DNA from: Nesterenkonia halotolerans
Lineage (GTDB): Bacteria; Actinomycetota; Actinomycetes; Actinomycetales; Micrococcaceae
Direction: 5' to 3'
DNA: 64,000 bases
Assembly (NCBI RefSeq): GCF_014874065.1
Contig: NZ_JADBEE010000001.1
Location: 868,001 to 932,000, forward strand
The notes beneath the pieces are model-generated. The model had not been told where the DNA came from and searched no databases. It saw only the letters and a list, made by a program, of their open reading frames with translations. Shown one piece after another: positions 1 to 64,000 of this stretch; positions within the stretch are counted from its first letter, which is position 1, and every line of letters begins with the position of its first letter. A program made the translations under genes and the position numbers.

Positions 1-1055
1 AGCCAGTCCATGGAGCTGACCCGGGCGCCGTCGTCGTCGACCTCCACAGTGGCGTAGGCGACCGTACCGCTGGCGGCCTCTGGGGCGCAGCAGGCCTCGT
101 CCTGGTTGGAGAGGAAGTTCCCCATGGACCACACCAGCCACATGCCCTCCTCCGCCGGGCCTCCGTCGAGGCGTTCCACCGGCTGGGGCGTGTGTGGGTG
201 GCTGCCGAAGACCGCGTCGATCTCGCCCCCGACCGCGAGCTGCTCACCGTAGTCCCGCTGCGCTTCCGCGGGCGCGTCGGTGTACTCCTCACCCCAGTGC
301 ACCGAGGCGACGACGACGTCGGCACCCTCCTCACGCGCTCGGGCCGCCTGCGTGGTGAGCTCCTCGGGGCCGACATCGGAGACTCGCCACGGCTCATCCT
401 CCGGAGGTGGGTACCCCTGGTTGTGGAGCATCGTCGTGGCCAGATGCGCCACGGTCACCTCCCTGCCACCACGTTCCAGCCTGTAGAGCTGGGGCTGGGC
501 AGCTTCGGCCGGGGTGCGCGCAGTGCCTGCATGTCCGAGTCCGGCCTCGTCGAGGACCTCGAGCGTGCGTTCCTGACCGTCCGTCCCCTGGTCGAAGGAA
601 TGGTTGTTCGCGGTGGAGCAGCCGTCGAATCCGACCTCAGCGAGATCGGCGGCGATCTCTGCCGGGGCGGCGAAGACCGGGTATCCGACCGGGTCCACGC
701 CTCGCGGTGCGATCGGCACCTCCAGTCCGCACAGCGCAAGATCGGCACCGTCGATGAGATCTTCGACTCCGCTCATCAGCGGCGCGAACGAGTAGTCCTG
801 CCCATCGGCGAGCTCAGCGGCCTCGTCGAGGATGTTGTCATGGAGGAGCACGTCGCCGGTGGCCGCGATGGTGAACTGATCGGACGCGGATTCTCCAGGC
901 GCCGGCTCTTCGGCCGCTGACAGTTCGTCCGCGGCGTCGTCGCCGTTACGATTGCCGCCGTCGGCGTTGGCGCAGCCGGAGAGTGCGAGCGCCGCTGCCA
1001 GCACCCAGCTGAGGAACACGGGGACCGAGCCCCTGGCGCTCTGTGCATCCGCCAT
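1..1055 (-). CDS. CapA-family (poly-gamma-glutamate synthesis/metallophosphatase-like) lipoprotein, 3' end cut by window edge
   Basis: Reads without a stop from ATG at 1055 to the window start (351 codons visible). The N-terminus is a lipoprotein signal with lipobox LSGC near residues 26-29, so it should be membrane-anchored outside the cell. CapA/PgsA fold motifs are visible: ATGDVLLHDN at about residue 65, NNHSFDQG, HWGEEY and GSHPHTPQPVE, which carry the metal-binding Asp, Asn and His residues of this calcineurin-like family. AGGAG lies just upstream of the ATG. It is divergent from the VanY-like gene with only 18 bp between start codons. The family is linked to capsule or poly-glutamate export, but many actinobacterial members have no proven substrate, so the function stays general. 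Confidence 0.85.
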   Translation of the reverse strand, partial: MADAQSARGSVPVFLSWVLAAALALSGCANADGGNRNGDDAADELSAAEEPAPGESASDQFTIAATGDVLLHDNILDEAAELADGQDYSFAPLMSGVEDLIDGADLALCGLEVPIAPRGVDPVGYPVFAAPAEIAADLAEVGFDGCSTANNHSFDQGTDGQERTLEVLDEAGLGHAGTARTPAEAAQPQLYRLERGGREVTVAHLATTMLHNQGYPPPEDEPWRVSDVGPEELTTQAARAREEGADVVVASVHWGEEYTDAPAEAQRDYGEQLAVGGEIDAVFGSHPHTPQPVERLDGGPAEEGMWLVWSMGNFLSNQDEACCAPEAASGTVAYATVEVDDDGARVSSMDW

Positions 1056-1059
1056 CGTC

Positions 1060-1065
1060 TACGAT
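1060..1065 (+). promoter_or_regulatory. -10 element (TACGAT) of the vanY-like gene
   Basis: TACGAT ends 8 nt before the GTG start at 1074. This is the spacing expected when transcription starts at or next to the start codon. The same arrangement recurs at many genes of this window. Confidence 0.5.
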
Positions 1066-1073
1066 CTCCTAGC

Positions 1074-1889
1074 GTGGCTACCCGTAACGTTCTCCTGACG
1101 CGCATCCTGGCGGTGGCCGCCTGCGTGACTCTCCTGTTGATGGTATCGGGCGACGATGAATCCCCGGACGCGGGACCCCAGGAAAGCTCCACGTCAGAGG
1201 TCCCCACCGAGCTGGAACGGGAGCCCGCGCCAGCGCAGGAGAGCCCCGACTCCGTCCATGTGCTGGTGAACAAGCAGAATCCGCTGAGTCCCCGGGACTA
1301 CGCGCCCGATGACCTGCGCAACGTGGACGCGCCTCACGAGTTCGCCGACGCTCCCCTGCGCGAGGAGGCCGCCGGAGCCTATGAAGAGCTCCATGCGGCG
1401 GCGGCCGAGGAGGGGATCGATCTCTGGGCGACCACCGCGTACCGCGACGGGGACTTCCAGGAGACGCTGTATGAGCAGCGACGCCTCGAGGACGGCCCTG
1501 AGGCTGCGGACCGGGTCAGCGCGCGGCCGGGGCATTCCGAGCACCAGACCGGCCTGGCCGTGGACGTGGCCGACCTGCAGGACCGGGAGTGCTATCTGCA
1601 CCCCTGCTTCGGCGACTCTGAGCAGGGACGATGGCTGGCGGATCATGCGTATGAGTCTGGCTTCATCATCCGCTACCCGGAAGGGGCCGAGGCGATCACG
1701 GGCTTCGCCTACGAGCCCTGGCATCTTCGCTACCTCGGCACGGAGACCGCACAAGAGGTCCACGAGAGCGGACTCACTCTGGAAGAGTTCTGGGACCGGT
1801 CGCCGGCCCCGGACTATGCGGAATCCTACGAGCCCGACGACGCGGAGTCCTCCGTGCCGGACTACGCGGAGTCTTCCGCGCCGGACTAG
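1074..1889 (+). CDS. VanY-like D-alanyl-D-alanine carboxypeptidase
   Basis: 271 aa starting at GTG. A hydrophobic N-terminal segment (about residues 8-24) suggests export. The VanY/DD-peptidase domain follows: GHSEHQTGLAVDVAD gives the zinc-binding His and Asp, and EPWHLRYLG gives the second His. Such enzymes trim the terminal D-Ala of peptidoglycan stems. No ribosome-binding site is visible, but TACGAT at 1060-1065 lies 8 nt before the GTG, so the mRNA is probably leaderless. The last ~27 residues are an acidic tail built from repeats of PDYAES/EPDDAES/VPDYAES. The gene is convergent with dinG and overlaps it by 4 bp. Confidence 0.85.
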   Translation: MATRNVLLTRILAVAACVTLLLMVSGDDESPDAGPQESSTSEVPTELEREPAPAQESPDSVHVLVNKQNPLSPRDYAPDDLRNVDAPHEFADAPLREEAAGAYEELHAAAAEEGIDLWATTAYRDGDFQETLYEQRRLEDGPEAADRVSARPGHSEHQTGLAVDVADLQDRECYLHPCFGDSEQGRWLADHAYESGFIIRYPEGAEAITGFAYEPWHLRYLGTETAQEVHESGLTLEEFWDRSPAPDYAESYEPDDAESSVPDYAESSAPD

Positions 1890-3916
1890 CGCTCCAGGTC
1901 GGCCAATCGGCTCAGCGCACCGCGGGCGAGATCGCCGTTGACGGTGGGCCAGAAGTCGGGCATGGAACGCTTGAGGAAGCCGCCATAGCGCGCGGTGGCC
2001 AGACGTGAATCGAGGATCGCCAGCACGCCCTTGTCGTCAGAGGTGCGGATCAGCCGACCGGCACCCTGAGCCAGTCGGGTCGCCGCGTGGGTGGCGGCGA
2101 CCTGCATGAAGCCGTTGCCGCCGTTCTTCGCCACCTCCTGGCTGCGCGCACTGAGCAGCGGATCGTCCGGGCGCGGGAAAGGAATGCGATCGATGGCCAC
2201 GAGCCGGCAGGCCCGTCCCGGGACGTCGACTCCCTGCCAGAGGCTCATGGTCCCGAAGAGGCAGGTCTCCTCATCCTCAGCGAATTCGCGCACCAGCGCC
2301 GACATCGTGGAGTCGCCCTGGCAGAGGATCGGGACGTCGAGACGCTGGCGGAGGTCTTCGGCGGCGTCCTCGGCGGCACGGCGCGAGGAGAACAGCGCCA
2401 GGGTGGCCCCACGGGAGGCCTCGATGAGCCCGGCGAGTTCATCGCGCTGAGCCTGGGCGGTGTTCATCGAGGGTGCTGGCAGGTGCTTGGCGACGTAGAG
2501 CACGCCTTGTTTGGGATAGTCGAACGGACTTCCCACATCCACGGCATCCCAGGCGGGGGCCTTCTCTCCGGCCAGACCGAGCGCACCCGCCACCGGGTCG
2601 AAACTGTCGCCGATGGTCAGGGTCGCAGAGGTGAGGATGACCGTGCGGTCTCCGAAGAGTCCTTCGCGCAGCCGTCCGGCCACCGAGGTGGGAGCCACGT
2701 AGATGATCGGCGGCTCCTCCAGGTCGGCCTCCTGATAGCCGCGTCCCGGGACGAAGGATCCCTGCCGGTTGAGCCACACGACGTCCGGGGTCTCTGGAGA
2801 CTCCAGGATGCGGTTGGCTGTCTCCAGCACGGCCTGCATGCGGGACCGGGCCGTGCTCCGACCGGGATCCGCCTCGCCGTCGCCGGAGGGCTTGGAATCC
2901 GAGAGCGCGGTGCGCGCCGCGTTGCGGGCCAGCTCCACGGCCTCACGCTGCTGCGGGTTCAGCCCGCGGGCCAGCAGTCCCGAGTCCACGCGGTGGAAGG
3001 CGGCCTCCACCGCCGTGCCAGCGCTCTGCAGCGCCTCCACGTTGATCGCCGTATGCCGGCGCGCCGAGGAGGCGGCGGCCTTGATCATCTGGGCGGAGAG
3101 CTGCGCAGTGACGGCAGAGGTGACGCGGTCCGCGAGCTCATGGGCCTCATCGACGATGACCGCATCGTGATCGGGCAGCACATCGAGCCCCTCGAAGGCA
3201 TCGATGGCGAGCATCGCGTGGTTGGTGACGACCAGGTCCGCGTCCTTGGCCTTCTCGCGGGCGCGTTCGGAGAAGCACTCGGCCGCCATGGGGCATTTGC
3301 GGGCACCGATGCAGTCCACGGCGTTGACCGAGACGTGCCGCCAGGCGCGGTCGGTGACCCCCGTGGGCAGATCATCGCGGTCACCGGTCTCGGTGACCTC
3401 GGCCCATTCGCGCAGGGTGACGATCTCCCGGCCCAGCTGCGAACCGGGCTCCAGCGCGGCCCCGCCGGTGGGCTCATCGGCGAAGGAGAAGAGGGCCTGC
3501 TCGTCGTCGTCCTCGGGGAAGCCGCCGTCGATCTTGTGCTTGCACACATAGTTCGAGCGACCCTTGACCAGCGCGACGTCGACCGGTCGGTCCACGTGAT
3601 CGGCGATGTTCTCCAACAGCCGCGGCAGGTCCCGGCCCATGATCTGAGCCTGCAGAGCCAGCGTGGCGGTGGAGATCAGCACGGGCTTCTCGGCGTCCAG
3701 CGCGTGGACCACGGCCGGCACCAGGTAGGCCAGGGACTTGCCCGTGCCGGTGCCGGCCTGGACCAGCAGGTGCCGGCGCTTGCGCAGGGCCATGGCGACG
3801 TGTTCGGCCATGGTCACCTGCCCGGGACGCTCGACACCGCCCATGGCGCTGACCGCCCGCCCGAGCAGCTCGGTGGTCTCCCGGTACCCGGTGGACCGGG
3901 TGGTGGGCACGCTCAA
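1886..3916 (-). CDS. dinG: ATP-dependent DNA helicase, DinG/XPD-like
   Basis: 676 aa superfamily 2 helicase. Walker A GTGTGKS is near residue 57 and the DEAH box (DEAHELAD) near residue 255. Four cysteines between them (one after KSNYV, then the spaced set in VDCIGARKCPMAAEC) match the Fe-S cluster of DinG/XPD helicases. The C-terminal helicase motif GAGRLIR is present near residue 635. The start is TTG at 3916 (or GTG at 3910) and overlaps the hflX stop, so the two are translationally coupled. Expected role is unwinding of DNA with 5' overhangs and R-loop or fork repair. Confidence 0.93.
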   Translation of the reverse strand: MSVPTTRSTGYRETTELLGRAVSAMGGVERPGQVTMAEHVAMALRKRRHLLVQAGTGTGKSLAYLVPAVVHALDAEKPVLISTATLALQAQIMGRDLPRLLENIADHVDRPVDVALVKGRSNYVCKHKIDGGFPEDDDEQALFSFADEPTGGAALEPGSQLGREIVTLREWAEVTETGDRDDLPTGVTDRAWRHVSVNAVDCIGARKCPMAAECFSERAREKAKDADLVVTNHAMLAIDAFEGLDVLPDHDAVIVDEAHELADRVTSAVTAQLSAQMIKAAASSARRHTAINVEALQSAGTAVEAAFHRVDSGLLARGLNPQQREAVELARNAARTALSDSKPSGDGEADPGRSTARSRMQAVLETANRILESPETPDVVWLNRQGSFVPGRGYQEADLEEPPIIYVAPTSVAGRLREGLFGDRTVILTSATLTIGDSFDPVAGALGLAGEKAPAWDAVDVGSPFDYPKQGVLYVAKHLPAPSMNTAQAQRDELAGLIEASRGATLALFSSRRAAEDAAEDLRQRLDVPILCQGDSTMSALVREFAEDEETCLFGTMSLWQGVDVPGRACRLVAIDRIPFPRPDDPLLSARSQEVAKNGGNGFMQVAATHAATRLAQGAGRLIRTSDDKGVLAILDSRLATARYGGFLKRSMPDFWPTVNGDLARGALSRLADLER

Positions 3917-5538
3917 GCCTTCGGCTCGGGCTGGACCTGGTACTCCGAGAGGTCTGCCACCAGTTCGCGGCGGACCAGGACCTTCAGCAAGGTGCCTTCC
4001 TCGAGGTACTCCGTGGAGAGGATCTCGGCGTCCTCGGCATGCAGCCGGGAGACGACATCGCCCTGGGCGTAGGGGACCATGAGATCCAGCGGCACGCTGG
4101 GCCGCGGGATGGAGTTGCTGATCAGCTCGCGGAGCTCCTCGATCCCCTCCCCGGTGTGCGCCGAGACCACGATCGTGTGCGGTTCGCGCCGGCGAATTCG
4201 CTCCACCACGTCCCAGTCGGCGAGGTCGGCCTTGTTCAGCACGATGATCTCGTCCACCTCGTGGGCGTCCACCTCGGCCAGCACCGTGCGCACGGCGCGG
4301 ATCTGGCCCTCCGGCTCGGGGTGCGAAGCGTCGACCACATGCAGGATGAGGTCAGCGTCGGCGACCTCCTCCAGCGTGGAGCGGAAGGCTTCGATGAGCT
4401 GAGTCGGCAGCTGCCGGACGAAACCCACCGTGTCCGAGAGCGTGTAGCCGATGCCGTCGGGGGTGACCGCCTTGCGCGTGGTCGGATCCAGGGTGGCGAA
4501 GAGGGCGTTCTCCACCATCACTCCGGCGTCGGTGAGCCGGTTCAGCAGTGAGGATTTGCCGGCGTTGGTATATCCGGCGATGGCCACCGAGGGCACCGCA
4601 TTGCGCTTGCGATTGGCACGCTTGGCGTCGCGGGCGGGCTTCATGGCCGTGATGTCGCGGCGCAGCTTCGCCATCCGCTTGTTGATGCGTCGGCGGTCGA
4701 GCTCGATCTTGGTCTCACCGGGACCGCGGGATCCGATCCCGGCGCCGGCGCCGCCGACCTGGCCACCAGCCTGGCGGGAGAGCGACTCGCCCCAGCCACG
4801 CAGACGCGGAAGCATGTATTCCATCTGGGCGAGCTCGACCTGGGCCTTGCCCTCGCGGGACTTGGCGTGCTGGGCGAAGATGTCCAGGATCAGGCCGGTG
4901 CGGTCGATGACCTTGACCTTGACGATGTCCTCCAGGCCGCGGCGCTGGGAGGGCGCCAGCTCGGAGTCCACCACCACGGTGTCGGCGCCGAGCTCGGCCA
5001 CAGCTTCGCGGATCTCCTCGGCCTTGCCGGAGCCGAAGAAGGTGCCCGGGTCGGGCTTGGCCCGGCGCTGCAGGAAGCCATCCAGGACGGTGGATCCGGC
5101 GGTCTCGGCCAGGGCCGAGAGCTCGCGCAGCGAGTATTCCGCCTCGGCGACCGTTCCCTCGCCCCAGAGGCCGGCGAGGACCACGCGTTCGAGTCGAAGC
5201 TGCCGGTACTCGACTTCGGAGACGTCTTCGAGCTCGGTGGAGAGTCCGTCGACGCGGCGCAGGGAGCGCCGTTCGAGCAGATCGTAGTTCTCCCCCTCTG
5301 AGTCGGAGTGGGAGGTGTCCTGAGCGAGCTCGCGTGCCTGTTCACCCAGGATGCCGCGGCGCTTGAAGTCCGGCTCGGCCTCGAACCGGGTGGTGCGTGC
5401 CGGGGCTTCCTCGCGTGCTCGGTCAGCGGCGAGGATGCGTTCGATGGTGGCATCCACCGAGGACTGCACGTTGTCCTGCGCTGCCTGCTCGTCGGGGGTC
5501 TCGCTTGAGGGTTCTGGCGTGTGGTTCTGCTTGGTCAT
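3913..5538 (-). CDS. hflX: GTPase HflX
   Basis: 541 aa. The HflX N-terminal domain (glycine-rich GGQVGGAGAGIGSRGPGE segment preceding the coiled coil) is followed by a TRAFAC GTPase domain: G1 GYTNAGKSS (about residue 320), G3 DTVGFVRQLP and G4 NKAD. HflX binds the 50S subunit and rescues or splits stalled ribosomes under stress. AGGAG precedes the ATG by 3 nt. About 100 residues of acidic, low-complexity sequence precede the conserved domain. It overlaps dinG downstream by 4 bp. Confidence 0.95.
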   Translation of the reverse strand: MTKQNHTPEPSSETPDEQAAQDNVQSSVDATIERILAADRAREEAPARTTRFEAEPDFKRRGILGEQARELAQDTSHSDSEGENYDLLERRSLRRVDGLSTELEDVSEVEYRQLRLERVVLAGLWGEGTVAEAEYSLRELSALAETAGSTVLDGFLQRRAKPDPGTFFGSGKAEEIREAVAELGADTVVVDSELAPSQRRGLEDIVKVKVIDRTGLILDIFAQHAKSREGKAQVELAQMEYMLPRLRGWGESLSRQAGGQVGGAGAGIGSRGPGETKIELDRRRINKRMAKLRRDITAMKPARDAKRANRKRNAVPSVAIAGYTNAGKSSLLNRLTDAGVMVENALFATLDPTTRKAVTPDGIGYTLSDTVGFVRQLPTQLIEAFRSTLEEVADADLILHVVDASHPEPEGQIRAVRTVLAEVDAHEVDEIIVLNKADLADWDVVERIRRREPHTIVVSAHTGEGIEELRELISNSIPRPSVPLDLMVPYAQGDVVSRLHAEDAEILSTEYLEEGTLLKVLVRRELVADLSEYQVQPEPKA

Positions 5539-5781
5539 GATCTCCTTAGGACCAGTTTTCGGGCTGGCCCTGCCCGCTGTGGGTATCCATCCTACGTTCA
5601 GCCACGGACACGAGTAAGTGTGCGGGGCCCCTGTGGATACGCTGCGGGACTTGTTCGAGGATGTGGATGACTTCCATCGCCGGCACAGACGTCCGGCGGG
5701 CTGGTGAGGGGTGACTCAACCGCGAGGGCGGGAGTACGTCAGGTGAATCCACATGGGGACAAGTCTACTACGATTCACCCT
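5539..5781. other. Divergent intergenic region, hflX / methyltransferase
   Basis: 243 bp between divergent starts. The only clear element is TACGAT at 5769-5774, the probable -10 of the methyltransferase gene. No lexA gene lies next to hflX here, and no other gene or structure was seen. Confidence 0.5.
5769..5774 (+). promoter_or_regulatory. -10 element (TACGAT) of the methyltransferase gene
   Basis: TACGAT ends 7 nt before GTG 5782, which fits a leaderless transcript and decides the start, because a Shine-Dalgarno sequence is absent. Confidence 0.5.
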
Positions 5782-6399
5782 GTGAGCTCCCAGCATTATT
5801 TCTCCGCCTCTCCCGAGGGCCCCTTCACGCGTCGCCGAGTGGAGGTGACGCTCGACGGACGTCCCGTCGCGGTCAACACCGCGGGCGGGATCTTCTCCCC
5901 GGAGGGTGTGGACAAGGGCACTGCGGTGCTGCTCAAGCACGCTCCGGATCCTGCAGCGACGGGCAACCTGCTGGACATCGGCTGCGGCTGGGGTCCCATC
6001 GCGCTGGTGCTGGCGATGCGCTCCCCGGAGGCGACCGTCTGGGCAGTGGATGTCAACGAACGCTCACGGACCCTGTGCGCGGAGAACGCCGCGGCGCTGG
6101 GACTGAGCAATGTGCGGGTGATGGCTCCCGAGGACATCCCCTCAGACCTGCACTTCGACACCATCTGGTCCAATCCCCCGATCAGGGTGGGCAAACAGGC
6201 CTTGCACGACCTGCTCGAGCACTGGCTGCCACGCCTGCAGCCCGGCGGCGCGGCGTGGCTCGTGGTGCAGAAGAACCTTGGCGCAGACTCGCTGCTGGGC
6301 TGGATCGGCGAGATGCTGGGCGGTGCGGCGGGTGAGTTCCGCAGCGACCGCGCGGAGACCTCCAAGGGCTTCCGACTGCTGCGCATCGCCCGGAGCTAG
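5782..6399 (+). CDS. Class I SAM-dependent methyltransferase (RsmC/'methyltransferase small' type)
   Basis: 205 aa from GTG 5782. The open frame extends further upstream, but the conserved N-terminus (SSQHYFSASPEGP) and the leaderless -10 support this start. The SAM-binding motif I is DIGCGWGPIALVLA (about residue 70). The catalytic NPPI motif (WSNPPIRVGK) is typical of N-methyltransferases such as the rRNA guanine methyltransferase RsmC. The exact rRNA target cannot be read from sequence. It is divergent from hflX and convergent with dapF. Confidence 0.85.
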   Translation: MSSQHYFSASPEGPFTRRRVEVTLDGRPVAVNTAGGIFSPEGVDKGTAVLLKHAPDPAATGNLLDIGCGWGPIALVLAMRSPEATVWAVDVNERSRTLCAENAAALGLSNVRVMAPEDIPSDLHFDTIWSNPPIRVGKQALHDLLEHWLPRLQPGGAAWLVVQKNLGADSLLGWIGEMLGGAAGEFRSDRAETSKGFRLLRIARS

Positions 6400-6476
6400 C
6401 GGACTCGCGGCTCAGCGGATTCACGGCTCAGCGGCCTCGACGGCTCTGGCGCTCAGCGTCTCAAGAGTTCGGCGGC

Positions 6477-7451
6477 TCAGCTCAGCGTGCCGCGGAGCAC
6501 CAGCTCGGCGGGGCCGGCGAGTTCGACATCTTCGGCGCCGTCGGGCCGGGCGGTGAAGCGGACCGTGACCTGCCCTCCGGGCACGTCGACCTTCCAGGCG
6601 GTGACCGAGTCATCCGAGGCCCAGACGCGCACCGCTGCTGCGGCCGCGCAAGCCCCGGTGCCGCAGGACATGGTCTCCCCCACCCCGCGCTCATGCACTC
6701 GCATCCTCACCCGCCCCACCGGCTCGCCCGCCTCGTCCGTGCTCACCAGCGGGTCCGCCGGGACGACGAACTCCACATTGGTTCCATGGGGCGGCACGGG
6801 ATCGACCTTGGGCTCCTCATGCAGATTGAGGCCTTCGAGCACATCAGTGTCACCAAGGGCGACGACGGTGTGCGGATTGCCCATCGAGATGCTCAGCGCA
6901 GGCCGGGGCTCGTCGAGTCCGGAGGCGATCACCAGTGAATCGGAGGCATTGGACGAGGCGAGCTCAGGGTCGATGAAGGACCAGACGCCCATCCCGATCG
7001 CGTAGCCCTCGGGCACCTTCCGCACGCTGCGCAGCCCCGCACGGGTCAGCACCGGAAGCTCCTGACCCTCGGAGAGCTGCACCAGGTCCTCCGCGATGAG
7101 GAAATGGGCGAAGGCGCGGACACCATTGCCGCACATCTCAGCGATCGACCCGTCTCCGTTGCGGTAGTCCATGAACCACAGCGGAGCGTCTTCGGTGCTG
7201 GTCAGCTCGGGATCCTCGGCGAGCATCCTGGAGACTGAGGCGTCACCGAAGACCTGGTGGGCCGGCACGGCACGGATCACGCCGTCACCGCCGATCCCGA
7301 GGTGCCGGTCGCACAGCGCGGCGACCTGGTGGGCTTCGAGCTCATGCTCACCGGCAGGATCCGCGAGCATCACGAAGTCGTTGCCGGTGGCATGGGCCTT
7401 GGTGACGATGATGCCGGCAAGCGCATCGAGGCCGGTGAGGTGGTGGGCCAC
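6477..7451 (-). CDS. dapF: Diaminopimelate epimerase
   Basis: 324 aa. It interconverts LL- and meso-diaminopimelate for lysine and peptidoglycan. The two catalytic cysteines are visible in MCGNGVRAFAHF and SCGTGACAAA. The start chosen is GTG 7451, because AAGGAGA at 7457-7463 sits at ideal distance; an in-frame ATG at 7466 is an alternative that would place this site inside the gene. dapA and dapB of the same pathway are also in the window, but in separate transcription units. Confidence 0.95.
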   Translation of the reverse strand: MAHHLTGLDALAGIIVTKAHATGNDFVMLADPAGEHELEAHQVAALCDRHLGIGGDGVIRAVPAHQVFGDASVSRMLAEDPELTSTEDAPLWFMDYRNGDGSIAEMCGNGVRAFAHFLIAEDLVQLSEGQELPVLTRAGLRSVRKVPEGYAIGMGVWSFIDPELASSNASDSLVIASGLDEPRPALSISMGNPHTVVALGDTDVLEGLNLHEEPKVDPVPPHGTNVEFVVPADPLVSTDEAGEPVGRVRMRVHERGVGETMSCGTGACAAAAAVRVWASDDSVTAWKVDVPGGQVTVRFTARPDGAEDVELAGPAELVLRGTLS

Positions 7452-7525
7452 GCAGTTCTCCTTCATAGCTTCAAGACTTCATCGCTCGTACGAGGGACGC
7501 AGATCCCTGCGTCGTCTCATGGTCT

Positions 7526-8437
7526 TCAACGCCCGGCAGCGCCGATCGCTTCCAGGGCGGCATCGGTGAGGTGCTCCGACGGAGCACTCAGCCAGCTGAC
7601 GCGTGGATCCGCACGGAACCAGGTCTCCTGGCGTCGGGCGAACTTTCGGGTGGCAACAGTGGTGGACTCCACGGCTTCAGCTTGGTCGATCTGCCCGTCA
7701 AGAACCTGAAGGAACTGCTGGTACCCGATGGCGCGCGAAGCAGTCCTGCCCTCCCGCAGCCCCGCGGCTTCCAGCGCCTGCACCTCCTGCAGCATGCCCT
7801 GCTCGGCCATCTGCTGCACCCGCAAGGCGATGCGCTCATGCAGCAGGGCTCGGTCCACGTCGAGGCCCAGCTGCACCACGGGACCAAGACTTGGTTCATA
7901 GGTGCGCTGCGGCATGAAGGAGGAGAACGTGCGTCCGGTCAGCTGGACCACTTCCAGAGCGCGCACAAGCCGACGATCATCCTTGATGACGGCGGCTGAC
8001 TCCGGATCGGCTGCACGCAGCTCCAGTCGCAGGGCGGCGGCGCCCTCTTCTTGGAGGCGTTCGGTGAGCCGGGTGCGCAGCTGAGGATCGGTGGGCGGGA
8101 ACTCGATGACGTCGATGGCGGCCCGCACGTAGAGCCCGGAACCGCCCACCATGATCGGGGTCCGTCCTCGGGAGCGGATCTGCTCGACGATCTGACGTGC
8201 CTGCTCCTGGAACGCTGCCACGGAGGCTTCGCTGGTCACCTCGAGCACGTCGAGGAGATGATGCGGAATCTCACCTGTTTCCGCGGGGGTCACCTTGGCC
8301 GTGCCGATATCCATGCCCCGGTAGAGCTGCATGGAGTCGGCGTTGATGATCTCCCCGTCCAGCCGACGCGCCAGCTCGATCCCCAGCGCAGACTTGCCGG
8401 AGGCGGTGGGCCCGACGATGACGACCAGCGGTGTCAT
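7526..8437 (-). CDS. miaA: tRNA dimethylallyltransferase
   Basis: 303 aa. It transfers a dimethylallyl group to A37 of tRNAs reading UNN codons. The P-loop [11 protein letters not shown] is at residues 8-18 and the catalytic [15 protein letters not shown] segment follows. The start ATG 8437 overlaps the miaB stop as ATGA; an in-frame upstream extension exists but lies inside miaB. MiaB acts on the product of this enzyme, so the coupled order makes sense. Confidence 0.96.
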
Positions 8438-9993
8438 CAGGGTCCGACGCGAAGGGTGGGCATTCCCAGCGACACTGCTGCCGCGCTGGAGCCGCTCACC
8501 TGTGTGGTGCCGACTCCGCAGGAGTCTGCCTGCCAACGGTCCCAGGCGTCACCCGCCGGAGAACGGCGCAGCCGGTAGTCCTCGGCGCCGCTCGGGTCCG
8601 CAAGCAGGTGGAAGCCTGCGGCCTTGGTGATGGTCACCGTGACGAAGTCCCCCGGACGCGGCGCGGGCTCCCCGGCCGGAACGGAGAAGTGCACGAGCCG
8701 GTTGTCGGGCGCACGCCCCGAGAGGCGGCCTGTCTCCGCGGATTTGGCTCCGGAGTCTGCAGTCACCAGGAGTTCCTGGGAGGTGCCCAGCAGCGTGGCG
8801 TTCTCCTCGGCGCAGATGCGGTCCTGGAGGGCGCAGAGCCGCTCGAAGCGTTCCTGCACGACGGCCTTGGGGATCTGGTCCTCCATGGTGGCGGCGGGAG
8901 TTCCTGCCCGCGGAGAGTACTGGAAGGTGTAGGCCGAGGAGAATCGTGAAGCTTCGACCACGCGCATGGTCTCCAGGAAATCCTCTTCCGTCTCGCCGGG
9001 GAAGCCGACGATGATGTCGGTGGTCACCGCAGCATGGGGCATGCGCTCACGCACCTTGTCCAGGATGCCGAGGAACTTCTTGGACCGGTAGGAGCGGCGC
9101 ATGTCCTTGAGCACCTTGTCGGAGCCCGACTGCAGCGGCATGTGCAGCTGTGGCATGACGTTGGGCGTCTCGGCCATGGCATCAATGACGTCATCGGTGA
9201 AGGAGGCCGGGTGCGGGCTGGTGAAGCGCACTCGCTCCAGGCCCTGGATCTCTCCGCAGGCGCGCAGCAGTTTGGCGAAGGCGCCGCGGTCGCCGAACTC
9301 CACGCCATAGGTGTTCACGTTCTGCCCCAGCAGGGTCACCTCCACCGCACCGTCAGCCACCAGTGCACGGACCTCGGCGAGGATCTCGCCCGGGCGCCGG
9401 TCACGTTCTTTGCCGCGCAGCGAGGGAACGATGCAGAAGGTGCAGGTGTTGTTGCAGCCCACCGAGATCGAGACCCAGCCGGAGTGCACCGATTCGCGCT
9501 TGGTCGGAAGAGTGGAGGGGAAGGTCTCCAGAGATTCGAGGATCTCGAGCTCCGCCTCGGCATTGTGGCGCGAGCGTTCAAGCAACGTGGGCAGCGAGCC
9601 GATGTTGTGGGTGCCGAAGACGACATCGACCCATGGAGCTTTGGCGAGGACCGTGTCCTGGTCCTTCTGGGCGAGGCAGCCGCCGACGGCGATCTGCATG
9701 CCCTCGTGCTTGGCCTTGGTCTGGCGCAGCATGCCGAGGTTGCCGTAGAGCTTGTTGTCCGCGTTCTCCCGCACCGCACAGGTGTTGAAGACCACCAGAT
9801 CGGGGGTCGCGTCGCTTGAGGCAGACGTGTACCCGGCTTCCTCAAGCAGACCGGACATGCGCTCTGAGTCATGGACGTTCATCTGGCAGCCGAAGGTGCG
9901 CACCTCGTAGGTGCGGGCCTTCACCGCCGGGGTCTCTGCGGTCGCAGGGTGCAGGGCGGTGGCATCGGCGCGGTCCATCACTACATCAGTCAT
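8437..9993 (-). CDS. miaB: tRNA-2-methylthio-N6-dimethylallyladenosine synthase MiaB
   Basis: 518 aa radical-SAM methylthiotransferase. The N-terminal UPF0004 domain carries the cysteines that hold the auxiliary cluster ([25 protein letters not shown]). The radical SAM CxxxCxxC is CNNTCTFC near residue 185. A TRAM domain follows, then a C-terminal tail of about 40 residues. It methylthiolates i6A37 made by MiaA, which is encoded directly downstream. Confidence 0.96.
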
Positions 9994-10004
9994 CGCTGAG
10001 AATT

Positions 10005-10862
10005 CTACGCGCTGGCGCGTTCGTCGAGCACCTCGCGCACGATCTGGAAGGCTGTTCCGGGGGCATGGCCGCGTCGGGCCAGCATGGAAACGAGGCGCCG
10101 GGTGATCTTGTCCCGTTCGGCCCGCTCCTCAGGCCCTGAGCCGGCGGGGACCGGCTTGTCTCGCAGCTTGCGCTCAACCAGCTCACGTGCGGCCGCGAGC
10201 TCATCCTCGTCACTGAGCTGCTCCAGTGCCTGCTCCGTGTCAGGTTCGCTGACGCCCTTCTCGCGCAGTTCGCGGCGCAGCGCCGACTTGCCCAGGTTTT
10301 TGATCTCGTGACGCCCCCGCACCCAGGTTCGGGAGAACTCGGCGTCATTGATCAGATGGACTTCCTCCATGCGATCCAGGACCCGGGTGATGACCTCGGA
10401 GGAGAACTCCTTCTCAGTCAGCGCCGTGGCCAGCTGCTGCCGGGTCTTGGGCGACCCGGTGAGCTTGCGCAGCACCACGGTGCGCGCCTTCTCATACTGC
10501 TGCTCAGGACTCAGCGCCTCGAGGTCACCTGCCACCTCCTCGGCATCGTCCTGGTCTTCCGTGCTCAAGGGCTCGGAATCCACGCGGTCCGCAGAGAGAT
10601 CGGGAACCTCCGTGCGGGAGGACTCGCCGCCGAGGTTCTCGCTGCCCGGCGTCAGCCCAGGAGCCGATCCTCCCGCGGCGAGGGCCTCCGAGCTGGATCC
10701 TTCCGCGGCGGAAGGTGCGCTCTCCGGGCTCGCGTCCTCGGGGAACTCCCCCGCGGGCTTGCTCACATCGAGGAAGTCCGGCACCGGAGCGTCCGGGTCT
10801 CGTTCCTCGATGCGAGTCAAGGCCTCGCGCAGCGCGTTGATGGTCTGCTGCTGGTCACCCAT
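10005..10862 (-). CDS. recX: Regulatory protein RecX with acidic N-terminal extension
   Basis: 285 aa. The C-terminal ~150 residues contain the three-helix RecX repeats (e.g. [36 protein letters not shown]). RecX binds RecA filaments and limits their activity. The first ~120 residues are an acidic, Ser/Glu/Pro-rich stretch without visible fold, which makes it much longer than a standard RecX of 150-200 aa. It lies 12 bp downstream of recA and is probably co-transcribed. Confidence 0.9.
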
Positions 10863-10874
10863 GGAGACCTCCTA

Positions 10875-11918
10875 TCAGGCGTCGACCGCCTTCAGTGCGG
10901 GACCGCCCTCTTCCTCCAGCGGAGAGATCAGGCCGAGCTTCTCGCGGATGCGGCGCTCGATCTCATCGGCAAGGTCAGGGTTGTCCTTGAGGAAGGTGCG
11001 GGCCTTCTCCTTACCCTGCCCGAGCTGGTCACCGTCATAGGTGAACCAGGCGCCGGACTTCTTGACCAGGCCGTTCTCCACGCCCACGTCGATGAGTCCT
11101 CCCTCGCGGGAGATTCCCTCGCCGTAGATGATGTCGAACTCGGCCTGCTTGAACGGCGGAGCCATCTTGTTCTTCACGATCTTGGCGCGGGTGCGGTTGC
11201 CCACCGCGTTGGTGCCCTCTTTCAGGGTCTCGATGCGACGCACATCCACGCGGACCGAGGCGTAGAACTTCAGCGCCTTGCCGCCCGAGGTGGTCTCCGG
11301 GGAGCCGAAGAAGACGCCGATCTTCTCACGCAGCTGGTTGATGAAGATGGCGGTGGTCTTGGTCTGGGAGAGCCGTCCTGCGATCTTGCGCAGCGCCTGT
11401 GACATCAGACGTGCCTGCAGGCCCACGTGGGAGTCACCCATCTCGCCCTCGATCTCCGCACGGGGCACCAGGGCCGCCACGGAGTCGATGACCACGATGT
11501 CGATGGACCCGGAGGAGACCAGCATGTCCATGATCTCCAGGGCCTGCTCACCGGTGTCTGGCTGGGACACCAGGAGTGCATCGGTGTCCACGCCGAGCTT
11601 CTGCGCATACACCGGGTCCAGGGCGTGCTCCGCGTCGATGAAGGCGGCGATGCCGCCCATCTTCTGCGCATTGGCCACCGCGTGCAGGGCGACCGTGGTC
11701 TTGCCCGAGGACTCGGGTCCATAGATCTCCACCACGCGACCGCGGGGGAAGCCACCGATGCCGAGTGCCGCATCCATGGCGATCGAGGAGGTCGGGATGG
11801 TCTCGATCGGCGCGCGGGTGTCGTCACCCAGACGCATGACCGAACCCTTGCCGTACTGCTTGTCGATCTGGGCCAGCGCTGCTTCGAGCGCCTTTTCACG
11901 ATCCTGGCTCACTGCCAT
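10875..11918 (-). CDS. recA: Recombinase RecA
   Basis: 347 aa, full length. Walker [10 protein letters not shown] (about residue 67), Walker [12 protein letters not shown] and loop L2 ([20 protein letters not shown]) are all present. It forms filaments on ssDNA for homologous recombination and triggers LexA cleavage. A near-perfect SOS box lies ~145 bp upstream (12064-12079). recX follows directly. Confidence 0.98.
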
Positions 11919-12181
11919 GATTCACCTCGATGATTCGTTGTTGGTATGTGGTGCCAGATTAGGCGGACCCTCTGACATGCCCGCGTGCACCAGGGGGCCT
12001 GTGCACTCAATCGAGCTCCACCCCGCCGTCCGGGCCTTCTGGGGAAAACTCTAACGCATCGGATCGAACATATCTTCGACTGCGACCCGCGTGTCTCCGC
12101 CGAAAAGTTCCGGGGTCTCCACTGCACAGACCGGGTCCTTCACCGCACAGGCCGGTGCGCCCGCGACGTGGACTGGATCCT
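11919..12181. other. recA upstream region
   Basis: 263 bp between recA and the DUF3046 gene, both on minus. It contains the SOS box at 12064-12079. No tRNA, small ORF with conserved look, or strong terminator was recognised. Confidence 0.5.
12064..12079 (-). promoter_or_regulatory. LexA-binding SOS box upstream of recA
   Basis: TCGAACATATCTTCGA matches the actinobacterial/Gram-positive SOS consensus TCGAAC-N4-GTTCGA with one mismatch in the second half-site. It lies ~145 bp before the recA start on the same side as its promoter, so LexA repression is likely. Confidence 0.75.
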
Positions 12182-12400
12182 TCACGGCTTGGGTGCGATA
12201 TCGCGGCCCAGCCGCCGATCCACGGGCACGTCCTGCTGATCACAGACCGCTTCCCAGACGTCGCGCGGGCTGACCCCGGATTCCAGGGCCGCCTTCGCCG
12301 TCTTCTGGTATTCGCTGAGGACCAGAGAGTCGGCAAGGACATGAGCGTAGCCGGCGCCGAACTCTCCCTCCATGAGGAACCAGAATCGACTTTCTCTCAT
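12182..12400 (-). CDS. DUF3046 domain protein
   Basis: 72 aa, matching the small actinobacterial family DUF3046 that normally lies beside recA (conserved REFWxLMxxEFGxxYAxxLxxDxVL pattern, here MRESRFWFLMEGEFGAGYAH). Function unknown. The ATG overlaps the stop of the upstream MarR gene (ATGA), so the pair is one transcription unit. Confidence 0.85.
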   Translation of the reverse strand: MRESRFWFLMEGEFGAGYAHVLADSLVLSEYQKTAKAALESGVSPRDVWEAVCDQQDVPVDRRLGRDIAPKP

Positions 12401-12927
12401 GAATCTCCCTCGTTCGCTTGGGTCTTCGCGGCCTGGTGCTCCGCCGACCCGTTGCCCAGGGCCGGGTCGTTCTCGGCGTCGAACTCGGTATAGGTGCGGT
12501 TCAGCTTCGCCAGCAGTCCGGAGAGCAGGTTGATCTCCTGCTCCTCCCAGGGCTGCAGCATCTGCAGGTAGCGCTCGGCTCGATCCCCCTGGGCGGACTC
12601 GAGTCGACTGCGTCCTTCCTCGGTGAGCGAGACCATCTGCGCGCGTCCATCGTCCGGGTCGGTGGCCTTCTCGACGAACCCGCGGGCCTCGAGGGTGCTC
12701 AGCTGACGCGAGAGGGTGGGCTTGCCGATGCCCAGATGCCGAGCGATCGCCGTCATCCGCTGTGGGCCCATCTGCTGCAGCGTGGCCAGGACCGAGTACG
12801 AGGCTGGCTCGATCTCCGGGTCGATCTGCCGGGCAAGCTGCAGCGCGTTGAACCGGCGCCGGACGAAGAGTCTGTTGAACTCCTGCTCGAGTTCATGGAC
12901 TTTGGCGCGACGATCAAGGCTTTCCAT
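12397..12927 (-). CDS. MarR-family transcriptional regulator
   Basis: 176 aa winged-helix regulator. The recognition-helix region is RMTAIARHLGIGKPTLSRQLSTLEARGFVEK, followed by the wing (DPDDGRAQMVSLTEEG) typical of MarR. The start ATG 12927 is supported by TAGACT at 12935-12940, 7 nt before it (leaderless); an in-frame ATG 11 codons upstream is possible. Its target and ligand are unknown; it is coupled to the DUF3046 gene. Confidence 0.85.
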   Translation of the reverse strand: MESLDRRAKVHELEQEFNRLFVRRRFNALQLARQIDPEIEPASYSVLATLQQMGPQRMTAIARHLGIGKPTLSRQLSTLEARGFVEKATDPDDGRAQMVSLTEEGRSRLESAQGDRAERYLQMLQPWEEQEINLLSGLLAKLNRTYTEFDAENDPALGNGSAEHQAAKTQANEGDS

Positions 12928-12934
12928 GCAGCTC

Positions 12935-12940
12935 AGTCTA
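12935..12940 (-). promoter_or_regulatory. -10 element (TAGACT) of the marR gene
   Basis: On the minus strand TAGACT ends 7 nt before the ATG at 12927. Spacing fits a leaderless transcript. Confidence 0.5.
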
Positions 12941-12957
12941 AGACAGTAATGACACGG

Positions 12958-12993
12958 CAAGGGAGGGCCACCCCAGAGGGGGACCCTCCCTTG
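12958..12993. terminator. Hairpin after the ClgR-like gene
   Basis: Perfect 10-bp arms CAAGGGAGGG / CCCTCCCTTG enclose a second CCCC/GGGG pairing. It lies downstream of the ClgR-like gene (ends 13052, minus) and just before marR. No T-run follows, as is common in high-GC actinobacteria. Confidence 0.7.
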
Positions 12994-13051
12994 CTCGCTT
13001 CGGTGAGAACTGTGGTCACTGCAGATCAGGCCAGGCAGTCACCACGGAGCG

Positions 13052-13498
13052 TCAGGAACCGCTGCGTGCAAGCTCTTCGCGCGTCATGTTGTCGGGCACC
13101 CGGTCGGGAACCACTCCGCCGCCGAACTCGCGCTGGAATTCGGTGGGCACGGTGTCGGGCACGTGCAGCCCTTCAGCGTTGGCGATGCGCTCTGCGACCT
13201 GGGAGAGCATCGTGGAGAGCGGGACATCGAGCGCCGAGCAGATAGAGGCCAGCAGCTCCGAAGAGGCTTCCTTCTGTCCGCGTTCGACCTCGGAGAGGTA
13301 TCCCAGCGACACTCGCGCATCGTGGGACACGTCGCGCAGGGTGCGGCCTTCTGCCTGGCGGATGCTGCGCAGGACGTCGCCGATCTCCTGGCGCAGGATC
13401 ACGCCTTTGGACTCTCGGGTCTCGGTGGCGGCGACGCCGTCAACGTCCATATCTTTCCAACGGGTCACCCCGTTGACAGTGACTGGTTGTCTCACCAT
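13052..13498 (-). CDS. clgR: XRE-family transcriptional regulator, ClgR-like
   Basis: 148 aa. An N-terminal ~45 residues precede a helix-turn-helix ([32 protein letters not shown]) matching the ClgR (clp gene regulator) family, which activates clp protease and stress genes in actinobacteria. The location beside cinA and near recA fits ClgR of this group. Start ATG 13498 is set by AGGAG 7 nt upstream; a longer in-frame start exists. The symbol is assigned by family and context. Confidence 0.8.
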
Positions 13499-13591
13499 GG
13501 ACTCACTCCTCTTTCGGTATGTTCCACCTGTGGTCAACGGTCTTCGCAGGTGTTTTCTTCCCGGTGCGGCTGCAGGTCCTCTGTCTCCACT

Positions 13592-14245
13592 CTAGTCCCG
13601 ATCGCCGATCCCCGGAGGAACGGTGAGAAGAAAGTCCTCGATCAGTTTCAGGGCGCCCTCGACCGAAGCGTCGCGGATCTGTTCGCGGTCCCCCTCGAGG
13701 TCGAGCAGCAGCGAGCCGGAGAGCCATTCCTCGGCATCCGCGGCGCTCAGCCCGGCCTGCGGGGGAACGCATCCGGCGGGAAGACTCAGCCCGAGGCGTT
13801 GCGCCTGGGTCTTTCTGCAGGCCAGGCCAAGATAGACGGTCCCGACCTCCTTGCCCTCGTGGGGCTCCGGGCCGGCCACTCCGGTGGTCGAGATCCCGAT
13901 GTCGGCGCCGGTGCATGAAGCTGCTCCGCGGGCCATGGCTGCCGCGACATCCGGATCGACGGCTCCGCACTCGGCCAGCAGCTCGGCGTCGACCCCGAGC
14001 ACATGACGTTTTACGGCACTGGAGTAGGCGACGACGCCTCCCAGCAGAGCCACCGAGGTCCCGGGAACCTCGGCGATCCGCGAGGAGAGGCCGCCAGCGG
14101 TCAGCGACTCCGCGGTGGCCAGGGTCGCGCCCCGGTGCCCCAGGGTCTGGATGATCGCGGTCGGGACGGTGGTGCGCTGGGCCTCACGAGCCAGCATGCC
14201 GGCATCCCTGGAGCGCAGCAGGTCCTCGCTGGAGACCTCACCCAT
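13592..14245 (-). CDS. cinA: CinA C-terminal domain protein (nicotinamide-nucleotide amidase type)
   Basis: 217 aa, corresponding to the CinA C-terminal (PncC-like) domain only: LATAESLTAGGLSSRIAEVPG, GGVVAYSSAVKRHVLGV and the GISTTGVAGPEP loop. Such single-domain forms deamidate NMN to NaMN in pyridine nucleotide salvage. It overlaps the pgsA stop by 8 bp and is thus translationally coupled. The first ~35 residues precede the conserved domain. Confidence 0.88.
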   Translation of the reverse strand: MGEVSSEDLLRSRDAGMLAREAQRTTVPTAIIQTLGHRGATLATAESLTAGGLSSRIAEVPGTSVALLGGVVAYSSAVKRHVLGVDAELLAECGAVDPDVAAAMARGAASCTGADIGISTTGVAGPEPHEGKEVGTVYLGLACRKTQAQRLGLSLPAGCVPPQAGLSAADAEEWLSGSLLLDLEGDREQIRDASVEGALKLIEDFLLTVPPGIGDRD

Positions 14246-14915
14246 GGGCGTCCCGGTGGGGCGCTCCGGTTCCGCTCGCGCGGGAAGCGCGCACGCTGCG
14301 CCGCATCTTCAGCGCTGAGATGAGGTAGTCCACGCCGGTGATCACCGTGACGACCAGGGCGAGGATCATGATCCAGAACGCGACGTCGGCCAGCCAGCCG
14401 GCGAGCACCACCAGCGGCAGCAGCATCAGCTGCAGGCCAGCGGACTGCAGCACGGTCTTGAGCTTGCCGCCGCGGGAGGCGGGCATGACCCCGTAGCGGA
14501 TCACCGCCATGCGCAGCACGGTGACTCCCAGTTCGCGGACCAAGATCACGATCGTGACCCACCAGGGAAGCTCGGAGAGCAGGGACAGCATGATCAGGCC
14601 CGCGCCGATCAGCAGCTTGTCCGCGATGGGGTCGGCGATCTTGCCGAAGTCGGTGACCAGATTGCGCGCACGAGCCAGGTCGCCGTCGATCTTGTCCGTC
14701 AGCACCGCCAGGGCGAAGATGACTGCGGCGGCCCAGCGCCAGCCGCCGTTGGTCGGCTCGGCGTCGCCGCCGAAGAGCTCGCCCTCGGAGTCCAGAAGCA
14801 GGAACCAGATGAAGACGGGCACCAGGGCGATGCGCACCATGGTCAAGATGTTCGCGATGTTCAGCAGCGGAGCCTGTCCGGTCTGCGCCGATGTGTCGCG
14901 GGGGGTGTCAGTCAT
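14238..14915 (-). CDS. pgsA: CDP-diacylglycerol-glycerol-3-phosphate 3-phosphatidyltransferase
   Basis: 225 aa integral membrane protein. It contains the CDP-alcohol phosphatidyltransferase signature D-G-x2-A-R-x8-G-x3-D-x3-D as DGDLARARNLVTDFGKIADP plus the final D. The neighbourhood (ftsK upstream, cinA downstream) is the conserved actinobacterial order for PgsA, the first step of phosphatidylglycerol synthesis. About four hydrophobic segments are visible. Starts 8 bp after ftsK ends. Confidence 0.92.
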   Translation of the reverse strand: MTDTPRDTSAQTGQAPLLNIANILTMVRIALVPVFIWFLLLDSEGELFGGDAEPTNGGWRWAAAVIFALAVLTDKIDGDLARARNLVTDFGKIADPIADKLLIGAGLIMLSLLSELPWWVTIVILVRELGVTVLRMAVIRYGVMPASRGGKLKTVLQSAGLQLMLLPLVVLAGWLADVAFWIMILALVVTVITGVDYLISALKMRRSVRASRASGTGAPHRDAHG

Positions 14916-14922
14916 GGGCCTC

Positions 14923-17900
14923 TCAGCGTCCGGTCAATTCCCACATATCCTCGCCGGATGTGGAGTCATGACCGTCATGATAGTCGTTCGCCTGGGGCAG
15001 CGCGGCAGTGCGCTCGGCCAGATCGCGGGCGATCAGATCAGCACTGGAGAGCGAAGCGCGGCTGACGCGGCGCTCCCCGACCGCCTGGGTGGGCGCGGTC
15101 TGTGTGGGCTCAGCCTGTGTGGGCTCAGCGGAACCCGGTCCGGTGGCGCTGGGTTCGGAGGAGACCGACTCAGTCGACCGGGGTTCGGACTGCCCGGACG
15201 CCGCGTACTCCACCGCTGAGGAGGCCGAGGGGGCGGAGGCCCCGGAGAGGGCAGACGTGCCCGCCGAAGGCGCCGAATGGCCCGCCGAGGGCGCGGAGGC
15301 CGCATATCCCGGCGTGTGGCTGCTGCCCGCGGCGCTCTGGTCTGCGCCGAGGACTCCGGTGGGCGCGGTCTGCACGGACTGTCCGGGCTCGTACTCGATC
15401 CCGGTGTTGTCGTAGGCCTCGGGTGCCGCCTCACTGGGCGCCGTCGCCCGGGGCTCTTCCCCGCGCATGGTGGCGAGCAGTCCGGGGAGCTCCTCCGGGG
15501 AGACCAGCACGTCGCGGGCCTTGGAGCCTTCCGAGGCGCTGACCACGCCGCGGGACTCCATGAGGTCCATCAGGCGACCAGCCTTGGCGAAGCCGACGCG
15601 CAGCTTGCGCTGGAGCATGGAGGTGGAGCCGAACTGCGTGGTGACCACCAGTTCGGTGGCCTGCAGCAGCACATCGAGGTCGTCTCCGATGTCCTCGTCG
15701 ATCTTCTTCGACACCTTCTCCGGCACCACGTCCTCGCGGTACTGGGCCTTGAGCTGGGACTTCACGTGCTCGACCACCGCGTGGACCTCGGAGTCGTTGA
15801 CCCATGCGCCCTGCACGCGCATCGCGTTGGGGCGTCCGGCCGGCAGGAAGAGCGCATCGCCCTGACCCAGCAGCTTCTCCGCGCCGACCGAGTCCAGCAC
15901 GACGCGGGAGTCGGTGGCGGAGGAGGTCGCGAAGGCCATGCGGGAGGGGATGTTGGCCTTGATCAGACCAGTGACCACGTTCACCGAGGGGCGCTGGGTG
16001 GCCAGCACCAGGTGGATGCCGGCGGCACGCGCCAGCTGGGTGATGCGCACGATCGAGTCCTCGACGTCGCGCGGGGCGACCATCATCAGGTCGGCGAGCT
16101 CATCGACGATGACCAGCAGGTACGGATAAGGACGCAGATCGCGCTTGGAGTCCGGCGGCAGCTGGATCTTCCCCGCACGGATCGCCTTGTTGAAGTCATC
16201 GACGTGCTTATAGCCGAAGTGGGCGAGATCGTCGTAGCGGTTGTCCATCTCCTTGACCACCCACTGCAGCGCCTCGGCGGCCTTCTTGGCGTCGGTGATG
16301 ATCGGAGTGACCAGGTGCGGGACGCCCTCGTAGGCGGTGAGCTCCACGCGCTTGGGGTCCACCATGACCAGGCGGACCTCGTCCGGGGTGGCACGCATCA
16401 GGATGGAGGTGACCATGGAGTTCACGAACGCCGATTTGCCGGCACCGGTGGCACCGGCGACCAGCAGGTGCGGCATCTTGGCGAGGTTGGCGACCACGAA
16501 GCCGCCCTCCACGTCTTTGCCCACGCCCATGATCATCGGGTGGTCGGTCTTGCGTGCGGCGTTGGAGCGCAGCACGTCGCCCAGGGCGACGACTTCCTTG
16601 TCCTTGTTCGGGATCTCGATGCCGATGGCGGACTTGCCCGGGATCGGCGAGAGGATGCGGACCTCGTTGGAGGCCACCGCCAGGGAGATGTTCTTCTCCA
16701 GTCCGGTGACCTTCTCCACCTTGGTGCCCGGGACCAGCTCCACCTCATAGCGGGTGACCGTGGGGCCGCGCGAGAACCCGGTGACCTGGGCCTCGACCTT
16801 GAACTGCTGGAAGGTCTGGTTCAACGCATGGACGACCTCGTCGTTGGCCGCGGTGTGTTCCTTGGCCGGCGGACCCGAGGGCAGCAGACCCTGCTCGGGG
16901 AGGGTGTAGGTGACGTCTCCGCCGAGCGCGAGCTGCTCCGAACGCACCGGCATGGCTGCGGCCGGGGCCGGGGCTTCACGCTCGGGGTTGTTCATCAGCG
17001 CCGCGGAGGAGGGCACTGCTGCCCCTGCAGCGGCGGTGGGCTGGGTCTCGGTGGTCGGTGCCGCCTTCTCCCGGGCGCGCTGGATGGCGAGCTCCTGGGC
17101 GGTGGGGCGGCGCACCCCGGCGGGCACGGCGGGAGAGCCGAAGGACTCCTCGGCGGCCTCCTCGGTCACCGGATCCTCATAGGCTCCGGCGGCGGCGCGC
17201 TGGGCCTCGGACTCGCTGGAGTGGTCATTGCCGAAGGACTCGGCATCCGCGGCCTCGGAGTCTGCGGACTTGGTGCCCATGATCTTGGCGAGCAGCGACT
17301 TCTTCGTGCCGGCCTCGGCGGCGGCGGGATCCTCGGCATGGCGGGCTGAGCGGCGGGGGCGAGCCACGGCGTCGTCGTCGGGGGACTTCCCAGCGGACCG
17401 GGCCGCGGACTTCGCGCTGGAGGGCTCGGAGGGGTCGCGCTGCTGGGAGGCTCCGCCGGAGGGCAGGTTCGGGTCCTGCTCCACTTCGCGGCGCTCCCCC
17501 ACCAGGTAGCTCTTGGCCACGGCGGCGCGCTCGGGCACGCGGCGCAGCGGGGTGTCGGTGAGGATCAGCAGTCCGGCGAGCAGCGCCAGGATCAGCAGCG
17601 CCCAGACCGGATAGGGGGTGACCAGCGAGGCCAGCGGCACGCTGATCAGGTAGCCGACGACGCCGCCCGAGGTCAGCAGGGCGGTGAAGGTGCCGTCGGG
17701 GCCCACGGTGAAGGCCTCGTTGATCGTGGGCAGGCCATTGGCCAGGTGCACGATTCCTGCGGCGGAGACCAGGATGATGGTGCTGCCCGCGGCGATCCGG
17801 GCGTTGCCGGAGTGATCCTGCGGTGCGCGGAAATAGCGCACGGCGGCGATCAGCAGGATCAGCGGCAGGATCACCGAGGCCCAGCCGAAGGTGCCGGCCG

Positions 17901-18246
17901 TGGAGGTGTGGACGAGGTTGAACGTCCAGTGGTCGATGGCGCGCGCGCCCCACCAGTCCACCACCGCGGTGAGCAGGGCCAGCAGGAAGAAGACCAGCCC
18001 GGCGCCGTCGCGGCGGTCTTCGGGGTGGATCTTCACCTGCCGTCCGATGCCCCGCACCGCCGAGGCCACCGGGGTGGCCAGGGCCAGCCAGAGGCCGCGC
18101 GCAGCAGAGGCCAGCAGGTTCCCGCTGGGGGACTCTGCTGGTTCGTTGGAGGAATTCTTCGACGTCGTCCCGCGGCCGGACGCACTTTTGGAAGGCTTGC
18201 TTCCTTTGGTGCTGGCGGCTCGCGAGGGGGAAGTACGTGTCGCCAT
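14923..18246 (-). CDS. ftsK: DNA translocase FtsK/SpoIIIE
   Basis: 1107 aa. The N-terminal ~230 residues hold four membrane segments; a long charged Ala/Ser/Glu linker follows (about 240-480). The motor domain has Walker A ATGAGKSAFVNS (about residue 597) and LATQRPSVNVVTG. The gamma winged helix is at about 855-910 (ATELVVTTQFGSTSMLQRKL). A further ~170 residue Ser/Ala/Pro/Thr-rich tail ends in DMWELTGR, longer than in classic FtsK. It pumps chromosome DNA through the division septum. TAAGTT 7 nt before the ATG suggests a leaderless transcript. Confidence 0.95.
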   Translation of the reverse strand: MATRTSPSRAASTKGSKPSKSASGRGTTSKNSSNEPAESPSGNLLASAARGLWLALATPVASAVRGIGRQVKIHPEDRRDGAGLVFFLLALLTAVVDWWGARAIDHWTFNLVHTSTAGTFGWASVILPLILLIAAVRYFRAPQDHSGNARIAAGSTIILVSAAGIVHLANGLPTINEAFTVGPDGTFTALLTSGGVVGYLISVPLASLVTPYPVWALLILALLAGLLILTDTPLRRVPERAAVAKSYLVGERREVEQDPNLPSGGASQQRDPSEPSSAKSAARSAGKSPDDDAVARPRRSARHAEDPAAAEAGTKKSLLAKIMGTKSADSEAADAESFGNDHSSESEAQRAAAGAYEDPVTEEAAEESFGSPAVPAGVRRPTAQELAIQRAREKAAPTTETQPTAAAGAAVPSSAALMNNPEREAPAPAAAMPVRSEQLALGGDVTYTLPEQGLLPSGPPAKEHTAANDEVVHALNQTFQQFKVEAQVTGFSRGPTVTRYEVELVPGTKVEKVTGLEKNISLAVASNEVRILSPIPGKSAIGIEIPNKDKEVVALGDVLRSNAARKTDHPMIMGVGKDVEGGFVVANLAKMPHLLVAGATGAGKSAFVNSMVTSILMRATPDEVRLVMVDPKRVELTAYEGVPHLVTPIITDAKKAAEALQWVVKEMDNRYDDLAHFGYKHVDDFNKAIRAGKIQLPPDSKRDLRPYPYLLVIVDELADLMMVAPRDVEDSIVRITQLARAAGIHLVLATQRPSVNVVTGLIKANIPSRMAFATSSATDSRVVLDSVGAEKLLGQGDALFLPAGRPNAMRVQGAWVNDSEVHAVVEHVKSQLKAQYREDVVPEKVSKKIDEDIGDDLDVLLQATELVVTTQFGSTSMLQRKLRVGFAKAGRLMDLMESRGVVSASEGSKARDVLVSPEELPGLLATMRGEEPRATAPSEAAPEAYDNTGIEYEPGQSVQTAPTGVLGADQSAAGSSHTPGYAASAPSAGHSAPSAGTSALSGASAPSASSAVEYAASGQSEPRSTESVSSEPSATGPGSAEPTQAEPTQTAPTQAVGERRVSRASLSSADLIARDLAERTAALPQANDYHDGHDSTSGEDMWELTGR

Positions 18247-18253
18247 AGGGGCT

Positions 18254-18259
18254 AACTTA
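18254..18259 (-). promoter_or_regulatory. -10 element (TAAGTT) of ftsK
   Basis: On the minus strand TAAGTT ends 7 nt before the ATG at 18246. Together with the hairpin at 18292-18328 it suggests ftsK has its own promoter separate from the RNase J gene. Confidence 0.45.
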
Positions 18260-18291
18260 CCCTCGATGCCGACTCAGGTCATCGATCGGCA

Positions 18292-18328
18292 CACCTTTGG
18301 GCCCCGCTGACTGCGGGGCCCAAAGGTG
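18292..18328. terminator. Strong hairpin terminator after RNase J gene
   Basis: Perfect 16-bp arms (CACCTTTGGGCCCCGC and its exact complement) with a 5-nt loop TGACT. It lies 73 bp past the RNase J stop and upstream of the ftsK promoter, so it should end the rnj transcript. No T-run on either side. Confidence 0.85.
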
Positions 18329-18370
18329 CTGCGGCTCGACGCAGGGCGCGTGCGGGCCTGCTGCGCGGCG

Positions 18371-18406
18371 CGCGTACCGATCAGGTGCGGCGCGTACCGA
18401 TCAGGT
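18371..18406. repeat. 20-bp tandem duplication spanning the rnj stop codon
   Basis: CGCGTACCGATCAGGT occurs at 18371-18386 and again at 18391-18406, separated by GCGG. The second copy includes the rnj stop codon, so the first copy is a duplicated gene end outside the frame. Confidence 0.7.
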
Positions 18407-20083
18407 CTCGACGACCACCGGGACGATCATCGGCTTGCGGCGCAGCTTGCGTGCCACCCAGGAGCCCATGGTGCGGCGCACGATCTGCTGCAGCTGATGC
18501 GTGGTGTGCTCCTTGTTGTCCTGGATCGCCTCGGTGAGCGCGCGGGAGATCTTCGGCTTGATGTCCTTGAAGACCTGGTCCTCCTCGGCCACGCCGCGGG
18601 CGTGGATGTCGGGCCCGGAGATGATCTTGCCGGTCTGCCGGTTGACCACCACGACCACGGAGATGAAGCCTTCTTCGCCCAGGACGCGGCGGTCCTTGAG
18701 GTCGGTGTCGGTGATCTCACCGATGGAGGAGCCGTCCACGTAGACGTAGCCGCACTCGACCTGGCCCACGATCTGGGCCACACCCTTGTGCAGGTCCACC
18801 ACGGTGCCGTCGTCGGCCATGATCACGCGGTCGCTGGGAACCCCGGTCTCCTCGGCGAGCTTGCCGTTGGCGATCAGGTGGCGAGTCTCGCCGTGGACCG
18901 GCATGACGTTCTTAGGCTTGACGATGTTGTAGCAGTAGAGCAGCTCACCGGCAGAGGCGTGTCCGGAGACGTGGACCTTTGCGGTGCCCTTGTGGATCAC
19001 ATCGGTGCCAAGCTTGAGCAGGCCATTGATCACGCGGAAGACTGCGTTCTCATTGCCCGGGATCAGCGAGGAGGCGAGGATGACGGTGTCGTCCTGACCC
19101 ACCTGGATGGGGTGATCGCCGTTGGCCATGCGGGAGAGCGCGGCCATGGGCTCGCCCTGGGAGCCGGTGGACATCAGGACCACCTCGGAGTCCGGGTAGT
19201 TGTCCACCTTCTTCATGTCCACGAGGATGCCCTCGGGGACGTCCAGGAAGCCGAGCTTGGAGGCGATGCCCATATTGCGCACCATGGAGCGGCCGACGAA
19301 GGCCACCTTGCGGTTATGCGCCTGAGCGGCGTTGAGCACCTGCTGCACGCGGTGGACGTGGGAGGAGAAGGACGCCACGATGATGCGGCGGCTCGAGTTG
19401 CCGAAGAGCTGGTCCAGGGTCGGACCGATCTCCTTCTCCGGGGTGGTGAACCCGGGGACATCGGCGTTGGTGGAGTCGGTGAGGAACAGGTCCACGCCCT
19501 CTTCGCCGAGCTTGGCGAAGTGGCGCAGGTCGGTGATCCGGCCGTCCATCGGGAGCTGGTCCATCTTGAAGTCACCGGTGTGCAGGACGGTGCCGGCCTC
19601 GGTGCGGATGAACACTGCCAGTGCGTCCGGGATGGAGTGGTTGACCGCGACGAACTCGCACTGGAAGGGACCGAAGTCCTCCACATCGCCCTCTTTGACC
19701 TCGAGCGTGTAGGGCTTGATCCGGTGCTCGGCCAGCTTGGCCTCGATGAAGGCCAGCGTCAGCGTGGAGCCGATCAGCGGGATGTCGGGCTTCTTGCGGA
19801 GCAGATAGGGCACGGCTCCGATGTGGTCCTCGTGGCCGTGGGTAAGGACCAGACCGACGACGTCGTCGAGTCGGTTCTCGATGTAGCTGAAGTCGGGAAG
19901 GATCAGGTCCACGCCGGGCTGCTCCTCTTCAGGGAAGAGGACGCCACAGTCGACGATCAGCAGCTTGCCGCCGATCTCGAAGACCGTCATGTTGCGCCCG
20001 ACCTCCCCCAGGCCGCCCAGGGCGACGGTGCGCAGAGTGCCGCGGCGTAATTTCGGTGGAGTGATGAGGCGCTGTGCTGCCAA
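18401..20083 (-). CDS. rnj: Ribonuclease J
   Basis: 560 aa metallo-beta-lactamase/beta-CASP nuclease. The metal-binding motif THGHEDHIGAVPYLL is near residue 84; VDCGVLFPEEEQPGVDLILPDF and the beta-CASP motifs (SGHAS, MPVHGETRHL) are present. RNase J has endo- and 5'-3' exonuclease activity in mRNA turnover and rRNA maturation. The start is TTG 20083 with GAGGAGG about 10 nt upstream. dapA lies upstream on the same strand, as is usual in actinobacteria. Confidence 0.95.
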   Translation of the reverse strand: MAAQRLITPPKLRRGTLRTVALGGLGEVGRNMTVFEIGGKLLIVDCGVLFPEEEQPGVDLILPDFSYIENRLDDVVGLVLTHGHEDHIGAVPYLLRKKPDIPLIGSTLTLAFIEAKLAEHRIKPYTLEVKEGDVEDFGPFQCEFVAVNHSIPDALAVFIRTEAGTVLHTGDFKMDQLPMDGRITDLRHFAKLGEEGVDLFLTDSTNADVPGFTTPEKEIGPTLDQLFGNSSRRIIVASFSSHVHRVQQVLNAAQAHNRKVAFVGRSMVRNMGIASKLGFLDVPEGILVDMKKVDNYPDSEVVLMSTGSQGEPMAALSRMANGDHPIQVGQDDTVILASSLIPGNENAVFRVINGLLKLGTDVIHKGTAKVHVSGHASAGELLYCYNIVKPKNVMPVHGETRHLIANGKLAEETGVPSDRVIMADDGTVVDLHKGVAQIVGQVECGYVYVDGSSIGEITDTDLKDRRVLGEEGFISVVVVVNRQTGKIISGPDIHARGVAEEDQVFKDIKPKISRALTEAIQDNKEHTTHQLQQIVRRTMGSWVARKLRRKPMIVPVVVET

Positions 20084-20178
20084 GGTGATGTTCCTCCTCT
20101 AGACGTCCCTGTCGGGGCGTCCGTTGTGTAGGTCGTTCATGGTCTGCTCCGTGGGCTCTCCGGGGTGCGGATGAGCTC

Positions 20179-21141
20179 TCAGAGCTGCCAGCCTGCCTCT
20201 CGCAGGTCGGCGATGATCAGTTGTTTCTCAAGTTCGTTGGCCTGCACGAGCGGCAGGCGGACGCCGGGCTGCATCCCGGTGCCGAGCCAGTTGAGCACCT
20301 GCTTGCAGGAGACTGCTCCCTGCACGCGGGTCATCATGGCGCGGATGACGGGTCCGAGCTCGCCGTGGGCGATGCGGGCCTCGCGCAGGTCATAGTTCAG
20401 CACCGCGTCGACCATCCGGCGGAAGGTCGGGGAGGCCACATGGGCGGTCACCGAGACGACGCCGGCGGCACCCATGGCCATCCAGGCGAGTACGTTCTGA
20501 TCATCACCGGAGTAGACCTCGAGGTCGGTCTTGGTCAGCACCTCGGTGGTGGCGGTGATGTCATTCTTCGCGTCTTTGAGCGACATGATGTGCGGGTGCT
20601 CGGAGAGCTTCAGGATGGTCTCGGTGGAGATCGGGATGCCGGTGCGGCCGGGGATGTCATAGATCATCAGCGGCAGGTCGGCGGCATTGGCCACGGCGGT
20701 GAAGTGCGCGAGCACACCGTCCTGGCTGGGCTTGTTGTAGTACGGGGTGACGACCAGCTGCCCGTCGGCTCCGGCCCGCTCGGCACGCTTGGCCATGAGC
20801 AGGTCGTGATCGGTGTGGTTCGTCGAGGTGCCGGCGATGACCTTGGCACGATCCCCGACGGCGGACTTGGCGGCCCGGACCAGGGATTCCTTCTCGTGGT
20901 CCTCCAGCGTGGAGGTCTCGCCGGTGGTCCCGGAGACCACCAGGGAGTCGTTTCCCTCATCGACGAGCTTGGCCGCGAGCGCCTCGAACGCGTCGAAATC
21001 GATCTTGTCATCCGGGGTGAAGGGGGTGACCATCGCCGTGATCAGATGCCCGAAATGCGGGTCGGTCTGATCCGGGTGCTGCACCTGTCCCTGGGTGAGA
21101 TGAGGATCGAATTCGTGTGTGGGCTCGTTGTCGCTTGCCAT
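20179..21141 (-). CDS. dapA: 4-hydroxy-tetrahydrodipicolinate synthase
   Basis: 320 aa class I aldolase that condenses pyruvate with aspartate semialdehyde in the DAP/lysine pathway. The catalytic lysine lies in MSLKDAKND, the tyrosine in TPYYNKPSQ, and the GTTGE loop (VSGTTGETSTL) is present. About 25 acidic residues precede the usual start. TAGGCT (21148-21153) ends 6 nt before the ATG, so it is probably leaderless. Confidence 0.95.
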   Translation of the reverse strand: MASDNEPTHEFDPHLTQGQVQHPDQTDPHFGHLITAMVTPFTPDDKIDFDAFEALAAKLVDEGNDSLVVSGTTGETSTLEDHEKESLVRAAKSAVGDRAKVIAGTSTNHTDHDLLMAKRAERAGADGQLVVTPYYNKPSQDGVLAHFTAVANAADLPLMIYDIPGRTGIPISTETILKLSEHPHIMSLKDAKNDITATTEVLTKTDLEVYSGDDQNVLAWMAMGAAGVVSVTAHVASPTFRRMVDAVLNYDLREARIAHGELGPVIRAMMTRVQGAVSCKQVLNWLGTGMQPGVRLPLVQANELEKQLIIADLREAGWQL

Positions 21142-21147
21142 AGGGCA

Positions 21148-21153
21148 AGCCTA
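21148..21153 (-). promoter_or_regulatory. -10 element (TAGGCT) of dapA
   Basis: TAGGCT on the minus strand ends 6 nt before the ATG. The identical hexamer with 6-nt spacing precedes dapB and the NUDIX gene. Confidence 0.55.
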
Positions 21154-21221
21154 CCGTGCCCCTGTGCCGCTCCCCCATCCCGCATTGTGCCGGGCTGACG
21201 CGTCCCGCGTTTTACCCTGCC

Positions 21222-21296
21222 GCGTTTTACCGGGCCGAACGTGTTCTACCCGAGGGACCGTCCGGTCGGTAGACCGCGCAGCGGGTGGTAAAACGC
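21222..21296. repeat. 75-bp intergenic palindromic repeat, copy A
   Basis: Exactly 75 bp. Outer inverted repeat GCGTTTTACC (21222-21231) / GGTAAAACGC (21287-21296); inner pair TCTACC / GGTAGACC. Four TACC/GGTA cores lie at element positions 7, 26, 47 and 67, roughly 20 bp apart. It lies between the divergent dapA and DUF418 genes. An extra left end GCGTTTTACC sits 15 bp upstream at 21207-21216, so this copy has a duplicated half. Confidence 0.85.
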
Positions 21297-21393
21297 CGCG
21301 GCCGCAGAAAGAATGCAGAGTCCAGCAAAGTTTTTTCAGGTTCCGCGTCAGGTGATCTCCGGCCGACGCCCAGGAGGCAGTAGCGTACGGTCT

Positions 21394-22608
21394 GTGATCA
21401 CAGCCGGCACCGCCTCCGCACGCACTCGTCGCATCTCGGGAGTCGACGCCGCCCGCGGCCTCGCTCTGCTGGGGATGATGACCGTCCATGTGCTTCCCAC
21501 CATCTCCGAGCCCGGTCACGAGGCCACCTGGGCGGGGCTGCTCTTCACCGGGCGACCCTCGGCCCTGTTCGCCCTGCTGGCCGGCGTCGGCCTGGCGCTG
21601 CTCAGCGGCGGCGCCGGACGCGCACACTCGAAGACGCAGCTCTCCGGGGACCGCAAGGCCATCGCCGTGCGGGCGCTGATCGTGGTGCTCATCGGGCTGC
21701 TGATCGCCTATCTGGACTCCGGCGTGGCGATCATCCTGGTCCACTACGGACTGCTGTTCCTGCTCGCGATCCCGTTCCTTCGTCTGGGCGCCGTCCCGCT
21801 GTTCGCTCTCGCGGGTTTCTGGGTGGCCGCCGCCCCGGTGGCGTACTGGTGGCTGCACAATGATCTGCGCAGCAGCCTCACCCAGTTCCCCGACACCTGG
21901 AGGCTGTGGCACTCCCCCTCGCTGACCGACCTCGCGGACCCCGGTCTGCTGGGCATGGATCTCGCGCTGACCGGGTACTACCCGCTGCTGATCTGGCCCG
22001 CGTACCTCTTCGCGGGCATGGCCATCGGCCGGTTGCAGCTGCAGCGCACGGGCACGGCGCTCAAGCTCGCGGGCACGGGCCTGGTCCTCGCGCTGATCAG
22101 CTATGGCGTCCACCTGTGGATGCTCTTCCAGTCCGAGTTCATCAGCGAGCTGGCGGGCCGCTACGGCTGGTCCACCGCCGAGCTGCGCGCCGAGCTGCTG
22201 GCCGGCACCTATCAGGTTCCACTGGTGACCGAGAACGCCTGGTTCCTGCTCGCCACCCCGCATCAGGGCTCCACGATGGACCTGATCCATACCTTGGGGA
22301 CCTCGATGCTGGTGCTCGGGGTGTGTCTGCTGATCGCGGAGAAGCTGCGCTGGGTGCTGGCTCCGCTGATCGGCGCCGGGGCGATGCCACTGACGCTGTA
22401 TGTGGCTCACCTCGTGGTGCTGCATTACTGGAACGGGGCTCAGGTGCCGGAGTTCATGACCTTCCTGGCCCAGTATTCCGCCACGCAGATGATCACGATC
22501 CTGATCCTGGGCGCACTGGCGGCGGGTCTGCTGCGGTTCCTGCTGCGCCGACGCGGCCCGTTGGAGGCCCTCACGCACGCGGCAGGCAACGCCGTCGCCC
22601 GCCGCTGA
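21394..22608 (+). CDS. DUF418-family multi-pass membrane protein
   Basis: 404 aa from GTG 21394. The N-terminus RRISGVDAARGLALLGMM and the C-terminal DUF418 region (GAMPLTLYVAHLVVL) mark a heparan-alpha-glucosaminide acetyltransferase-like/DUF418 membrane protein with about 10 hydrophobic segments. Substrate unknown. The start is favoured by TAGCGT at 21381-21386, 7 nt before the GTG; an in-frame ATG at 21313 would run through most of the upstream region. The flanking gaps both contain the 75-bp repeat. Confidence 0.8.
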   Translation: MITAGTASARTRRISGVDAARGLALLGMMTVHVLPTISEPGHEATWAGLLFTGRPSALFALLAGVGLALLSGGAGRAHSKTQLSGDRKAIAVRALIVVLIGLLIAYLDSGVAIILVHYGLLFLLAIPFLRLGAVPLFALAGFWVAAAPVAYWWLHNDLRSSLTQFPDTWRLWHSPSLTDLADPGLLGMDLALTGYYPLLIWPAYLFAGMAIGRLQLQRTGTALKLAGTGLVLALISYGVHLWMLFQSEFISELAGRYGWSTAELRAELLAGTYQVPLVTENAWFLLATPHQGSTMDLIHTLGTSMLVLGVCLLIAEKLRWVLAPLIGAGAMPLTLYVAHLVVLHYWNGAQVPEFMTFLAQYSATQMITILILGALAAGLLRFLLRRRGPLEALTHAAGNAVARR

Positions 22609-22639
22609 AGTCCCCGCCCCGCCGCTCTCCCGCGCTCCC

Positions 22640-22714
22640 GCGTTTTACCCGGCCCTCCGTGGAATACCTTCCCGACGGTGTGCCCGGTAGACCACGGACG
22701 CGGGGGTAAAACGC
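22640..22714. repeat. 75-bp intergenic palindromic repeat, copy B
   Basis: Exactly 75 bp, GCGTTTTACC at 22640 and GGTAAAACGC at 22714. Inner elements are AATACC and GGTAGACC; the left inner half is the most diverged. It lies between the convergent DUF418 and galK 3' ends, so this copy could act as a terminator, unlike copies A and C. Confidence 0.85.
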
Positions 22715-22729
22715 TTGGGAGGGACCGGA

Positions 22730-23911
22730 TCAGCTGAGTCGGTGGGCGCCGGCCGAGGGCTGGGCGAGGAACCCGGTGGGCTCGGTGTAGCCGCGCTGGC
22801 GGGCATTCTCCTGCACGGCACCGAGCAGCCCGTCGAAGGAATCGGCATCGATCAGCGCGATCACGCACCCGCCGAAGCCTCCACCCACCTGTCGGGCACC
22901 GAGCGCAGGCTGTGCCCCATGATCCTGGTGCGGGGACATCAGCGTCTCGACCAGCGTGTCGGTCTCCGGGACCGTGATCTCGAAGTCATCGCGCTGCGAG
23001 GCATGGGAGGCACTGAGGATCTCACCGAGCTCGGCGTAGGCGCCGATGCTCAGCGCCTCCTTGGCGGCGAGCACACGGGTGTTCTCGGTGAGCACGTGGC
23101 GGACCCGTCGCAGAATGACCGGGTCCTCAAGCCGAGCGGCCAGGTCCTCAGGGGCGACGCCGTCGTCGTTGAGTTCGCGGAGGCTCTCGAGACCCAGCTG
23201 CCGGGCTCCGGTCTCGCACTGGGCGCGCCGGGCGGCGTACTCGCCGTCGACCAGTCGGTGTTCGGCCAGGGAGTCGATGACCAGCAGCGCGAGCCCGTCC
23301 TGCGCCAGCGTGAAGGGGACGTGTTCGATCGCCATGCTCCGGGTGTCCAGCAGCAGCGCGCGCTCGGCCTGCGCGGCGATGGACGCCATCTGATCCATGA
23401 TCCCGCAGGGCATTCCGACGAAGTCGTTCTCTGCGTGCTGGGCCAGCTGAGCCAGTTCAGCGTGGGAGAGTTCGACGCCGGCCAGTTCGGTCGCTGCCAG
23501 GCCGACGGAGCATTCCAGGGCGGCCGAGGACGACAGCCCCGCCCCGATCGGAACATCCGAATCGATGAGCAGATCCAGGCCCGGCAGCAGGTGCCCGGCC
23601 TGCTCGAGCGACCACAGCATCCCCGCGGCATAGGCGGCCCAGCCCTCGACGACGCCGGGGGCCAGCCCGTCCAGACTGAACTCGGCGGTCTCGCCGTTGA
23701 GCAGGGACCGCACATGGACGATCCGGTCGCTGCGGGGGGCGGCGGCGACCCGGCTGGTCTGCGGCAGCGCGAAGGGCAGCACGAAGCCGCCGTTGTAGTC
23801 GGTGTGCTCCCCGATCAGGTTCACCCGTCCGGGGGCCGCCCAGATCCCTGCGCTGTCCCGGCCGAAAGCCTCCTGGAAGGCGTCTGCGAGCGCGAGCTGT
23901 GCGGCACTCAT
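22730..23911 (-). CDS. galK: Galactokinase
   Basis: 393 aa GHMP kinase that phosphorylates galactose to galactose-1-phosphate. The galactokinase signature GRVNLIGEHTDYNGG is near residue 28 and the ATP-binding motif PIGAGLSSSAALE near residue 125; the C-terminal motif GGGFGGCVIAL is present. Last gene of deoR-galT-galE-galK; its ATG overlaps the galE stop by 4 bp. Confidence 0.96.
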   Translation of the reverse strand: MSAAQLALADAFQEAFGRDSAGIWAAPGRVNLIGEHTDYNGGFVLPFALPQTSRVAAAPRSDRIVHVRSLLNGETAEFSLDGLAPGVVEGWAAYAAGMLWSLEQAGHLLPGLDLLIDSDVPIGAGLSSSAALECSVGLAATELAGVELSHAELAQLAQHAENDFVGMPCGIMDQMASIAAQAERALLLDTRSMAIEHVPFTLAQDGLALLVIDSLAEHRLVDGEYAARRAQCETGARQLGLESLRELNDDGVAPEDLAARLEDPVILRRVRHVLTENTRVLAAKEALSIGAYAELGEILSASHASQRDDFEITVPETDTLVETLMSPHQDHGAQPALGARQVGGGFGGCVIALIDADSFDGLLGAVQENARQRGYTEPTGFLAQPSAGAHRLS

Positions 23912-24927
23912 GCGAGGCCTCCGGCGGAGGTGGGGGCGGTGGGCGTCGCGGTGCCCGAGCTCGCGGCGTCGGGGCTAGCGGTGTCCGAGCCCAGCGCGGT
24001 CCACGCGTCGGAGACCATCTGGCGGATGTCTCGGGTGGGCTGCCAGCCGAGGTCGTCCAGGGCGCGCTGCCCCGAGGCCACGAGCACGGCGGGGTCTCCT
24101 GCGCGGCGGGGCTCCTCCACGGCGGGGACCTCGCGTCCGGTGACCTCGCGGACGGCGTCGATGACCTGGCGCACCGAGGTGCCGGTGCCGGTGCCCAGGT
24201 TGTAGATCTCGTGGGTGCCGGGCACGGCGGCCTTCAGGGCGCGCAGGTGCGCCTCGGCGAGGTCGCGGACGTGGATGTAGTCCCGCACCGCTGTGCCGTC
24301 CTCGGTGGGGTAATCGGTGCCGAAGATGCTCGCGCTCTCCTTCTCCCCCGCGGCGACCTTCAGCAGGTTCGGGATCAGGTGGGTCTCCGGGTCGTGACGC
24401 TCGCGCAGCTCCCCGGAGGCGCCGGCGACGTTGAAGTAGCGCAGGCTGATGGCTGCCAGGCCGTGGGCGTGTGCCTCGGCGGTGAGCATGTGATCGATCG
24501 CGAGCTTCGAGGCGCCGTAGGGGTTGGTCGGCATGGTCTGATCGGTCTCGGCGATGCTGGCGCCGGCGGGCTCCCCGTAGACGGCCGCCGTGGAGGAGAA
24601 CACGAGGCGGGGCACCCCTGCCTCGCGCATCGCATCGAGCAGGGCGAGGGTGGCGACAATGTTGCCGTGCCAGTATCGCTCCGGGTGGGAGACCGATTCC
24701 CCGACCAGCGAGCGCGCGGCGAGGTGGACCACTCCGTCGAAGCTGGAGTCCAGGATGCGTCCGACCTGGAGGAGATCAGCCTCATGCCAGATCGCTCCGC
24801 CGAGGATGGAGTCGGCGTGGCCGGTGCTCAGGTTGTCCAGCACCTCCACGGTGTGGCCTTCGGCGAGCAGCTGCTGCACCACCACAGATCCGATGTATCC
24901 GGCGCCCCCGGTGACCAGCAGCTTCAT
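23908..24927 (-). CDS. galE: UDP-glucose 4-epimerase
   Basis: 339 aa extended short-chain dehydrogenase. NAD-binding GGAGYIGS is at residues 7-14, the catalytic YGASK (YxxxK) near residue 150, with SSTAAVYGEP before it. It interconverts UDP-glucose and UDP-galactose. It overlaps galT and galK by 4 bp each. The C-terminus carries a short Ala/Ser/Thr/Pro-rich tail of about 25 residues. Confidence 0.95.
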   Translation of the reverse strand: MKLLVTGGAGYIGSVVVQQLLAEGHTVEVLDNLSTGHADSILGGAIWHEADLLQVGRILDSSFDGVVHLAARSLVGESVSHPERYWHGNIVATLALLDAMREAGVPRLVFSSTAAVYGEPAGASIAETDQTMPTNPYGASKLAIDHMLTAEAHAHGLAAISLRYFNVAGASGELRERHDPETHLIPNLLKVAAGEKESASIFGTDYPTEDGTAVRDYIHVRDLAEAHLRALKAAVPGTHEIYNLGTGTGTSVRQVIDAVREVTGREVPAVEEPRRAGDPAVLVASGQRALDDLGWQPTRDIRQMVSDAWTALGSDTASPDAASSGTATPTAPTSAGGLA

Positions 24928-26180
24928 CGTGTCTCCTCTGTATGTGGTTCAGCATCTGTCGGTGGTTCAGCGTCTATCGGTGGTTCAGCGTCTGTCGATG
25001 GTTCAGCAGAATCCGCGCCGGCGGCGTCAGCGTCGGCAGACCCCGCGCCCAGGTCCACCAGCCGGCGGGCCATGTCCTCGGGTGCGATGTCATTGATGAA
25101 GACCCCCATGCCGGATTCGGAGCCGGCCAGGAACTTCAGCTTATTCTCCGCACGCCGGATGGAGAACAGCTGCAGGTGCAGCCGCATCAGTCCGGGTTCC
25201 GCGGAGGCCGGGGCCTGCTGCCAGCCGGAGATATACGGCAGCGGGCCGTCGAAGAGCTGGTCGCCGCGCTGGAGCAAGTCCAGGTAGAGCGCGGCGAAGT
25301 CATCCCGCTCGGCGCCGGTGAGCTCCGGGAGCCGCTCCACGGCGCGGTGCGGGTAGATGTGCAGCTCCACCGGCCAGCGCGCCCACGCGGGGATGAACGC
25401 GGTCCAATGCTCGGTGCGCGCCACGATCCGCCGGCCGTCCGAGACCTCCGCGGCCAGGATGTCGGCGAAGAGATCTGCACCCCGGCGCTCGCGATAGTCC
25501 GCGGCGGATTCCAGCAGGGTCCGGGTGCGCGGGGTGATGAACGGGTAGCCATAGATCTGCCCATGCGGATGATGCAGGGTCACGCCGATCTCTTCGCCGC
25601 GATTCTCGAAGCAGTAGACCTGCTCGACTCCAGGTTCGGCGAGCATCGCTTCCGAGCGGTCTGCCCAGGCGTCCACCACGGTGCGCATCCGCTCGGCGCT
25701 GACCTGGGCCAGCTGCGAGGTGTGGTCATCGGTGAAGCACACCACCTCACACCGGCCCGAGCCGTGCTGGCGGATTCCTGCGGACTCGGCGGCCGCCGTC
25801 GTCGTGCTCAGGAAGTCACCGGGGACCGGGACGTCTCCCCGGAAGGAGGGGAAGCGGTTCTCGAAGACGACGACGTCGTACTCGGCCTGTGGGACCTCGC
25901 TGGCGCGGTCTTCGGTGGTGGGGCAGAGCGGACATTGATCGGAAGAGGGCAGGTGGGTGCGGTGCTGGCGGGCCGCGGCGATGGCCACCCATTCGCGCAG
26001 CAGCGGGTCATAGCGCATCTCATTGCCACCCTCGGGCCGGGTGATCTCCCGGCGATCCTGGACGGTCCGGGTGCGCGGCGCATCGTCGAAGAAGATGATC
26101 TCGCGGCCATCGGCGAGCTGCGCACGGGACTTGTGCGCCCGCCGGTGCTGGGTTTCGGGGGCCTCGTGGGCGGTGGTCAT
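24924..26180 (-). CDS. galT: Galactose-1-phosphate uridylyltransferase
   Basis: 418 aa from ATG 26180 (GGAG 6 nt upstream). The active-site HPHGQ lies in LHHPHGQIYGYPF; zinc-site cysteines appear in CPLCPTTED. It exchanges UMP between UDP-glucose and galactose-1-phosphate. The C-terminal ~45 residues are an acidic tail with a six-residue period (DAEPPT-like) encoded by 18-bp tandem repeats at 24944-25015. Its ATG overlaps the deoR stop by 1 bp. Confidence 0.95.
   Translation of the reverse strand: MTTAHEAPETQHRRAHKSRAQLADGREIIFFDDAPRTRTVQDRREITRPEGGNEMRYDPLLREWVAIAAARQHRTHLPSSDQCPLCPTTEDRASEVPQAEYDVVVFENRFPSFRGDVPVPGDFLSTTTAAAESAGIRQHGSGRCEVVCFTDDHTSQLAQVSAERMRTVVDAWADRSEAMLAEPGVEQVYCFENRGEEIGVTLHHPHGQIYGYPFITPRTRTLLESAADYRERRGADLFADILAAEVSDGRRIVARTEHWTAFIPAWARWPVELHIYPHRAVERLPELTGAERDDFAALYLDLLQRGDQLFDGPLPYISGWQQAPASAEPGLMRLHLQLFSIRRAENKLKFLAGSESGMGVFINDIAPEDMARRLVDLGAGSADADAAGADSAEPSTDAEPPIDAEPPTDAEPHTEETR
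24944..25015. repeat. Four 18-bp tandem repeats in the 3' end of galT
   Basis: Units GTGGTTCAGCATCTGTCG-like start at 24944, 24962, 24980 and 24998. The first three differ at only 1-2 positions; the fourth is diverged. The 18-bp length keeps the reading frame, so copy-number change would only lengthen or shorten the acidic tail. Confidence 0.85.
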
Positions 26181-27028
26181 CAGGATCTCCTGGTCTCGGT
26201 GGTCTCGGCGAGGGTCAGCATCAGCTGTTCGCGCAGCTCTGCGGCGGCCGGGTCCGGGAGCCCGGTGTCGCTGATCAGCGTGTCGATCTGCGCGATCCGG
26301 GCGAAGGTGCCCAGGGCCGTGGCGCCCCATTTGGTGTGATCGGCCAGCACGACGGCGCGCGCCCCGGACTGCAGCAGGGTGCGATTGGTCTCGGCCTCCT
26401 CGAGGTTCGGCGTGGTGAACCCTGCGGCGGAGGAGAAGCCGTGGGTGCCGAGGAAGACCAGGTCCAGGTGCAGGGAGCGCAGCGCCTGATTCGCGATCGG
26501 GCCGACGAGCGCGTCGGAAGGAGTGCGCACCCCGCCGGTGAGGATCACCCTCGGGTCTGCCGCGTCCCGTGTCTGCCCAGCGGTATGGGCGTCAGTGTGA
26601 GCGTCGGCGGCGCGGTGGAAGATCGCGGCGATCCGTGGTGAGTTGGTGACCACGGTGAGCTCAGGGACGGTGAGCAGGTGATGGGCCAGGGCCCAGGTGG
26701 TGGTACCGGCCGAGAGCCCGACGGACATTCCCGGGGCGAGGAGCTCTGCCGCGGCGGCCGCGATGGCCTGCTTCTCCGGGAGCATCTGGGCGGATTTGGC
26801 CTCGAAGCCGGGCTCCTCCGTGCGACGAGCCACCGCAGCGGCGTCTGCTGCGGGAGCCACCGCACCCCCGTGGACTTTCGCGATGAGCCCCGCCTCGGCG
26901 AGGTTCTCGAGATCGCGGCGGATGGTCATATCGGAGACCTCGAAGCGCGCGGCCAGCTCCGAGACGCTGACCCCACCGGCCGATTCCAGCAGAGCGACGA
27001 TCCCAGCGCGGCGCTGAGCTGCAAGCAT
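26180..27028 (-). CDS. DeoR-family transcriptional regulator of the gal operon
   Basis: 282 aa. The N-terminal HTH (AALLESAGGVSVSELAARFEVSDMTIRRDLENLAEAG) is the DeoR signature, and the C-terminal DeoRC sugar-phosphate-sensing domain follows (VGLSAGTTTWALAHHL, LGTHGFSSAAGFTTPN). It heads the gal operon, so repression relieved by a galactose-derived sugar phosphate is the natural inference. GAGGAGG precedes the ATG. Three 10-bp direct repeats upstream (27061-27090) are a candidate operator. Confidence 0.9.
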   Translation of the reverse strand: MLAAQRRAGIVALLESAGGVSVSELAARFEVSDMTIRRDLENLAEAGLIAKVHGGAVAPAADAAAVARRTEEPGFEAKSAQMLPEKQAIAAAAAELLAPGMSVGLSAGTTTWALAHHLLTVPELTVVTNSPRIAAIFHRAADAHTDAHTAGQTRDAADPRVILTGGVRTPSDALVGPIANQALRSLHLDLVFLGTHGFSSAAGFTTPNLEEAETNRTLLQSGARAVVLADHTKWGATALGTFARIAQIDTLISDTGLPDPAAAELREQLMLTLAETTETRRS

Positions 27029-27060
27029 GGGACCTCCTCAAGACACGTGAACCCGACGAT

Positions 27061-27090
27061 CACATTCAAACACAAGTGAACACTTTCCAA
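27061..27090. promoter_or_regulatory. Three helically phased 10-bp repeats, candidate DeoR operator
   Basis: CACATTCAAA, CACAAGTGAA and CACTTTCCAA follow each other without gaps (pattern CAC-N5-AA), 33-62 bp before the deoR start. DeoR-family operators are often direct repeats spaced by one helical turn. The region is AT-richer than its surroundings. Confidence 0.55.
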
Positions 27091-27102
27091 CAGACCCTCC
27101 TG

Positions 27103-27177
27103 CCGTTTTACCCCACCTTCCGTGGTCTACCGGCCCCACCGTGTGCCCGGTAAACCAAGCCCCGCCGGGTAAAACGC
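27103..27177. repeat. 75-bp intergenic palindromic repeat, copy C
   Basis: Exactly 75 bp, CCGTTTTACC at 27103 and GGTAAAACGC at 27177, with inner GGTCTACC and GGTAAACC. It shares CCGTGG and GTGTGCCCGGTA with copy B. It lies between divergent deoR and dapB and ends 17 bp before the dapB -10 element. Confidence 0.85.
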
Positions 27178-27193
27178 TGGGTGGGGTGAGCGT

Positions 27194-27199
27194 TAGGCT
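27194..27199 (+). promoter_or_regulatory. -10 element (TAGGCT) of dapB
   Basis: TAGGCT ends 6 nt before the ATG at 27206; no Shine-Dalgarno sequence is visible, so a leaderless dapB mRNA is likely. Confidence 0.55.
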
Positions 27200-27205
27200 G
27201 GGTTC

Positions 27206-27967
27206 ATGAGCAATGCAGAGATTCGAGTCGCCGTGCTCGGTGCCGGTGGGCGCATGGGCAGCGAGGCCGTCGAGGCCGTGAAGAACGCCCCGGACATGGA
27301 GCTGGTCGCGGCCCACGGTCGCAGCGACACCCTGGAAGAGATCCTCTCCGCGGGTGCCACGCACATCGTGGACCTCACCGTGCCGGACTCCACCGAGGCC
27401 AATGTGCGCTTCGCCGTGGAGCACGGGATCTACGCCGTGGTCGGGACCACCGGCTGGGATGCCGACCGGCTGGAACGCCTCGAGCAGCTGCTCTCCGAGC
27501 ACCCCGAGTCCGGCGTGCTGATCGCCCCTAACTTTGCGCTGGGCTCCGTGCTGGCCACGGCGTTCGCCGCCAAGGCCGCGCAGTATTTCGAGTCTGCGGA
27601 GGTCATCGAGCTGCACCATCCGCAGAAGGTCGACGCCCCCTCCGGCACCGCGGTGCGCACTGCGGAGCTGATGGGCGCGGCGCGGGAGGCCGCCGACGTC
27701 GCCCCCTCCCCCGATGCGACCGAGACCGCACTCGAGGGCGCTCGCGGCGCCGAGGTGGCCGGCATCCACGTGCATTCGGTCCGCCTGCGCGGACTGGTCG
27801 CCCACCAGGAGGTGCTGCTCGGCTCCGCCGGCGAGCAGCTGAGCATCCGTCACGACTCCTTCGACCGCGCCTCCTTCATGCCCGGCGTGCTGCTCGGACT
27901 GCGCACCGTGGGATCGCGGCCCGGCCTGACCCACGGGCTCGACGGCTACCTGGACCTGGGGCTGTAG
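27206..27967 (+). CDS. dapB: 4-hydroxy-tetrahydrodipicolinate reductase
   Basis: 253 aa. The NAD(P)-binding motif VLGAGGRMGSEAV is at the N-terminus, and the substrate/catalytic motif ELHHPQKVDAPSGTA is near residue 138. It reduces the DapA product in the mDAP/lysine pathway. The following gene starts 5 bp downstream and is likely co-transcribed. Confidence 0.96.
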   Translation: MSNAEIRVAVLGAGGRMGSEAVEAVKNAPDMELVAAHGRSDTLEEILSAGATHIVDLTVPDSTEANVRFAVEHGIYAVVGTTGWDADRLERLEQLLSEHPESGVLIAPNFALGSVLATAFAAKAAQYFESAEVIELHHPQKVDAPSGTAVRTAELMGAAREAADVAPSPDATETALEGARGAEVAGIHVHSVRLRGLVAHQEVLLGSAGEQLSIRHDSFDRASFMPGVLLGLRTVGSRPGLTHGLDGYLDLGL

Positions 27968-27972
27968 AGCCG

Positions 27973-28425
27973 ATGAAGGCAAAATTCTGGACCGGGCTGG
28001 TCATTGCGCTGCTGGCCATCATGCTGGTCGGCGCGGCGGCCTCTGCCTGGCGATTCCTGCGCGTGGACGACCTCGCGGCGCAGCTGATCGGCGCCGGCGC
28101 CATGCTGATCGTGGTGCTGGGCGTGTGGGTGCTCGGGCGCGAGCTGCTCTTCGGCATCGGCACCGAGCGGCTCGGCCGTCGACTGGAGGACGAGGGCGGG
28201 CTGCCCGAGGACACGGTGGAACGCTCGGCCGGTGGTCGGGCGAACCGCGAGCAGGCTGACGAGCAGTTCAAGGTCTATGCCGCAGAGGCCGAGGCCGCAC
28301 CGGAGGATTGGCGCTCCTGGTTCCGGCTCTCGATCGCCTATGACACCGCCGGGGACCGGGTCCGCGCGCGCAAGACCATGCGCAAAGCCATCTCGATGGA
28401 GAAGTCCTCCCGCGCGGCACGCTGA
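27973..28425 (+). CDS. Conserved membrane protein with TPR-like C-terminus
   Basis: 150 aa. Two hydrophobic segments (about residues 5-26 and 35-55) are followed by a soluble helical part whose APEDWRSWFRLSIAYDTAGDRVRARKTMRKAI resembles a single TPR unit. Genes of this type often follow dapB in Micrococcaceae. Function unknown. It is 5 bp from dapB. Confidence 0.75.
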   Translation: MKAKFWTGLVIALLAIMLVGAAASAWRFLRVDDLAAQLIGAGAMLIVVLGVWVLGRELLFGIGTERLGRRLEDEGGLPEDTVERSAGGRANREQADEQFKVYAAEAEAAPEDWRSWFRLSIAYDTAGDRVRARKTMRKAISMEKSSRAAR

Positions 28426-28435
28426 TCCGCGTGCT

Positions 28436-28924
28436 CTAGCTGCCGACCCACTCCCGGGTGCCGTCGGAGAAGAACTGTTCCTTCCAGATCGGCACCTGGT
28501 CCTTGGTCTGTTCCACCAGCTCGGCGCAGGCCTGGAACGCCTCGGCGCGGTGAGCTGACGCTACCGCGGCGACGAGCGCGTGATCACCGATCTCCAGCTG
28601 GCCCACCCGGTGCGCCACCCACACCCGCACGGTCGGGAAGCGTGCGGCGATGTCCACGGCCACCTGCGCGATCGCCTCGGCGGCAGAGGGGTGCGCGGTG
28701 TAGCTGAGCCGGTCCACGGGCTGACCGTGATCATGATTGCGGACAATGCCGGAGAAGCCGACGACGGCGCCTGCCCGGTCCGCCCAGACCTCCACCTCAG
28801 CCTGGGTCAGGCTCAGCGGCTGGTCGCTGAGCTCGGCGAGGATCACCCGCTCCTGCGGGAATTCGAAGGGCTCATCCGCAGAGAGCCCCGCCTGGTTCAG
28901 GGACTGGGGCTCCTCCGCGCTCAT
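28436..28924 (-). CDS. moaE: Molybdopterin synthase catalytic subunit
   Basis: 162 aa. MoaE motifs are present: GAVVGFSGIVRNHDHG, LSYTAHPSAAEA, VWVAHRVGQLEIGDHALVAAVASAHRAEAF and PIWKEQFFSDGTREWVG with the catalytic lysine. It inserts sulfur from MoaD into cPMP. Its start overlaps the mogA stop by 4 bp. Confidence 0.95.
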   Translation of the reverse strand: MSAEEPQSLNQAGLSADEPFEFPQERVILAELSDQPLSLTQAEVEVWADRAGAVVGFSGIVRNHDHGQPVDRLSYTAHPSAAEAIAQVAVDIAARFPTVRVWVAHRVGQLEIGDHALVAAVASAHRAEAFQACAELVEQTKDQVPIWKEQFFSDGTREWVGS

Positions 28925-29469
28925 GAGTCGGTGCCCCAGGAGTCGTGGTCGCGGATGTCGGAGACCTGATCGCAGAGGTGCGGCAGCAGCTTGACGAGGA
29001 CCTCCATGCCTTCGCGCACGGCTTTCGGCGAGCCCGGAAGGTTCACGATGACGGTCTTGCCGGTCACCCCGGCCACGCCCCGACTCAGCGCGGCCAGCGG
29101 ATTCTTGGACAGGCCATGGGCGCGCACGGCCTCCATGATGCCGGGGATCTCCTTGTCCAGCAGCGGTTTGGTGAACTCCGGGGTGAGGTCATCCGGGGTG
29201 AGGCCGGTGCCGCCGGAGGTGATGATGACGGCCGGTTCGATCTGCACCAGCAGCTCGGAGATGGCCGCGAGCACGCCTTCGCCGTCGGGGATGATCACCG
29301 GAGGCCGCGAGAAGAATCCGATCGTCTGTGCGAGTTCCGCGATGACCGGCGCCGAACGATCCTCGGTCACGCCGGTGGCCGCCCGGGTGGAGACGATGAC
29401 CGGAGCGATCATGCGCGAGGTCTCGGCGTCGGAGTAGTCGGTCTTTCCCAGTTCCGGGGTGTCAGTCAT
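28921..29469 (-). CDS. mogA: Molybdopterin adenylyltransferase (MogA/MoaB family)
   Basis: 182 aa. The MoCF-binding domain shows [17 protein letters not shown] and the [12 protein letters not shown] motif. It adenylylates molybdopterin before metal insertion. Overlaps moaC upstream and moaE downstream by 4 bp each, so the four genes moeA-moaC-mogA-moaE form one tight operon. Confidence 0.92.
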
Positions 29470-30026
29470 CCAGTCTCCGTCTCAGTCCTGGTCCATTCGC
29501 CGCTTCTGCCCCCTGCTTTGAACAGAACCTTCTGGTCCGTGATCACGGCGGCCTTGTCCACGGCCTTGATCATGTCGTACAGAGTCAACGCCGCGACTGC
29601 CGCCGCGGTCAATGCTTCAATCTCCACCCCGGTGCGTGAGGTCGTCTTCACCTCGGTGGTGATGAGCACCGATCCCGGTGCGGGAGCATCGACCTCAAGG
29701 TCAACGGTCACCTTCGCCACCGGCAGCGGATGGCACAGCGGCACCAGCTCGGGCGTCTTCTTCGCCGCCATGATGCCCGCGATCCGGGCCGTGGCGAGCG
29801 CGTCGCCCTTGGGCAGACCGTCCCCTGCAAGCAGGGCGGTGACATTGCTGGTGGTGATGAGCACCGCCTGGGCTCGCGCCACGCGGGAGGTGACCTCCTT
29901 GCCGGAGACATCCACCATGTGGGCGCTGCCGTCGCCCCGAACATGGGTCAGCCTCTGCGCGTTCTCGTGATGGTCGCCGGTGGGCTGGGCTGACTCGGCC
30001 GGCTCACGACCGTGCTGGGCGATCAT
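29466..30026 (-). CDS. moaC: Cyclic pyranopterin monophosphate synthase
   Basis: 186 aa. Signature motifs [24 protein letters not shown]-type ([12 protein letters not shown]) and [23 protein letters not shown] are present, followed by the KSGGR-like motif (here KAGGRSGEW). It makes cPMP from the MoaA product. About 35 extra residues at the N-terminus. Confidence 0.95.
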
Positions 30027-31366
30027 CGGGTGCCCACTCCCCGGCCGGTGATCAGCACGGCCTGCCGCTCCGAGCCGGAGGGGACCTCGACGTCGTCCTC
30101 GGGCAGCTCCAGCAGGGCGTCCGCGCGGGCCAGGTGTCCCAGCAGGTGCGAGCCGGGGCCGCCTTCGAGCGCCACGGTGGGCACCCCGCCTGCCTCGGCG
30201 GCGGCATCGTCGAGGATGCGCACGCGGCGGAACTGCCGCACGCCCTGTGGGGAGCTGATGTCCTCCACAGTGCGCACGGTGATGCGGCGCGGTGGGGCAC
30301 AGTTGGGATCCACCGCCGCCAGCGCGGGCCGGACCAGGGTCTCCATGCTCACGGCGGAGGACACCGGGTTCCCGGGCAGCGCGATCACGGCGATCGGTGC
30401 GTGGGGGTCCTCCTGCTGGGAGCGCCAGTGCAGCAGTCCTCGGCCTTCGAGGTCACCTTCGAGGAGGCCCCATCCTTGAGGTCCGCCGGGCTGCTGGGCC
30501 ACGGTGCCGAAGGAGATGCCGCGGTTGCCCAGGCCCTGGCGCACCACCTCGTAGGCACCCTTGCTGATGCCCCCGGCCGTGATGATCAGGTGCGGGTGGT
30601 GCACGGCCACGAGAGCATCGAGTGCGTCGAGGAACCAGGCCGGGTCATCGGTGCCCACCCGGGAGGTCACGACCTGGTGGCCGAAGGTCTCCAGTACAGC
30701 GCCGAGCAGCGGGGTGTCCGAGTCGTAGAGCTGCCCGGGACGCAGTTCGGAGCCGGGCCGGCGGATCTCGTCTCCGGTGGAGAGCACCAGGGTGCGGATG
30801 GGTTCGAGAACCTCGAGCTCGGCGTAGCCGCAGGCCACGAGCACCGCCAGCTGGGCGGGGCTGATGACATCACCGGGCTCGGCCAGCAGCTCGCCGGCGG
30901 CGATGTCCGAGCCGATGGCGCGGATGTAGCGTCCGCGGGCGACGTCGGCCTCGCTCAGCCCGGCGAAGTGGACTTCTTTGGCGCCGAAGCCCTCGGTGAA
31001 CTCCACCGGGATGACCAGGTCCGCGCCGGCGGGAATGGGCGCGCCGGTCATCACCTCGTAGGCGGCACCGAGCGGCAGCAGCGCAGGCTCATTGCCCGCG
31101 GCGGTGGTGCCGGCCACGGGGAGCCTCGCCTCGCCGTCGCGCACGGTGAGATCAGCGGCGCGCATGGCGAAGCCGTCCATCTGGGAGTTGTCGAACCCGG
31201 GAAGCGGGACCTCGGAGACCAGCCGTTCGGCGATGATTCGGCCGGCCACGCCGCCGGCGGAGATCTCCACGGTCTCGGTGGCACGGGCACCCAGCGCGGC
31301 ACCCAGGACGTCTTTCAGGCGGCTGATGTGCTCTTCAACGGGCACTCGAGTAGTGGTCTCTGACAT
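30023..31366 (-). CDS. moeA: Molybdopterin molybdotransferase (MoeA/Glp)
   Basis: 447 aa from ATG 31366 (longer in-frame starts exist). MoeA domains are readable: [32 protein letters not shown], the MoCF domain motif [14 protein letters not shown] and the [12 protein letters not shown] region. It inserts molybdate into adenylylated molybdopterin. First gene of the minus-strand Moco operon, divergent from moaA. Confidence 0.93.
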
Positions 31367-31433
31367 GGGGCCCAGTCTACGCGGGGCCTCTGACATCTCC
31401 CGAGGCGGCCAGCGGGGGTCCAGCCGGCGGGGA

Positions 31434-31439
31434 TACGAT
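31434..31439 (+). promoter_or_regulatory. -10 element (TACGAT) of moaA
   Basis: TACGAT ends 6 nt before the ATG at 31446, again a leaderless arrangement. It supports the long MoaA N-terminus. Confidence 0.5.
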
Positions 31440-31445
31440 GGCCGC

Positions 31446-32645
31446 ATGCAGCAGGCTCAGCATGACCTCACCCCTGCTCCGGGCCATACGGCGCCGGTGC
31501 AGCTGGGAATGCCGGCGCTGCGAAGCCGGTCCGGCTCCAGCGATCGTCCGCCCACCGGGGCGACCGGCCCCGACACCACCGGGCCCGATCCCTCACGCGG
31601 GCTCATGGACTCCTTCGGCCGCCGCGCCACCGACCTGCGGATCTCGCTGATCGACAAGTGCAATCTGCGCTGCACCTACTGCATGCCCGCTGAGGGACTC
31701 CCCTGGCTCAGCAAGGACCAGCTGCTCTCGGCCGCTGAGATCCGCCGCCTCGTCCACATCGGTGTGAACACGCTCGGCGTGCGCGAACTGCGCCTGACCG
31801 GCGGGGAGCCGCTGGTGCGCGCCGACCTGGTGGACATCATCGCCGGGCTGCGCGCCGATCACCCCGATCTGCCCATCGCCATGACCACCAACGCCATCGG
31901 CCTGGAACGCAAGGCCGCGGCCCTCGCCGAGGCCGGGCTGACCCGGGTGAACATCTCCCTGGACTCGGTGCATCGCGAGACCTTCGCCCAGCTGACCCGA
32001 CGCGACTCCCTGGACAAGGTGCTGATCGGCGTGGAGGCCGCGGCAGCCGCCGGACTCACTCCGCTGAAGATCAACGCGGTGCTGATGCGCGGGGTCAATG
32101 ACACCCACGCCGCTGATCTGCTGGAATGGTCCGTCGCGCGCGGCTTCGAGCTGCGCTTCATCGAACAGATGCCACTGGACGGGGACCAGCAGTGGAAGGC
32201 CGAGGGCACCATCTCCGCCGCCGAGACCCGCGGCCTGCTCTCCGAGCGGTTCCGACTCGCCCCCACCCAGGAGAACCGCGACGGCGCCCCAGCCGAGCGC
32301 TTCGACGTCTTCCCGCTGGACACCGCGCCCGGGGCCTCCCCTGAGTCGGCGCCCGAACCGCTGGGCCGCGTGGGGATCATCGCCTCGGTGACCGAGCCGT
32401 TCTGCGGCGACTGCCGCCGCACCCGGCTCACCGCGGAGGGGCGCGTGATGAGCTGCCTGTTCTCCAACGAGGAGTTCGACCTGATGCACCTGCTGCGTGC
32501 CCCCGAGAGCACGGACGCGGACATCGCCCAGGCCTGGGCCGAGGCCATGTGGGTCAAGCCCGCCGCGCACGGCACCGACCGCCCCGGATTTGATCTGGCA
32601 AGCTTCCACCGCCCTGACCGTTCCATGTCAGCGATCGGAGGCTGA
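31446..32645 (+). CDS. moaA: GTP 3',8-cyclase
   Basis: 399 aa radical SAM enzyme. The N-terminal cluster motif is CNLRCTYC (about residue 76) and the second cluster motif FCGDCRRTRLTAEG with a later Cys; the protein ends in the conserved GG tail (SAIGG). It rearranges GTP in the first Moco step. About 50 low-complexity residues precede the usual MDSFGRRATDLRIS start at 31605, which is an alternative start. Confidence 0.94.
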   Translation: MQQAQHDLTPAPGHTAPVQLGMPALRSRSGSSDRPPTGATGPDTTGPDPSRGLMDSFGRRATDLRISLIDKCNLRCTYCMPAEGLPWLSKDQLLSAAEIRRLVHIGVNTLGVRELRLTGGEPLVRADLVDIIAGLRADHPDLPIAMTTNAIGLERKAAALAEAGLTRVNISLDSVHRETFAQLTRRDSLDKVLIGVEAAAAAGLTPLKINAVLMRGVNDTHAADLLEWSVARGFELRFIEQMPLDGDQQWKAEGTISAAETRGLLSERFRLAPTQENRDGAPAERFDVFPLDTAPGASPESAPEPLGRVGIIASVTEPFCGDCRRTRLTAEGRVMSCLFSNEEFDLMHLLRAPESTDADIAQAWAEAMWVKPAAHGTDRPGFDLASFHRPDRSMSAIGG

Positions 32646-32650
32646 GCGCC

Positions 32651-33079
32651 GTGACCATGCAGGACCCCTCGCCCGCGCAGAACGCAGACGCCGCCTCCCG
32701 TGGCGCCACAACCGGCTCAACCGGCGCGGAAAGCACCGGAGACCAGCAGATCACCGTCCGGTTCTTCGCCGCCGCCGCAGAGGCCGCCGGCGCCGAGCAG
32801 CTCCAGATTCCACTGCCCAGGCCGTTGCCCGCTGCAGGAATTGCCCTCGCTGAGCTCATCGCAGACCTGCCGCAGCTGGTCCGGCAGCAGACTGCTGAGC
32901 ACACGGCGGACGACGACGGCGCGCCCACCTCGGGCACATCCCCCTCCGCCGCCCCCAGCCTGGACCGGGTATGTGCGCGCAGCTCGTTCCTGGTCAACGG
33001 AGTGCGCGCCCGGTCAGAGAGCACCCAGGTCCAGCCGGGTGACCAGCTGGACGTGCTGCCGCCCTTCGCCGGAGGCTGA
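32651..33079 (+). CDS. moaD: Molybdopterin synthase sulfur carrier subunit
   Basis: 142 aa ubiquitin-like protein ending in FAGG, the glycine tail that carries the thiocarboxylate. The core begins at TVRFFAAAAEAAG (about residue 36). The protein is longer than a typical 80-aa MoaD because of an N-terminal Ala/Gly/Thr-rich extension and an internal insertion. GTG 32651 lies 5 bp after moaA with GGAGG upstream. Confidence 0.88.
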   Translation: MTMQDPSPAQNADAASRGATTGSTGAESTGDQQITVRFFAAAAEAAGAEQLQIPLPRPLPAAGIALAELIADLPQLVRQQTAEHTADDDGAPTSGTSPSAAPSLDRVCARSSFLVNGVRARSESTQVQPGDQLDVLPPFAGG

Positions 33080-33174
33080 GCAGGATCCTCGAGGGGATCA
33101 GCTCCTGACATTCAGTGGGACCGCGGAGTAGATTCCGGGGATGACCTGGAGAGATCGTTGAACCGGAGCGCGTG

Positions 33175-33540
33175 ATGACTCGTACCCCGCTGGAGACCGC
33201 ACTGGCGCAGTTCGCTGCCTACCGGGTCGGAGACCTGCGCGCAGCCCGAATGCTGCTCGACGATGACATGACCTTCACCTCCCCGCAGGATGACCACCTG
33301 GACAAGGCCACCTTCTTGGAGACCTGCTTTCCCACCGCGCGACGGTTCCTGCGCCAAGAGATCACCACCGCCGTGGAGATCTCCCCCGGCACGGTGCTGC
33401 TGCGCTACATGGCCCAGCTGCCGGGACAGCAGCCGTTCAGCAACGTGGAGATCATCAGCGTGGCCGAAGGGCTCATCACCGAGATCCAGGTCTATTTCGG
33501 CGGGGTCGAGACCTCGCCGCCGACCTCGACTACCGGTTGA
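33175..33540 (+). CDS. SnoaL-like / NTF2-fold protein
   Basis: 121 aa with the cone-like NTF2 pattern: N-terminal helices (ALAQFAAYRVGDLRAARMLLDDDMTF), then beta strands ending in IISVAEGLITEIQVYFGG. No catalytic residues can be assigned. GGAG lies 6-7 nt before the ATG 33175 (GTG 33172 is the alternative). It overlaps the convergent lipoprotein gene by 11 bp. Confidence 0.65.
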   Translation: MTRTPLETALAQFAAYRVGDLRAARMLLDDDMTFTSPQDDHLDKATFLETCFPTARRFLRQEITTAVEISPGTVLLRYMAQLPGQQPFSNVEIISVAEGLITEIQVYFGGVETSPPTSTTG

Positions 33541-34033
33541 GCTCGACCTCGGTCAGCGGGAGCACTTCGCGGTCTCCCAGCGGCTGATCCAGCTCCACGA
33601 CCACCGAGACGGACCGAGCTTCCTGGGTGCAGGCTGAATCGGTGGCGTCGAGCAGGGTCCCGGAGATCGTCGCCACGCGGACCTCGCGATCATTCTCAGC
33701 AACCACCGAGCGCACGCCGTAGCAGGCAGGATTGCCGGTGTAGAACGCCAGCTGCAGCTCGGTCTCGGAGAGAACCGCGTAGTCCTGCCAGGAGGAGAGG
33801 TGTTCAGCCACCATCTCCTCGGTCTCTTGGATCGGGTCCGGCATCCCATCCGGAGAGACGCTGGCGCCGTCGCTGGGACTGGGCGCCGCGCCGTCGTCGT
33901 CGGGATGCACGGCAGCCGGCGGGCTTGTCGGCTCGTCACCATCGCCGGCGTCTATATCGCCGGGCTCCGCGCAGGAGGCCAGCGTGAGGGCCGCGGCGGC
34001 GAGAACCAGCAGCGTCCTGCGCCCGCCGCGCAT
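33530..34033 (-). CDS. Putative lipoprotein, unknown function
   Basis: 167 aa. Signal peptide with lipobox LASC at about residues 17-20, then an acidic Pro/Asp-rich linker, then a small domain with two cysteines (PACYGVRS and DSACTQEAR), which may form a disulfide outside the cell. I do not recognise the family. Ends inside the convergent SnoaL-like gene. Confidence 0.75.
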   Translation of the reverse strand: MRGGRRTLLVLAAAALTLASCAEPGDIDAGDGDEPTSPPAAVHPDDDGAAPSPSDGASVSPDGMPDPIQETEEMVAEHLSSWQDYAVLSETELQLAFYTGNPACYGVRSVVAENDREVRVATISGTLLDATDSACTQEARSVSVVVELDQPLGDREVLPLTEVELNR

Positions 34034-34039
34034 CGTGAT

Positions 34040-35341
34040 CTAGCTGGGGCCGACCACGGTGACCGCTCGCGGGGAGCTGGCCAGCCGGGCGGCGACCTTG
34101 CGCAGGTCTTCGGCGGTGATGGCGTCGATCTGGTTCAGCGTGTCGGAGATGTCCACGAACTCCCCGCGCACCAGCTCCGCGCGGCCCAGCCGGGACATGC
34201 GTGAGGAGGTCTCCTCCATGCCCAGCACGGTGCCTCCGCGCAGCTGGCCCTTCGCGCGGGTCAGCTCTTCGGCGGTGACGTGGTCGGTGGCGATCCGCTC
34301 GAGCTCGGCGGCCATGACCTCGGTGACCTTCTCCACCTTGTTCGGCAGGCATCCGGCGTAGAGGCCGAAGTAGCCGGCGTCGGTCATCGCGGAGGAGAAG
34401 GAGTAGGTGGAGTAGGCCAGGCCGCGGCGTTCGCGGACCTCCTGGAAGAGCCGGGAGGACATGCCGCCGCCCAGTACCGCGTGCATCACCGAGAGCGCGA
34501 ATCGGTCCTCGTCAGCGGCGGGCATGCCGCGTCCGCCGAGGATCACCTGGGACTGCTCCACGGGCTTGATGATGGTCTCGGTGCCGGCGCGGACCGGGAT
34601 CTCGGTCTCCTGGCCGACCCGGCGCTCAGCCGGTGAACCTGCCACGGTCATGTCCCAGGCGGACTTGTCGAGAGCCTCGGCGATCAGCGAGACCACGTGG
34701 TCATGGTCGAGTCCGCCCGCCGCGGTGATGACCAGCTCGTCGGGGCGATACCAGCGCTGGTAGTGGTCGAAGACGTCGTCGCGGCTGGCGGCGTTGATCT
34801 CCTCGGGCGTGCCGCCGATGGGTCGGCCCAGCGGGTGCCCGTCCATGACCTGGGAGCCGAAGCGCTCGTGGACCACGTCCTCGGGATCGTCCTCGGCCAT
34901 GGCGAGCTCTTCGAGGATGACCCCGCGCTCGATCTCCATCTCGGCCGGATCGAGCAGGGCGGAGGTGACGATGTCGGTGAGCACGTCCACGGCCATGGGC
35001 AGATCGGTGTCGAGCACCCGCGCGTAGTAGCAGGTGTGCTCCTTGCCGGTGGCGGCGTTGGACTCCCCTCCCACGCTGTCGAAGGCCGAGGCGATCTCCA
35101 GCGCGGAGCGGGTCTTGGTGCCCTTGAAGAGCAGGTGCTCCAGGAAGTGGGTGGAGCCGTGCTGGTGGGCGGCCTCGTCGCGGGAGCCCACGCCGATCCA
35201 GAATCCGAGGGTGACCGAGCGCTGGCCCGGCATCTCCTCGGTGAGCACGCGCACTCCAGAGGGAAGCACGGAGCGGCGGACGGTGGAGCCGGCGTCGTGG
35301 TTCAGGACGCCTTCGGTGTGGGGATCAATGGTGACGCGCAT
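34040..35341 (-). CDS. M16-family zinc metallopeptidase
   Basis: 433 aa. The inverted zinc motif HxxEH appears as HFLEH (about residue 63) with the distal Glu in the ERGVILEELAMAEDDPED region; the C-terminal half contains the second M16 lobe with RGLAYSTYSF. This matches the processing-peptidase-like PqqL/YmxG-type proteins found in most actinobacteria, commonly after pnp. No pnp is next to it here; it lies 6 bp upstream of the lipoprotein gene. Confidence 0.9.
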   Translation of the reverse strand: MRVTIDPHTEGVLNHDAGSTVRRSVLPSGVRVLTEEMPGQRSVTLGFWIGVGSRDEAAHQHGSTHFLEHLLFKGTKTRSALEIASAFDSVGGESNAATGKEHTCYYARVLDTDLPMAVDVLTDIVTSALLDPAEMEIERGVILEELAMAEDDPEDVVHERFGSQVMDGHPLGRPIGGTPEEINAASRDDVFDHYQRWYRPDELVITAAGGLDHDHVVSLIAEALDKSAWDMTVAGSPAERRVGQETEIPVRAGTETIIKPVEQSQVILGGRGMPAADEDRFALSVMHAVLGGGMSSRLFQEVRERRGLAYSTYSFSSAMTDAGYFGLYAGCLPNKVEKVTEVMAAELERIATDHVTAEELTRAKGQLRGGTVLGMEETSSRMSRLGRAELVRGEFVDISDTLNQIDAITAEDLRKVAARLASSPRAVTVVGPS

Positions 35342-35401
35342 AGGTTCCCCAGGTTACCTGTGCCGCTGAGTGATCCGGCACCTGCGTCTGGACCGGAGAG
35401 C

Positions 35402-35833
35402 TCAGCGGACCACGGAGCTCAGCAGCAGGCTGGTCTCGCTGTTGACCACGCCCTTGATCCCGCGGACCCGGCGCAGCACCTCGTCGAAGTCGCGCAGGTT
35501 CTCGCACGAGATCTCCGCGACCAGGTCCCAGCCGCCGTTGGTGGTGTGCAGGGCCATGATCTCCGGGAAGCCGCGCAGCTCCGCGATGACATGGTCGGTG
35601 GTGCGGCCCACCACCTCGATGAAGGAGATGGCGCGGACCTCCCCGGTCTCGTTGTGGTCGTGGACGCGCACGCTGAAGCCGACGATGACCCCTGCCGCCT
35701 TGAGCTTTTCGATCCGGCTGGTCACCGTGGCGCGGGCGACCCCGAGCTGTTCGGCCAGGGCCGCGACCGGAGCACGGCCGTCCTTGCGCAGCGCGGAGAT
35801 CAGGCGGCGGTCGAGGTCGGTGAGGCGAGGCAT
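35402..35833 (-). CDS. Lrp/AsnC-family transcriptional regulator
   Basis: 143 aa. HTH: LDRRLISALRKDGRAPVAALAEQLGVARATVTSRIEKL; C-terminal RAM (ligand) domain follows with GETGEVRAISFIEVVG. Start ATG 35833 gives the usual Lrp length; longer in-frame starts are less likely. Divergent from the ornithine cyclodeaminase gene, so it probably controls that operon in response to an amino acid such as ornithine, citrulline or arginine (inference). Confidence 0.9.
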   Translation of the reverse strand: MPRLTDLDRRLISALRKDGRAPVAALAEQLGVARATVTSRIEKLKAAGVIVGFSVRVHDHNETGEVRAISFIEVVGRTTDHVIAELRGFPEIMALHTTNGGWDLVAEISCENLRDFDEVLRRVRGIKGVVNSETSLLLSSVVR

Positions 35834-35900
35834 GCACAACATGCTAACTCGAACCCGACACATTGACACCTGATTGCCCCGAAATTCAACAGAACTTCTC

Positions 35901-35929
35901 TTACATGTACACATCGAGATCTCTAGGCT
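35901..35929 (+). promoter_or_regulatory. Promoter of the ornithine cyclodeaminase operon
   Basis: -35 TTACAT at 35901-35906, 17-bp spacer, -10 TAGGCT at 35924-35929. The start codon is 51 nt further on and has its own Shine-Dalgarno, so this mRNA has a real leader. Confidence 0.5.
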
Positions 35930-35980
35930 GAAGTGCATCAACCTGACACGATCCACCCAGCATCAGCAGAGGAGTTCGTC

Positions 35981-37009
35981 ATGACGCAGTTCGTCGACGT
36001 CGGAAACATGGCCCGATGGATCCAGCGCGAAGGCGTGGAGCATCTGATGACCGAGATGATCCACTACCTCGAGGATGACTTCCGCCGCTGGGAGAGCTTC
36101 GACAAGGTCCCGCGCATCGCCAGCCACACCCCGTTCGGCGTGATCGAGCTGATGCCGACCTCCGACCTGGAGACCTACGCCTTCAAGTACGTCAACGGGC
36201 ACCCGTTGAACCCTTCGCGCGGGTTCCAGACCGTCACCGCCTTCGGCATGCTCGCCGATGTGGACAACGGCTATCCCACCTTCCTCGCTGAGATGACCCT
36301 GCTCACCGCGCTGCGCACCGCCGCCACCTCGGCGATGACCGCCAAGGCGTTGGCGCGGAAGGACTCCCGCCGGATGGCGCTGATCGGCGCCGGTTCGCAG
36401 GCCGAGTTCCAGGCGCTGGCGTTCCGCTCTGCGCTGGGCATCGAGGACCTTCAGGTCTTCGACGTGGACCCGGCTGCGGTGGAGAAGCTGCGCCGGAACC
36501 TCGAGCCGCTGGGCTTCCGCGTGCTCGCGGCACGGTCCACCGATGAGGCGGTGGCCGGAGTCGACATCATCACCACCTGCACCGCTGACAAGGCGCAGAA
36601 CACCATCCTCAGTTCCGCACAGGTCTCCCCCGGCGTGCACATCAACGCCGTGGGTGGGGACTGCCCGGGCAAGACCGAGCTGGACGCCGAGATCCTGCGC
36701 CGCGGCCGGGTGTTCGTGGAGTACCCCGAGCAGACCCGGATCGAGGGCGAGATCCAGCAGATGGAGGCGGATTTCCCCGTGGTCGAGTTCTGGAAGGTCC
36801 TCACCGGGGCCGAGACCGGGCGCCAGTCCGAGGAGCAGATCACGATCTTCGACTCGGTGGGCTTCGCCATCGCCGATCTCTCCGCGCTGCGGTTCGTCCG
36901 TGACGCCACCGCTGGCACGGATCTGCAGACCACGCTGGACCTTGTGGCCGATCCCGAGGACCCGAAGGATCTGTTCTCGCTGGTCAGCTCGATGAAGCCG
37001 GTGGGGTGA
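35981..37009 (+). CDS. Ornithine cyclodeaminase
   Basis: 342 aa, mu-crystallin/OCD fold. The NAD-binding motif ALIGAGSQAEFQALAF is central, and conserved HINAVGGDCPGKTELD and VEYPEQTRIEGEIQQ match bona fide ornithine cyclodeaminases. It converts L-ornithine to L-proline plus ammonia. AGGAG at 35969-35973 lies 7 nt before the ATG. The ctlX-like gene follows after 6 bp. Confidence 0.92.
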   Translation: MTQFVDVGNMARWIQREGVEHLMTEMIHYLEDDFRRWESFDKVPRIASHTPFGVIELMPTSDLETYAFKYVNGHPLNPSRGFQTVTAFGMLADVDNGYPTFLAEMTLLTALRTAATSAMTAKALARKDSRRMALIGAGSQAEFQALAFRSALGIEDLQVFDVDPAAVEKLRRNLEPLGFRVLAARSTDEAVAGVDIITTCTADKAQNTILSSAQVSPGVHINAVGGDCPGKTELDAEILRRGRVFVEYPEQTRIEGEIQQMEADFPVVEFWKVLTGAETGRQSEEQITIFDSVGFAIADLSALRFVRDATAGTDLQTTLDLVADPEDPKDLFSLVSSMKPVG

Positions 37010-37015
37010 GCGGCC

Positions 37016-38062
37016 GTGACTGAAATGGTTCAGTCCCCGGTCGCGCGCTTCACCCTGGACGCCGATGGCGCAGCGAAGGTCGCCGCGACTGCTTCCAAAC
37101 CCGAACAGTCACCCTCCCGGGTGGTGCTCGTGCGGCCGCACCAGTTCACGCCGAACCCGGAGACCGCGGCGGACAATAGCTTCCAGCAGCGTGTGCTCGA
37201 AGCGCTGCTGCCCTCCGCGGTGCAGGGAGCCGGTCAGCGGACGGCTCAGGAATCGGCGCGACGGGTCGCTGCTACGGCCTACGCCGAGGTCACCGAACTG
37301 GGACGCAGGTTGGAGGCACTGGGCATCGGCGTGGATCTCTTCGATGACCCATCGGCTGAGACGCCTGACAGCGTGTTCCCGAACAACTGGTTCAGCACTC
37401 ATCCCGACGGCACGGTGACGCTGTATCCGATGTACGCCGAAAATCGTCGGGGCGAGCGACGCACGGACATCCTCGCGCACCTTCAGGAGACCTACCGGGT
37501 GCGCCGGGTGGTGGACTACTCCTCGGCGGAGCGGTTCGGTGAGTATCTGGAGGGCACCGGTTCCATGGTGCTGGATCACTGCGAGCGCCTGGCCTACGCC
37601 TGCCGTTCGCGGCGGCTCTCACCAGGGCTGTTCAGCGAATTCTGCCGCGACTTCGGATACGCGCCGGTGCTCTTCGACGCCACCGACGGAGCCGGGGTGC
37701 AGGTCTATCACACCAATGTGATGATGTCGGTGGGCACCGAGCTGGCGCTGATCAGCAGCGACATGATCCGTGACCGCTCCCAGCGCGAGCACGTGCTCGG
37801 CGTCCTGTGTGACTCCGGACGGACCGTGGTGGACCTGAGCATGGAGCAGATCACTCGGTTCGCCGGGAACTGCCTTGAGCTGACCGCGCACGGTCAGCGC
37901 TACCTGGTGCTCTCCACCACGGCCGAACGGTCCCTGACGGGCGAGCAGCGGGAGAGCATCTCCGAGTTCTGCACGCTGGTGGCAGTGGATGTCTCCACCG
38001 TGGAGGCCGCGGGAGGATCGGTGCGCTGCATGATCGCCGGCAACCACCTCCGCCGACGCTGA
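37016..38062 (+). CDS. ctlX: CtlX-type citrulline hydrolase (amidinotransferase superfamily)
   Basis: 348 aa pentein-fold protein. TPDSVFPNNWFSTHPDG, the GTGSMVLDH segment and VYHTNVMMSVG correspond to the CtlX/arginine deiminase-like family; the catalytic Cys is probably in SVRCMIAGNHL near the C-terminus. CtlX hydrolyses citrulline to ornithine, which fits its operon partner ornithine cyclodeaminase. A GTG at 37016 or ATG at 37025 can be the start. The substrate is inferred from family and context. Confidence 0.82.
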   Translation: MTEMVQSPVARFTLDADGAAKVAATASKPEQSPSRVVLVRPHQFTPNPETAADNSFQQRVLEALLPSAVQGAGQRTAQESARRVAATAYAEVTELGRRLEALGIGVDLFDDPSAETPDSVFPNNWFSTHPDGTVTLYPMYAENRRGERRTDILAHLQETYRVRRVVDYSSAERFGEYLEGTGSMVLDHCERLAYACRSRRLSPGLFSEFCRDFGYAPVLFDATDGAGVQVYHTNVMMSVGTELALISSDMIRDRSQREHVLGVLCDSGRTVVDLSMEQITRFAGNCLELTAHGQRYLVLSTTAERSLTGEQRESISEFCTLVAVDVSTVEAAGGSVRCMIAGNHLRRR

Positions 38063-38120
38063 TAGCCGACGACGACGGCGCCCGGTCGCCCCCACCGGAG
38101 GCCCGGGTGCGGCGCTCCGG

Positions 38121-39236
38121 TCAGTTGCCCAGCCAGTTGCCGTTCGCGTCGTACTGATCGGCGAAGATCTTCGGCGGGGTGTCACCGGGTTCGAGGGTGA
38201 CGGGGCCGTTGCATCCCCAGTGACTCGCGTCGCGGCAGGAGCCGGAGACGTTCCGTGCGGCGACCCGCCAGATGTCAGCCTCTCCCGGGGAAGCCTGGAC
38301 GTCCACCGATCCGGGGATGACGATCCAGGGACCGCCGCCACCTACTCGGTATTCGCCCACGAATGTTGTGGTCAGCGCGACCGGGAAGCGCCCGGTGTCG
38401 GTATAGACGTGGCTCGTAGGGGTTTCCTGGTTCGTCTTGACCACGGTCTCACCAGCCCAGTTGTCTGGCATGGCTTCACCGGGGTCGTAGGTGACGCCGT
38501 GCGTGCCGTCGCCGTAGTTCCAGCTGAAGGTCTGCGGCTGGACTCGGATCTCAACCGGAATGCCGAGGAGGGTCTCGTTGAGCGTCTGCGTGTCCACCTC
38601 GGCGAACATATGCGTGTGGCGGTCTTTGTACCCGAAGCCGAGCAGGTCTGGTTCGAACTGCACTTCACCGCCGGCAATGGGGAGCGTGGCGAACGCTTCC
38701 TGGACTGCTCCGGGCAGAAGGGCCATGATGTCCACGGCCTCCTCTTCGTCCACTTCTTCCGCCACAGCCTCAGGTACTTCCACTTCCGGAAGACAAGCGA
38801 ATCCTGCGTTTCCGGTAGCCCCATCCGCGACTGATGTCAGTTGGCCGTCACCCTCCGCGATGCACGCCCGATCGAGACGCTCACGACAATCGACCCGCTC
38901 TACGCCGGATGTTTCTGAACACCACACGGGTACAGAGGAACCTTCGGAGGAGGGGGGACCCTGGCTTCCGCCGCCTCCAGCAATCGGCGTCGAATCCCGC
39001 GGCATCCCCGGGGATTCTCTAACGGGCCCTTTGATCGGGGCACACGAAGAACCACCCACCGTGGCGCTTGGTGGAGATTGCGCGCCCGACCGGTCCCCCC
39101 ACATGCCGGTAATACCTGCACATGGGCCGCTACCTGCGGCTAAAGCAACGCTGGCTCCGGAAGGCGTAGCAACGATGAGGACGGAAATGAGCATTGCGAG
39201 CACGAGGCTAGTTCGCGTGAACAGCTTCACGGTCAA
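38121..39236 (-). CDS. Secreted PKD-domain protein
   Basis: 371 aa. A signal peptide (about residues 10-34) precedes a Pro/Ser-rich region, a Cys-containing segment (ERVDCRERLDRACIAEGDG) and a Glu/Val-rich stretch. A PKD-like domain follows (FSWNYGDGTHGVTYDPG ... SHVYTDTGRFPVALTTTF). The C-terminus has two cysteines (SGSCRDASHWGCNGPV). Start TTG 39236 overlaps the DUF6318 stop; GTG 39230 is possible. Function unknown, probably cell-surface. Confidence 0.75.
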   Translation of the reverse strand: MTVKLFTRTSLVLAMLISVLIVATPSGASVALAAGSGPCAGITGMWGDRSGAQSPPSATVGGSSCAPIKGPVRESPGMPRDSTPIAGGGGSQGPPSSEGSSVPVWCSETSGVERVDCRERLDRACIAEGDGQLTSVADGATGNAGFACLPEVEVPEAVAEEVDEEEAVDIMALLPGAVQEAFATLPIAGGEVQFEPDLLGFGYKDRHTHMFAEVDTQTLNETLLGIPVEIRVQPQTFSWNYGDGTHGVTYDPGEAMPDNWAGETVVKTNQETPTSHVYTDTGRFPVALTTTFVGEYRVGGGGPWIVIPGSVDVQASPGEADIWRVAARNVSGSCRDASHWGCNGPVTLEPGDTPPKIFADQYDANGNWLGN

Positions 39237-39925
39237 CCATCCTCACTCGGGAAAAAGGCCACCTCTTCGATAAGCCAAGAGCCATCTCCAAATGAAAGGC
39301 TCGCCTCGGCTTCCAAATCGTCTCCTGGGTGATCCAGCACTTGATCTCCAGAAGAGTCGTAAACCTGCGTCGCGCTTTCGGAAAGCGTGAAAAGGATATC
39401 GATGTCGCCTTCGGTGGTGATGGTCGAAGTGAGTGGATCGCTCACGGCATCGTTCTCAGTCACATGCCAGGCGTTCTCGACGTTGTACACCTCATCGAAC
39501 TGTTCCGTCGTTCGAGTGCAAATTACACAGTCGGGACCCGACATTGCTTCAAAAGGTTCAGGATCACCTGTCAACTGCAAGTAGGTAGCTGAGTCGAACC
39601 AGTACCTCAGAGCCGCCAGCGCACCTTCTTCGGTCTCTTCGTAGATCTCCTCTGGAATCTCAGGCTCGGGCCAGTTCTCTGCGGGTCCATCCGAAGACGC
39701 AGGGACCGGCGTCGGCGACGATTCAGGATCCTCGGCCGCGCCCCCTTCACCACTCGGCTCTTCTGAACCCGAAGATCCGCCCTCCGGCGCGGTCTCCCCC
39801 GCACTCGGCTCATCACTCGTCCCATCAGGTTCTGCCCCAGCATCTTCACCTCCACAAGAACTCACACTCAACACAAGGACAACCGCGAGGCCCACCGCAC
39901 TGAGCCCACCCGATGACGTGTTCAT
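39233..39925 (-). CDS. DUF6318-family lipoprotein
   Basis: 230 aa from ATG 39925. Lipobox SSC after VLVLSV, then ~70 residues of Gly/Ser/Glu/Pro linker, then the DUF6318 core (ALRYWFDSATYLQLTGDPE and SGPDCVICTRTTEQ with its CxxC). This family commonly precedes a secreted PKD-type protein in Micrococcaceae, as here. Function unknown. Confidence 0.8.
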   Translation of the reverse strand: MNTSSGGLSAVGLAVVLVLSVSSCGGEDAGAEPDGTSDEPSAGETAPEGGSSGSEEPSGEGGAAEDPESSPTPVPASSDGPAENWPEPEIPEEIYEETEEGALAALRYWFDSATYLQLTGDPEPFEAMSGPDCVICTRTTEQFDEVYNVENAWHVTENDAVSDPLTSTITTEGDIDILFTLSESATQVYDSSGDQVLDHPGDDLEAEASLSFGDGSWLIEEVAFFPSEDG

Positions 39926-39990
39926 GAACCTGTTCCGTCCAGCCTGTGACTGCCTGCCCAACCACCTGTGGGGCAACAGACTAAACAGAT

Positions 39991-40019
39991 CCGCCCCGGC
40001 ACAAAAGGGGCCGGGGCGG
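39991..40019 (-). terminator. Terminator of the poxB-like gene
   Basis: 10-bp perfect arms CCGCCCCGGC / GCCGGGGCGG with a 9-nt loop, 20 bp past the poxB stop on the minus strand and followed there by a T-rich ATCTGTTTAG. Confidence 0.8.
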
Positions 40020-40038
40020 ACTGTGGACAGAGCTGGAT

Positions 40039-41754
40039 CTAGAACAACTGGCGGAAGTTCGTCTTCGCGAGGTCGACCAACTCATCGCCGCGACCACTGA
40101 GCACCGTTCGCACGGCGTAGAGGGTGAAGCCTTTCGCCTGCTCAGCGGTGATCGTCGGGGGCATCGAGAGCTCCTGACGCTCGGTCACCACGTCCAGCAG
40201 CGCGGGCCCGTCGTGGGCCAGGAACTCGTCCACGGCCGCGGGAAGATCTTCAGATTTTTCTACCCGAATCCCCTTGATGTCCATCGCTTCAGCCACCTTG
40301 GCGAAGTTCGGGTTCTTCAGCTCGGTGCCGTAGTTGACGATTCCGGCGGCCTTCATCTCCACCTCCACAAAGTTCAGCGAGGAGTTGTTGTAGACCACGG
40401 TTTTGATCGGCAGCTCGTTCTGCGTGATGGTCAGCAGCTCCCCCATCAACATCGCCAGCCCACCGTCTCCCGCGAGCGCGATGACCTGCTTCTCCGGTTC
40501 GGCCATCTGCGCGCCGATTCCTTGAGAGATCGCGTTCGCCATGGACCCGTGGCTGAAGGAGCCCAGCAGTCGCCGCTTACCGTTCATTGTCAGATACCGG
40601 CACGCCCAGACTACCGGTGAGCCGACGTCGGGAAGGAAGATGGCGTCGTCGTCGGCGGCTTCATTGATCAGTTTGGTCAGGTACTGCGGGTGGATGGTTC
40701 GCCGCGACGGCGTGGCCAGTGCGTCGAGATCCTTCCGCGTCTTCCTGTAGTGCTCGGTGGAGTCCTTCAGGTGCTTGGAGCTGTGGTTCGCATCCAGCTT
40801 GGGCAGCAGTGCGTCCACCGTGTCCTTGACCGTGCCGACCAGGGCCACATCTACCGGCGTGCGCCGGCCGATCTGGGATCCGCGGATATCGACCTGCACC
40901 ACCTTCGCGTGTTCCGGATAGAACTGCTGATAAGGCAGATCCGAGCCAAGCACCAGCAGGGTCTCGCAGACATCCATCGCCCGGTAGCCGGAGGAGAACC
41001 CAAGCAGGCCAGTCATCCCGACGTCGTAAGGGTTGTCCCACTCGACATGCTCTTTGCCGCGCAACGCATGCACGATCGGGGCCTGCAGCCGCTCCGCGAT
41101 GGCGAGCATTTCCGTATGCGCCCCGGCGGTGCCTGCTCCGGCGAGGATGGTCACGCGCTCGCAGGTGTTGAGCACCTCGGCGGCCCGGTCCAGATCAGTC
41201 TCGGACGGGATGACGCGGGAGGTAGTAGGCAGGATCGTTTCGGCCGCCGCTGTGATGTCCGCGAGCGCCACATCCCCGGGGATCACCAGCACGGCCACTC
41301 CGCGCTTTTCGATGGCTTCTCGCATGGCCACCCGCAGCAGCCGCGGCATCTGGTCCGCGTGCGACACGTGTTCCACGTAGACGCTGCACTCGCGGAAGAG
41401 CTCCTGCGGGTGGGTCTCCTGGAAGTAGGTCGACCCGATCTCTTCGCTGGGGATGTGAGCGGCGATCGCGAGCACGGGGGTCCGCGAGCGCTGTGCGTCG
41501 AAGAGCCCGTTGATCAGGTGCAGGTTGCCCGGTCCGCAGCTCCCGGCGCAGACCGCAATCTCGCCGGTGACCTGGGACTCAGCGCTGGCCGCGAAAGCAG
41601 CGGCCTCCTCATGACGGGTCGGTATCCACTCGATGGTGCCCGCGGCCCGCAACGCATCGGTCAGACCATTGAGTGAATCCCCGGAGATTCCGTAGATCCT
41701 CTCCACTCCACTGGCGTGCAAGGTGTCAACGATGTTCCGTGCAACTGTCGGCAT
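40039..41754 (-). CDS. poxB: Pyruvate oxidase / pyruvate dehydrogenase (quinone), ThDP-dependent
   Basis: 571 aa. N-terminal ThDP pyrimidine-binding domain (VERIYGISGDSLNGLTDAL, HEEAAAFAASAESQ with the catalytic Glu), a central FAD-type domain (LLVLGSDLPYQQFYP) and the C-terminal ThDP domain (ALAGDGGLAMLMGELLT ... VVYNNSSLNFVE). It decarboxylates pyruvate to acetate, passing electrons to quinone. The C-terminal membrane-binding peptide of E. coli PoxB is not obviously conserved. Confidence 0.88.
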   Translation of the reverse strand: MPTVARNIVDTLHASGVERIYGISGDSLNGLTDALRAAGTIEWIPTRHEEAAAFAASAESQVTGEIAVCAGSCGPGNLHLINGLFDAQRSRTPVLAIAAHIPSEEIGSTYFQETHPQELFRECSVYVEHVSHADQMPRLLRVAMREAIEKRGVAVLVIPGDVALADITAAAETILPTTSRVIPSETDLDRAAEVLNTCERVTILAGAGTAGAHTEMLAIAERLQAPIVHALRGKEHVEWDNPYDVGMTGLLGFSSGYRAMDVCETLLVLGSDLPYQQFYPEHAKVVQVDIRGSQIGRRTPVDVALVGTVKDTVDALLPKLDANHSSKHLKDSTEHYRKTRKDLDALATPSRRTIHPQYLTKLINEAADDDAIFLPDVGSPVVWACRYLTMNGKRRLLGSFSHGSMANAISQGIGAQMAEPEKQVIALAGDGGLAMLMGELLTITQNELPIKTVVYNNSSLNFVEVEMKAAGIVNYGTELKNPNFAKVAEAMDIKGIRVEKSEDLPAAVDEFLAHDGPALLDVVTERQELSMPPTITAEQAKGFTLYAVRTVLSGRGDELVDLAKTNFRQLF

Positions 41755-41910
41755 GGCGTCCTTCCAAGAGGTTCGCCGCTGCCGGCGCAGGCGAGCGGCG
41801 CGTATGTTCGAAGTCTATGACCCCGTCGCGCCGCCCGCCTATGCGGCAAGTCACGAAGAGGACGACGACGGCGCCAGCTCGCCTACCAGCCCCCGAGCAG
41901 AAACCTCACC

Positions 41911-41916
41911 TAGGCT
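41911..41916 (+). promoter_or_regulatory. -10 element (TAGGCT) of the NUDIX gene
   Basis: TAGGCT ends 6 nt before the ATG at 41923, identical in sequence and spacing to dapA and dapB. Confidence 0.55.
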
Positions 41917-41922
41917 GACCTC

Positions 41923-42555
41923 ATGCCCGTTCATGACGCCCCTGCACACCACCCGATCCTCGAATCCAAGACCCTCCAGACGACGCCCATCTATGACCTG
42001 GTGGAGGAGACCTTCCGTTTCGGCGAGGCCAAAGAGACGCTCACGAGGGCGTTCCTGATGCATCTCAGCGCGGTCGCGGTCATCGCCGTGGACGAGCAGG
42101 ACCGAGTGCTGCTGATTCGCCAGTACAGGCATCCGCTGCGGCAGAACATGTGGGAGGTCCCCGCCGGACTCTTGGACACCGAGGGCGAGTCGATGCTCGA
42201 CGCCGCAGCACGAGAGCTGCACGAAGAAGCTGACATCAGCGCCGAGACCTGGCATACGCTCGCGGATTTCACCACCACGCCTGGCGCCTCGAATGAGGCC
42301 ATCCGGATCTACCTCGCCGAGGGCATCTCCGCGACGCCCGAGGAGGACCAGCACGAACGTGAGGGCGAGGAAGCCGAGATCGTGAAGACCTGGCTCCCGC
42401 TGGCCGAGGCCGTGCGGGCGGTGTTGGCCGGTCAGATCCATAACCCCAGCGCAGTCACCGGAATTCTGGCGCTGCATGCGCTGCGCACCGGGGCCGGAGA
42501 GCTGCGCGACGCGCGGGCGCCCTGGGTGGACCACCCGCGCGGGATCAAGCCCTAG
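41923..42555 (+). CDS. NUDIX hydrolase, ADP-ribose pyrophosphatase-like
   Basis: 210 aa. The NUDIX box starts at GLLDTEGES and continues through ARELHEEADI (REL-x-EE core), after VLLIRQYRHPLRQNMWEVPAG, the QYR...EVPAG context typical of ADP-ribose diphosphatases. Likely cleaves ADP-ribose to AMP and ribose-5-phosphate. Monocistronic; leaderless promoter. Confidence 0.9.
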   Translation: MPVHDAPAHHPILESKTLQTTPIYDLVEETFRFGEAKETLTRAFLMHLSAVAVIAVDEQDRVLLIRQYRHPLRQNMWEVPAGLLDTEGESMLDAAARELHEEADISAETWHTLADFTTTPGASNEAIRIYLAEGISATPEEDQHEREGEEAEIVKTWLPLAEAVRAVLAGQIHNPSAVTGILALHALRTGAGELRDARAPWVDHPRGIKP

Positions 42556-42586
42556 TGCACCACCCAGGGGTGCGCGTGTAGGAGTG

Positions 42587-42898
42587 TCAGTCCTCCGCGG
42601 GTTTGAGCCGGATGCACTGGCTCAGCGCAGCCTGCAGCAGATTCCACTGGGACTTCGGCCAGGTGGGGTCGAGAATCTCGAAGTTCGCGGCATGACTGAA
42701 GGAGCCATACCAAAGTTCGACCCTCGGGTGGCGCCCAGGTTCGGCGGCGCCAGTGAAAGGGTCCAATCCGCGGATACGAACGGTGTATCCCGAAAATTGT
42801 GCCTCGATGGGTATCCCGTTAAGGGATCTCCGTTTAAGTGCTCTGATCAAGTCTGTAGTTGTACGCGTTGATAAACGTTGCATTGCTTCTTTCGCCAA
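42587..42898 (-). CDS. Hypothetical protein
   Basis: 103 aa starting ATG at 42898. Basic N-terminus, predicted beta-rich middle (IEAQFSGYTVRIRGLD), and a C-terminal helix. I recognise no family. Base composition is lower in GC than the flanks, as is the 147 bp before the next gene, so the segment may be acquired. The reading frame is clean but support is limited. Confidence 0.5.
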   Translation of the reverse strand: MAKEAMQRLSTRTTTDLIRALKRRSLNGIPIEAQFSGYTVRIRGLDPFTGAAEPGRHPRVELWYGSFSHAANFEILDPTWPKSQWNLLQAALSQCIRLKPAED

Positions 42899-42985
42899 GT
42901 GTGGTGCGTCACATGGATATCACACCGTCTCACACCTGACGCGAATTGCAACCCCGTACCCCTATCGAAAGCGAAGCCCAAACCC

Positions 42986-43014
42986 TTGACCGGGGCAGAA
43001 GACCCACCTAGCGT
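42986..43014 (+). promoter_or_regulatory. Promoter of the arsR-SRPBCC operon
   Basis: -35 TTGACC (42986-42991), exact 17-bp spacer, -10 TAGCGT (43009-43014). One of the best sigma-A-type promoters in the window; the operator at 43012-43033 overlaps its downstream edge. Confidence 0.7.
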
Positions 43015-43033
43015 GTAAGCAACTACTTACGCG
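43012..43033. promoter_or_regulatory. ArsR-type operator
   Basis: Inverted repeat GTAAG-N6-CTTAC (43015-43019 / 43026-43030), extended with one mismatch by CG(T/C) on each side. It covers the transcription start of the arsR-like gene, the classic place for autorepression. Confidence 0.65.
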
Positions 43034-43045
43034 TTGGAGGCGAGC

Positions 43046-43408
43046 GTGCCACTCAAGGATCCACTGAGCATGACCTTCAGCGCGCTGGCCGATCCCACCC
43101 GACGCGACATCCTCGCGCGGCTCCGCAAACATCCCCTCACCGTGAGCGACCTCGCCGAGCACTACGCCATGAGCAGGGCCGGTGTCTCCCAGCACCTCAC
43201 GGTTCTGGAGCGCGCAGACCTGGTCCAGCGCAGCCGGCGGGGACAGTGGACGGAATGCACCCTCTCCCCCGCGGCATTGGATCCCGCCTCGGAGTGGATC
43301 GAACAGCAGCGCGCCGAATGGAAAGAGCGACTCGACCGCCTCGAGGAACACCTCGACCGGAAGACCGCACTCCATGAGAAACACACCGAGAAAGGCGAAG
43401 AGAAATGA
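43046..43408 (+). CDS. ArsR-family transcriptional regulator
   Basis: 120 aa. Winged helix with LADPTRRDILARLRKHPLTVSDLAEHYAMSRAGVSQHLTVLERADLV; no metal-binding cysteines, so it is of the SRPBCC-associated type. GTG 43046 is set by GGAGG 5 nt upstream. It overlaps the SRPBCC gene (ATGA) and has its own operator. Confidence 0.9.
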   Translation: MPLKDPLSMTFSALADPTRRDILARLRKHPLTVSDLAEHYAMSRAGVSQHLTVLERADLVQRSRRGQWTECTLSPAALDPASEWIEQQRAEWKERLDRLEEHLDRKTALHEKHTEKGEEK

Positions 43409-43854
43409 TCGACGAAACCAAAGGCTTCACCCTGGCTCGAACATTCGCCGCCACCCCCGAGGAGGTCTGGTCCGCGTGGACCAACCCCGATGAAGCGGCA
43501 CAGTGGTTCCACCCCGAAGGAGCTTCCACACCACGAGAATCTGTGGAGATGGATGTCCGCGAAGGCGGTCGCTATACCTACACGATGGTCAATGACGCCG
43601 ATGGCACCAGGTACGTCACCGGCGGGGTCTATCGCGAGGTCTCACCGTATGAGCGCCTGGTCTTCACCTGGGGCGACCCGCTGGGCGATCCGGACGAGAC
43701 CCCTGTGGTGACTCTCGTGTTCACCCCCACCGCGGAGGGCACCCACATGAGCTTCGAACTCCGTGGGGTCGATGGCGCTGAGGGTGATGAGTACTTCTAC
43801 GACGGCTGGGACAGTGCCTTGAACGTGCTCGGTGAGTACCTCAGCCGACCCTGA
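43405..43854 (+). CDS. SRPBCC / AHSA1-domain protein
   Basis: 149 aa START-like fold: FTLARTFAATPEEVWSAWTNPDEAAQWF, GGVYREVSPYERLVFTW, and C-terminal GWDSALNVLGEYL. AHSA1-like proteins bind hydrophobic ligands; together with an ArsR regulator they form a common two-gene unit of unknown ligand. Confidence 0.88.
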   Translation: MIDETKGFTLARTFAATPEEVWSAWTNPDEAAQWFHPEGASTPRESVEMDVREGGRYTYTMVNDADGTRYVTGGVYREVSPYERLVFTWGDPLGDPDETPVVTLVFTPTAEGTHMSFELRGVDGAEGDEYFYDGWDSALNVLGEYLSRP

Positions 43855-43916
43855 GGGAATCGCACCGAGGGCCCGCCGCGGCGTGAGTTGGCCGGAGCCA
43901 CCCGGATCAACCTGAG

Positions 43917-44354
43917 TCAGTTCTCATCCTCAGCGGTGGAGGCCATGGCTATCGCAAATTCTGTGCCTTGCTCGAGGCCTTCGTTGGTGATGACAACCTC
44001 CCCATCAGGCTCGTAGTTCGGCTCGATGAGCTGGACGGAGCCTTCTTCACCGCAGGAAATATCGAGCACCTCGCCGTCGAGGAGGAACTCGCCTCCCTCG
44101 GGGCTACCCTTGCACGCGGCAAAGAGTGAGACCTCGTCTTCCGTGGCCGTCCATTCAGACCTGCCGCCTGCAGGCCCGGCGTTCGCAGCACTCGATCCCA
44201 CAATATAGTCGCGGCCTTCGTCTTCTATGTGCTGCCTCACCTTGGAGAGCAGTCCGCTCGACCCCGGATCCTCAGCACTGGGACCGCCGGCGCTGCATCC
44301 AGTGAGAATCGCCGCCGCACCGCCTGCCAAAACCATCTTCCTTGCCGCGTGCAT
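43917..44354 (-). CDS. Putative lipoprotein
   Basis: 145 aa. Lipobox LTGC at about residues 17-20, followed by a small domain with two cysteines (FAACKGSPEGGEF and DISCGEEGS) that could form a disulfide. Family not recognised. It lies 11 bp downstream of ku on the same strand. Confidence 0.75.
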   Translation of the reverse strand: MHAARKMVLAGGAAAILTGCSAGGPSAEDPGSSGLLSKVRQHIEDEGRDYIVGSSAANAGPAGGRSEWTATEDEVSLFAACKGSPEGGEFLLDGEVLDISCGEEGSVQLIEPNYEPDGEVVITNEGLEQGTEFAIAMASTAEDEN

Positions 44355-44365
44355 TCGTTCCTGCT

Positions 44366-45301
44366 TCAGCTGGCCTTCTGCTTCTGTCTGCTGCCGCTGC
44401 TCTTCGCAGTGCCCTTGGACGAGGCGCCCTTGGATTCACCTTTCGTTGCCCCGCCTTTGGACGACCCCTTCGCTGAGCCACTCTTCGAGCCCGAGTCCCC
44501 GGACCCCTTCCCGGAGCTCTTTCGCCGGGAATCCACGGACTGTTTCAGCGCCTCCATGAGGTCAATGACGTTGCCGTCCCCTTCTTCCTCATCCTCGACA
44601 TCGCCGAAGGTGGCCTCGGTATCGATGTCCTCCCCATGGGCAAGCTTCTCCTCCACCAAGGTGTGCAGCTGATCCTGGTACTCGTCCTTGAACCGATCCG
44701 GATCAAAATCCTCGGAGTAGGAGTCCACCAGCGAGGTGGCCATCTCTTGTTCCTTCTTGGTCAGCCGTGACTTGGGAATGTCGAAATCGGGCTCGCGGAG
44801 CTCATCGGCCCAGCGAAGCCCCTGCAGCACGATCACGTCATCGCGGACGCGCAGCACGCCGAGTCGGGTCTTCGAGCGCAGCGTGAACGTCACGATCGCC
44901 ACTCGCGAGGATTCCTCCAGGGTTCGGCGCAGCAGCACATAGGCCTTCGCTGACTTCCCGGCGGGCTCGAGGTAGTAGGACTTGTCCAGCTCCATCGAGT
45001 CGATCTGGTCCTCAGGCACGAACTGCTCCACGGCGATCTCCTTGGAGTCATCCGCGGGCAGGTCCCCGAGTTCCTCCTTGGTGAGGACCACCGTGGATTC
45101 ACCGGAATCGTAGGCCTTGTCGATGTCCTTGTAGTCGACCTTCTCACCGCAGACCTCGCAGTGGCGCTCGTAGCGGATCCGGCCGCCGTCGTCGTCGTGG
45201 ACCTGATGCAGGGACAGATCGTGGCTCTGCGTGGCCGAATACAGCTTGATCGGCACCGTCACCAGCCCAAAAGACACTTCGCCAGACCAGATCGCCCGCA
45301 T
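44366..45301 (-). CDS. ku: Ku protein, non-homologous end joining
   Basis: 311 aa. Bacterial Ku core with MRAIWSGEVSFGLVTVPIKLYSAT start, a zinc-binding pair (CEVCGEKV), and the ring-forming LRSKTRLGVLRVRDDVIVLQG region. It binds DNA ends and recruits LigD, which is not in this window. The last ~55 residues are a Lys/Ser/Gly-rich tail, a known extension that can bind DNA. AGGAG precedes the ATG. Confidence 0.95.
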   Translation of the reverse strand: MRAIWSGEVSFGLVTVPIKLYSATQSHDLSLHQVHDDDGGRIRYERHCEVCGEKVDYKDIDKAYDSGESTVVLTKEELGDLPADDSKEIAVEQFVPEDQIDSMELDKSYYLEPAGKSAKAYVLLRRTLEESSRVAIVTFTLRSKTRLGVLRVRDDVIVLQGLRWADELREPDFDIPKSRLTKKEQEMATSLVDSYSEDFDPDRFKDEYQDQLHTLVEEKLAHGEDIDTEATFGDVEDEEEGDGNVIDLMEALKQSVDSRRKSSGKGSGDSGSKSGSAKGSSKGGATKGESKGASSKGTAKSSGSRQKQKAS

Positions 45302-45525
45302 GGCTCACTCCTGTGGTTGCTCGTGATGGTTGTTCCTCGGTGCCGCTGGCTCCATGACACCACAGCTGCCCTGACCAGGAAAGACGCGGCCAACGACGAC
45401 GGCGCGGGCTCGGTCTTCCAGGACCGGCTGGTGACCGACGCACCACATTCGGACAGGAGCCCTCATCTGGATTCCAAGACTCACCTGATGACGGCCAAGA
45501 AGGGTCTGGCGGAGGCAGTGAACCA
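45302..45525. other. Divergent region ku / small membrane protein
   Basis: About 225 bp. Apart from the palindromic operator at its right end (45526-45540) I see no gene, RNA or strong hairpin. Confidence 0.4.
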
Positions 45526-45540
45526 TTGGTACAGTACCAA
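45526..45540. promoter_or_regulatory. Perfect palindromic operator overlapping the -10
   Basis: TTGGTAC-A-GTACCAA is a perfect 15-bp palindrome. The -10 hexamer TACAGT (45530-45535) lies within it, and the ATG follows 6 nt after the hexamer. A protein bound here would block RNA polymerase; the PadR-like product of the second gene is the obvious candidate. Confidence 0.7.
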
Positions 45541-45541
45541 C

Positions 45542-45994
45542 ATGACACACACTACGGAGTTCCCGTCTTCGGTCAACGCGCGGTCCCTTCTTCTGCCCTA
45601 CACCCTCATCCTGCTCGGCTCCATGCTCGCCATCCAGGCCGTCATCGCTCTCGCCGGCGGGGAGATCACCCTGCTCGCCGGAGTGCTGACCGCGGTGGTA
45701 GGCGCTGGGATCCTGCTGTGGGTATGGCGGAACTACCGGCAGCTCACACATGTCCGCTTCGGCCTTGCGATAGCGCACGCCATTGCCTTTGCCGCAGTGA
45801 CGACGTCCTTCAACCTCCACGCCGCCCTCCACACCATGAGTCTCAGCTCGGGCGGGGCGGACCTGGAAAGTGCCGCGCAAGTCATGCTCGCGGGCCCCTG
45901 GTTCGGCGCAACCCTGCTGATGAGCGGCGCCTGGGGGTTGGGACTGTTGATCCACCTGATCGGTTCGATCCTTGGTCGCGGATGGGAGGACTGA
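45542..45994 (+). CDS. Four-helix membrane protein
   Basis: 150 aa with about four hydrophobic segments (SLLLPYTLILLGSMLAIQAV, LLAGVLTAVVGAGILLWVW, LAIAHAIAFAAVTTSF, LLMSGAWGLGLLIHLIGSI). Leaderless by the -10 at 45530-45535. Function unknown; co-transcribed with a PadR-like regulator 2 bp downstream, suggesting a membrane response controlled by that regulator. Confidence 0.75.
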   Translation: MTHTTEFPSSVNARSLLLPYTLILLGSMLAIQAVIALAGGEITLLAGVLTAVVGAGILLWVWRNYRQLTHVRFGLAIAHAIAFAAVTTSFNLHAALHTMSLSSGGADLESAAQVMLAGPWFGATLLMSGAWGLGLLIHLIGSILGRGWED

Positions 45995-45996
45995 GC

Positions 45997-46359
45997 GTGA
46001 CCGGTGGTCGTCCCAACGAAAACCAGGAATGGGTATCCGCTCGCGTCGACGCCTGGGTGGAGACATATAAGAAATCAATGTTGGGCCCGGTGATCCTCGG
46101 TGTCGTCGCCCGACACCCGCAGCTCACTGTCTCAACGGTGGCGGAGCAAGTGGCCCGCGAGACGGGGTGGCAGATCACCGAGCGGGGTCTCTACCGCACC
46201 CTCAAACGACTGGAGGATTCCGGCCTGCTGACCAGTACCGAAGTCGCGGCAGCCCGGACGGGCGCCAAGCGCAAACAGATCAGGCTGACGGATCTGGGTT
46301 CAGAGTTCCTCGCCGGTGTGACCGAAAACCTCATCGACCTTCCGCCCTCGGGCAGCTAG
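45997..46359 (+). CDS. PadR-like winged-helix regulator
   Basis: 120 aa. KSMLGPVILGVVARHPQLTVSTVAEQVARETGWQITERGLYRTLKRLEDSGLL matches the PadR winged helix, with a wing at GAKRKQIRLTDLG. The C-terminal dimer helix is very short, which is the PadR-s2 type or shorter. GTG with GGAGG 7 nt upstream. Ends convergent with the ABC permease relic. Confidence 0.8.
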   Translation: MTGGRPNENQEWVSARVDAWVETYKKSMLGPVILGVVARHPQLTVSTVAEQVARETGWQITERGLYRTLKRLEDSGLLTSTEVAAARTGAKRKQIRLTDLGSEFLAGVTENLIDLPPSGS

Positions 46360-46548
46360 CACACCCGACGGCGGTACGCGGCCCGAGCCAGCAGAGGGGC
46401 CCCGACGAGCAGCCCCAGACACCAAACGCACCGGGCCGGACATGGTCTCGGTGGGCACGAAGGCGGAACTGATCAAAGGCAGGAAGATCAGTGGATAGGC
46501 GAAAGCGCTCGCCCCGTCCACCGTCTTCGCCAAGAGAACCGCGATCAC
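46356..46548 (-). pseudogene. Relic of an ABC-2 type transporter permease
   Basis: Starting right at the end of the DUF1048 gene, one frame reads AVLLAKTVDGASAFAYP then LIFLPLISSAFVPTETM, the hallmark of drug-export ABC-2 permeases. After ~45 codons the sequence jumps to another frame that reads LGLLVGAPLLARAAYRRR and a stop, the typical permease C-terminus. The stretch between them and the whole N-terminal part are missing, so this is the scar of internal deletions. The associated ATPase gene is also absent. Confidence 0.7.
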
Positions 46549-46916
46549 GGCGACTGCTCCTCCTCCTCGGCACGCTCGATGGCCTGGGTCAAGCGTGCGC
46601 GTTCCTTATTGATCCACTGCCCCTCGGAGTAGTTAGCGAGGAAGGTCTCGGCGAACTCCACCGGATCCTCCCCCACCACCGCACTGACGGGGGTGCCGTC
46701 CGCGGCGCTCTGCTCGAAGAGGTCAACGAGGTCCTCCAGCATCTTGATCAGCACCTCGCCGGTGGCGATCGCCCCGGCGTACATCAGGTACCGCTCCAGG
46801 GCCTCGATGGCAGTGCGATAGCTGGGCGGGAGCTGCTCCCGACGAGCCTTGTACTGGCGGTAGCGCTTCTTGCCCTCGAGCGACCCGGTGACCTTCTCGA
46901 TCCAACGTGGTGCCAT
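46545..46916 (-). CDS. DUF1048 protein
   Basis: 123 aa helical protein of family DUF1048 (MAPRWIEKVTGSLEGKKRYRQYKAR, then LERYLMYAGAI and LEDLVDLFEQSAADGTPVS). This family usually sits between a PadR regulator and an ABC exporter. Two bp separate it from padR; downstream lies only the relic of the permease. Function unknown. Confidence 0.85.
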   Translation of the reverse strand: MAPRWIEKVTGSLEGKKRYRQYKARREQLPPSYRTAIEALERYLMYAGAIATGEVLIKMLEDLVDLFEQSAADGTPVSAVVGEDPVEFAETFLANYSEGQWINKERARLTQAIERAEEEEQSP

Positions 46917-46918
46917 GA

Positions 46919-47248
46919 CTACTTCTCCCCTTTGCGGAGCTGTTCAAGACGTTCTGAGAGGAAGCTCCAGGTCCTCCAGAACTCGTCGAGATATTCACGA
47001 CCCTGCGCATTGATGGAATAGACCTTGCGTGGGGGCCCCTTCTCGGAGGGCACCTTCTTCACATCCACGAGGCCGCGCTGTTCGATCCGCACCAGCAGTG
47101 CATAGACGGTGCCTTCGGCAATGTCGGTGAATCCCTGCTCACGCAGCCAGGCGGTGATCTCATAGCCGTAGGCCGAGCGGTCGGCCAGCAGCGCGAGGAC
47201 GATGCCCTCCAGGGTTCCCTTGAGCATTTCGGTGGCCTGCTTGCCCAT
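46919..47248 (-). CDS. PadR-family transcriptional regulator
   Basis: 109 aa. MLKGTLEGIVLALLADRSAYGYEITAWLREQGFTDIAEGTVYALLVRIEQRGLV is a textbook PadR winged helix, with the KGPPRKVYSIN wing. GGGGGAG lies just before the ATG. A perfect inverted repeat upstream (47265-47308) is its likely operator. The exporter it would normally control is deleted. Confidence 0.9.
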   Translation of the reverse strand: MGKQATEMLKGTLEGIVLALLADRSAYGYEITAWLREQGFTDIAEGTVYALLVRIEQRGLVDVKKVPSEKGPPRKVYSINAQGREYLDEFWRTWSFLSERLEQLRKGEK

Positions 47249-47264
47249 GACTCCCCCTGCTTAG

Positions 47265-47308
47265 CTACTCAGTGATGTTGACTACCAGTACAAAGTAACA
47301 CTGAGTAG
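47265..47308. promoter_or_regulatory. PadR operator, perfect 10-bp inverted repeat
   Basis: CTACTCAGTG (47265-47274) and CACTGAGTAG (47299-47308), 34 bp between corresponding half-site centres, start 16 bp upstream of the padR ATG. The AT-rich 24-bp spacer (TACTTTGTACTGG on the minus strand) probably contains the promoter. Confidence 0.7.
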
Positions 47309-47384
47309 TGGGGGCTACAAGGGTCGGTGGCCCCCTCTTGAAGCGCGCAGAAGCACCCTTCGCGCCCCTGGGGCAACGCCCTCC

Positions 47385-47459
47385 GCATCCCTGGGGCGAT
47401 TACGGGCGCCATGAAACGAATCAACGGCGTTATTCCGCCCGTTGGCGCCCCAGGGATGC
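47385..47459. repeat. REP-like hairpin 1 (75 nt)
   Basis: Outer arms GCATCCCTGGGGCG (47385-47398) and its exact complement (47446-47459); inner arms ACGGGCG (47402-47408) and CGCCCGT (47436-47442); 3x3 internal loop; 27-nt loop. Two nested perfect stems in register. Confidence 0.75.
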
Positions 47460-47493
47460 TCGGCGGGGTTCGTCGAGGGGCTCCTCACGGGCT

Positions 47494-47575
47494 CCCCTCA
47501 TCGATTGGGCGGAAATCGTCGCTATGAGGCCCCGCCCGCTCCTCTTTCCGACGTTTTCTGCCCAACAGTTAGGGG
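47494..47575. repeat. REP-like hairpin 2
   Basis: Arms at 47505-47521 and 47549-47565 pair at 15 of 17 positions around a 27-nt loop. CCCCT (47494-47498) and AGGGG (47571-47575) add an outer pairing. The GGGCGGAA core resembles the inner arm of hairpin 1 (TTCCGCCC at 47433-47440). Confidence 0.65.
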
Positions 47576-47610
47576 CAGGCGCGCGCAGAGCTCCCATCGC
47601 TCGCCGGGAC

Positions 47611-48480
47611 CTACGCTTCGAAGATCTCCCCGTTGCGCGGCATGCTCAGCACCGCGTTCTCCGCAGGCTCCTTCGCGATCTCCGCGAGGGACGGCTCGAT
47701 CTCTCCGGGTCGCGCAATGTTCGCCCAGGTCATCTTGAGCCCAGCCGCCGCGTTCGGGTTCGGCCGGTCCATGAGGTGCACATGCAGGTGCGGCTCCGAG
47801 GTGTTCCCGGTATTGCCGACCTCCCCCAGCGGGTCACCAGCATCCACTCGCTGACCCACCCCGACGACGACGCTGCCGGTCCTGAGGTGGGCGTATACCG
47901 CGGCCGTGCCATCGTCGTGGTGGACGATCACGTGATTGCCGATGATCGCCCGCTGCCCGCCCAGAGTGCGGAGCGCCCCCTCGAGGGTCATCATGTACAG
48001 CAGGGCCTGCCAGGTGTTCCGCGCCCGATGATCGCGGGAGCGGGACCATGTCCGCGTCACCACACCGGGAGCCATGGCATAGACGGGTGCACCGAAGCTG
48101 GGGTATTCCTGCGGGCGAGACCCGCGCCAGGCCTTGCGCACCTTGGCGGGAGTCGCCGCCGTCGCCGGCTGGAGGATGTCGACCGCCGCGTACTGGCCCA
48201 GGAATCGACTGCCGTGGCTCGGCAGCTGCTGGCCTGGGGTGTTCAGCGCCGCCCATCGGCCACGGACGGGTGACGCCATGACGTGAGGCTCGTGCTCGTC
48301 GGCCTTGGGATGAACACCGGAGAGCAGCGCGCCGAGCGCGATCACCACCAGCAACACCATGGACGGCACGGATCTGACGAAGTCTGGGACGGCACCGAGC
48401 ACGCCCAGCACCCCCAGCGTGACCCCGAGCAGGACCGGGAGGAGCCAGAGCGGCTTGAGACGGGAAATGGCTCGGCGCAT
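47611..48480 (-). CDS. M23-family peptidase, membrane-anchored
   Basis: 289 aa. Two hydrophobic segments near the N-terminus (about 10-30 and 38-56), then an M23/LysM-type peptidase domain: GNHVIVHHDDGTAAVYAHL and the zinc motif PHLHVHLMD. The upstream zinc His appears as part of FGAPVYAMAPGVV, where the usual H is not present, so activity is uncertain. The start overlaps the stop of the upstream regulator (TGATG), so the two are coupled. Confidence 0.82.
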   Translation of the reverse strand: MRRAISRLKPLWLLPVLLGVTLGVLGVLGAVPDFVRSVPSMVLLVVIALGALLSGVHPKADEHEPHVMASPVRGRWAALNTPGQQLPSHGSRFLGQYAAVDILQPATAATPAKVRKAWRGSRPQEYPSFGAPVYAMAPGVVTRTWSRSRDHRARNTWQALLYMMTLEGALRTLGGQRAIIGNHVIVHHDDGTAAVYAHLRTGSVVVGVGQRVDAGDPLGEVGNTGNTSEPHLHVHLMDRPNPNAAAGLKMTWANIARPGEIEPSLAEIAKEPAENAVLSMPRNGEIFEA

Positions 48481-48995
48481 CAGCGATCAACCCCCAGCAG
48501 GATCACCAGCAGCGGCACGATGCGCGCCGGCGGAATCTCGTAGCGACCGGACCCCAGCGCGGTGGCCCATCCCGCGGCGACCAGCTGCCGCAGGTGGTGG
48601 TACACCTGGCCGCTGGTGCCGAAGTCGCCAGCCTCGAGAATCTCCTCCACCGTGGAGGCGTCGGTGAGCAGTCGCTGCAGCAGACGCAGCCGCACGGGGT
48701 GCGCCAGCGCGGAGAGCGACTCGGCCCGGGCGCCAAAGTCCGTCTCAAACAGCTCCGACGCCGCGACCTGCATCTGCCACTCGGCACGGTGGCCTTTCGG
48801 CACGGTGACCGCACCGGTCATGAGCACCGATCCCCCCGGGTCCGGGGCGCGCTGCTTGAGCGCCTCCAACGCCCAGAAGATCTCTTCCTGGGTCTCAGGA
48901 CTCGGGGGAGCCGCGGAAGATTCCAGAGCCGCAAGACGCTCTTCGACCTGGGCGACACGTTGGGAAAGTTCACGCACAGGATCGTCATCACTCAT
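48480..48995 (-). CDS. ArsR-like winged-helix regulator
   Basis: 171 aa. An N-terminal coiled-coil (RELSQRVAQVEERLAALESS) precedes a winged helix: SALAHPVRLRLLQRLLTDASTVEEILEAGDFGTSGQVYHHLRQLVAAGW. It is coupled to the M23 peptidase, so it probably regulates this cell-wall gene. The upstream region (49010-49065) is AT-rich with TTACGTAA and TTTCCGTAA motifs. Confidence 0.85.
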   Translation of the reverse strand: MSDDDPVRELSQRVAQVEERLAALESSAAPPSPETQEEIFWALEALKQRAPDPGGSVLMTGAVTVPKGHRAEWQMQVAASELFETDFGARAESLSALAHPVRLRLLQRLLTDASTVEEILEAGDFGTSGQVYHHLRQLVAAGWATALGSGRYEIPPARIVPLLVILLGVDR

Positions 48996-49094
48996 GAGAC
49001 AACCCTAGCCAAATCACGGAATTACGTAAATACAACCGATCAGCGAATTTCCGTAATGAAGTCGAAACAAGAGTCAATCGAGTGCCGCAGCCGC

Positions 49095-49385
49095 CTAGCG
49101 CCGCCACCATCGTCCGAGTGGATCGCCATGCGACTCGACGGCCTGGGCCATGACATAGGCCTCTTGACCAGAGGGCTGCGGCGGAGACTCGGGCCACTCC
49201 GGGGATTCACCATCAAGCCGCTTGTTCCGCTTGTGCAACCATCCGGCAGCGAGCGTGACTCCGGACATGGCCCCCGAGATCCACGGCTGGGACGCCATTG
49301 GATCGTTGCCGATGACGAGTGAGAGCCACCAACAGATCAACAGCGCGGCGACGCCGGTGAGGACCCGCTCGGCGATCTTCGACAT
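49095..49385 (-). CDS. Small membrane protein
   Basis: 96 aa. Two hydrophobic segments (ILTGVAALLICWWLSLVIG-like and PWISGAMSGVTLAAGWL) followed by a Pro-rich, then Arg/Trp-rich C-terminus. Family not recognised. Confidence 0.6.
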   Translation of the reverse strand: MSKIAERVLTGVAALLICWWLSLVIGNDPMASQPWISGAMSGVTLAAGWLHKRNKRLDGESPEWPESPPQPSGQEAYVMAQAVESHGDPLGRWWRR

Positions 49386-49462
49386 GCTGAGATTCTACTG
49401 ATTCAGCGTTTTGTTCAAACCCCTGAACTGGACTTTTCCGCAGTCAGAGGCGCGTCATACAC

Positions 49463-49497
49463 CGAAGGGCACTGCCAATGCGCGGCAGTGCCCTTCG
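49463..49497 (-). terminator. Terminator after the 75-aa membrane protein gene
   Basis: Perfect 14-bp arms CGAAGGGCACTGCC and complement with a 7-nt loop, 16 bp past the stop of the gene at 49513. Confidence 0.8.
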
Positions 49498-49512
49498 ATA
49501 GAGGTTCTTGAA

Positions 49513-49740
49513 TCAGCGCTTCTTGGTGCCCTTCTCGTACTGCGACAGCGCCAGTCCGAGACCGAAGAAAGTGGGCGCCCAGTGACCGACGAAGATGCCC
49601 CACCGATCAGCCTGCGGCTTGGAATCTTCAGGCTTGAAGCGGGAAACCGTCCAGCTGAGGAACGAAAGTCCCACCGACGCCAATCCAGCGTTATAGGCGT
49701 GATCAGAACGAAGGCCGAGGTTATGAAGTATGGAAAGCAT
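49513..49740 (-). CDS. Small membrane protein
   Basis: 75 aa from ATG 49740 with AGGAG 4 nt upstream. Two hydrophobic stretches (AYNAGLASVGLSFLSWTV and WAPTFFGLGLALSQY). It has its own terminator. Family not recognised. Confidence 0.6.
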   Translation of the reverse strand: MLSILHNLGLRSDHAYNAGLASVGLSFLSWTVSRFKPEDSKPQADRWGIFVGHWAPTFFGLGLALSQYEKGTKKR

Positions 49741-49841
49741 GTGACTCCTCACAAAGTGATCGTTGTCAGTACCCGGGCAAACCGGGAACCTGACACGAAC
49801 CTACGGCCGCAACCTGGACGCCCGGTGGCCGTTGCCTCCGT

Positions 49842-50153
49842 TTATTCTCCGTACTCCGAGCCTCGGTGCTCGGAGTGTGCCAACGCTGACTGTGTCAGCA
49901 GCGAGCCTGTGCTGAAGACGAGGCCGGCGGTGACCAGGGGAAGGTAGCCGCCGAGCCCATCCTCCCCGGTCGCGCTCATCTGGAGGTACACGAAGACGAC
50001 GACGGCGATCGCCGCCCATGCTGCGAGGAACCCGATCCTTGTCGCGAGACTGGCGCGGCGGACACTCGTCGAATCGCCAGGTGAGCCGGATGGAGACTCC
50101 GCTCCGGTCAGACCTAACCAGTCGCCGAACCTCTCGGTGCGTGATGAACTCAT
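49842..50153 (-). CDS. Small membrane protein
   Basis: 103 aa from ATG 50153. Two hydrophobic segments (ATRIGFLAAWAAIAVVVFVY and GYLPLVTAGLVFSTGSLL). TAGCGT at 50161-50166 lies 7 nt before the ATG (leaderless). Unknown function; a longer in-frame start is less likely. Confidence 0.55.
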   Translation of the reverse strand: MSSSRTERFGDWLGLTGAESPSGSPGDSTSVRRASLATRIGFLAAWAAIAVVVFVYLQMSATGEDGLGGYLPLVTAGLVFSTGSLLTQSALAHSEHRGSEYGE

Positions 50154-50160
50154 ACAACGC

Positions 50161-50166
50161 ACGCTA
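50161..50166 (-). promoter_or_regulatory. -10 element (TAGCGT)
   Basis: On the minus strand TAGCGT ends 7 nt before the ATG at 50153. Confidence 0.4.
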
Positions 50167-50187
50167 CCGGCGGGAGTTGGGGAAAAA

Positions 50188-50514
50188 CTACTGGTCAAAC
50201 GTCGATATCCCAGCCGAAGACCCTGCAATCTCCTGCAGCGCCCGCACATGCGCGGCGAACGCAGAGCGCCCCGGCTTGGTCAGAGACAGCCAGGTGATCC
50301 TGCGTGCGTCACCCCGGCCCTCGGACGCGGACTTGCTGGAAGAGACGTAGCCGGCCGCCGCGAGAGTCTTCAGGTGCTTGGACAGCGTGGCATCCGAGAC
50401 CTCCAGGGTGTCACGCAGCACGGCGAAGTCAAGGTGATCCACGGGGTGCAGAAGCCCGCAGATCCGCAGGCGGACCGGGGCGTGGATCGTCTCGTCGAAC
50501 CTCGCCTCAGGCAC
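50188..50514 (-). CDS. Winged-helix transcriptional regulator (ArsR/MarR-like)
   Basis: 108 aa. FDETIHAPVRLRICGLLHPVDHLDFAVLRDTLEVSDATLSKHLKTLAAAGYV is the common actinobacterial one-domain winged helix, with an RRITWLSLTKPGR wing. Its start overlaps the stop of the upstream membrane gene by 8 bp, so it likely controls that operon. Confidence 0.87.
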   Translation of the reverse strand: MPEARFDETIHAPVRLRICGLLHPVDHLDFAVLRDTLEVSDATLSKHLKTLAAAGYVSSSKSASEGRGDARRITWLSLTKPGRSAFAAHVRALQEIAGSSAGISTFDQ

Positions 50515-50974
50515 CGCGCAGTCGCTCCACGGCTGAGCGGTACGCGACGCCGGCCAGCCACGTCGTCCCAGCGAAGGCGAGGAGACTGGTCAGCACAACG
50601 ACCCAATGCAGGCCGAAGGAGACCAGCCCGAGCGAGATGCTGAAGAGCACCAGGCAGACGACGACGATGCCCACCACGGCCCAGCCGGCTCGCGCGCCCA
50701 TCGCCCGGAAGCGAACTCCGGTCTCGCGCCTGATCAGGTGCGCGACAACGAGGACGCCTACGAGAGCGAGCCAACCCGAGGTGGGCGGCTCATAGTCCGC
50801 TCCTGGATTCGCGGAGGCCGCACCGGAGACCCACCACGCACCGATGCCACCGAACGCCGCGAGCAGCACCCAGGGCACGTGGACGCTGGAAGCAAGGCGC
50901 TCCCGGTCTGCGGAGAGCGCATCCAGGGCACCGATGGCTTCATCTGATGACGGAGGAGCGGAGTAGTTTTCCAT
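50507..50974 (-). CDS. Membrane protein co-transcribed with a regulator
   Basis: 155 aa from ATG 50974. Four hydrophobic segments (VPWVLLAAFGGIGAWWVSG, GWLALVGVLVVAHLI, AGWAVVGIVVVCLVLFSI, LHWVVVLTSLLAFAGTTWL). TACTCT (50982-50987) lies 7 nt before the ATG, leaderless. Regulator-plus-membrane-protein pairs of this type are common but uncharacterised. Confidence 0.75.
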   Translation of the reverse strand: MENYSAPPSSDEAIGALDALSADRERLASSVHVPWVLLAAFGGIGAWWVSGAASANPGADYEPPTSGWLALVGVLVVAHLIRRETGVRFRAMGARAGWAVVGIVVVCLVLFSISLGLVSFGLHWVVVLTSLLAFAGTTWLAGVAYRSAVERLRGA

Positions 50975-50981
50975 AGCGGAA

Positions 50982-50987
50982 AGAGTA
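50982..50987 (-). promoter_or_regulatory. -10 element (TACTCT)
   Basis: Ends 7 nt before the ATG at 50974 on the minus strand. Confidence 0.4.
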
Positions 50988-51035
50988 TCGATCAATTTCC
51001 GTCACGGCAAGTCACATGAACGCCCACGAGGAGAG

Positions 51036-52646
51036 TCACTCGAACAACTGTGCGTTTTCCTTCAACGCCCCTCGCCCATCCAGCTCAATCACCGTATCGA
51101 TGCTCAACCGGGCGAGGAACTCGAGGTCGTGGCTCACAACAAGGAGTGCTCCGCGATACGCGTCCAGCGCTTCTGCCAGTTGCTCGACGCTGGTGATGTC
51201 GAGATTGTTCGTGGGTTCATCGAGGATCAGAAGCTGCGCGGGTGGTTCCGCCAGCAGCAATCTCGCGAGGCTGACGCGGAAGCGTTCTCCCCCGGAAAGG
51301 CTGGAGACTGGTCGATCGACGGTCGACCCACGCAGCAGCAGCCGGGCAAGTTGGTTCCGCACGTCCCCAGCTGGGGAAGCAGGGGCGGCCTCTTGCACGT
51401 TCTCCACGGCAGAGCGTGACTCGTCGAGCTCATTCAGCCGCTGTGGCAGGTACCCCACTCGATCAATCAGCAGCTCTCCTGTGGTCTTCGCGGGGAGCTC
51501 GGAACCACTCTTATGCACCAGTCGCTCGAGCAGGGTCGTTTTACCGGAACCATTCGGCCCCACCAGAGCCACGCGCTCCGGCCCTTGAATCGTGACGGTC
51601 CGGGTCCCATCGCGCAGCTCGGCGATCTTGCGACCCCGCGGTACACCGGGGTCAGGCAGCGCGAGGTGAATGTGCTCATCGTCCCGCACCTTGGCATCTG
51701 AAGCGTCTACCACCGCCTGAGCCGCCCGCACCTTGTCCTGGTGGGTCGAACGCATGGCTCCTGCCGAGACCTGCGCCTTGCTCGCACGGTTCCCGGCGAG
51801 GATCTTCGGAATGCCCCCACTGGCCTGGGTCCGTTTCCCCGCTCGCTCCCGCCGGGCATTCTTGGTTTCAGCTTCGACGCGCTGCTTCTTCTCGACCCTG
51901 AGCGCTTGTTGAGCAGTCCGTGCGGCCTGGACAGCGGCCGCCTGCTGATGCTCGAGGTGCTCGCTGAACTGGCTGTACGGGCCCCCAAATACGTCGACGC
52001 GTCCGGAATGCAGTTCCGCGGTCGAGTCCATATGCTCGAGCAGTTCCAGATCGTGACTGACGACGACGAGGGTGCCCTGCCAATCGTCGACGAACTCCGT
52101 GAGCTTTGCCCGGGTGGGACGATCGAGGTTGTTGGTGGGTTCATCGAGGAGTGTGATCGGCGCGCGCCGGAGGCGCAATCCGGTGATCGCGATGAGCATC
52201 GCTTCTCCCCCGGAGACGTCAGAGATCGGTCGACGCAGATCGGCGGCGGAGAATCCGATCTCGTTCAGCGCCGCGTCAGCGCGGGCCTCGATGTCCCAGT
52301 CGTCACCTACGGCATCGAAGTGGCGAACGTCCGCATCGCCACCTTCTATTGCCTGGAGCGCCGAAAGCGTGTCCTCGATTCCCAGCAGTCCCGCGACGGT
52401 GGCCCCCGCTTCAGTCGTCAGGGTCTGGGAGAGGTAGCCGACGTCGCCCGTCGTGCTGATGAGCCCGGATGTAGGGGTCAGGTGACCGGCGATCAAGCGC
52501 AGAAGTGTCGATTTCCCGGCCCCGTTGCGACCGACTAAACCGGTGCGGCCAGTGGTCAAGGTTCCGTTGAGCTGGTGGAGAGCAGTCGTGCCGTCCGGCC
52601 ACTCGAAGGAAAGATCGTGCAGGGTGATGGCTGATGGTGCTGACAT
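51036..52646 (-). CDS. ABC-F ATPase, possible ribosome-protection (antibiotic resistance) type
   Basis: 536 aa with two ABC domains and no membrane segments. Walker A motifs GRNGAGKST (about residue 40) and GPNGSGKTT; signatures VSGGEAML and LSGGERFRVS; Walker B LLDEPTNNLD and LILDEPTNNLD. The linker between domains is charged and helical (about residues 220-310). ABC-F proteins act on the ribosomal E site and some confer resistance to macrolides, lincosamides or pleuromutilins. The start ATG 52646 is typical; the frame stays open for 39 more codons upstream. Confidence 0.88.
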   Translation of the reverse strand: MSAPSAITLHDLSFEWPDGTTALHQLNGTLTTGRTGLVGRNGAGKSTLLRLIAGHLTPTSGLISTTGDVGYLSQTLTTEAGATVAGLLGIEDTLSALQAIEGGDADVRHFDAVGDDWDIEARADAALNEIGFSAADLRRPISDVSGGEAMLIAITGLRLRRAPITLLDEPTNNLDRPTRAKLTEFVDDWQGTLVVVSHDLELLEHMDSTAELHSGRVDVFGGPYSQFSEHLEHQQAAAVQAARTAQQALRVEKKQRVEAETKNARRERAGKRTQASGGIPKILAGNRASKAQVSAGAMRSTHQDKVRAAQAVVDASDAKVRDDEHIHLALPDPGVPRGRKIAELRDGTRTVTIQGPERVALVGPNGSGKTTLLERLVHKSGSELPAKTTGELLIDRVGYLPQRLNELDESRSAVENVQEAAPASPAGDVRNQLARLLLRGSTVDRPVSSLSGGERFRVSLARLLLAEPPAQLLILDEPTNNLDITSVEQLAEALDAYRGALLVVSHDLEFLARLSIDTVIELDGRGALKENAQLFE

Positions 52647-52874
52647 GGAATGAAGTCCTTGGATACTCGCCCTGATCCGGGCATACGCGGTAGATGTGAT
52701 TCCCTCCGGGCGCTGAGATGCGCGAGCACGGAGGCCAACAAGCCGGACGTACGGACCACTCAAGAAAATAGCCGGGATCGGTGATCACAGACGGCTGAAG
52801 AGAGAAGTTGCCACCGTTCGCGCTAGAACGCCCCAGACCCGGAAGCCACCGAACGTCAGATGGCTAGGCTTTGT
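52647..52874. other. Region between ABC-F and beta-lactamase-like genes
   Basis: 228 bp. An open frame of 39 codons is fused in frame upstream of the ABC-F start; no conserved peptide or clear attenuator hairpin could be assigned. Confidence 0.35.
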
Positions 52875-53864
52875 CTACTTCAATATCCATGAGTACAAGG
52901 TACCAGCCCCGGCTCGGGCGCGTCCTGCTAGTTCTAAGCCTGTGGGGTCGTCTACCGTGGCGGAGTGATATGCCGCCAGGCCCAGGGTGCCCAGCACTGC
53001 CGAGACGTCCCGCGGTGACTGGAAAACAGCCGACGACGGCGGCAGGTGGGCCGCGAGGTGCACCCACTCCCCTGCCTCGGTGGGCAGCGTGAGGACCGAG
53101 CTGTAGCCGCGTTCCGCCCCGCGGGCGGTGAGCTCCAGACCCGAGAGCGTTTGGTGAGGCACCCGTTTGGGGCCGAATCCTGGCAGGGCTGAGGCCAGCC
53201 CGGCAGGTTCGAAGACCCTGCCCATCCAGCCATGCATCCTCTGCCGGGTCTCCACCGACAGGACCGGGGGCTCAGCGAGTTCTGTCGCGGCGGTTGCTGC
53301 AGTCTCGAGATCACTCGGAATCCTGAGGGCGCGCAGCAGCTCCAGCGTCCCCGCACAGGTGGTCCGACCGAGCAACCCCTCGCCCCAGGACTCGGCTTCC
53401 TCGGTACCCGTGAACTGGAACGTGTTCAGGCCCAGCGTGTCCACCAGACTCTGGGCCTCTGCGAGAAGGTCGACCCCCTCCGACTTCGTGAACTCCAGCA
53501 GCGCCAGGACGCAGGCTGCATCGCCAGTAGAGAAGACTAGGTTTACCGCGTCATCGACGCTGAGCTCAAGGTCTCCGGACATCAGCTGCAGCGTCCCGGT
53601 GCGGGCGCCCGCGCGGTGCTCGACCGTGACCGTCAACGTGTGTTCCAGGAATCCTTCATCGCCCTCGCCGAGATGCGCCAGGGTCAGCCCGAGGAACAGT
53701 TTTCCGACGCCGGCCAGGTCATGCGCCTCCTCTGCCCGGGACGCAGGTGTGTCCGTGCCATAACCGGTGACCGGCTTCGCATCAGCGGCGCCCACCGCGA
53801 ACCGCAGCTCGGGATACGCGGTAGCGCACTCCTGCAGACTCAGCATCCTCACCTCAGCGACCAT
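52875..53864 (-). CDS. Beta-lactamase-fold protein lacking catalytic residues
   Basis: 329 aa from ATG 53864, set by GGAGGAG 7 nt upstream. Its layout parallels the adjacent upstream serine hydrolase, but the SxxK motif position reads GVGK and the SDN position reads STGDAA, so the serine nucleophile and the SDN asparagine are missing. It may be a non-catalytic binding protein or a decayed paralogue. No signal peptide is visible in either. It overlaps its neighbour by 11 bp. Confidence 0.65.
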   Translation of the reverse strand: MVAEVRMLSLQECATAYPELRFAVGAADAKPVTGYGTDTPASRAEEAHDLAGVGKLFLGLTLAHLGEGDEGFLEHTLTVTVEHRAGARTGTLQLMSGDLELSVDDAVNLVFSTGDAACVLALLEFTKSEGVDLLAEAQSLVDTLGLNTFQFTGTEEAESWGEGLLGRTTCAGTLELLRALRIPSDLETAATAATELAEPPVLSVETRQRMHGWMGRVFEPAGLASALPGFGPKRVPHQTLSGLELTARGAERGYSSVLTLPTEAGEWVHLAAHLPPSSAVFQSPRDVSAVLGTLGLAAYHSATVDDPTGLELAGRARAGAGTLYSWILK

Positions 53865-54771
53865 GTGCCCACTCCTCCACGGCCAGACCCAGCTCCGCGA
53901 ACACGTCGAAGGCCGCTGCCCGTCCCGGAACCCCCGAGGGCAGCAGGGTCGGGATGTTCTCCGCGTAGGCCGCGACCGCCGCCAGGGGCGTGCCAGCACC
54001 AGAGAGTGCCAGCCCCACCTGGGAGAGGCTGCGCAGGCCGCGTCCGTTCTTCTCTGCGAACCGGATCCGGCTGCAGGCGACCCCTAACGCGGGGGTGAAC
54101 AGCCCGAGCATCGCGTCCCGGGCGAACTCGCAAAGCTCACGCGAGACCAACAGCTGAGCGGCGGCAGCGTCATCCACGCAGCCACGGCCCAACTTCTCCA
54201 GCAGGCGGGACTGGTCCTGCGCCGTCGTCGTGGTGAGGGTGTCCAGGGAGTGGCTCCAGGTCAGGTCGCCGGTGCGCGGGAAGATCTCGCGGTGCAGGGT
54301 GGCGTGCAGGCCCATCCAGGCGCAGTAGTCGTTGACCCATTGCAACGGGTCGGGGCGGACGGAGCCGATGGCGGCGAAGACCAGCTGGGTGCAGATGTTA
54401 TCCGAGGTGCTCATCATCTGCGCCAGGGAGTCGCGCAGGCTCAGCGAGATCCCGGCGGAGAGGTTCCGCATGATCCCGGCCTGAACCCCGTCCTTCATCT
54501 CCTCGGTGATGACCGAACGGTCCTCGAGGCTCAGCTCGCCGGTCTCCACCAGCGCAAGGCAGGCCAGCAGGACACTGACCTTGCGAGTGCTGAAGGAGGC
54601 GACGGCGCGGGTGGAATCGCAGCCGATCACCTCGCCGGTGCCGATGGGTCGGATCTCCCAAGAAAGCGCGAACGGCTGATCTGCAGCGATGCGGGTGACC
54701 GCAGATTCGAGCTGTTGCAGCTGCTGCTCCACACGACTCCTCATCACTGCGTCTGCCGGATTCTTTAACAT
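53854..54771 (-). CDS. Class A beta-lactamase-like serine hydrolase
   Basis: 305 aa. Catalytic motifs of penicillin-recognising enzymes are visible: SxxK as STRK (about residue 67), SDN as MSTSDN, and a KTG-like KNG in FAEKNGRG. No signal peptide is seen, so it may act in the cytoplasm, unlike secreted beta-lactamases; substrate unknown. The start could be ATG 54771 or 54744. Followed by its inactive-looking relative. Confidence 0.78.
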   Translation of the reverse strand: MLKNPADAVMRSRVEQQLQQLESAVTRIAADQPFALSWEIRPIGTGEVIGCDSTRAVASFSTRKVSVLLACLALVETGELSLEDRSVITEEMKDGVQAGIMRNLSAGISLSLRDSLAQMMSTSDNICTQLVFAAIGSVRPDPLQWVNDYCAWMGLHATLHREIFPRTGDLTWSHSLDTLTTTTAQDQSRLLEKLGRGCVDDAAAAQLLVSRELCEFARDAMLGLFTPALGVACSRIRFAEKNGRGLRSLSQVGLALSGAGTPLAAVAAYAENIPTLLPSGVPGRAAAFDVFAELGLAVEEWAHGR

Positions 54772-54782
54772 GGTCGCGACCG

Positions 54783-54805
54783 CTCAATTACGGACTGGAA
54801 TTGAG
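54783..54805. promoter_or_regulatory. Inverted repeat upstream of the serine hydrolase
   Basis: CTCAATT (54783-54789) and AATTGAG (54799-54805), 9-bp spacer, 12 bp before the ATG 54771. Possible operator; the protein that would bind is unknown. Confidence 0.4.
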
Positions 54806-54893
54806 GCGACGACAGGTAGATCCATCTGCCGTCATTTGCGGGGCCACCTTATGCAATGGGGCGCTCACGCTTTCGCATGCGTTCAACGAACGC

Positions 54894-56267
54894 CTACTTC
54901 AGGTGGCCTGTGGCCGGACCAGCGACTGATCGTTCCGGCCAGAGACTCCGAGACTGCATAAATTCGGTGGCTGCTGCATCCTCTGTGAACTCCAAGAGGC
55001 TACCCACCTTGTCCATCAATACCCCGCGTACTTCGGAAGGCGTTGCGAAGAAAAATTCTTTGCGGAAGTTGGCTTGATTGAGTGCCCTGCTTGCGAAGTG
55101 AACATGGAGTTCATTCTCTAGCGTAACGGCGTCCTCAGAGAAGAACAGAGTGTGGATGTCGAAGCGGAACGGCACCGATGCGCCACCCAGTTCGGTTACT
55201 CGATCTGCGGGCTCAAGCCTTCTTGTCAGACCAATCTTGACGACCCCGTCTCCGAAGGCACCCCTATTGGAGATCACGTAAATGTACCCAGCCCGGATAT
55301 TCGCGGCTCTAAAATCGTTCTGAGTGATGGCTTCGTCGATGCTCTCCAAACGGTGTTCTAGCCCACTATCCGCTTGTCCGCTGGCACGCAATGCGTCTAG
55401 AGCGTTCATGATGTGACTACGCTCCTTGTCGAGGCGTGCACGCTCTTCGGCTAGTTCACGCTCAACGCGTCGTTCTTCCCGTAACCGCGCTCGCTCTTCG
55501 CGTTCAGCTTCCTTCTCTTCTTGCTTCCGCATCAACCAATCCGCAGTGAGCTCGATCTCTTGGTTCCTCAGCTGATGAAATTCCTCACTTATGTGCATTT
55601 CCATCATGTTCCCGAGCTTGGCGATTGCGGTGCGTGACGCTTCAAGTCGCCGCTTGGCGGTGACGACGTTGCCGACCCGCAGGGATCGGATGCTGTTGTC
55701 TGCTTCCGCGTTGTAGGCACGGAGCATTAGTTTGGCCAGATCCTGAGCCATACGTCGGCCCTTGGCCAGAGAGTTGTCGAACGTGAAGCGATTCGACTTC
55801 ACGATCGCCCTATCCAGCTTGACAAGCTCTACGACCTGGGCCTCTATCTCATTCAGGCGGTCTCTGAATGCTGCGGCATTCTCTAGAGGGTGGTGATATC
55901 GATAGATTCCAACTTCCTGCAAGACTCGTGAATCGTCGAGTTCGACGTACTCGGTTGAACTAGATGCCTGCGCCGCCAGTTGCTGCCTCAGTGCAGAGTT
56001 CTCGGCCTCCAGGAATGCGACCCGGGCAGATCCTTGCGCCGGCTCCGACGATTGGGGTTCCCGAGCTGGCTCTGCCACAGGACGGGCAGCGGCTTCCGCT
56101 GCCGAACCACTACTCCCCTCGGGCTGGATCCAAAGCTCCCAGCCCGCCGGAGGTTCGGGCCATGCTGGGTCTGGAGTCCATCCGACTGGAGGCCGCCAGC
56201 CAGGAGGGGGCTTTGGCCAGCCTGGCGGCGGATTGAAAACCGGACTGAGTCCTTCTTCTCGGCTCAC
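54894..56267 (-). CDS. DUF4041 / GIY-YIG (T5orf172) nuclease-like protein
   Basis: 457 aa. N-terminal Pro/Trp-rich repeats (PPGWPKPPPGWRPPVGW, about residues 14-45), a coiled coil, the DUF4041 region (VGIYRYHHPLENAAAFRDRL, about 130-250), a second long charged coiled coil, then a GIY-YIG/T5orf172 domain from about 335: AGYIYVISNRGAFGDGVVKIGLTRR, DRVTELGGASVPF, and the catalytic Glu in TLENELHVHF. Such proteins are common in prophages and mobile regions; the target is unknown. GTG start overlapping its partner by 4 bp. GC is lower than in neighbours. Confidence 0.82.
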   Translation of the reverse strand: MSREEGLSPVFNPPPGWPKPPPGWRPPVGWTPDPAWPEPPAGWELWIQPEGSSGSAAEAAARPVAEPAREPQSSEPAQGSARVAFLEAENSALRQQLAAQASSSTEYVELDDSRVLQEVGIYRYHHPLENAAAFRDRLNEIEAQVVELVKLDRAIVKSNRFTFDNSLAKGRRMAQDLAKLMLRAYNAEADNSIRSLRVGNVVTAKRRLEASRTAIAKLGNMMEMHISEEFHQLRNQEIELTADWLMRKQEEKEAEREERARLREERRVERELAEERARLDKERSHIMNALDALRASGQADSGLEHRLESIDEAITQNDFRAANIRAGYIYVISNRGAFGDGVVKIGLTRRLEPADRVTELGGASVPFRFDIHTLFFSEDAVTLENELHVHFASRALNQANFRKEFFFATPSEVRGVLMDKVGSLLEFTEDAAATEFMQSRSLWPERSVAGPATGHLK

Positions 56268-57511
56268 GAGCGCCGAACCCCTGAACCGTTGGCGGGGACA
56301 AGTCCCAGAGGGTTCTTGGACAGGGCCGCACCAAGATGTTCTAGCGTGGCAGCTGGTACAACTGCGGACAGATCCAGCTCCGAGAAGACCTCACGCGAGG
56401 CTGCTACTGCAACGAAGGGAACATAGGCTTCCCGCCCGGTAGCTGGATCCACCGCGTTCGTTCCAACTTCCAAGGCGATGCCCTGAACAAGGTTTCGACG
56501 GTCAGCCTCGAAGACTTCATGAATCGTCCGCAAGGCAACTTGGTGAACCACACCCGAGTAGCGGTCCTTCGCATCTTTCTGGGATAGCGCCGTGGGAGTT
56601 ACTTCGTCACTCGCCTTGACGTACCGGTATGTCTTGATCCTCGGAATGGAGTCTGGAGCTGGTATTTGCACCTTGAGGGCGAGCTCGGCATTCGCAGGAT
56701 CGAACGTTGCGTCATGCTCCACGGTGAATCCCTCCGGGTACACAGAGTTCGCTAGGACGATTCCTATGTACTCCTGCACCGCGTCCACTGCCCCGTAGCT
56801 GAGGTTTGCGATGAACTGGTCCAGCGAAGCGTTGTGTTCGGCGACCGCCCTTTCCCGCCGAGCGTAATCTTCTTCGTACTGGTCCAGCTTCGCTTGAAGC
56901 GACTGCTGTCGTTCGACTTCCTGATTTGCATGGCGTTCTGCAAGTCTCTTGCGCTCAAGCGGAAGTTGCCGAATCTCCCTCTCCCAATCAGCAACGGCCA
57001 CCTCAAAGTCTGATTCGGCTTTGGCCTGCGCCTCTGCGAGCTTCTTCTTCCGTCCAAATAAACCTGAGGGAGCGGCTGGCGGCCGGTAGACCGGCGCCTC
57101 GGGATCGGGAAGTACAGCGGGGGGTGGCACTGGCTTTCTCAAGTGATCGCCGGCGAAAGGCGGATGCCGGACCGTCCTACGCAGCTTCTCGAGATCTACG
57201 AAGTCATCTACGTTGAGTGTCGCTTCGAGAAGCGTGTCTAGGCCGTCATAGACACTTGCGAGTTCGGCGTTGAGCTGTTCAACCTCAGCCTGCTTGGCTT
57301 CAACATGCGCCGCCGTCGCTTCTCTCTCCATACGCTTTCGGTCAGCCTCTGAAGCCCGACTCGCGGCCATGATTGCCCGCTCTTCTGCCTTCCGCGCCTG
57401 CTCTCTCCGACGCTGTGCAGCCTCGCGCTCACGCTCAGCGGCCCGCTGTCGCTGCGCGGCAAGCTTATTCTGGTGCTGCAGCTCTGCTAAGAAACCTCGT
57501 TTACGCCCCAC
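56264..57511 (-). CDS. Coiled-coil protein, partner of the DUF4041/GIY-YIG protein
   Basis: 415 aa from GTG 57511 (AGAGG 5 nt upstream; longer in-frame starts exist). Residues 1-90 form a basic Arg/Gln/Glu coiled coil, then a Pro-rich segment with FGRKKK, a second coiled coil (to about 230), and a globular domain with DAVQEYIGIVLANSVYPEGF, LKVQIPAPDSIPRIKTYRYVKASDE, VHQVALRTIHEVFEADR and YVPFVAVAASREVF. I recall similar proteins annotated as restriction-endonuclease-like in actinobacteria, but I can name no nuclease motif. Function unknown. Low GC relative to flanks. Confidence 0.65.
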   Translation of the reverse strand: MGRKRGFLAELQHQNKLAAQRQRAAEREREAAQRRREQARKAEERAIMAASRASEADRKRMEREATAAHVEAKQAEVEQLNAELASVYDGLDTLLEATLNVDDFVDLEKLRRTVRHPPFAGDHLRKPVPPPAVLPDPEAPVYRPPAAPSGLFGRKKKLAEAQAKAESDFEVAVADWEREIRQLPLERKRLAERHANQEVERQQSLQAKLDQYEEDYARRERAVAEHNASLDQFIANLSYGAVDAVQEYIGIVLANSVYPEGFTVEHDATFDPANAELALKVQIPAPDSIPRIKTYRYVKASDEVTPTALSQKDAKDRYSGVVHQVALRTIHEVFEADRRNLVQGIALEVGTNAVDPATGREAYVPFVAVAASREVFSELDLSAVVPAATLEHLGAALSKNPLGLVPANGSGVRRS

Positions 57512-58076
57512 GGCTACCTCTCGATTGGATGTGTGCCACATTACCAATTGAAGAGAATCTGTATTGCCTGTTTTGGCGCGCCAGAGAAAACGGACTGCGA
57601 ATCTTACCGATCCGCTATGCCCACCTATCCTTTGGGATTCCCAGCTTACGAGACCCGATGAAACACGCCTCGGCTATTCAGCTCCCGCTACCGGGGTGGT
57701 CTGGTGCGCTGATGCCAAGGCATTCGGTGGATCTAGTGTGAGTGGGAACTGATCGGATACCGGGGGTTTACCGAGCTTCGCTGCCATGAGCAGCAGCGGT
57801 GACAGACGCTCATCGCGCTGCGAGCCGGTGGCAGCATCCGGAGCACGAGAACCCGGGAGAGGCACTCTGTAGGTGCTGGCCGTCAGGGTGCTGCTGAATT
57901 CGGTTGAGGCGTTCTGGAATGAGTCATCCGGGGGCCGTTTCGGACAAAGTGCATTCGCTGGAGGCTCTCGAAGATGCCGTAGTCCTGCTCACGTGGTCAC
58001 ACAGTGCAGAAACCCAGACCACTTTCAGAACCGCCTCGGCGTCCACCAGGTGGGGCGCGAGTTCAGTTGCGCGCAT
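57512..58076. other. Gene-poor region upstream of the OGG-fold gene
   Basis: About 565 bp between divergent genes. Short frames exist on both strands but none shows a recognisable domain or start signal. It has intermediate GC and could hold decayed sequence; nothing more can be supported. Confidence 0.4.
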
Positions 58077-58082
58077 TAGGGT
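58077..58082 (+). promoter_or_regulatory. -10 element (TAGGGT) of the OGG-fold gene
   Basis: TAGGGT ends 6 nt before the ATG at 58089, supporting a leaderless transcript. Confidence 0.45.
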
Positions 58083-58088
58083 TGGAAC

Positions 58089-58787
58089 ATGATCAATGAA
58101 GAGGCACGACTGCCACAGGACATCCTGCACGCCCTCCCCGGCTCGAACGCGGTGATGAAGCACGGCGTCGACGTCGATGCCGCCCGCTGGCGCGCCGAAC
58201 TCTCCAAGCGCGGACTTCCCACGCTGACCGGAACCCTCGGCAACATCGACCGCACCTCGCTGACCCGCCGCGACGTGTTCGAGGTCGGCGACCGCGAGCG
58301 CACCCCCGACAATGCCTTCCAGCTGTTCTACTACTCGCTGGCGTGGGGCCTCGGCATCAAGGCTCCGCGCCTGCATCACCGCCTGGACAACTTCGCCTCC
58401 CACCGCGAGGAGGCCTCCGAGCTGCTGGTCTCCGCATGGAACGCCGCCCGGGACAGCGATTCGGTCAAGGACGCGTTCATCATCTTGACCACCGAAGACG
58501 GCGCCGGTCGGATCCCCTGGTTCGGCCCCGCCTTCTCCACGAAGTTCCTCTACTTCGCCCAGGGTGCCGCCACGGACCCGAAGCACCTGAGCCTTGACCG
58601 CGACGTCGCGGCGAACCTTTCCCGCGACGCCTGGCCCGACGCCACCACCGACGTCTGGGTCCCCGAGGTCTACGAGCAGTACTGCACGCTGTTGGGCGGC
58701 TGGGCCGAAGAGGCCTCCGCCGACTCCTCGGTGGACCGCGAAGTCCGCGCCGATGAGATCGAACTGGCGGTCACGCGCCGGGCATAG
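58089..58787 (+). CDS. 8-oxoguanine DNA glycosylase OGG-fold-like protein
   Basis: 232 aa. IPWFGPAFSTKFLYFAQ resembles the helix-hairpin-helix segment with catalytic lysine of small OGG-fold proteins, and the N-terminal half is helical. If active it would excise oxidised guanine from DNA. The assignment rests on this motif and length; catalytic competence cannot be confirmed. Monocistronic with a strong terminator; neighbours on the left are nucleic-acid-related genes of unknown role. Confidence 0.6.
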   Translation: MINEEARLPQDILHALPGSNAVMKHGVDVDAARWRAELSKRGLPTLTGTLGNIDRTSLTRRDVFEVGDRERTPDNAFQLFYYSLAWGLGIKAPRLHHRLDNFASHREEASELLVSAWNAARDSDSVKDAFIILTTEDGAGRIPWFGPAFSTKFLYFAQGAATDPKHLSLDRDVAANLSRDAWPDATTDVWVPEVYEQYCTLLGGWAEEASADSSVDREVRADEIELAVTRRA

Positions 58788-58876
58788 GCAACACCTGCGG
58801 CACGAGACTCCGACCGGCTGATTGAAAAACCGGAACCGCGACGCGGAGCAGGCCGCAGCACAAGACCGCCAGTATG

Positions 58877-58912
58877 GGCCGGGTTCAGACTCACAGGAGT
58901 CTGAACCCGGCC
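58877..58912 (+). terminator. Strong terminator after the OGG-fold gene
   Basis: Perfect 16-bp arms GGCCGGGTTCAGACTC and complement with a 4-nt loop ACAG. It isolates the upstream gene from the sugar operon. Confidence 0.85.
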
Positions 58913-58957
58913 TATGCTGCGTCTTGGCGCGATGGACTGAATTGGCCAGCAACTGCT

Positions 58958-58971
58958 AGGAACCGATTCGA
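58958..58971. promoter_or_regulatory. Third, weaker LacI operator-like site
   Basis: AGGAACCGATTCGA matches 11 of 14 positions of the two perfect sites downstream. It lies ~85 bp before the lacI start. Confidence 0.4.
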
Positions 58972-59032
58972 CAACATCGATCAAAACTCCTTTGGAACAA
59001 GGGCTTGCTTTCGCCAAACCTCAGATGTACCG

Positions 59033-59046
59033 TCGAACCAGTTCGA
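59033..59046. promoter_or_regulatory. LacI operator in front of lacI
   Basis: TCGAACCAGTTCGA, palindromic half-sites TCGAAC / GTTCGA with 2-bp centre, ends 10 nt before the lacI start codon. It implies autorepression. Confidence 0.75.
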
Positions 59047-59056
59047 AGGAGTGATG

Positions 59057-60073
59057 ATGGTCACAATTGGTGATGTCGCAAAAGCGGCAGGGGTCTCCCG
59101 GAGTACAGCTTCGTATGCCCTCTCCGGCAAGAGGTCCATCTCCGATGCCGTGCGCCTTCGCGTCAATGAGGCCGTCAAGACCCTCCAGTACACCCCGAAC
59201 GCCGGCGCTCGGTCCCTGGCGACCTCGCAGACGAAGGTCATCGGTCTGCTCGCCCAGTTCCTCGACGACGAATTCGCCCCCGCGATGCTCCAGTACATCC
59301 TGGGAGTGTCGAACACGGCGAGAGAGCTCGGATACGACATCCTGCTGGTCACCGACGCAGACGGCACCTCGGCGCTGCGCAGAATCAGCGATTCCCGAAT
59401 GATCGACGGGATCGTTCTCCTCAATGTGGCAGAGAACGACCCCCGGCTGGATCACCTTCGCGCGGCCCAGCAACCGGGCGCCCTAGTGGGGCTGCCCAAA
59501 GACTGCGACGGCCTGGACGTCTTCGATCTGGATTTCGAAGAAGCCGGCCGCACGATGGTTGATCACCTGCACCGCTTGGGACACCGCGAGCTCATCCTGA
59601 TCTCACAGCCCCAGCACGTGATTGACCGAGGCGGCGCCTACGTCTGGCGCCTGCAGAATGCAGCCCTTGCGGCAGCCGAGGCCCGAAACATCACGCTCCA
59701 TACAGTCTTCGCACCCTCATCGCAGCCTGCAGTCGGCGATGCCCTCAATGAGCTCCTCGACGCGCATCCAACTGCCACCGGCCTCTTGATCAACAACGAA
59801 GCAGCTGCGGCAGCGCTGCCTTCAGTGCTCCATGAACGCGGACTCTCCACCCCGAAGGACCTTTCGGTGCTCGGGAGGTATTCCGATGAGTTCGCCCGCA
59901 CGTTCTCCCTGCCCTTCTCCTCCATCGAGAGCGCGCCTGACCGTCTGGGCAGCATGGCCGTGCGCCAGCTCGTCCGCCGCATCGAGGGTGAGATAGGGCC
60001 CGAGGAGCCCAATGTTGTCCGTTTTGTCACGCCCGACCTCATCGACCGCGGGAGCACCGCCCCGCCCCGCTGA
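59057..60073 (+). CDS. LacI-family transcriptional regulator
   Basis: 338 aa. HTH TIGDVAKAAGVSRSTASYALSGKRSISDAVR is a standard LacI domain, with the hinge helix region before GARSLATSQTKVIGLL; the C-terminal periplasmic-binding-like domain contains GLLINNEAAAAALP. Start ATG 59057 (GGAG 5 nt upstream); ATG 59054 is possible. It has palindromic operators in its own leader and in front of the sugar transporter operon. Confidence 0.92.
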   Translation: MVTIGDVAKAAGVSRSTASYALSGKRSISDAVRLRVNEAVKTLQYTPNAGARSLATSQTKVIGLLAQFLDDEFAPAMLQYILGVSNTARELGYDILLVTDADGTSALRRISDSRMIDGIVLLNVAENDPRLDHLRAAQQPGALVGLPKDCDGLDVFDLDFEEAGRTMVDHLHRLGHRELILISQPQHVIDRGGAYVWRLQNAALAAAEARNITLHTVFAPSSQPAVGDALNELLDAHPTATGLLINNEAAAAALPSVLHERGLSTPKDLSVLGRYSDEFARTFSLPFSSIESAPDRLGSMAVRQLVRRIEGEIGPEEPNVVRFVTPDLIDRGSTAPPR

Positions 60074-60108
60074 GATCCGAATCTGATGTGCACCCGTATC
60101 ACTCAAAA

Positions 60109-60122
60109 TCGAACCGGTTCGA
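60109..60122. promoter_or_regulatory. LacI operator in front of the ABC transporter operon
   Basis: TCGAACCGGTTCGA is a perfect 14-bp palindrome, identical to the lacI site except at the centre. It lies 30 bp before the substrate-binding protein ATG; a further half-site GTTCGA follows at 60128-60133. Confidence 0.8.
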
Positions 60123-60152
60123 CACCTGTTCGATGATCCAAGGAGGAACGCA

Positions 60153-61409
60153 ATGAGAAGCACCTTTCATACGGCGACTACCGTGACCGCAGCCTTGGCC
60201 GCGATCACCCTCTTGGCCAGCTGCTCCGGAGGGGACGCGGAAGGCGAAGGCAGCAATGGCGCCGCCTCCGGAACGTACACCTGGTGGGACCCCTACCCGC
60301 AGCACGAAGGGGACTCTGATTGGGAGAACCGCGTGCAAACATGCGGCGAGGAGGCTGGAGTCACCATTGAACGCACGGCGTACGACACCACCGCCCTCAC
60401 CAACCAGACGATCCTTGCGGCACAGGAGGGCAACTCCCCCGACGTCGTCCTGCTCGACAACCCTGCTGTCTCCACCCTCTCTGAGAGCGGACTGCTCAGC
60501 ACCGTGGACGAACTTGGGTTCGACACCTCCGCAGTAGACCCCAACCTGGTTGCTGCGGGCGAGCTCGACGGCGAGACCTACGGGATCCCCATCGGCGCGA
60601 ACACGCTCGCCCTGTACTACAACGAAGACGTCCTGGAAGAAGCCGGGGTGGATCCAGCCTCTGTCACCGACTGGGCAAGCCTGACGAGCGCCCTCGAAGA
60701 GATCGAGGCTTCCGGCAACGGCGGCATGACCTTCGCCGGAATCGGCACCGAAGAAGGCTCCTTCCAGTTCCTCCCATGGTTCTGGGGCTCCGGGGCGGAT
60801 CTCACCGAGCTGGATTCTCCCGAGGCCGTAGAGGCCCTGGAACTCTGGAAGGGCTGGGTCGACGAGGGACTGGTCCCGAACACCGTGATCAACAATTCCC
60901 AGAACACCACGTGGGAGGAGTTCCTCACCGGGGACTTCGGATTCGTGGAGAACGGGACCTGGCAGGTCAACAGTGCCGCCGACGCGGACTTCGCCACAGG
61001 TGTCATCGAGATTCCAGCCAAGGACGGTGGTGTCGCCCCCGCACCCACGGGCGGCGAGTTCATCGTCGCCCCGATGCAGGAGGACGTCGAGCGATACGAC
61101 GTGACCCGCGAGATCGTCGAGTGCATGACGACTCCCGAAGGTTTCGTCGAGACCGCCAACACGTTCGCGTACTACATTCCTCCGACAGAAGAGGGTCAGG
61201 ACGCGCTGCTCGAGGAGAACGAGGATCTCGAGACCTGGGTCTCCGCAGTCCAGGAAGCCAAGGGCCGCACCAGTGACAACCTCGGCACCGACTACCCCGT
61301 CATCTCCGAGGAGCTCTGGACCGCAGTCCAGAACGCCCTCTCCGGTGCAGCAACTCCCCAGGAAGCGCTGGAAGAGGCACAGGCGAACGTCGAGGCTGAA
61401 CTCGGCTGA
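60153..61409 (+). CDS. Sugar ABC transporter substrate-binding lipoprotein
   Basis: 418 aa. Lipobox LASC at about residues 21-24 tethers it outside the membrane. The family-1 extracellular solute-binding fold shows TYTWWDPYPQHEGDS, SPDVVLLDNPAVSTL, GIPIGANTLALYYNEDVLEEAG and FIVAPMQ. Strong AAGGAGG upstream. The operon partners (two permeases, GH127 enzyme) suggest L-arabinofuranose-containing oligosaccharides as ligand (inference). Confidence 0.92.
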   Translation: MRSTFHTATTVTAALAAITLLASCSGGDAEGEGSNGAASGTYTWWDPYPQHEGDSDWENRVQTCGEEAGVTIERTAYDTTALTNQTILAAQEGNSPDVVLLDNPAVSTLSESGLLSTVDELGFDTSAVDPNLVAAGELDGETYGIPIGANTLALYYNEDVLEEAGVDPASVTDWASLTSALEEIEASGNGGMTFAGIGTEEGSFQFLPWFWGSGADLTELDSPEAVEALELWKGWVDEGLVPNTVINNSQNTTWEEFLTGDFGFVENGTWQVNSAADADFATGVIEIPAKDGGVAPAPTGGEFIVAPMQEDVERYDVTREIVECMTTPEGFVETANTFAYYIPPTEEGQDALLEENEDLETWVSAVQEAKGRTSDNLGTDYPVISEELWTAVQNALSGAATPQEALEEAQANVEAELG

Positions 61410-61444
61410 AGCCGGGCCGGATCACCGCAATCGGAAGGACCACC

Positions 61445-62425
61445 ATGACGACCCTCGCCGACACCAAGGCGGGTCGCGGCAGCACGGGTGGAGCGGGCAG
61501 CGATGTCCCGCCCGCTCCACCCGAGAAGCTGCGGCGGCGCAGGCCCCACGGGGCTCAGTGGGCAGCAATAGGTTTCGCCGCTCCCCTGCTCGCCTACCTC
61601 GCGATGTTCTACGCCTACCCTCTGTGGCGGAACATCGACCTCAGCACCCACGACTACAACATCCGAGCCTTCGTGCAGGGCGATGCCGACTTCGTCGGCT
61701 GGCAGAACTATGCGGAGATCTTCTCTTCCTCGCTCTTCGCTCAGGCGCTGGCGAATACAGCGTTCTTCACCATCGTCTCCATCGCCTTCCAGTTCTCACT
61801 GGGGCTGGCGCTCGCGGTCTTCTTCCGCAACTATTTTCCACTCTCAGCTCCGCTGCGCGCCTTGTTCCTCATGCCCTGGCTGCTCCCGCTGATCGTCTCG
61901 GCGTCGACCTGGTCGTGGATGCTCAACAGCGAGAACGGAATCGTCAACTCCTTTCTCGGAGCCTTCGGCATAGGCCAGATCAATTGGCTCACTTCTCCCG
62001 AGACAGCGCTGCTCTCGGTGACGCTCGCGAACATCTGGCTGGGCATCCCCTTCAACCTGGTCATCCTCTACTCAGGGCTGCAGAACATTCCAGACGATGT
62101 CTATGAAGCGGCCTCGCTGGATGGTGCCGGCGCGTGGCGCCAATTCTGGAGCATCACGTTCCCGCTGCTTCGTCCGGTCTCCGCCATCACACTGCTGCTC
62201 GGACTCGTCTACACCTTGAAGGTCGTGGACGTGATCTGGGTGATGACAGCTGGCGGGCCCGGCAGCTCTACGACCACCCTGGCCATCTGGTCCTACCGCG
62301 AGGCATTCGGCACCGGACAGCCCGATTTCTCCCCGGCCGCTGCAGTGGGCAACATCCTCATCCTTGTTGCCCTCCTCTTCGGAGTGCTCCATCTTCAGCT
62401 GCAACGACGTCAGGAGGCCCGATGA
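61445..62425 (+). CDS. Sugar ABC transporter permease (MalF-like)
   Basis: 326 aa, six predicted membrane segments. The EAA loop that contacts the ATPase reads EAASLDGAGAWRQFWSITFP. N-terminal ~35 cytoplasmic residues. Overlaps the next permease by 4 bp. No ATP-binding subunit is encoded here; a shared MsiK-type ATPase elsewhere is the usual solution in actinobacteria. Confidence 0.93.
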   Translation: MTTLADTKAGRGSTGGAGSDVPPAPPEKLRRRRPHGAQWAAIGFAAPLLAYLAMFYAYPLWRNIDLSTHDYNIRAFVQGDADFVGWQNYAEIFSSSLFAQALANTAFFTIVSIAFQFSLGLALAVFFRNYFPLSAPLRALFLMPWLLPLIVSASTWSWMLNSENGIVNSFLGAFGIGQINWLTSPETALLSVTLANIWLGIPFNLVILYSGLQNIPDDVYEAASLDGAGAWRQFWSITFPLLRPVSAITLLLGLVYTLKVVDVIWVMTAGGPGSSTTTLAIWSYREAFGTGQPDFSPAAAVGNILILVALLFGVLHLQLQRRQEAR

Positions 62426-63240
62426 CAGCCCGCCGCGCCTGGTGGAAGACAGTCCTGGGACTGGTCTTCACCGGCATCATGCTCTTCCCCGTGTACTGGA
62501 TGTTCAATGTCTCGCTGACGCAGACAAGCGACCTCCGCTCCTCACCGCCCCACTGGTTCCCCTGGGCGCCGACGTTCGAGGGCTATGCGACAGCCCTTGA
62601 CCAGCAGCTGCCGGCGCTGGGCACCAGCCTGCTCATCGGACTCAGCACCGTGGTGCTCACGGTGCTCATCGCGGCGCCGGCGGGTTACGCGATCGCCCTG
62701 CTCAATCTGCGCGGCGGACGGGTGCTCAGCTTCGGCCTGATCGTGGCGCAGATGATCCCCGCCGTGGTGATGGCGATGGGCTTCTACGCCATCTATGTCA
62801 GGCTCGGCCTGCTCAACACCGTCGGAGGCCTGATCCTGGCCAACTCGACGATCGCGGTCCCCTTCGGCGTGCTGCTCTACACCGCCTTCATGGCAGGCAT
62901 GCCCAAGGAACTGCTGCAGGCAGCTCGCGTGGACGGCGCGGGAGCCTGGCGCACCTTCATCTCGGTCGTGCTCCCCGTCAGCAGGAACTCCACGATCACT
63001 GTCGCGCTGTTCGCCTTCCTCTGGGCCTGGTCCGACTTCATCTTCGCGTCCACGTTGAATCGCAACGGTGACATGATCCCGATCACCTTGAGCATCTACC
63101 AATACATCGGCAACAACACGACGCAGTGGAACGCCATCATGGCAACAGCCGTGGTCGCCTCGATCCCCGCCACCGTCCTGCTTGTGCTCGCGCAGCGCTA
63201 CGTCGCTGCAGGCGTGACAGCCGGCTCGGTCAAAGACTAG
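62422..63240 (+). CDS. Sugar ABC transporter permease (MalG-like)
   Basis: 272 aa from ATG 62422 overlapping the previous stop. Six predicted membrane segments, EAA loop QAARVDGAGAWRTFISVVLP, and C-terminal NTTQWNAIMATAVVASIPATVLL typical of MalG-type permeases. Forms the inner membrane channel with the first permease. Confidence 0.93.
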   Translation: MTARRAWWKTVLGLVFTGIMLFPVYWMFNVSLTQTSDLRSSPPHWFPWAPTFEGYATALDQQLPALGTSLLIGLSTVVLTVLIAAPAGYAIALLNLRGGRVLSFGLIVAQMIPAVVMAMGFYAIYVRLGLLNTVGGLILANSTIAVPFGVLLYTAFMAGMPKELLQAARVDGAGAWRTFISVVLPVSRNSTITVALFAFLWAWSDFIFASTLNRNGDMIPITLSIYQYIGNNTTQWNAIMATAVVASIPATVLLVLAQRYVAAGVTAGSVKD

Positions 63241-63253
63241 TGAAGGAACACCT

Positions 63254-64000
63254 GTGACCACCTCCCCTCCCCAGTCCTCCGGGTCCGTGACAGATGACCG
63301 CCGAGCTGTCACACCAGTCGACCCCGCCCGCGGGACGCGGCACGGTCTCGGCATCGACCAGGTCTCCCTCGAGACGGGTTTCTGGAAGACCCTCCAGGAC
63401 GCGAACTCCACCGGTACGCTGCGACACTGCATCGATTGGATGGAACGTCTCGGCTGGCTCGCCAACTTCGACCGCGTCGCCGCGGGCACCATGGACGAGA
63501 ATCGGCCCGGGTGGCAGTTCTCAGACTCCGAGGTGTACAAGCTTCTCGAGGCCCTGGCCTGGGAATATGGACGAACTCGCGACACGGAGATCGACGAGAT
63601 CTTCGAATCGCTGGTGGACCGCGTCGCCGCGGCAGAGGACGACGACGGATACCTCAACACCTGCTTCGGGCACCCCGGACGTCCCGAACGCTACAGCGAC
63701 CTTTCCATGGGGCATGAGCTCTACTGTGCGGGGCATCTCCTGCAGGCTGTCGTTGCCAGGCTGCGCACGAAGGGGGAGGATCGTTTCGTGGCGCTGGGGC
63801 GACGTGTGGCGGACCACGTGCTGCGCGAGTTCGGACCAGAGGGCCGGGACGGTGTCTGCGGGCACCCCGAGATCGAGGTGGCGCTGGCCGAGTTCGCCCG
63901 CGCCACGGGCGAGACCAGGTACCGGGATCAGGCCCAGCTCTTCGTGGAGCGTCGAGGGCACGGCACCCTCTCCCCCATCCCCCTGCTCAGCCGCGAGTAC
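63254..64000 (+). CDS. GH127-like beta-L-arabinofuranosidase, 3' end beyond window
   Basis: 249 codons visible from GTG 63254, open to the window end. WQFSDSEVYKLLEALAW, DDGYLNTCF, MGHELYCAGHLLQA and the GHPEIEVALAEFARATG region match glycoside hydrolase family 127 (formerly DUF1680), which removes beta-L-arabinofuranosyl residues. No signal peptide is seen, so it would act on imported sugars. Catalytic cysteine motifs lie further downstream than the visible part. Confidence 0.85.
   Translation, partial: MTTSPPQSSGSVTDDRRAVTPVDPARGTRHGLGIDQVSLETGFWKTLQDANSTGTLRHCIDWMERLGWLANFDRVAAGTMDENRPGWQFSDSEVYKLLEALAWEYGRTRDTEIDEIFESLVDRVAAAEDDDGYLNTCFGHPGRPERYSDLSMGHELYCAGHLLQAVVARLRTKGEDRFVALGRRVADHVLREFGPEGRDGVCGHPEIEVALAEFARATGETRYRDQAQLFVERRGHGTLSPIPLLSREY

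Follow-up and report, generated by a model that had tools for sequence, protein, structure and literature searches.

The window, that is, the whole 64,000-nucleotide stretch of the Nesterenkonia genome G000 that was analysed, contains three intergenic copies of a palindromic repeat. Copy A (73 bp, 21223..21295) is located in the divergent gap between dapA and an acyltransferase-like gene, which match the Pfam families DHDPS and HGSNAT_cat. Copy B (73 bp, 22641..22713) is located in the convergent gap between the acyltransferase-like gene and galK, and orthologous copies of it are present in G027, G022, and G020. Copy C (73 bp, 27104..27176) is located in the divergent gap between a deoR-type regulator and dapB. 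The dapB gap holds the element in five genomes including G000 itself (the others are G027, G022, G011, and G020) and lacks it in six (G021, G002, G012, G017, G018, and G019); the remaining 19 genomes have a different upstream context. The initial annotation had described 75-bp repeats in two divergent gaps and one convergent gap. The repeats and their placement are real, and the 75 bp correspond to the 73-bp core with one extra base at each end.

The 73-bp unit is CGTTTTACC-N55-GGTAAAACG and encloses inner TACC/GGTA cores; its centre, GACSGTC, is also conserved, which the initial annotation had not mentioned. In the 73-bp frame, TACC is located at 6–9 and 25–28 and GGTA at 46–49 and 65–68, and these steps of 19, 21, and 19 bp agree with the fixed core spacing described earlier. 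The extra left end reported for copy A was found as an outer half-site (21208..21216, + strand), an exact match to CGTTTTACC 15 bp before the copy. A second extra CGTTTTACC half-site is located in the same manner, approximately 22 bp upstream of the solo copy G000:C1:979842. With at most one mismatch, CGTTTTACC occurred 10 times in the window, compared with a shuffle mean of 2.5, and 0/100 shuffles reached 10. Two more quasi-palindromes with a 73-bp span and another sequence are located 113 bp apart at 47386-47458 and 47499-47571, and they possibly represent another such family. In the Rfam search of the whole window, no family reached the gathering threshold. The literature searched likewise yielded no known repeat family that the arms fit.

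Contrary to the initial proposal, the genome-wide search showed that the repeat is not confined to the gal/dap genes. G000 has 15 copies with the exact outer pattern and 17 in total; 16 of these are 73 bp long, and the remaining one is 75 bp. This excludes that the window contains the only copies. The 73-bp copies were searched with ≤3 mismatches over the 26 core positions (reversed-pattern control 0); 14 copies had no mismatch, one had one, one had two, and none had three. A neutral decaying repeat would be expected to have a broad mismatch tail, and no such tail was found within three mismatches in G000. The exact pattern was detected in 9/30 Nesterenkonia genomes and in 0/28 genomes of other genera. 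A contig scan across species gave 84 stretches, of which 80 were listed, and 36 of the listed ones were from Nesterenkonia. The other 44 listed stretches were single sites of evenly spread length and were taken as chance matches. The 73-bp form (≤3 mismatches) was found in G022 (18), G000 (16), G020 (16), G011 (16), G027 (15), G021 (2), and G014 (1). A 72-bp variant, which differs in its interior and its centre, was found in several species, namely, at the same threshold, in G019 (15), G014 (13), G002 (12), G010 (4), and G007 (4), and as singletons in G005, G006, and G027. A phage origin was rejected, since the outer pattern was present in only two viral contigs, with one site each and lengths of 77 and 78.

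The 26 core bases are near-invariant, whereas the interior diverges even between orthologous copies. In syntenic partners, which were taken from core-based searches and may carry an ascertainment effect, G000 and G027 differed at 0/312 core and 127/564 interior positions (12 pairs), G000 and G022 at 1/312 and 195/564 (12 pairs), and G000 and G020 at 3/104 and 82/188 (4 pairs). The interiors of the pair 889223 / G027:844124 were barely alike. A strong ascertainment effect is unlikely, because a G027 partner exists for 14 of the 15 exact-pattern copies in G000, and the fifteenth is a clean absence. In 36 Nesterenkonia 73-mers (72 half-elements), G21, TACC at 25–28, and C36 were invariant or nearly so and the remaining columns were variable, apart from the CGTTTTACC columns, which were fixed by the search.

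The left and right arms matched no better within copies than between copies in G000, G027, G022, G020, and G184 (p 0.66–0.99) or in G002 (p 0.26). The lack of within-copy covariation in the 73-bp types points to selection on double-stranded protein sites rather than on a hairpin. A hairpin or RNA element is not supported for these types, and Rfam gave no family at gathering thresholds in the window. The within-copy match exceeded the between-copy match in two 72-bp sets, G019 (p 0.036) and G014 (p 0.004), perhaps due to subfamilies. The G014 72-bp elements have two outer-arm types (ATCC and CGGGC), each used on both sides of one copy, which indicates that the arms covary there. Selection on protein binding or structure had been suggested earlier; protein binding is the part that is supported, and a hairpin constraint is not supported in the 73-bp types, with some covariation in the 72-bp elements of G019 and G014.

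The gene G000:C1:989345-990628 is flanked by two copies of the element. It is located outside the window, approximately 94 kb from copy C, and its neighbours are rimP and proS. The element G000:C1:989338-989410 also encodes the C-terminus and the TAA stop of this gene, and the same overlap with the 3′-end was seen in G027, G011, G022, G021, and G020. The product is predicted to begin with an AbiEi-type winged helix and to end with a nuclease fold similar to Vsr/I-Bth0305I; an AbiEi/nucleotidyltransferase-like domain lies between them. In the comparison of the predicted structure (VIA-align 2), the nuclease part was closest to the I-Bth0305I structure 3r3p, and the AbiEi part matched 6y8q and 1zel with an rmsd of 7.1 for the AbiEi match. 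Nucleases of this type have an EDxHD motif that includes an H. In the present family, an acidic/lysine set (E301, D333, E344, D346, and K350) was invariant in 43/43 homologues. Annotations of the homologues do not go beyond ‘AbiEi family antitoxin domain’ or ‘hypothetical protein’, and searches of NCBIfam, PHROGs, and PDB sequences with the protein gave no family. Of the two partners proposed by the initial annotation, a DNA-binding protein is predicted to be encoded between two copies, and the TnpA_REP-type transposase was not found in this genome. Y1_Tnp (PF01797) was present in 1/30 genus genomes (G006) and absent from G000; the same search was positive in 5/14 control genomes.

The AbiEi fold match and the presence of PF13338 in 20/43 homologues would agree with an autoregulated AbiEi-like regulator, for which the element is the operator of its own gene and the other copies are by-products. 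AbiEi-family antitoxins bind 23-bp repeats in their own promoters as monomers, and one binds four repeats at once (PMC7319586). We consider this explanation improbable for the present gene. The elements are located on both sides of it, also behind the stop codon, solo copies are located in convergent gaps, and no toxin gene was recognised next to it in the examined G000 neighbourhood.

Homologues of the nuclease-like gene were found in 28/30 genomes of the genus. The flanks of 70 Nesterenkonia loci were compared, 30 returned by the search and 40 from the upper part of the list, with weaker and fragmented places excluded. Matched flank 72-mers (at least 45 identities) were present at 44/70 loci, and 26/70 had no matched pair at this threshold; among 300 pseudo-genes used as a control, the identities averaged 38.1 and never exceeded 44. 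Many of the matched pairs were quasi-palindromes with gene-specific motifs, such as GTCCCC, TCTGCAC, GATCGTC, GTCGCA, TGTCAC, and TTCCCAC. A Cryobacterium homologue used as the query matched in 77/198 genomes of the order. Among the best 30 loci of that search, 29 were from other genera, of which 25 reached at least 45 identities and four had no matched pair. The chimera control for these loci (200) had a mean of 38.7 and a maximum of 57, with 5/200 at ≥44, so that only 8/29 loci score above all controls; the pairing is less certain at the weaker loci.

The matched elements have a common plan, a palindrome of approximately 72 bp in which each arm contains the motif two times, usually at a distance of 19 bp, and the arms mirror each other. 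Of the 69 matched elements, approximately 45 had 19 bp as the best spacing of the repeat within an arm, and the within-arm repeat had 6.13/8 matches compared with 3.97 in shuffles. Element similarity tracked protein similarity (Mantel r 0.49, p 0.0005). Flanked relatives occur in several actinobacterial families with differently worded palindromes. The pairing of genes with cognate elements, their common architecture, the conservation of the cores, and the presence/absence differences are evident from sequence comparison. They strongly support the 73-bp palindrome as the putative recognition element of the protein encoded at G000:C1:989345-990628, which would bind it.

The distribution of the elements followed that of the cognate gene. 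A homologue flanked by TACC elements was found in 11 genomes, each with at least one TACC element, and 17 of the other 19 genomes had none. The two exceptions argue against the explanation proposed below: G014 has 13 elements of 72 bp and one of 73 bp, with no flanked gene found, and G006 has one element. A second palindrome family (CCTGGG..GTTGAGT..TCCGG) had at least eight matches per strand in exactly the six genomes whose homologue it flanks, namely G017, G018, G020, G021, G022, and G027, the G027 gene having an internal stop. G012 had 5 and 4 matches per strand, G000 had 2 and 1, and the other genomes had ≤1. A second-family arm (G012:C14:27870-27891) is located within a nuclease-gene homologue whose reading frame is also broken by an internal stop, which looks like the entry of an element into the gene. 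G184, probably Actinomyces slackii (identical protein), had 31 complete elements of its own type, and four other genomes had none above the control.

No cognate gene of the second family was found in G000. Its copy in the window at 35357..35414 is decayed (6/36 core mismatches); at the same place, the core mismatches were 5 in G027, 1 in G022, 0 in G020, and 7 in G021. In alignments with these four genomes, the site 38063..38064 is empty in G000, whereas G027 (74 extra bp), G022, G020, and G021 have a second-family copy there.

According to our own crude gene calls, 38 of 79 solo copies are located in convergent gaps and 12 in divergent gaps, with a median of 21 bp from stop codons (n = 79). 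The initial annotation had argued that the repeats are not simply terminators, and a terminator as the sole role was rejected, since divergent gaps hold copies too. The preference for convergent gaps and gene ends, the positions common to several species, and the cores of orthologous solo copies conserved over long divergence would suit a role in host architecture or regulation. The protein would then be a chromosome-associated regulator with a structural or regulatory nuclease fold, and solo elements would be kept for gene-end insulation or domain organisation. We regard this host-serving role as unlikely. The genes beside the G000 copies have housekeeping functions unrelated to each other and do not form a visible regulon, so that a regulon operator was rejected, and the family motif changes from gene to gene. 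Elements are absent or decayed where the cognate gene is missing, and the catalytic-type residues are invariant.

The gene and its elements occupied different sites in different genomes. The nuclease-like gene was located in the rimP-proS gap in G000, G027, G011, G022, G021, and G020, in the TauE-lipoprotein-like gap in G002 and G019, in the proS-lipoprotein-like gap in G007, G005, G010, and G026, and in the TauE-rimP gap in G003 and G008, all within one neighbourhood. The element-gene-element site of G002 and G019 corresponds to one solo element in G000, G027, G022, and G020. The copy G000:C1:1923842 was retained in G022 and cleanly missing in G027, with flanks 92% and 89% identical. No target-site duplication was seen by eye at 19 listed G184 places (17 distinct, two duplicates). 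The exact insertion junction of a G184 element was not recovered, as 0/48 congeners aligned across it and the flank before the element is not conserved. In L378, L382, L383, and L385, from other species of the genus of G184, the same intergenic place upstream of a shared gene seems, as judged by eye, to hold differently worded palindromes.

Small palindromic intergenic units with clean presence/absence are also typical of ordinary MITE or REP-type repeats. These could be moved by an unseen transposase, with the AbiEi-nuclease gene as a passenger or a preferred insertion neighbour. This is very improbable, given that, in many lineages independent of each other, the flank pairs fit the motif of the gene between them and that Y1_Tnp, the transposase family searched, is missing in 29/30 genomes. 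The gene-bearing unit is also bounded by two whole palindromes, whereas a MITE has single terminal repeats, and no target-site duplication was visible by eye around the 17 distinct G184 copies. An integron attC or dif-like site was considered as well and not adopted.

The system works most like a REPtron (RAYT/TnpA_REP with REP/REPIN) yet lacks its defining enzyme. Like the system described here, REPtrons usually have one gene flanked by cognate palindromic repeats, many intergenic solo copies, conv-type copies near stop codons, and repeat-specific gene families (PMC3116915, PMC3733652, PMC8266576). The protein described here is a predicted AbiEi-winged-helix/Vsr-like nuclease, not an HUH tyrosine transposase, and a RAYT system was rejected because PF01797 is absent from G000. 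The element of 72–73 bp contains its motif four times without a GTAG-tagged hairpin, and its 73-bp-type arms do not covary within a copy. The predicted catalytic-domain fold is closest to that of the EDxHD/Vsr-like homing endonucleases, among them I-Bth0305I, which binds its target of nearly 60 bp as a dimer (PMC3943268). A homing gene, or its intron, splits the cleavage site and thereby makes the host allele immune. Here, at the matched-pair loci, the gene lies between two whole palindromes with the target uninterrupted, no intron or intein was seen, the same genome holds many intact solo copies, and the DNA-binding part is AbiEi-like. AbiEi type IV antitoxins share the predicted winged helix and second domain, and their separate monomers bind several inverted repeats (PMC7319586), a plan that may apply here by analogy. 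The present protein differs from them in its added nuclease-fold domain, no toxin partner was recognised at the G000 locus, and the repeats are found both upstream and downstream of the gene as well as at other places in the genome.

We propose, as a rather likely explanation, a system that resembles the REPtron but is unrelated to it and whose nuclease recognises and probably moves the four-site palindromes. On double-stranded DNA, each of the four copies of the motif, which form mirrored pairs with a spacing of 19 bp in each arm, would be occupied by one winged helix, and the nuclease domains would be placed over the conserved centre. We infer that the protein cleaves and moves the element. 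After a cut at the centre, the element or an element-gene-element cassette could be lost from, or copied into, sites. If a gene with half-elements were inserted into a solo element, both of its sides would again have a whole element, and the opposite process would leave a solo element. Cutting at the centre and joining to gene-borne half-elements would thus give the observed element-gene-element and solo states, and the own motif of each gene lineage would allow many such systems to coexist. Against this explanation, both elements next to the gene are intact, although a homing gene would interrupt the site that it targets. The core conservation of long-resident solo copies also exceeds the need of a purely selfish repeat, which suggests either that imperfect elements are penalised as long as the nuclease is there or that the host uses the elements.

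Most intergenic palindromic repeats of bacteria are either orphans or associated with HUH transposases. In the open-access literature, no report linking these proteins with such repeats was found; papers beyond it may exist. The AbiEi-winged-helix/Vsr-like nucleases may, as a tentative reading, form an undescribed class of selfish elements, whose lineage-specific four-site palindromes serve as landing sites and as borders of their own genes and whose cassettes jump and leave solo copies. With similar reserve, this class could be a counterpart of the REPtron built from unrelated parts and common to several actinobacterial families. In each lineage, members of a widely spread, poorly annotated gene family are linked to a repeat family of their own. 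If the explanation is true, many genes with poor annotation would gain a function, and families of intergenic palindromes would be explained. It would also provide a series of natural nucleases with long target sites that are evident from the flanks of their genes, so that the DNA-recognition code and the persistence of the repeats would be directly testable.
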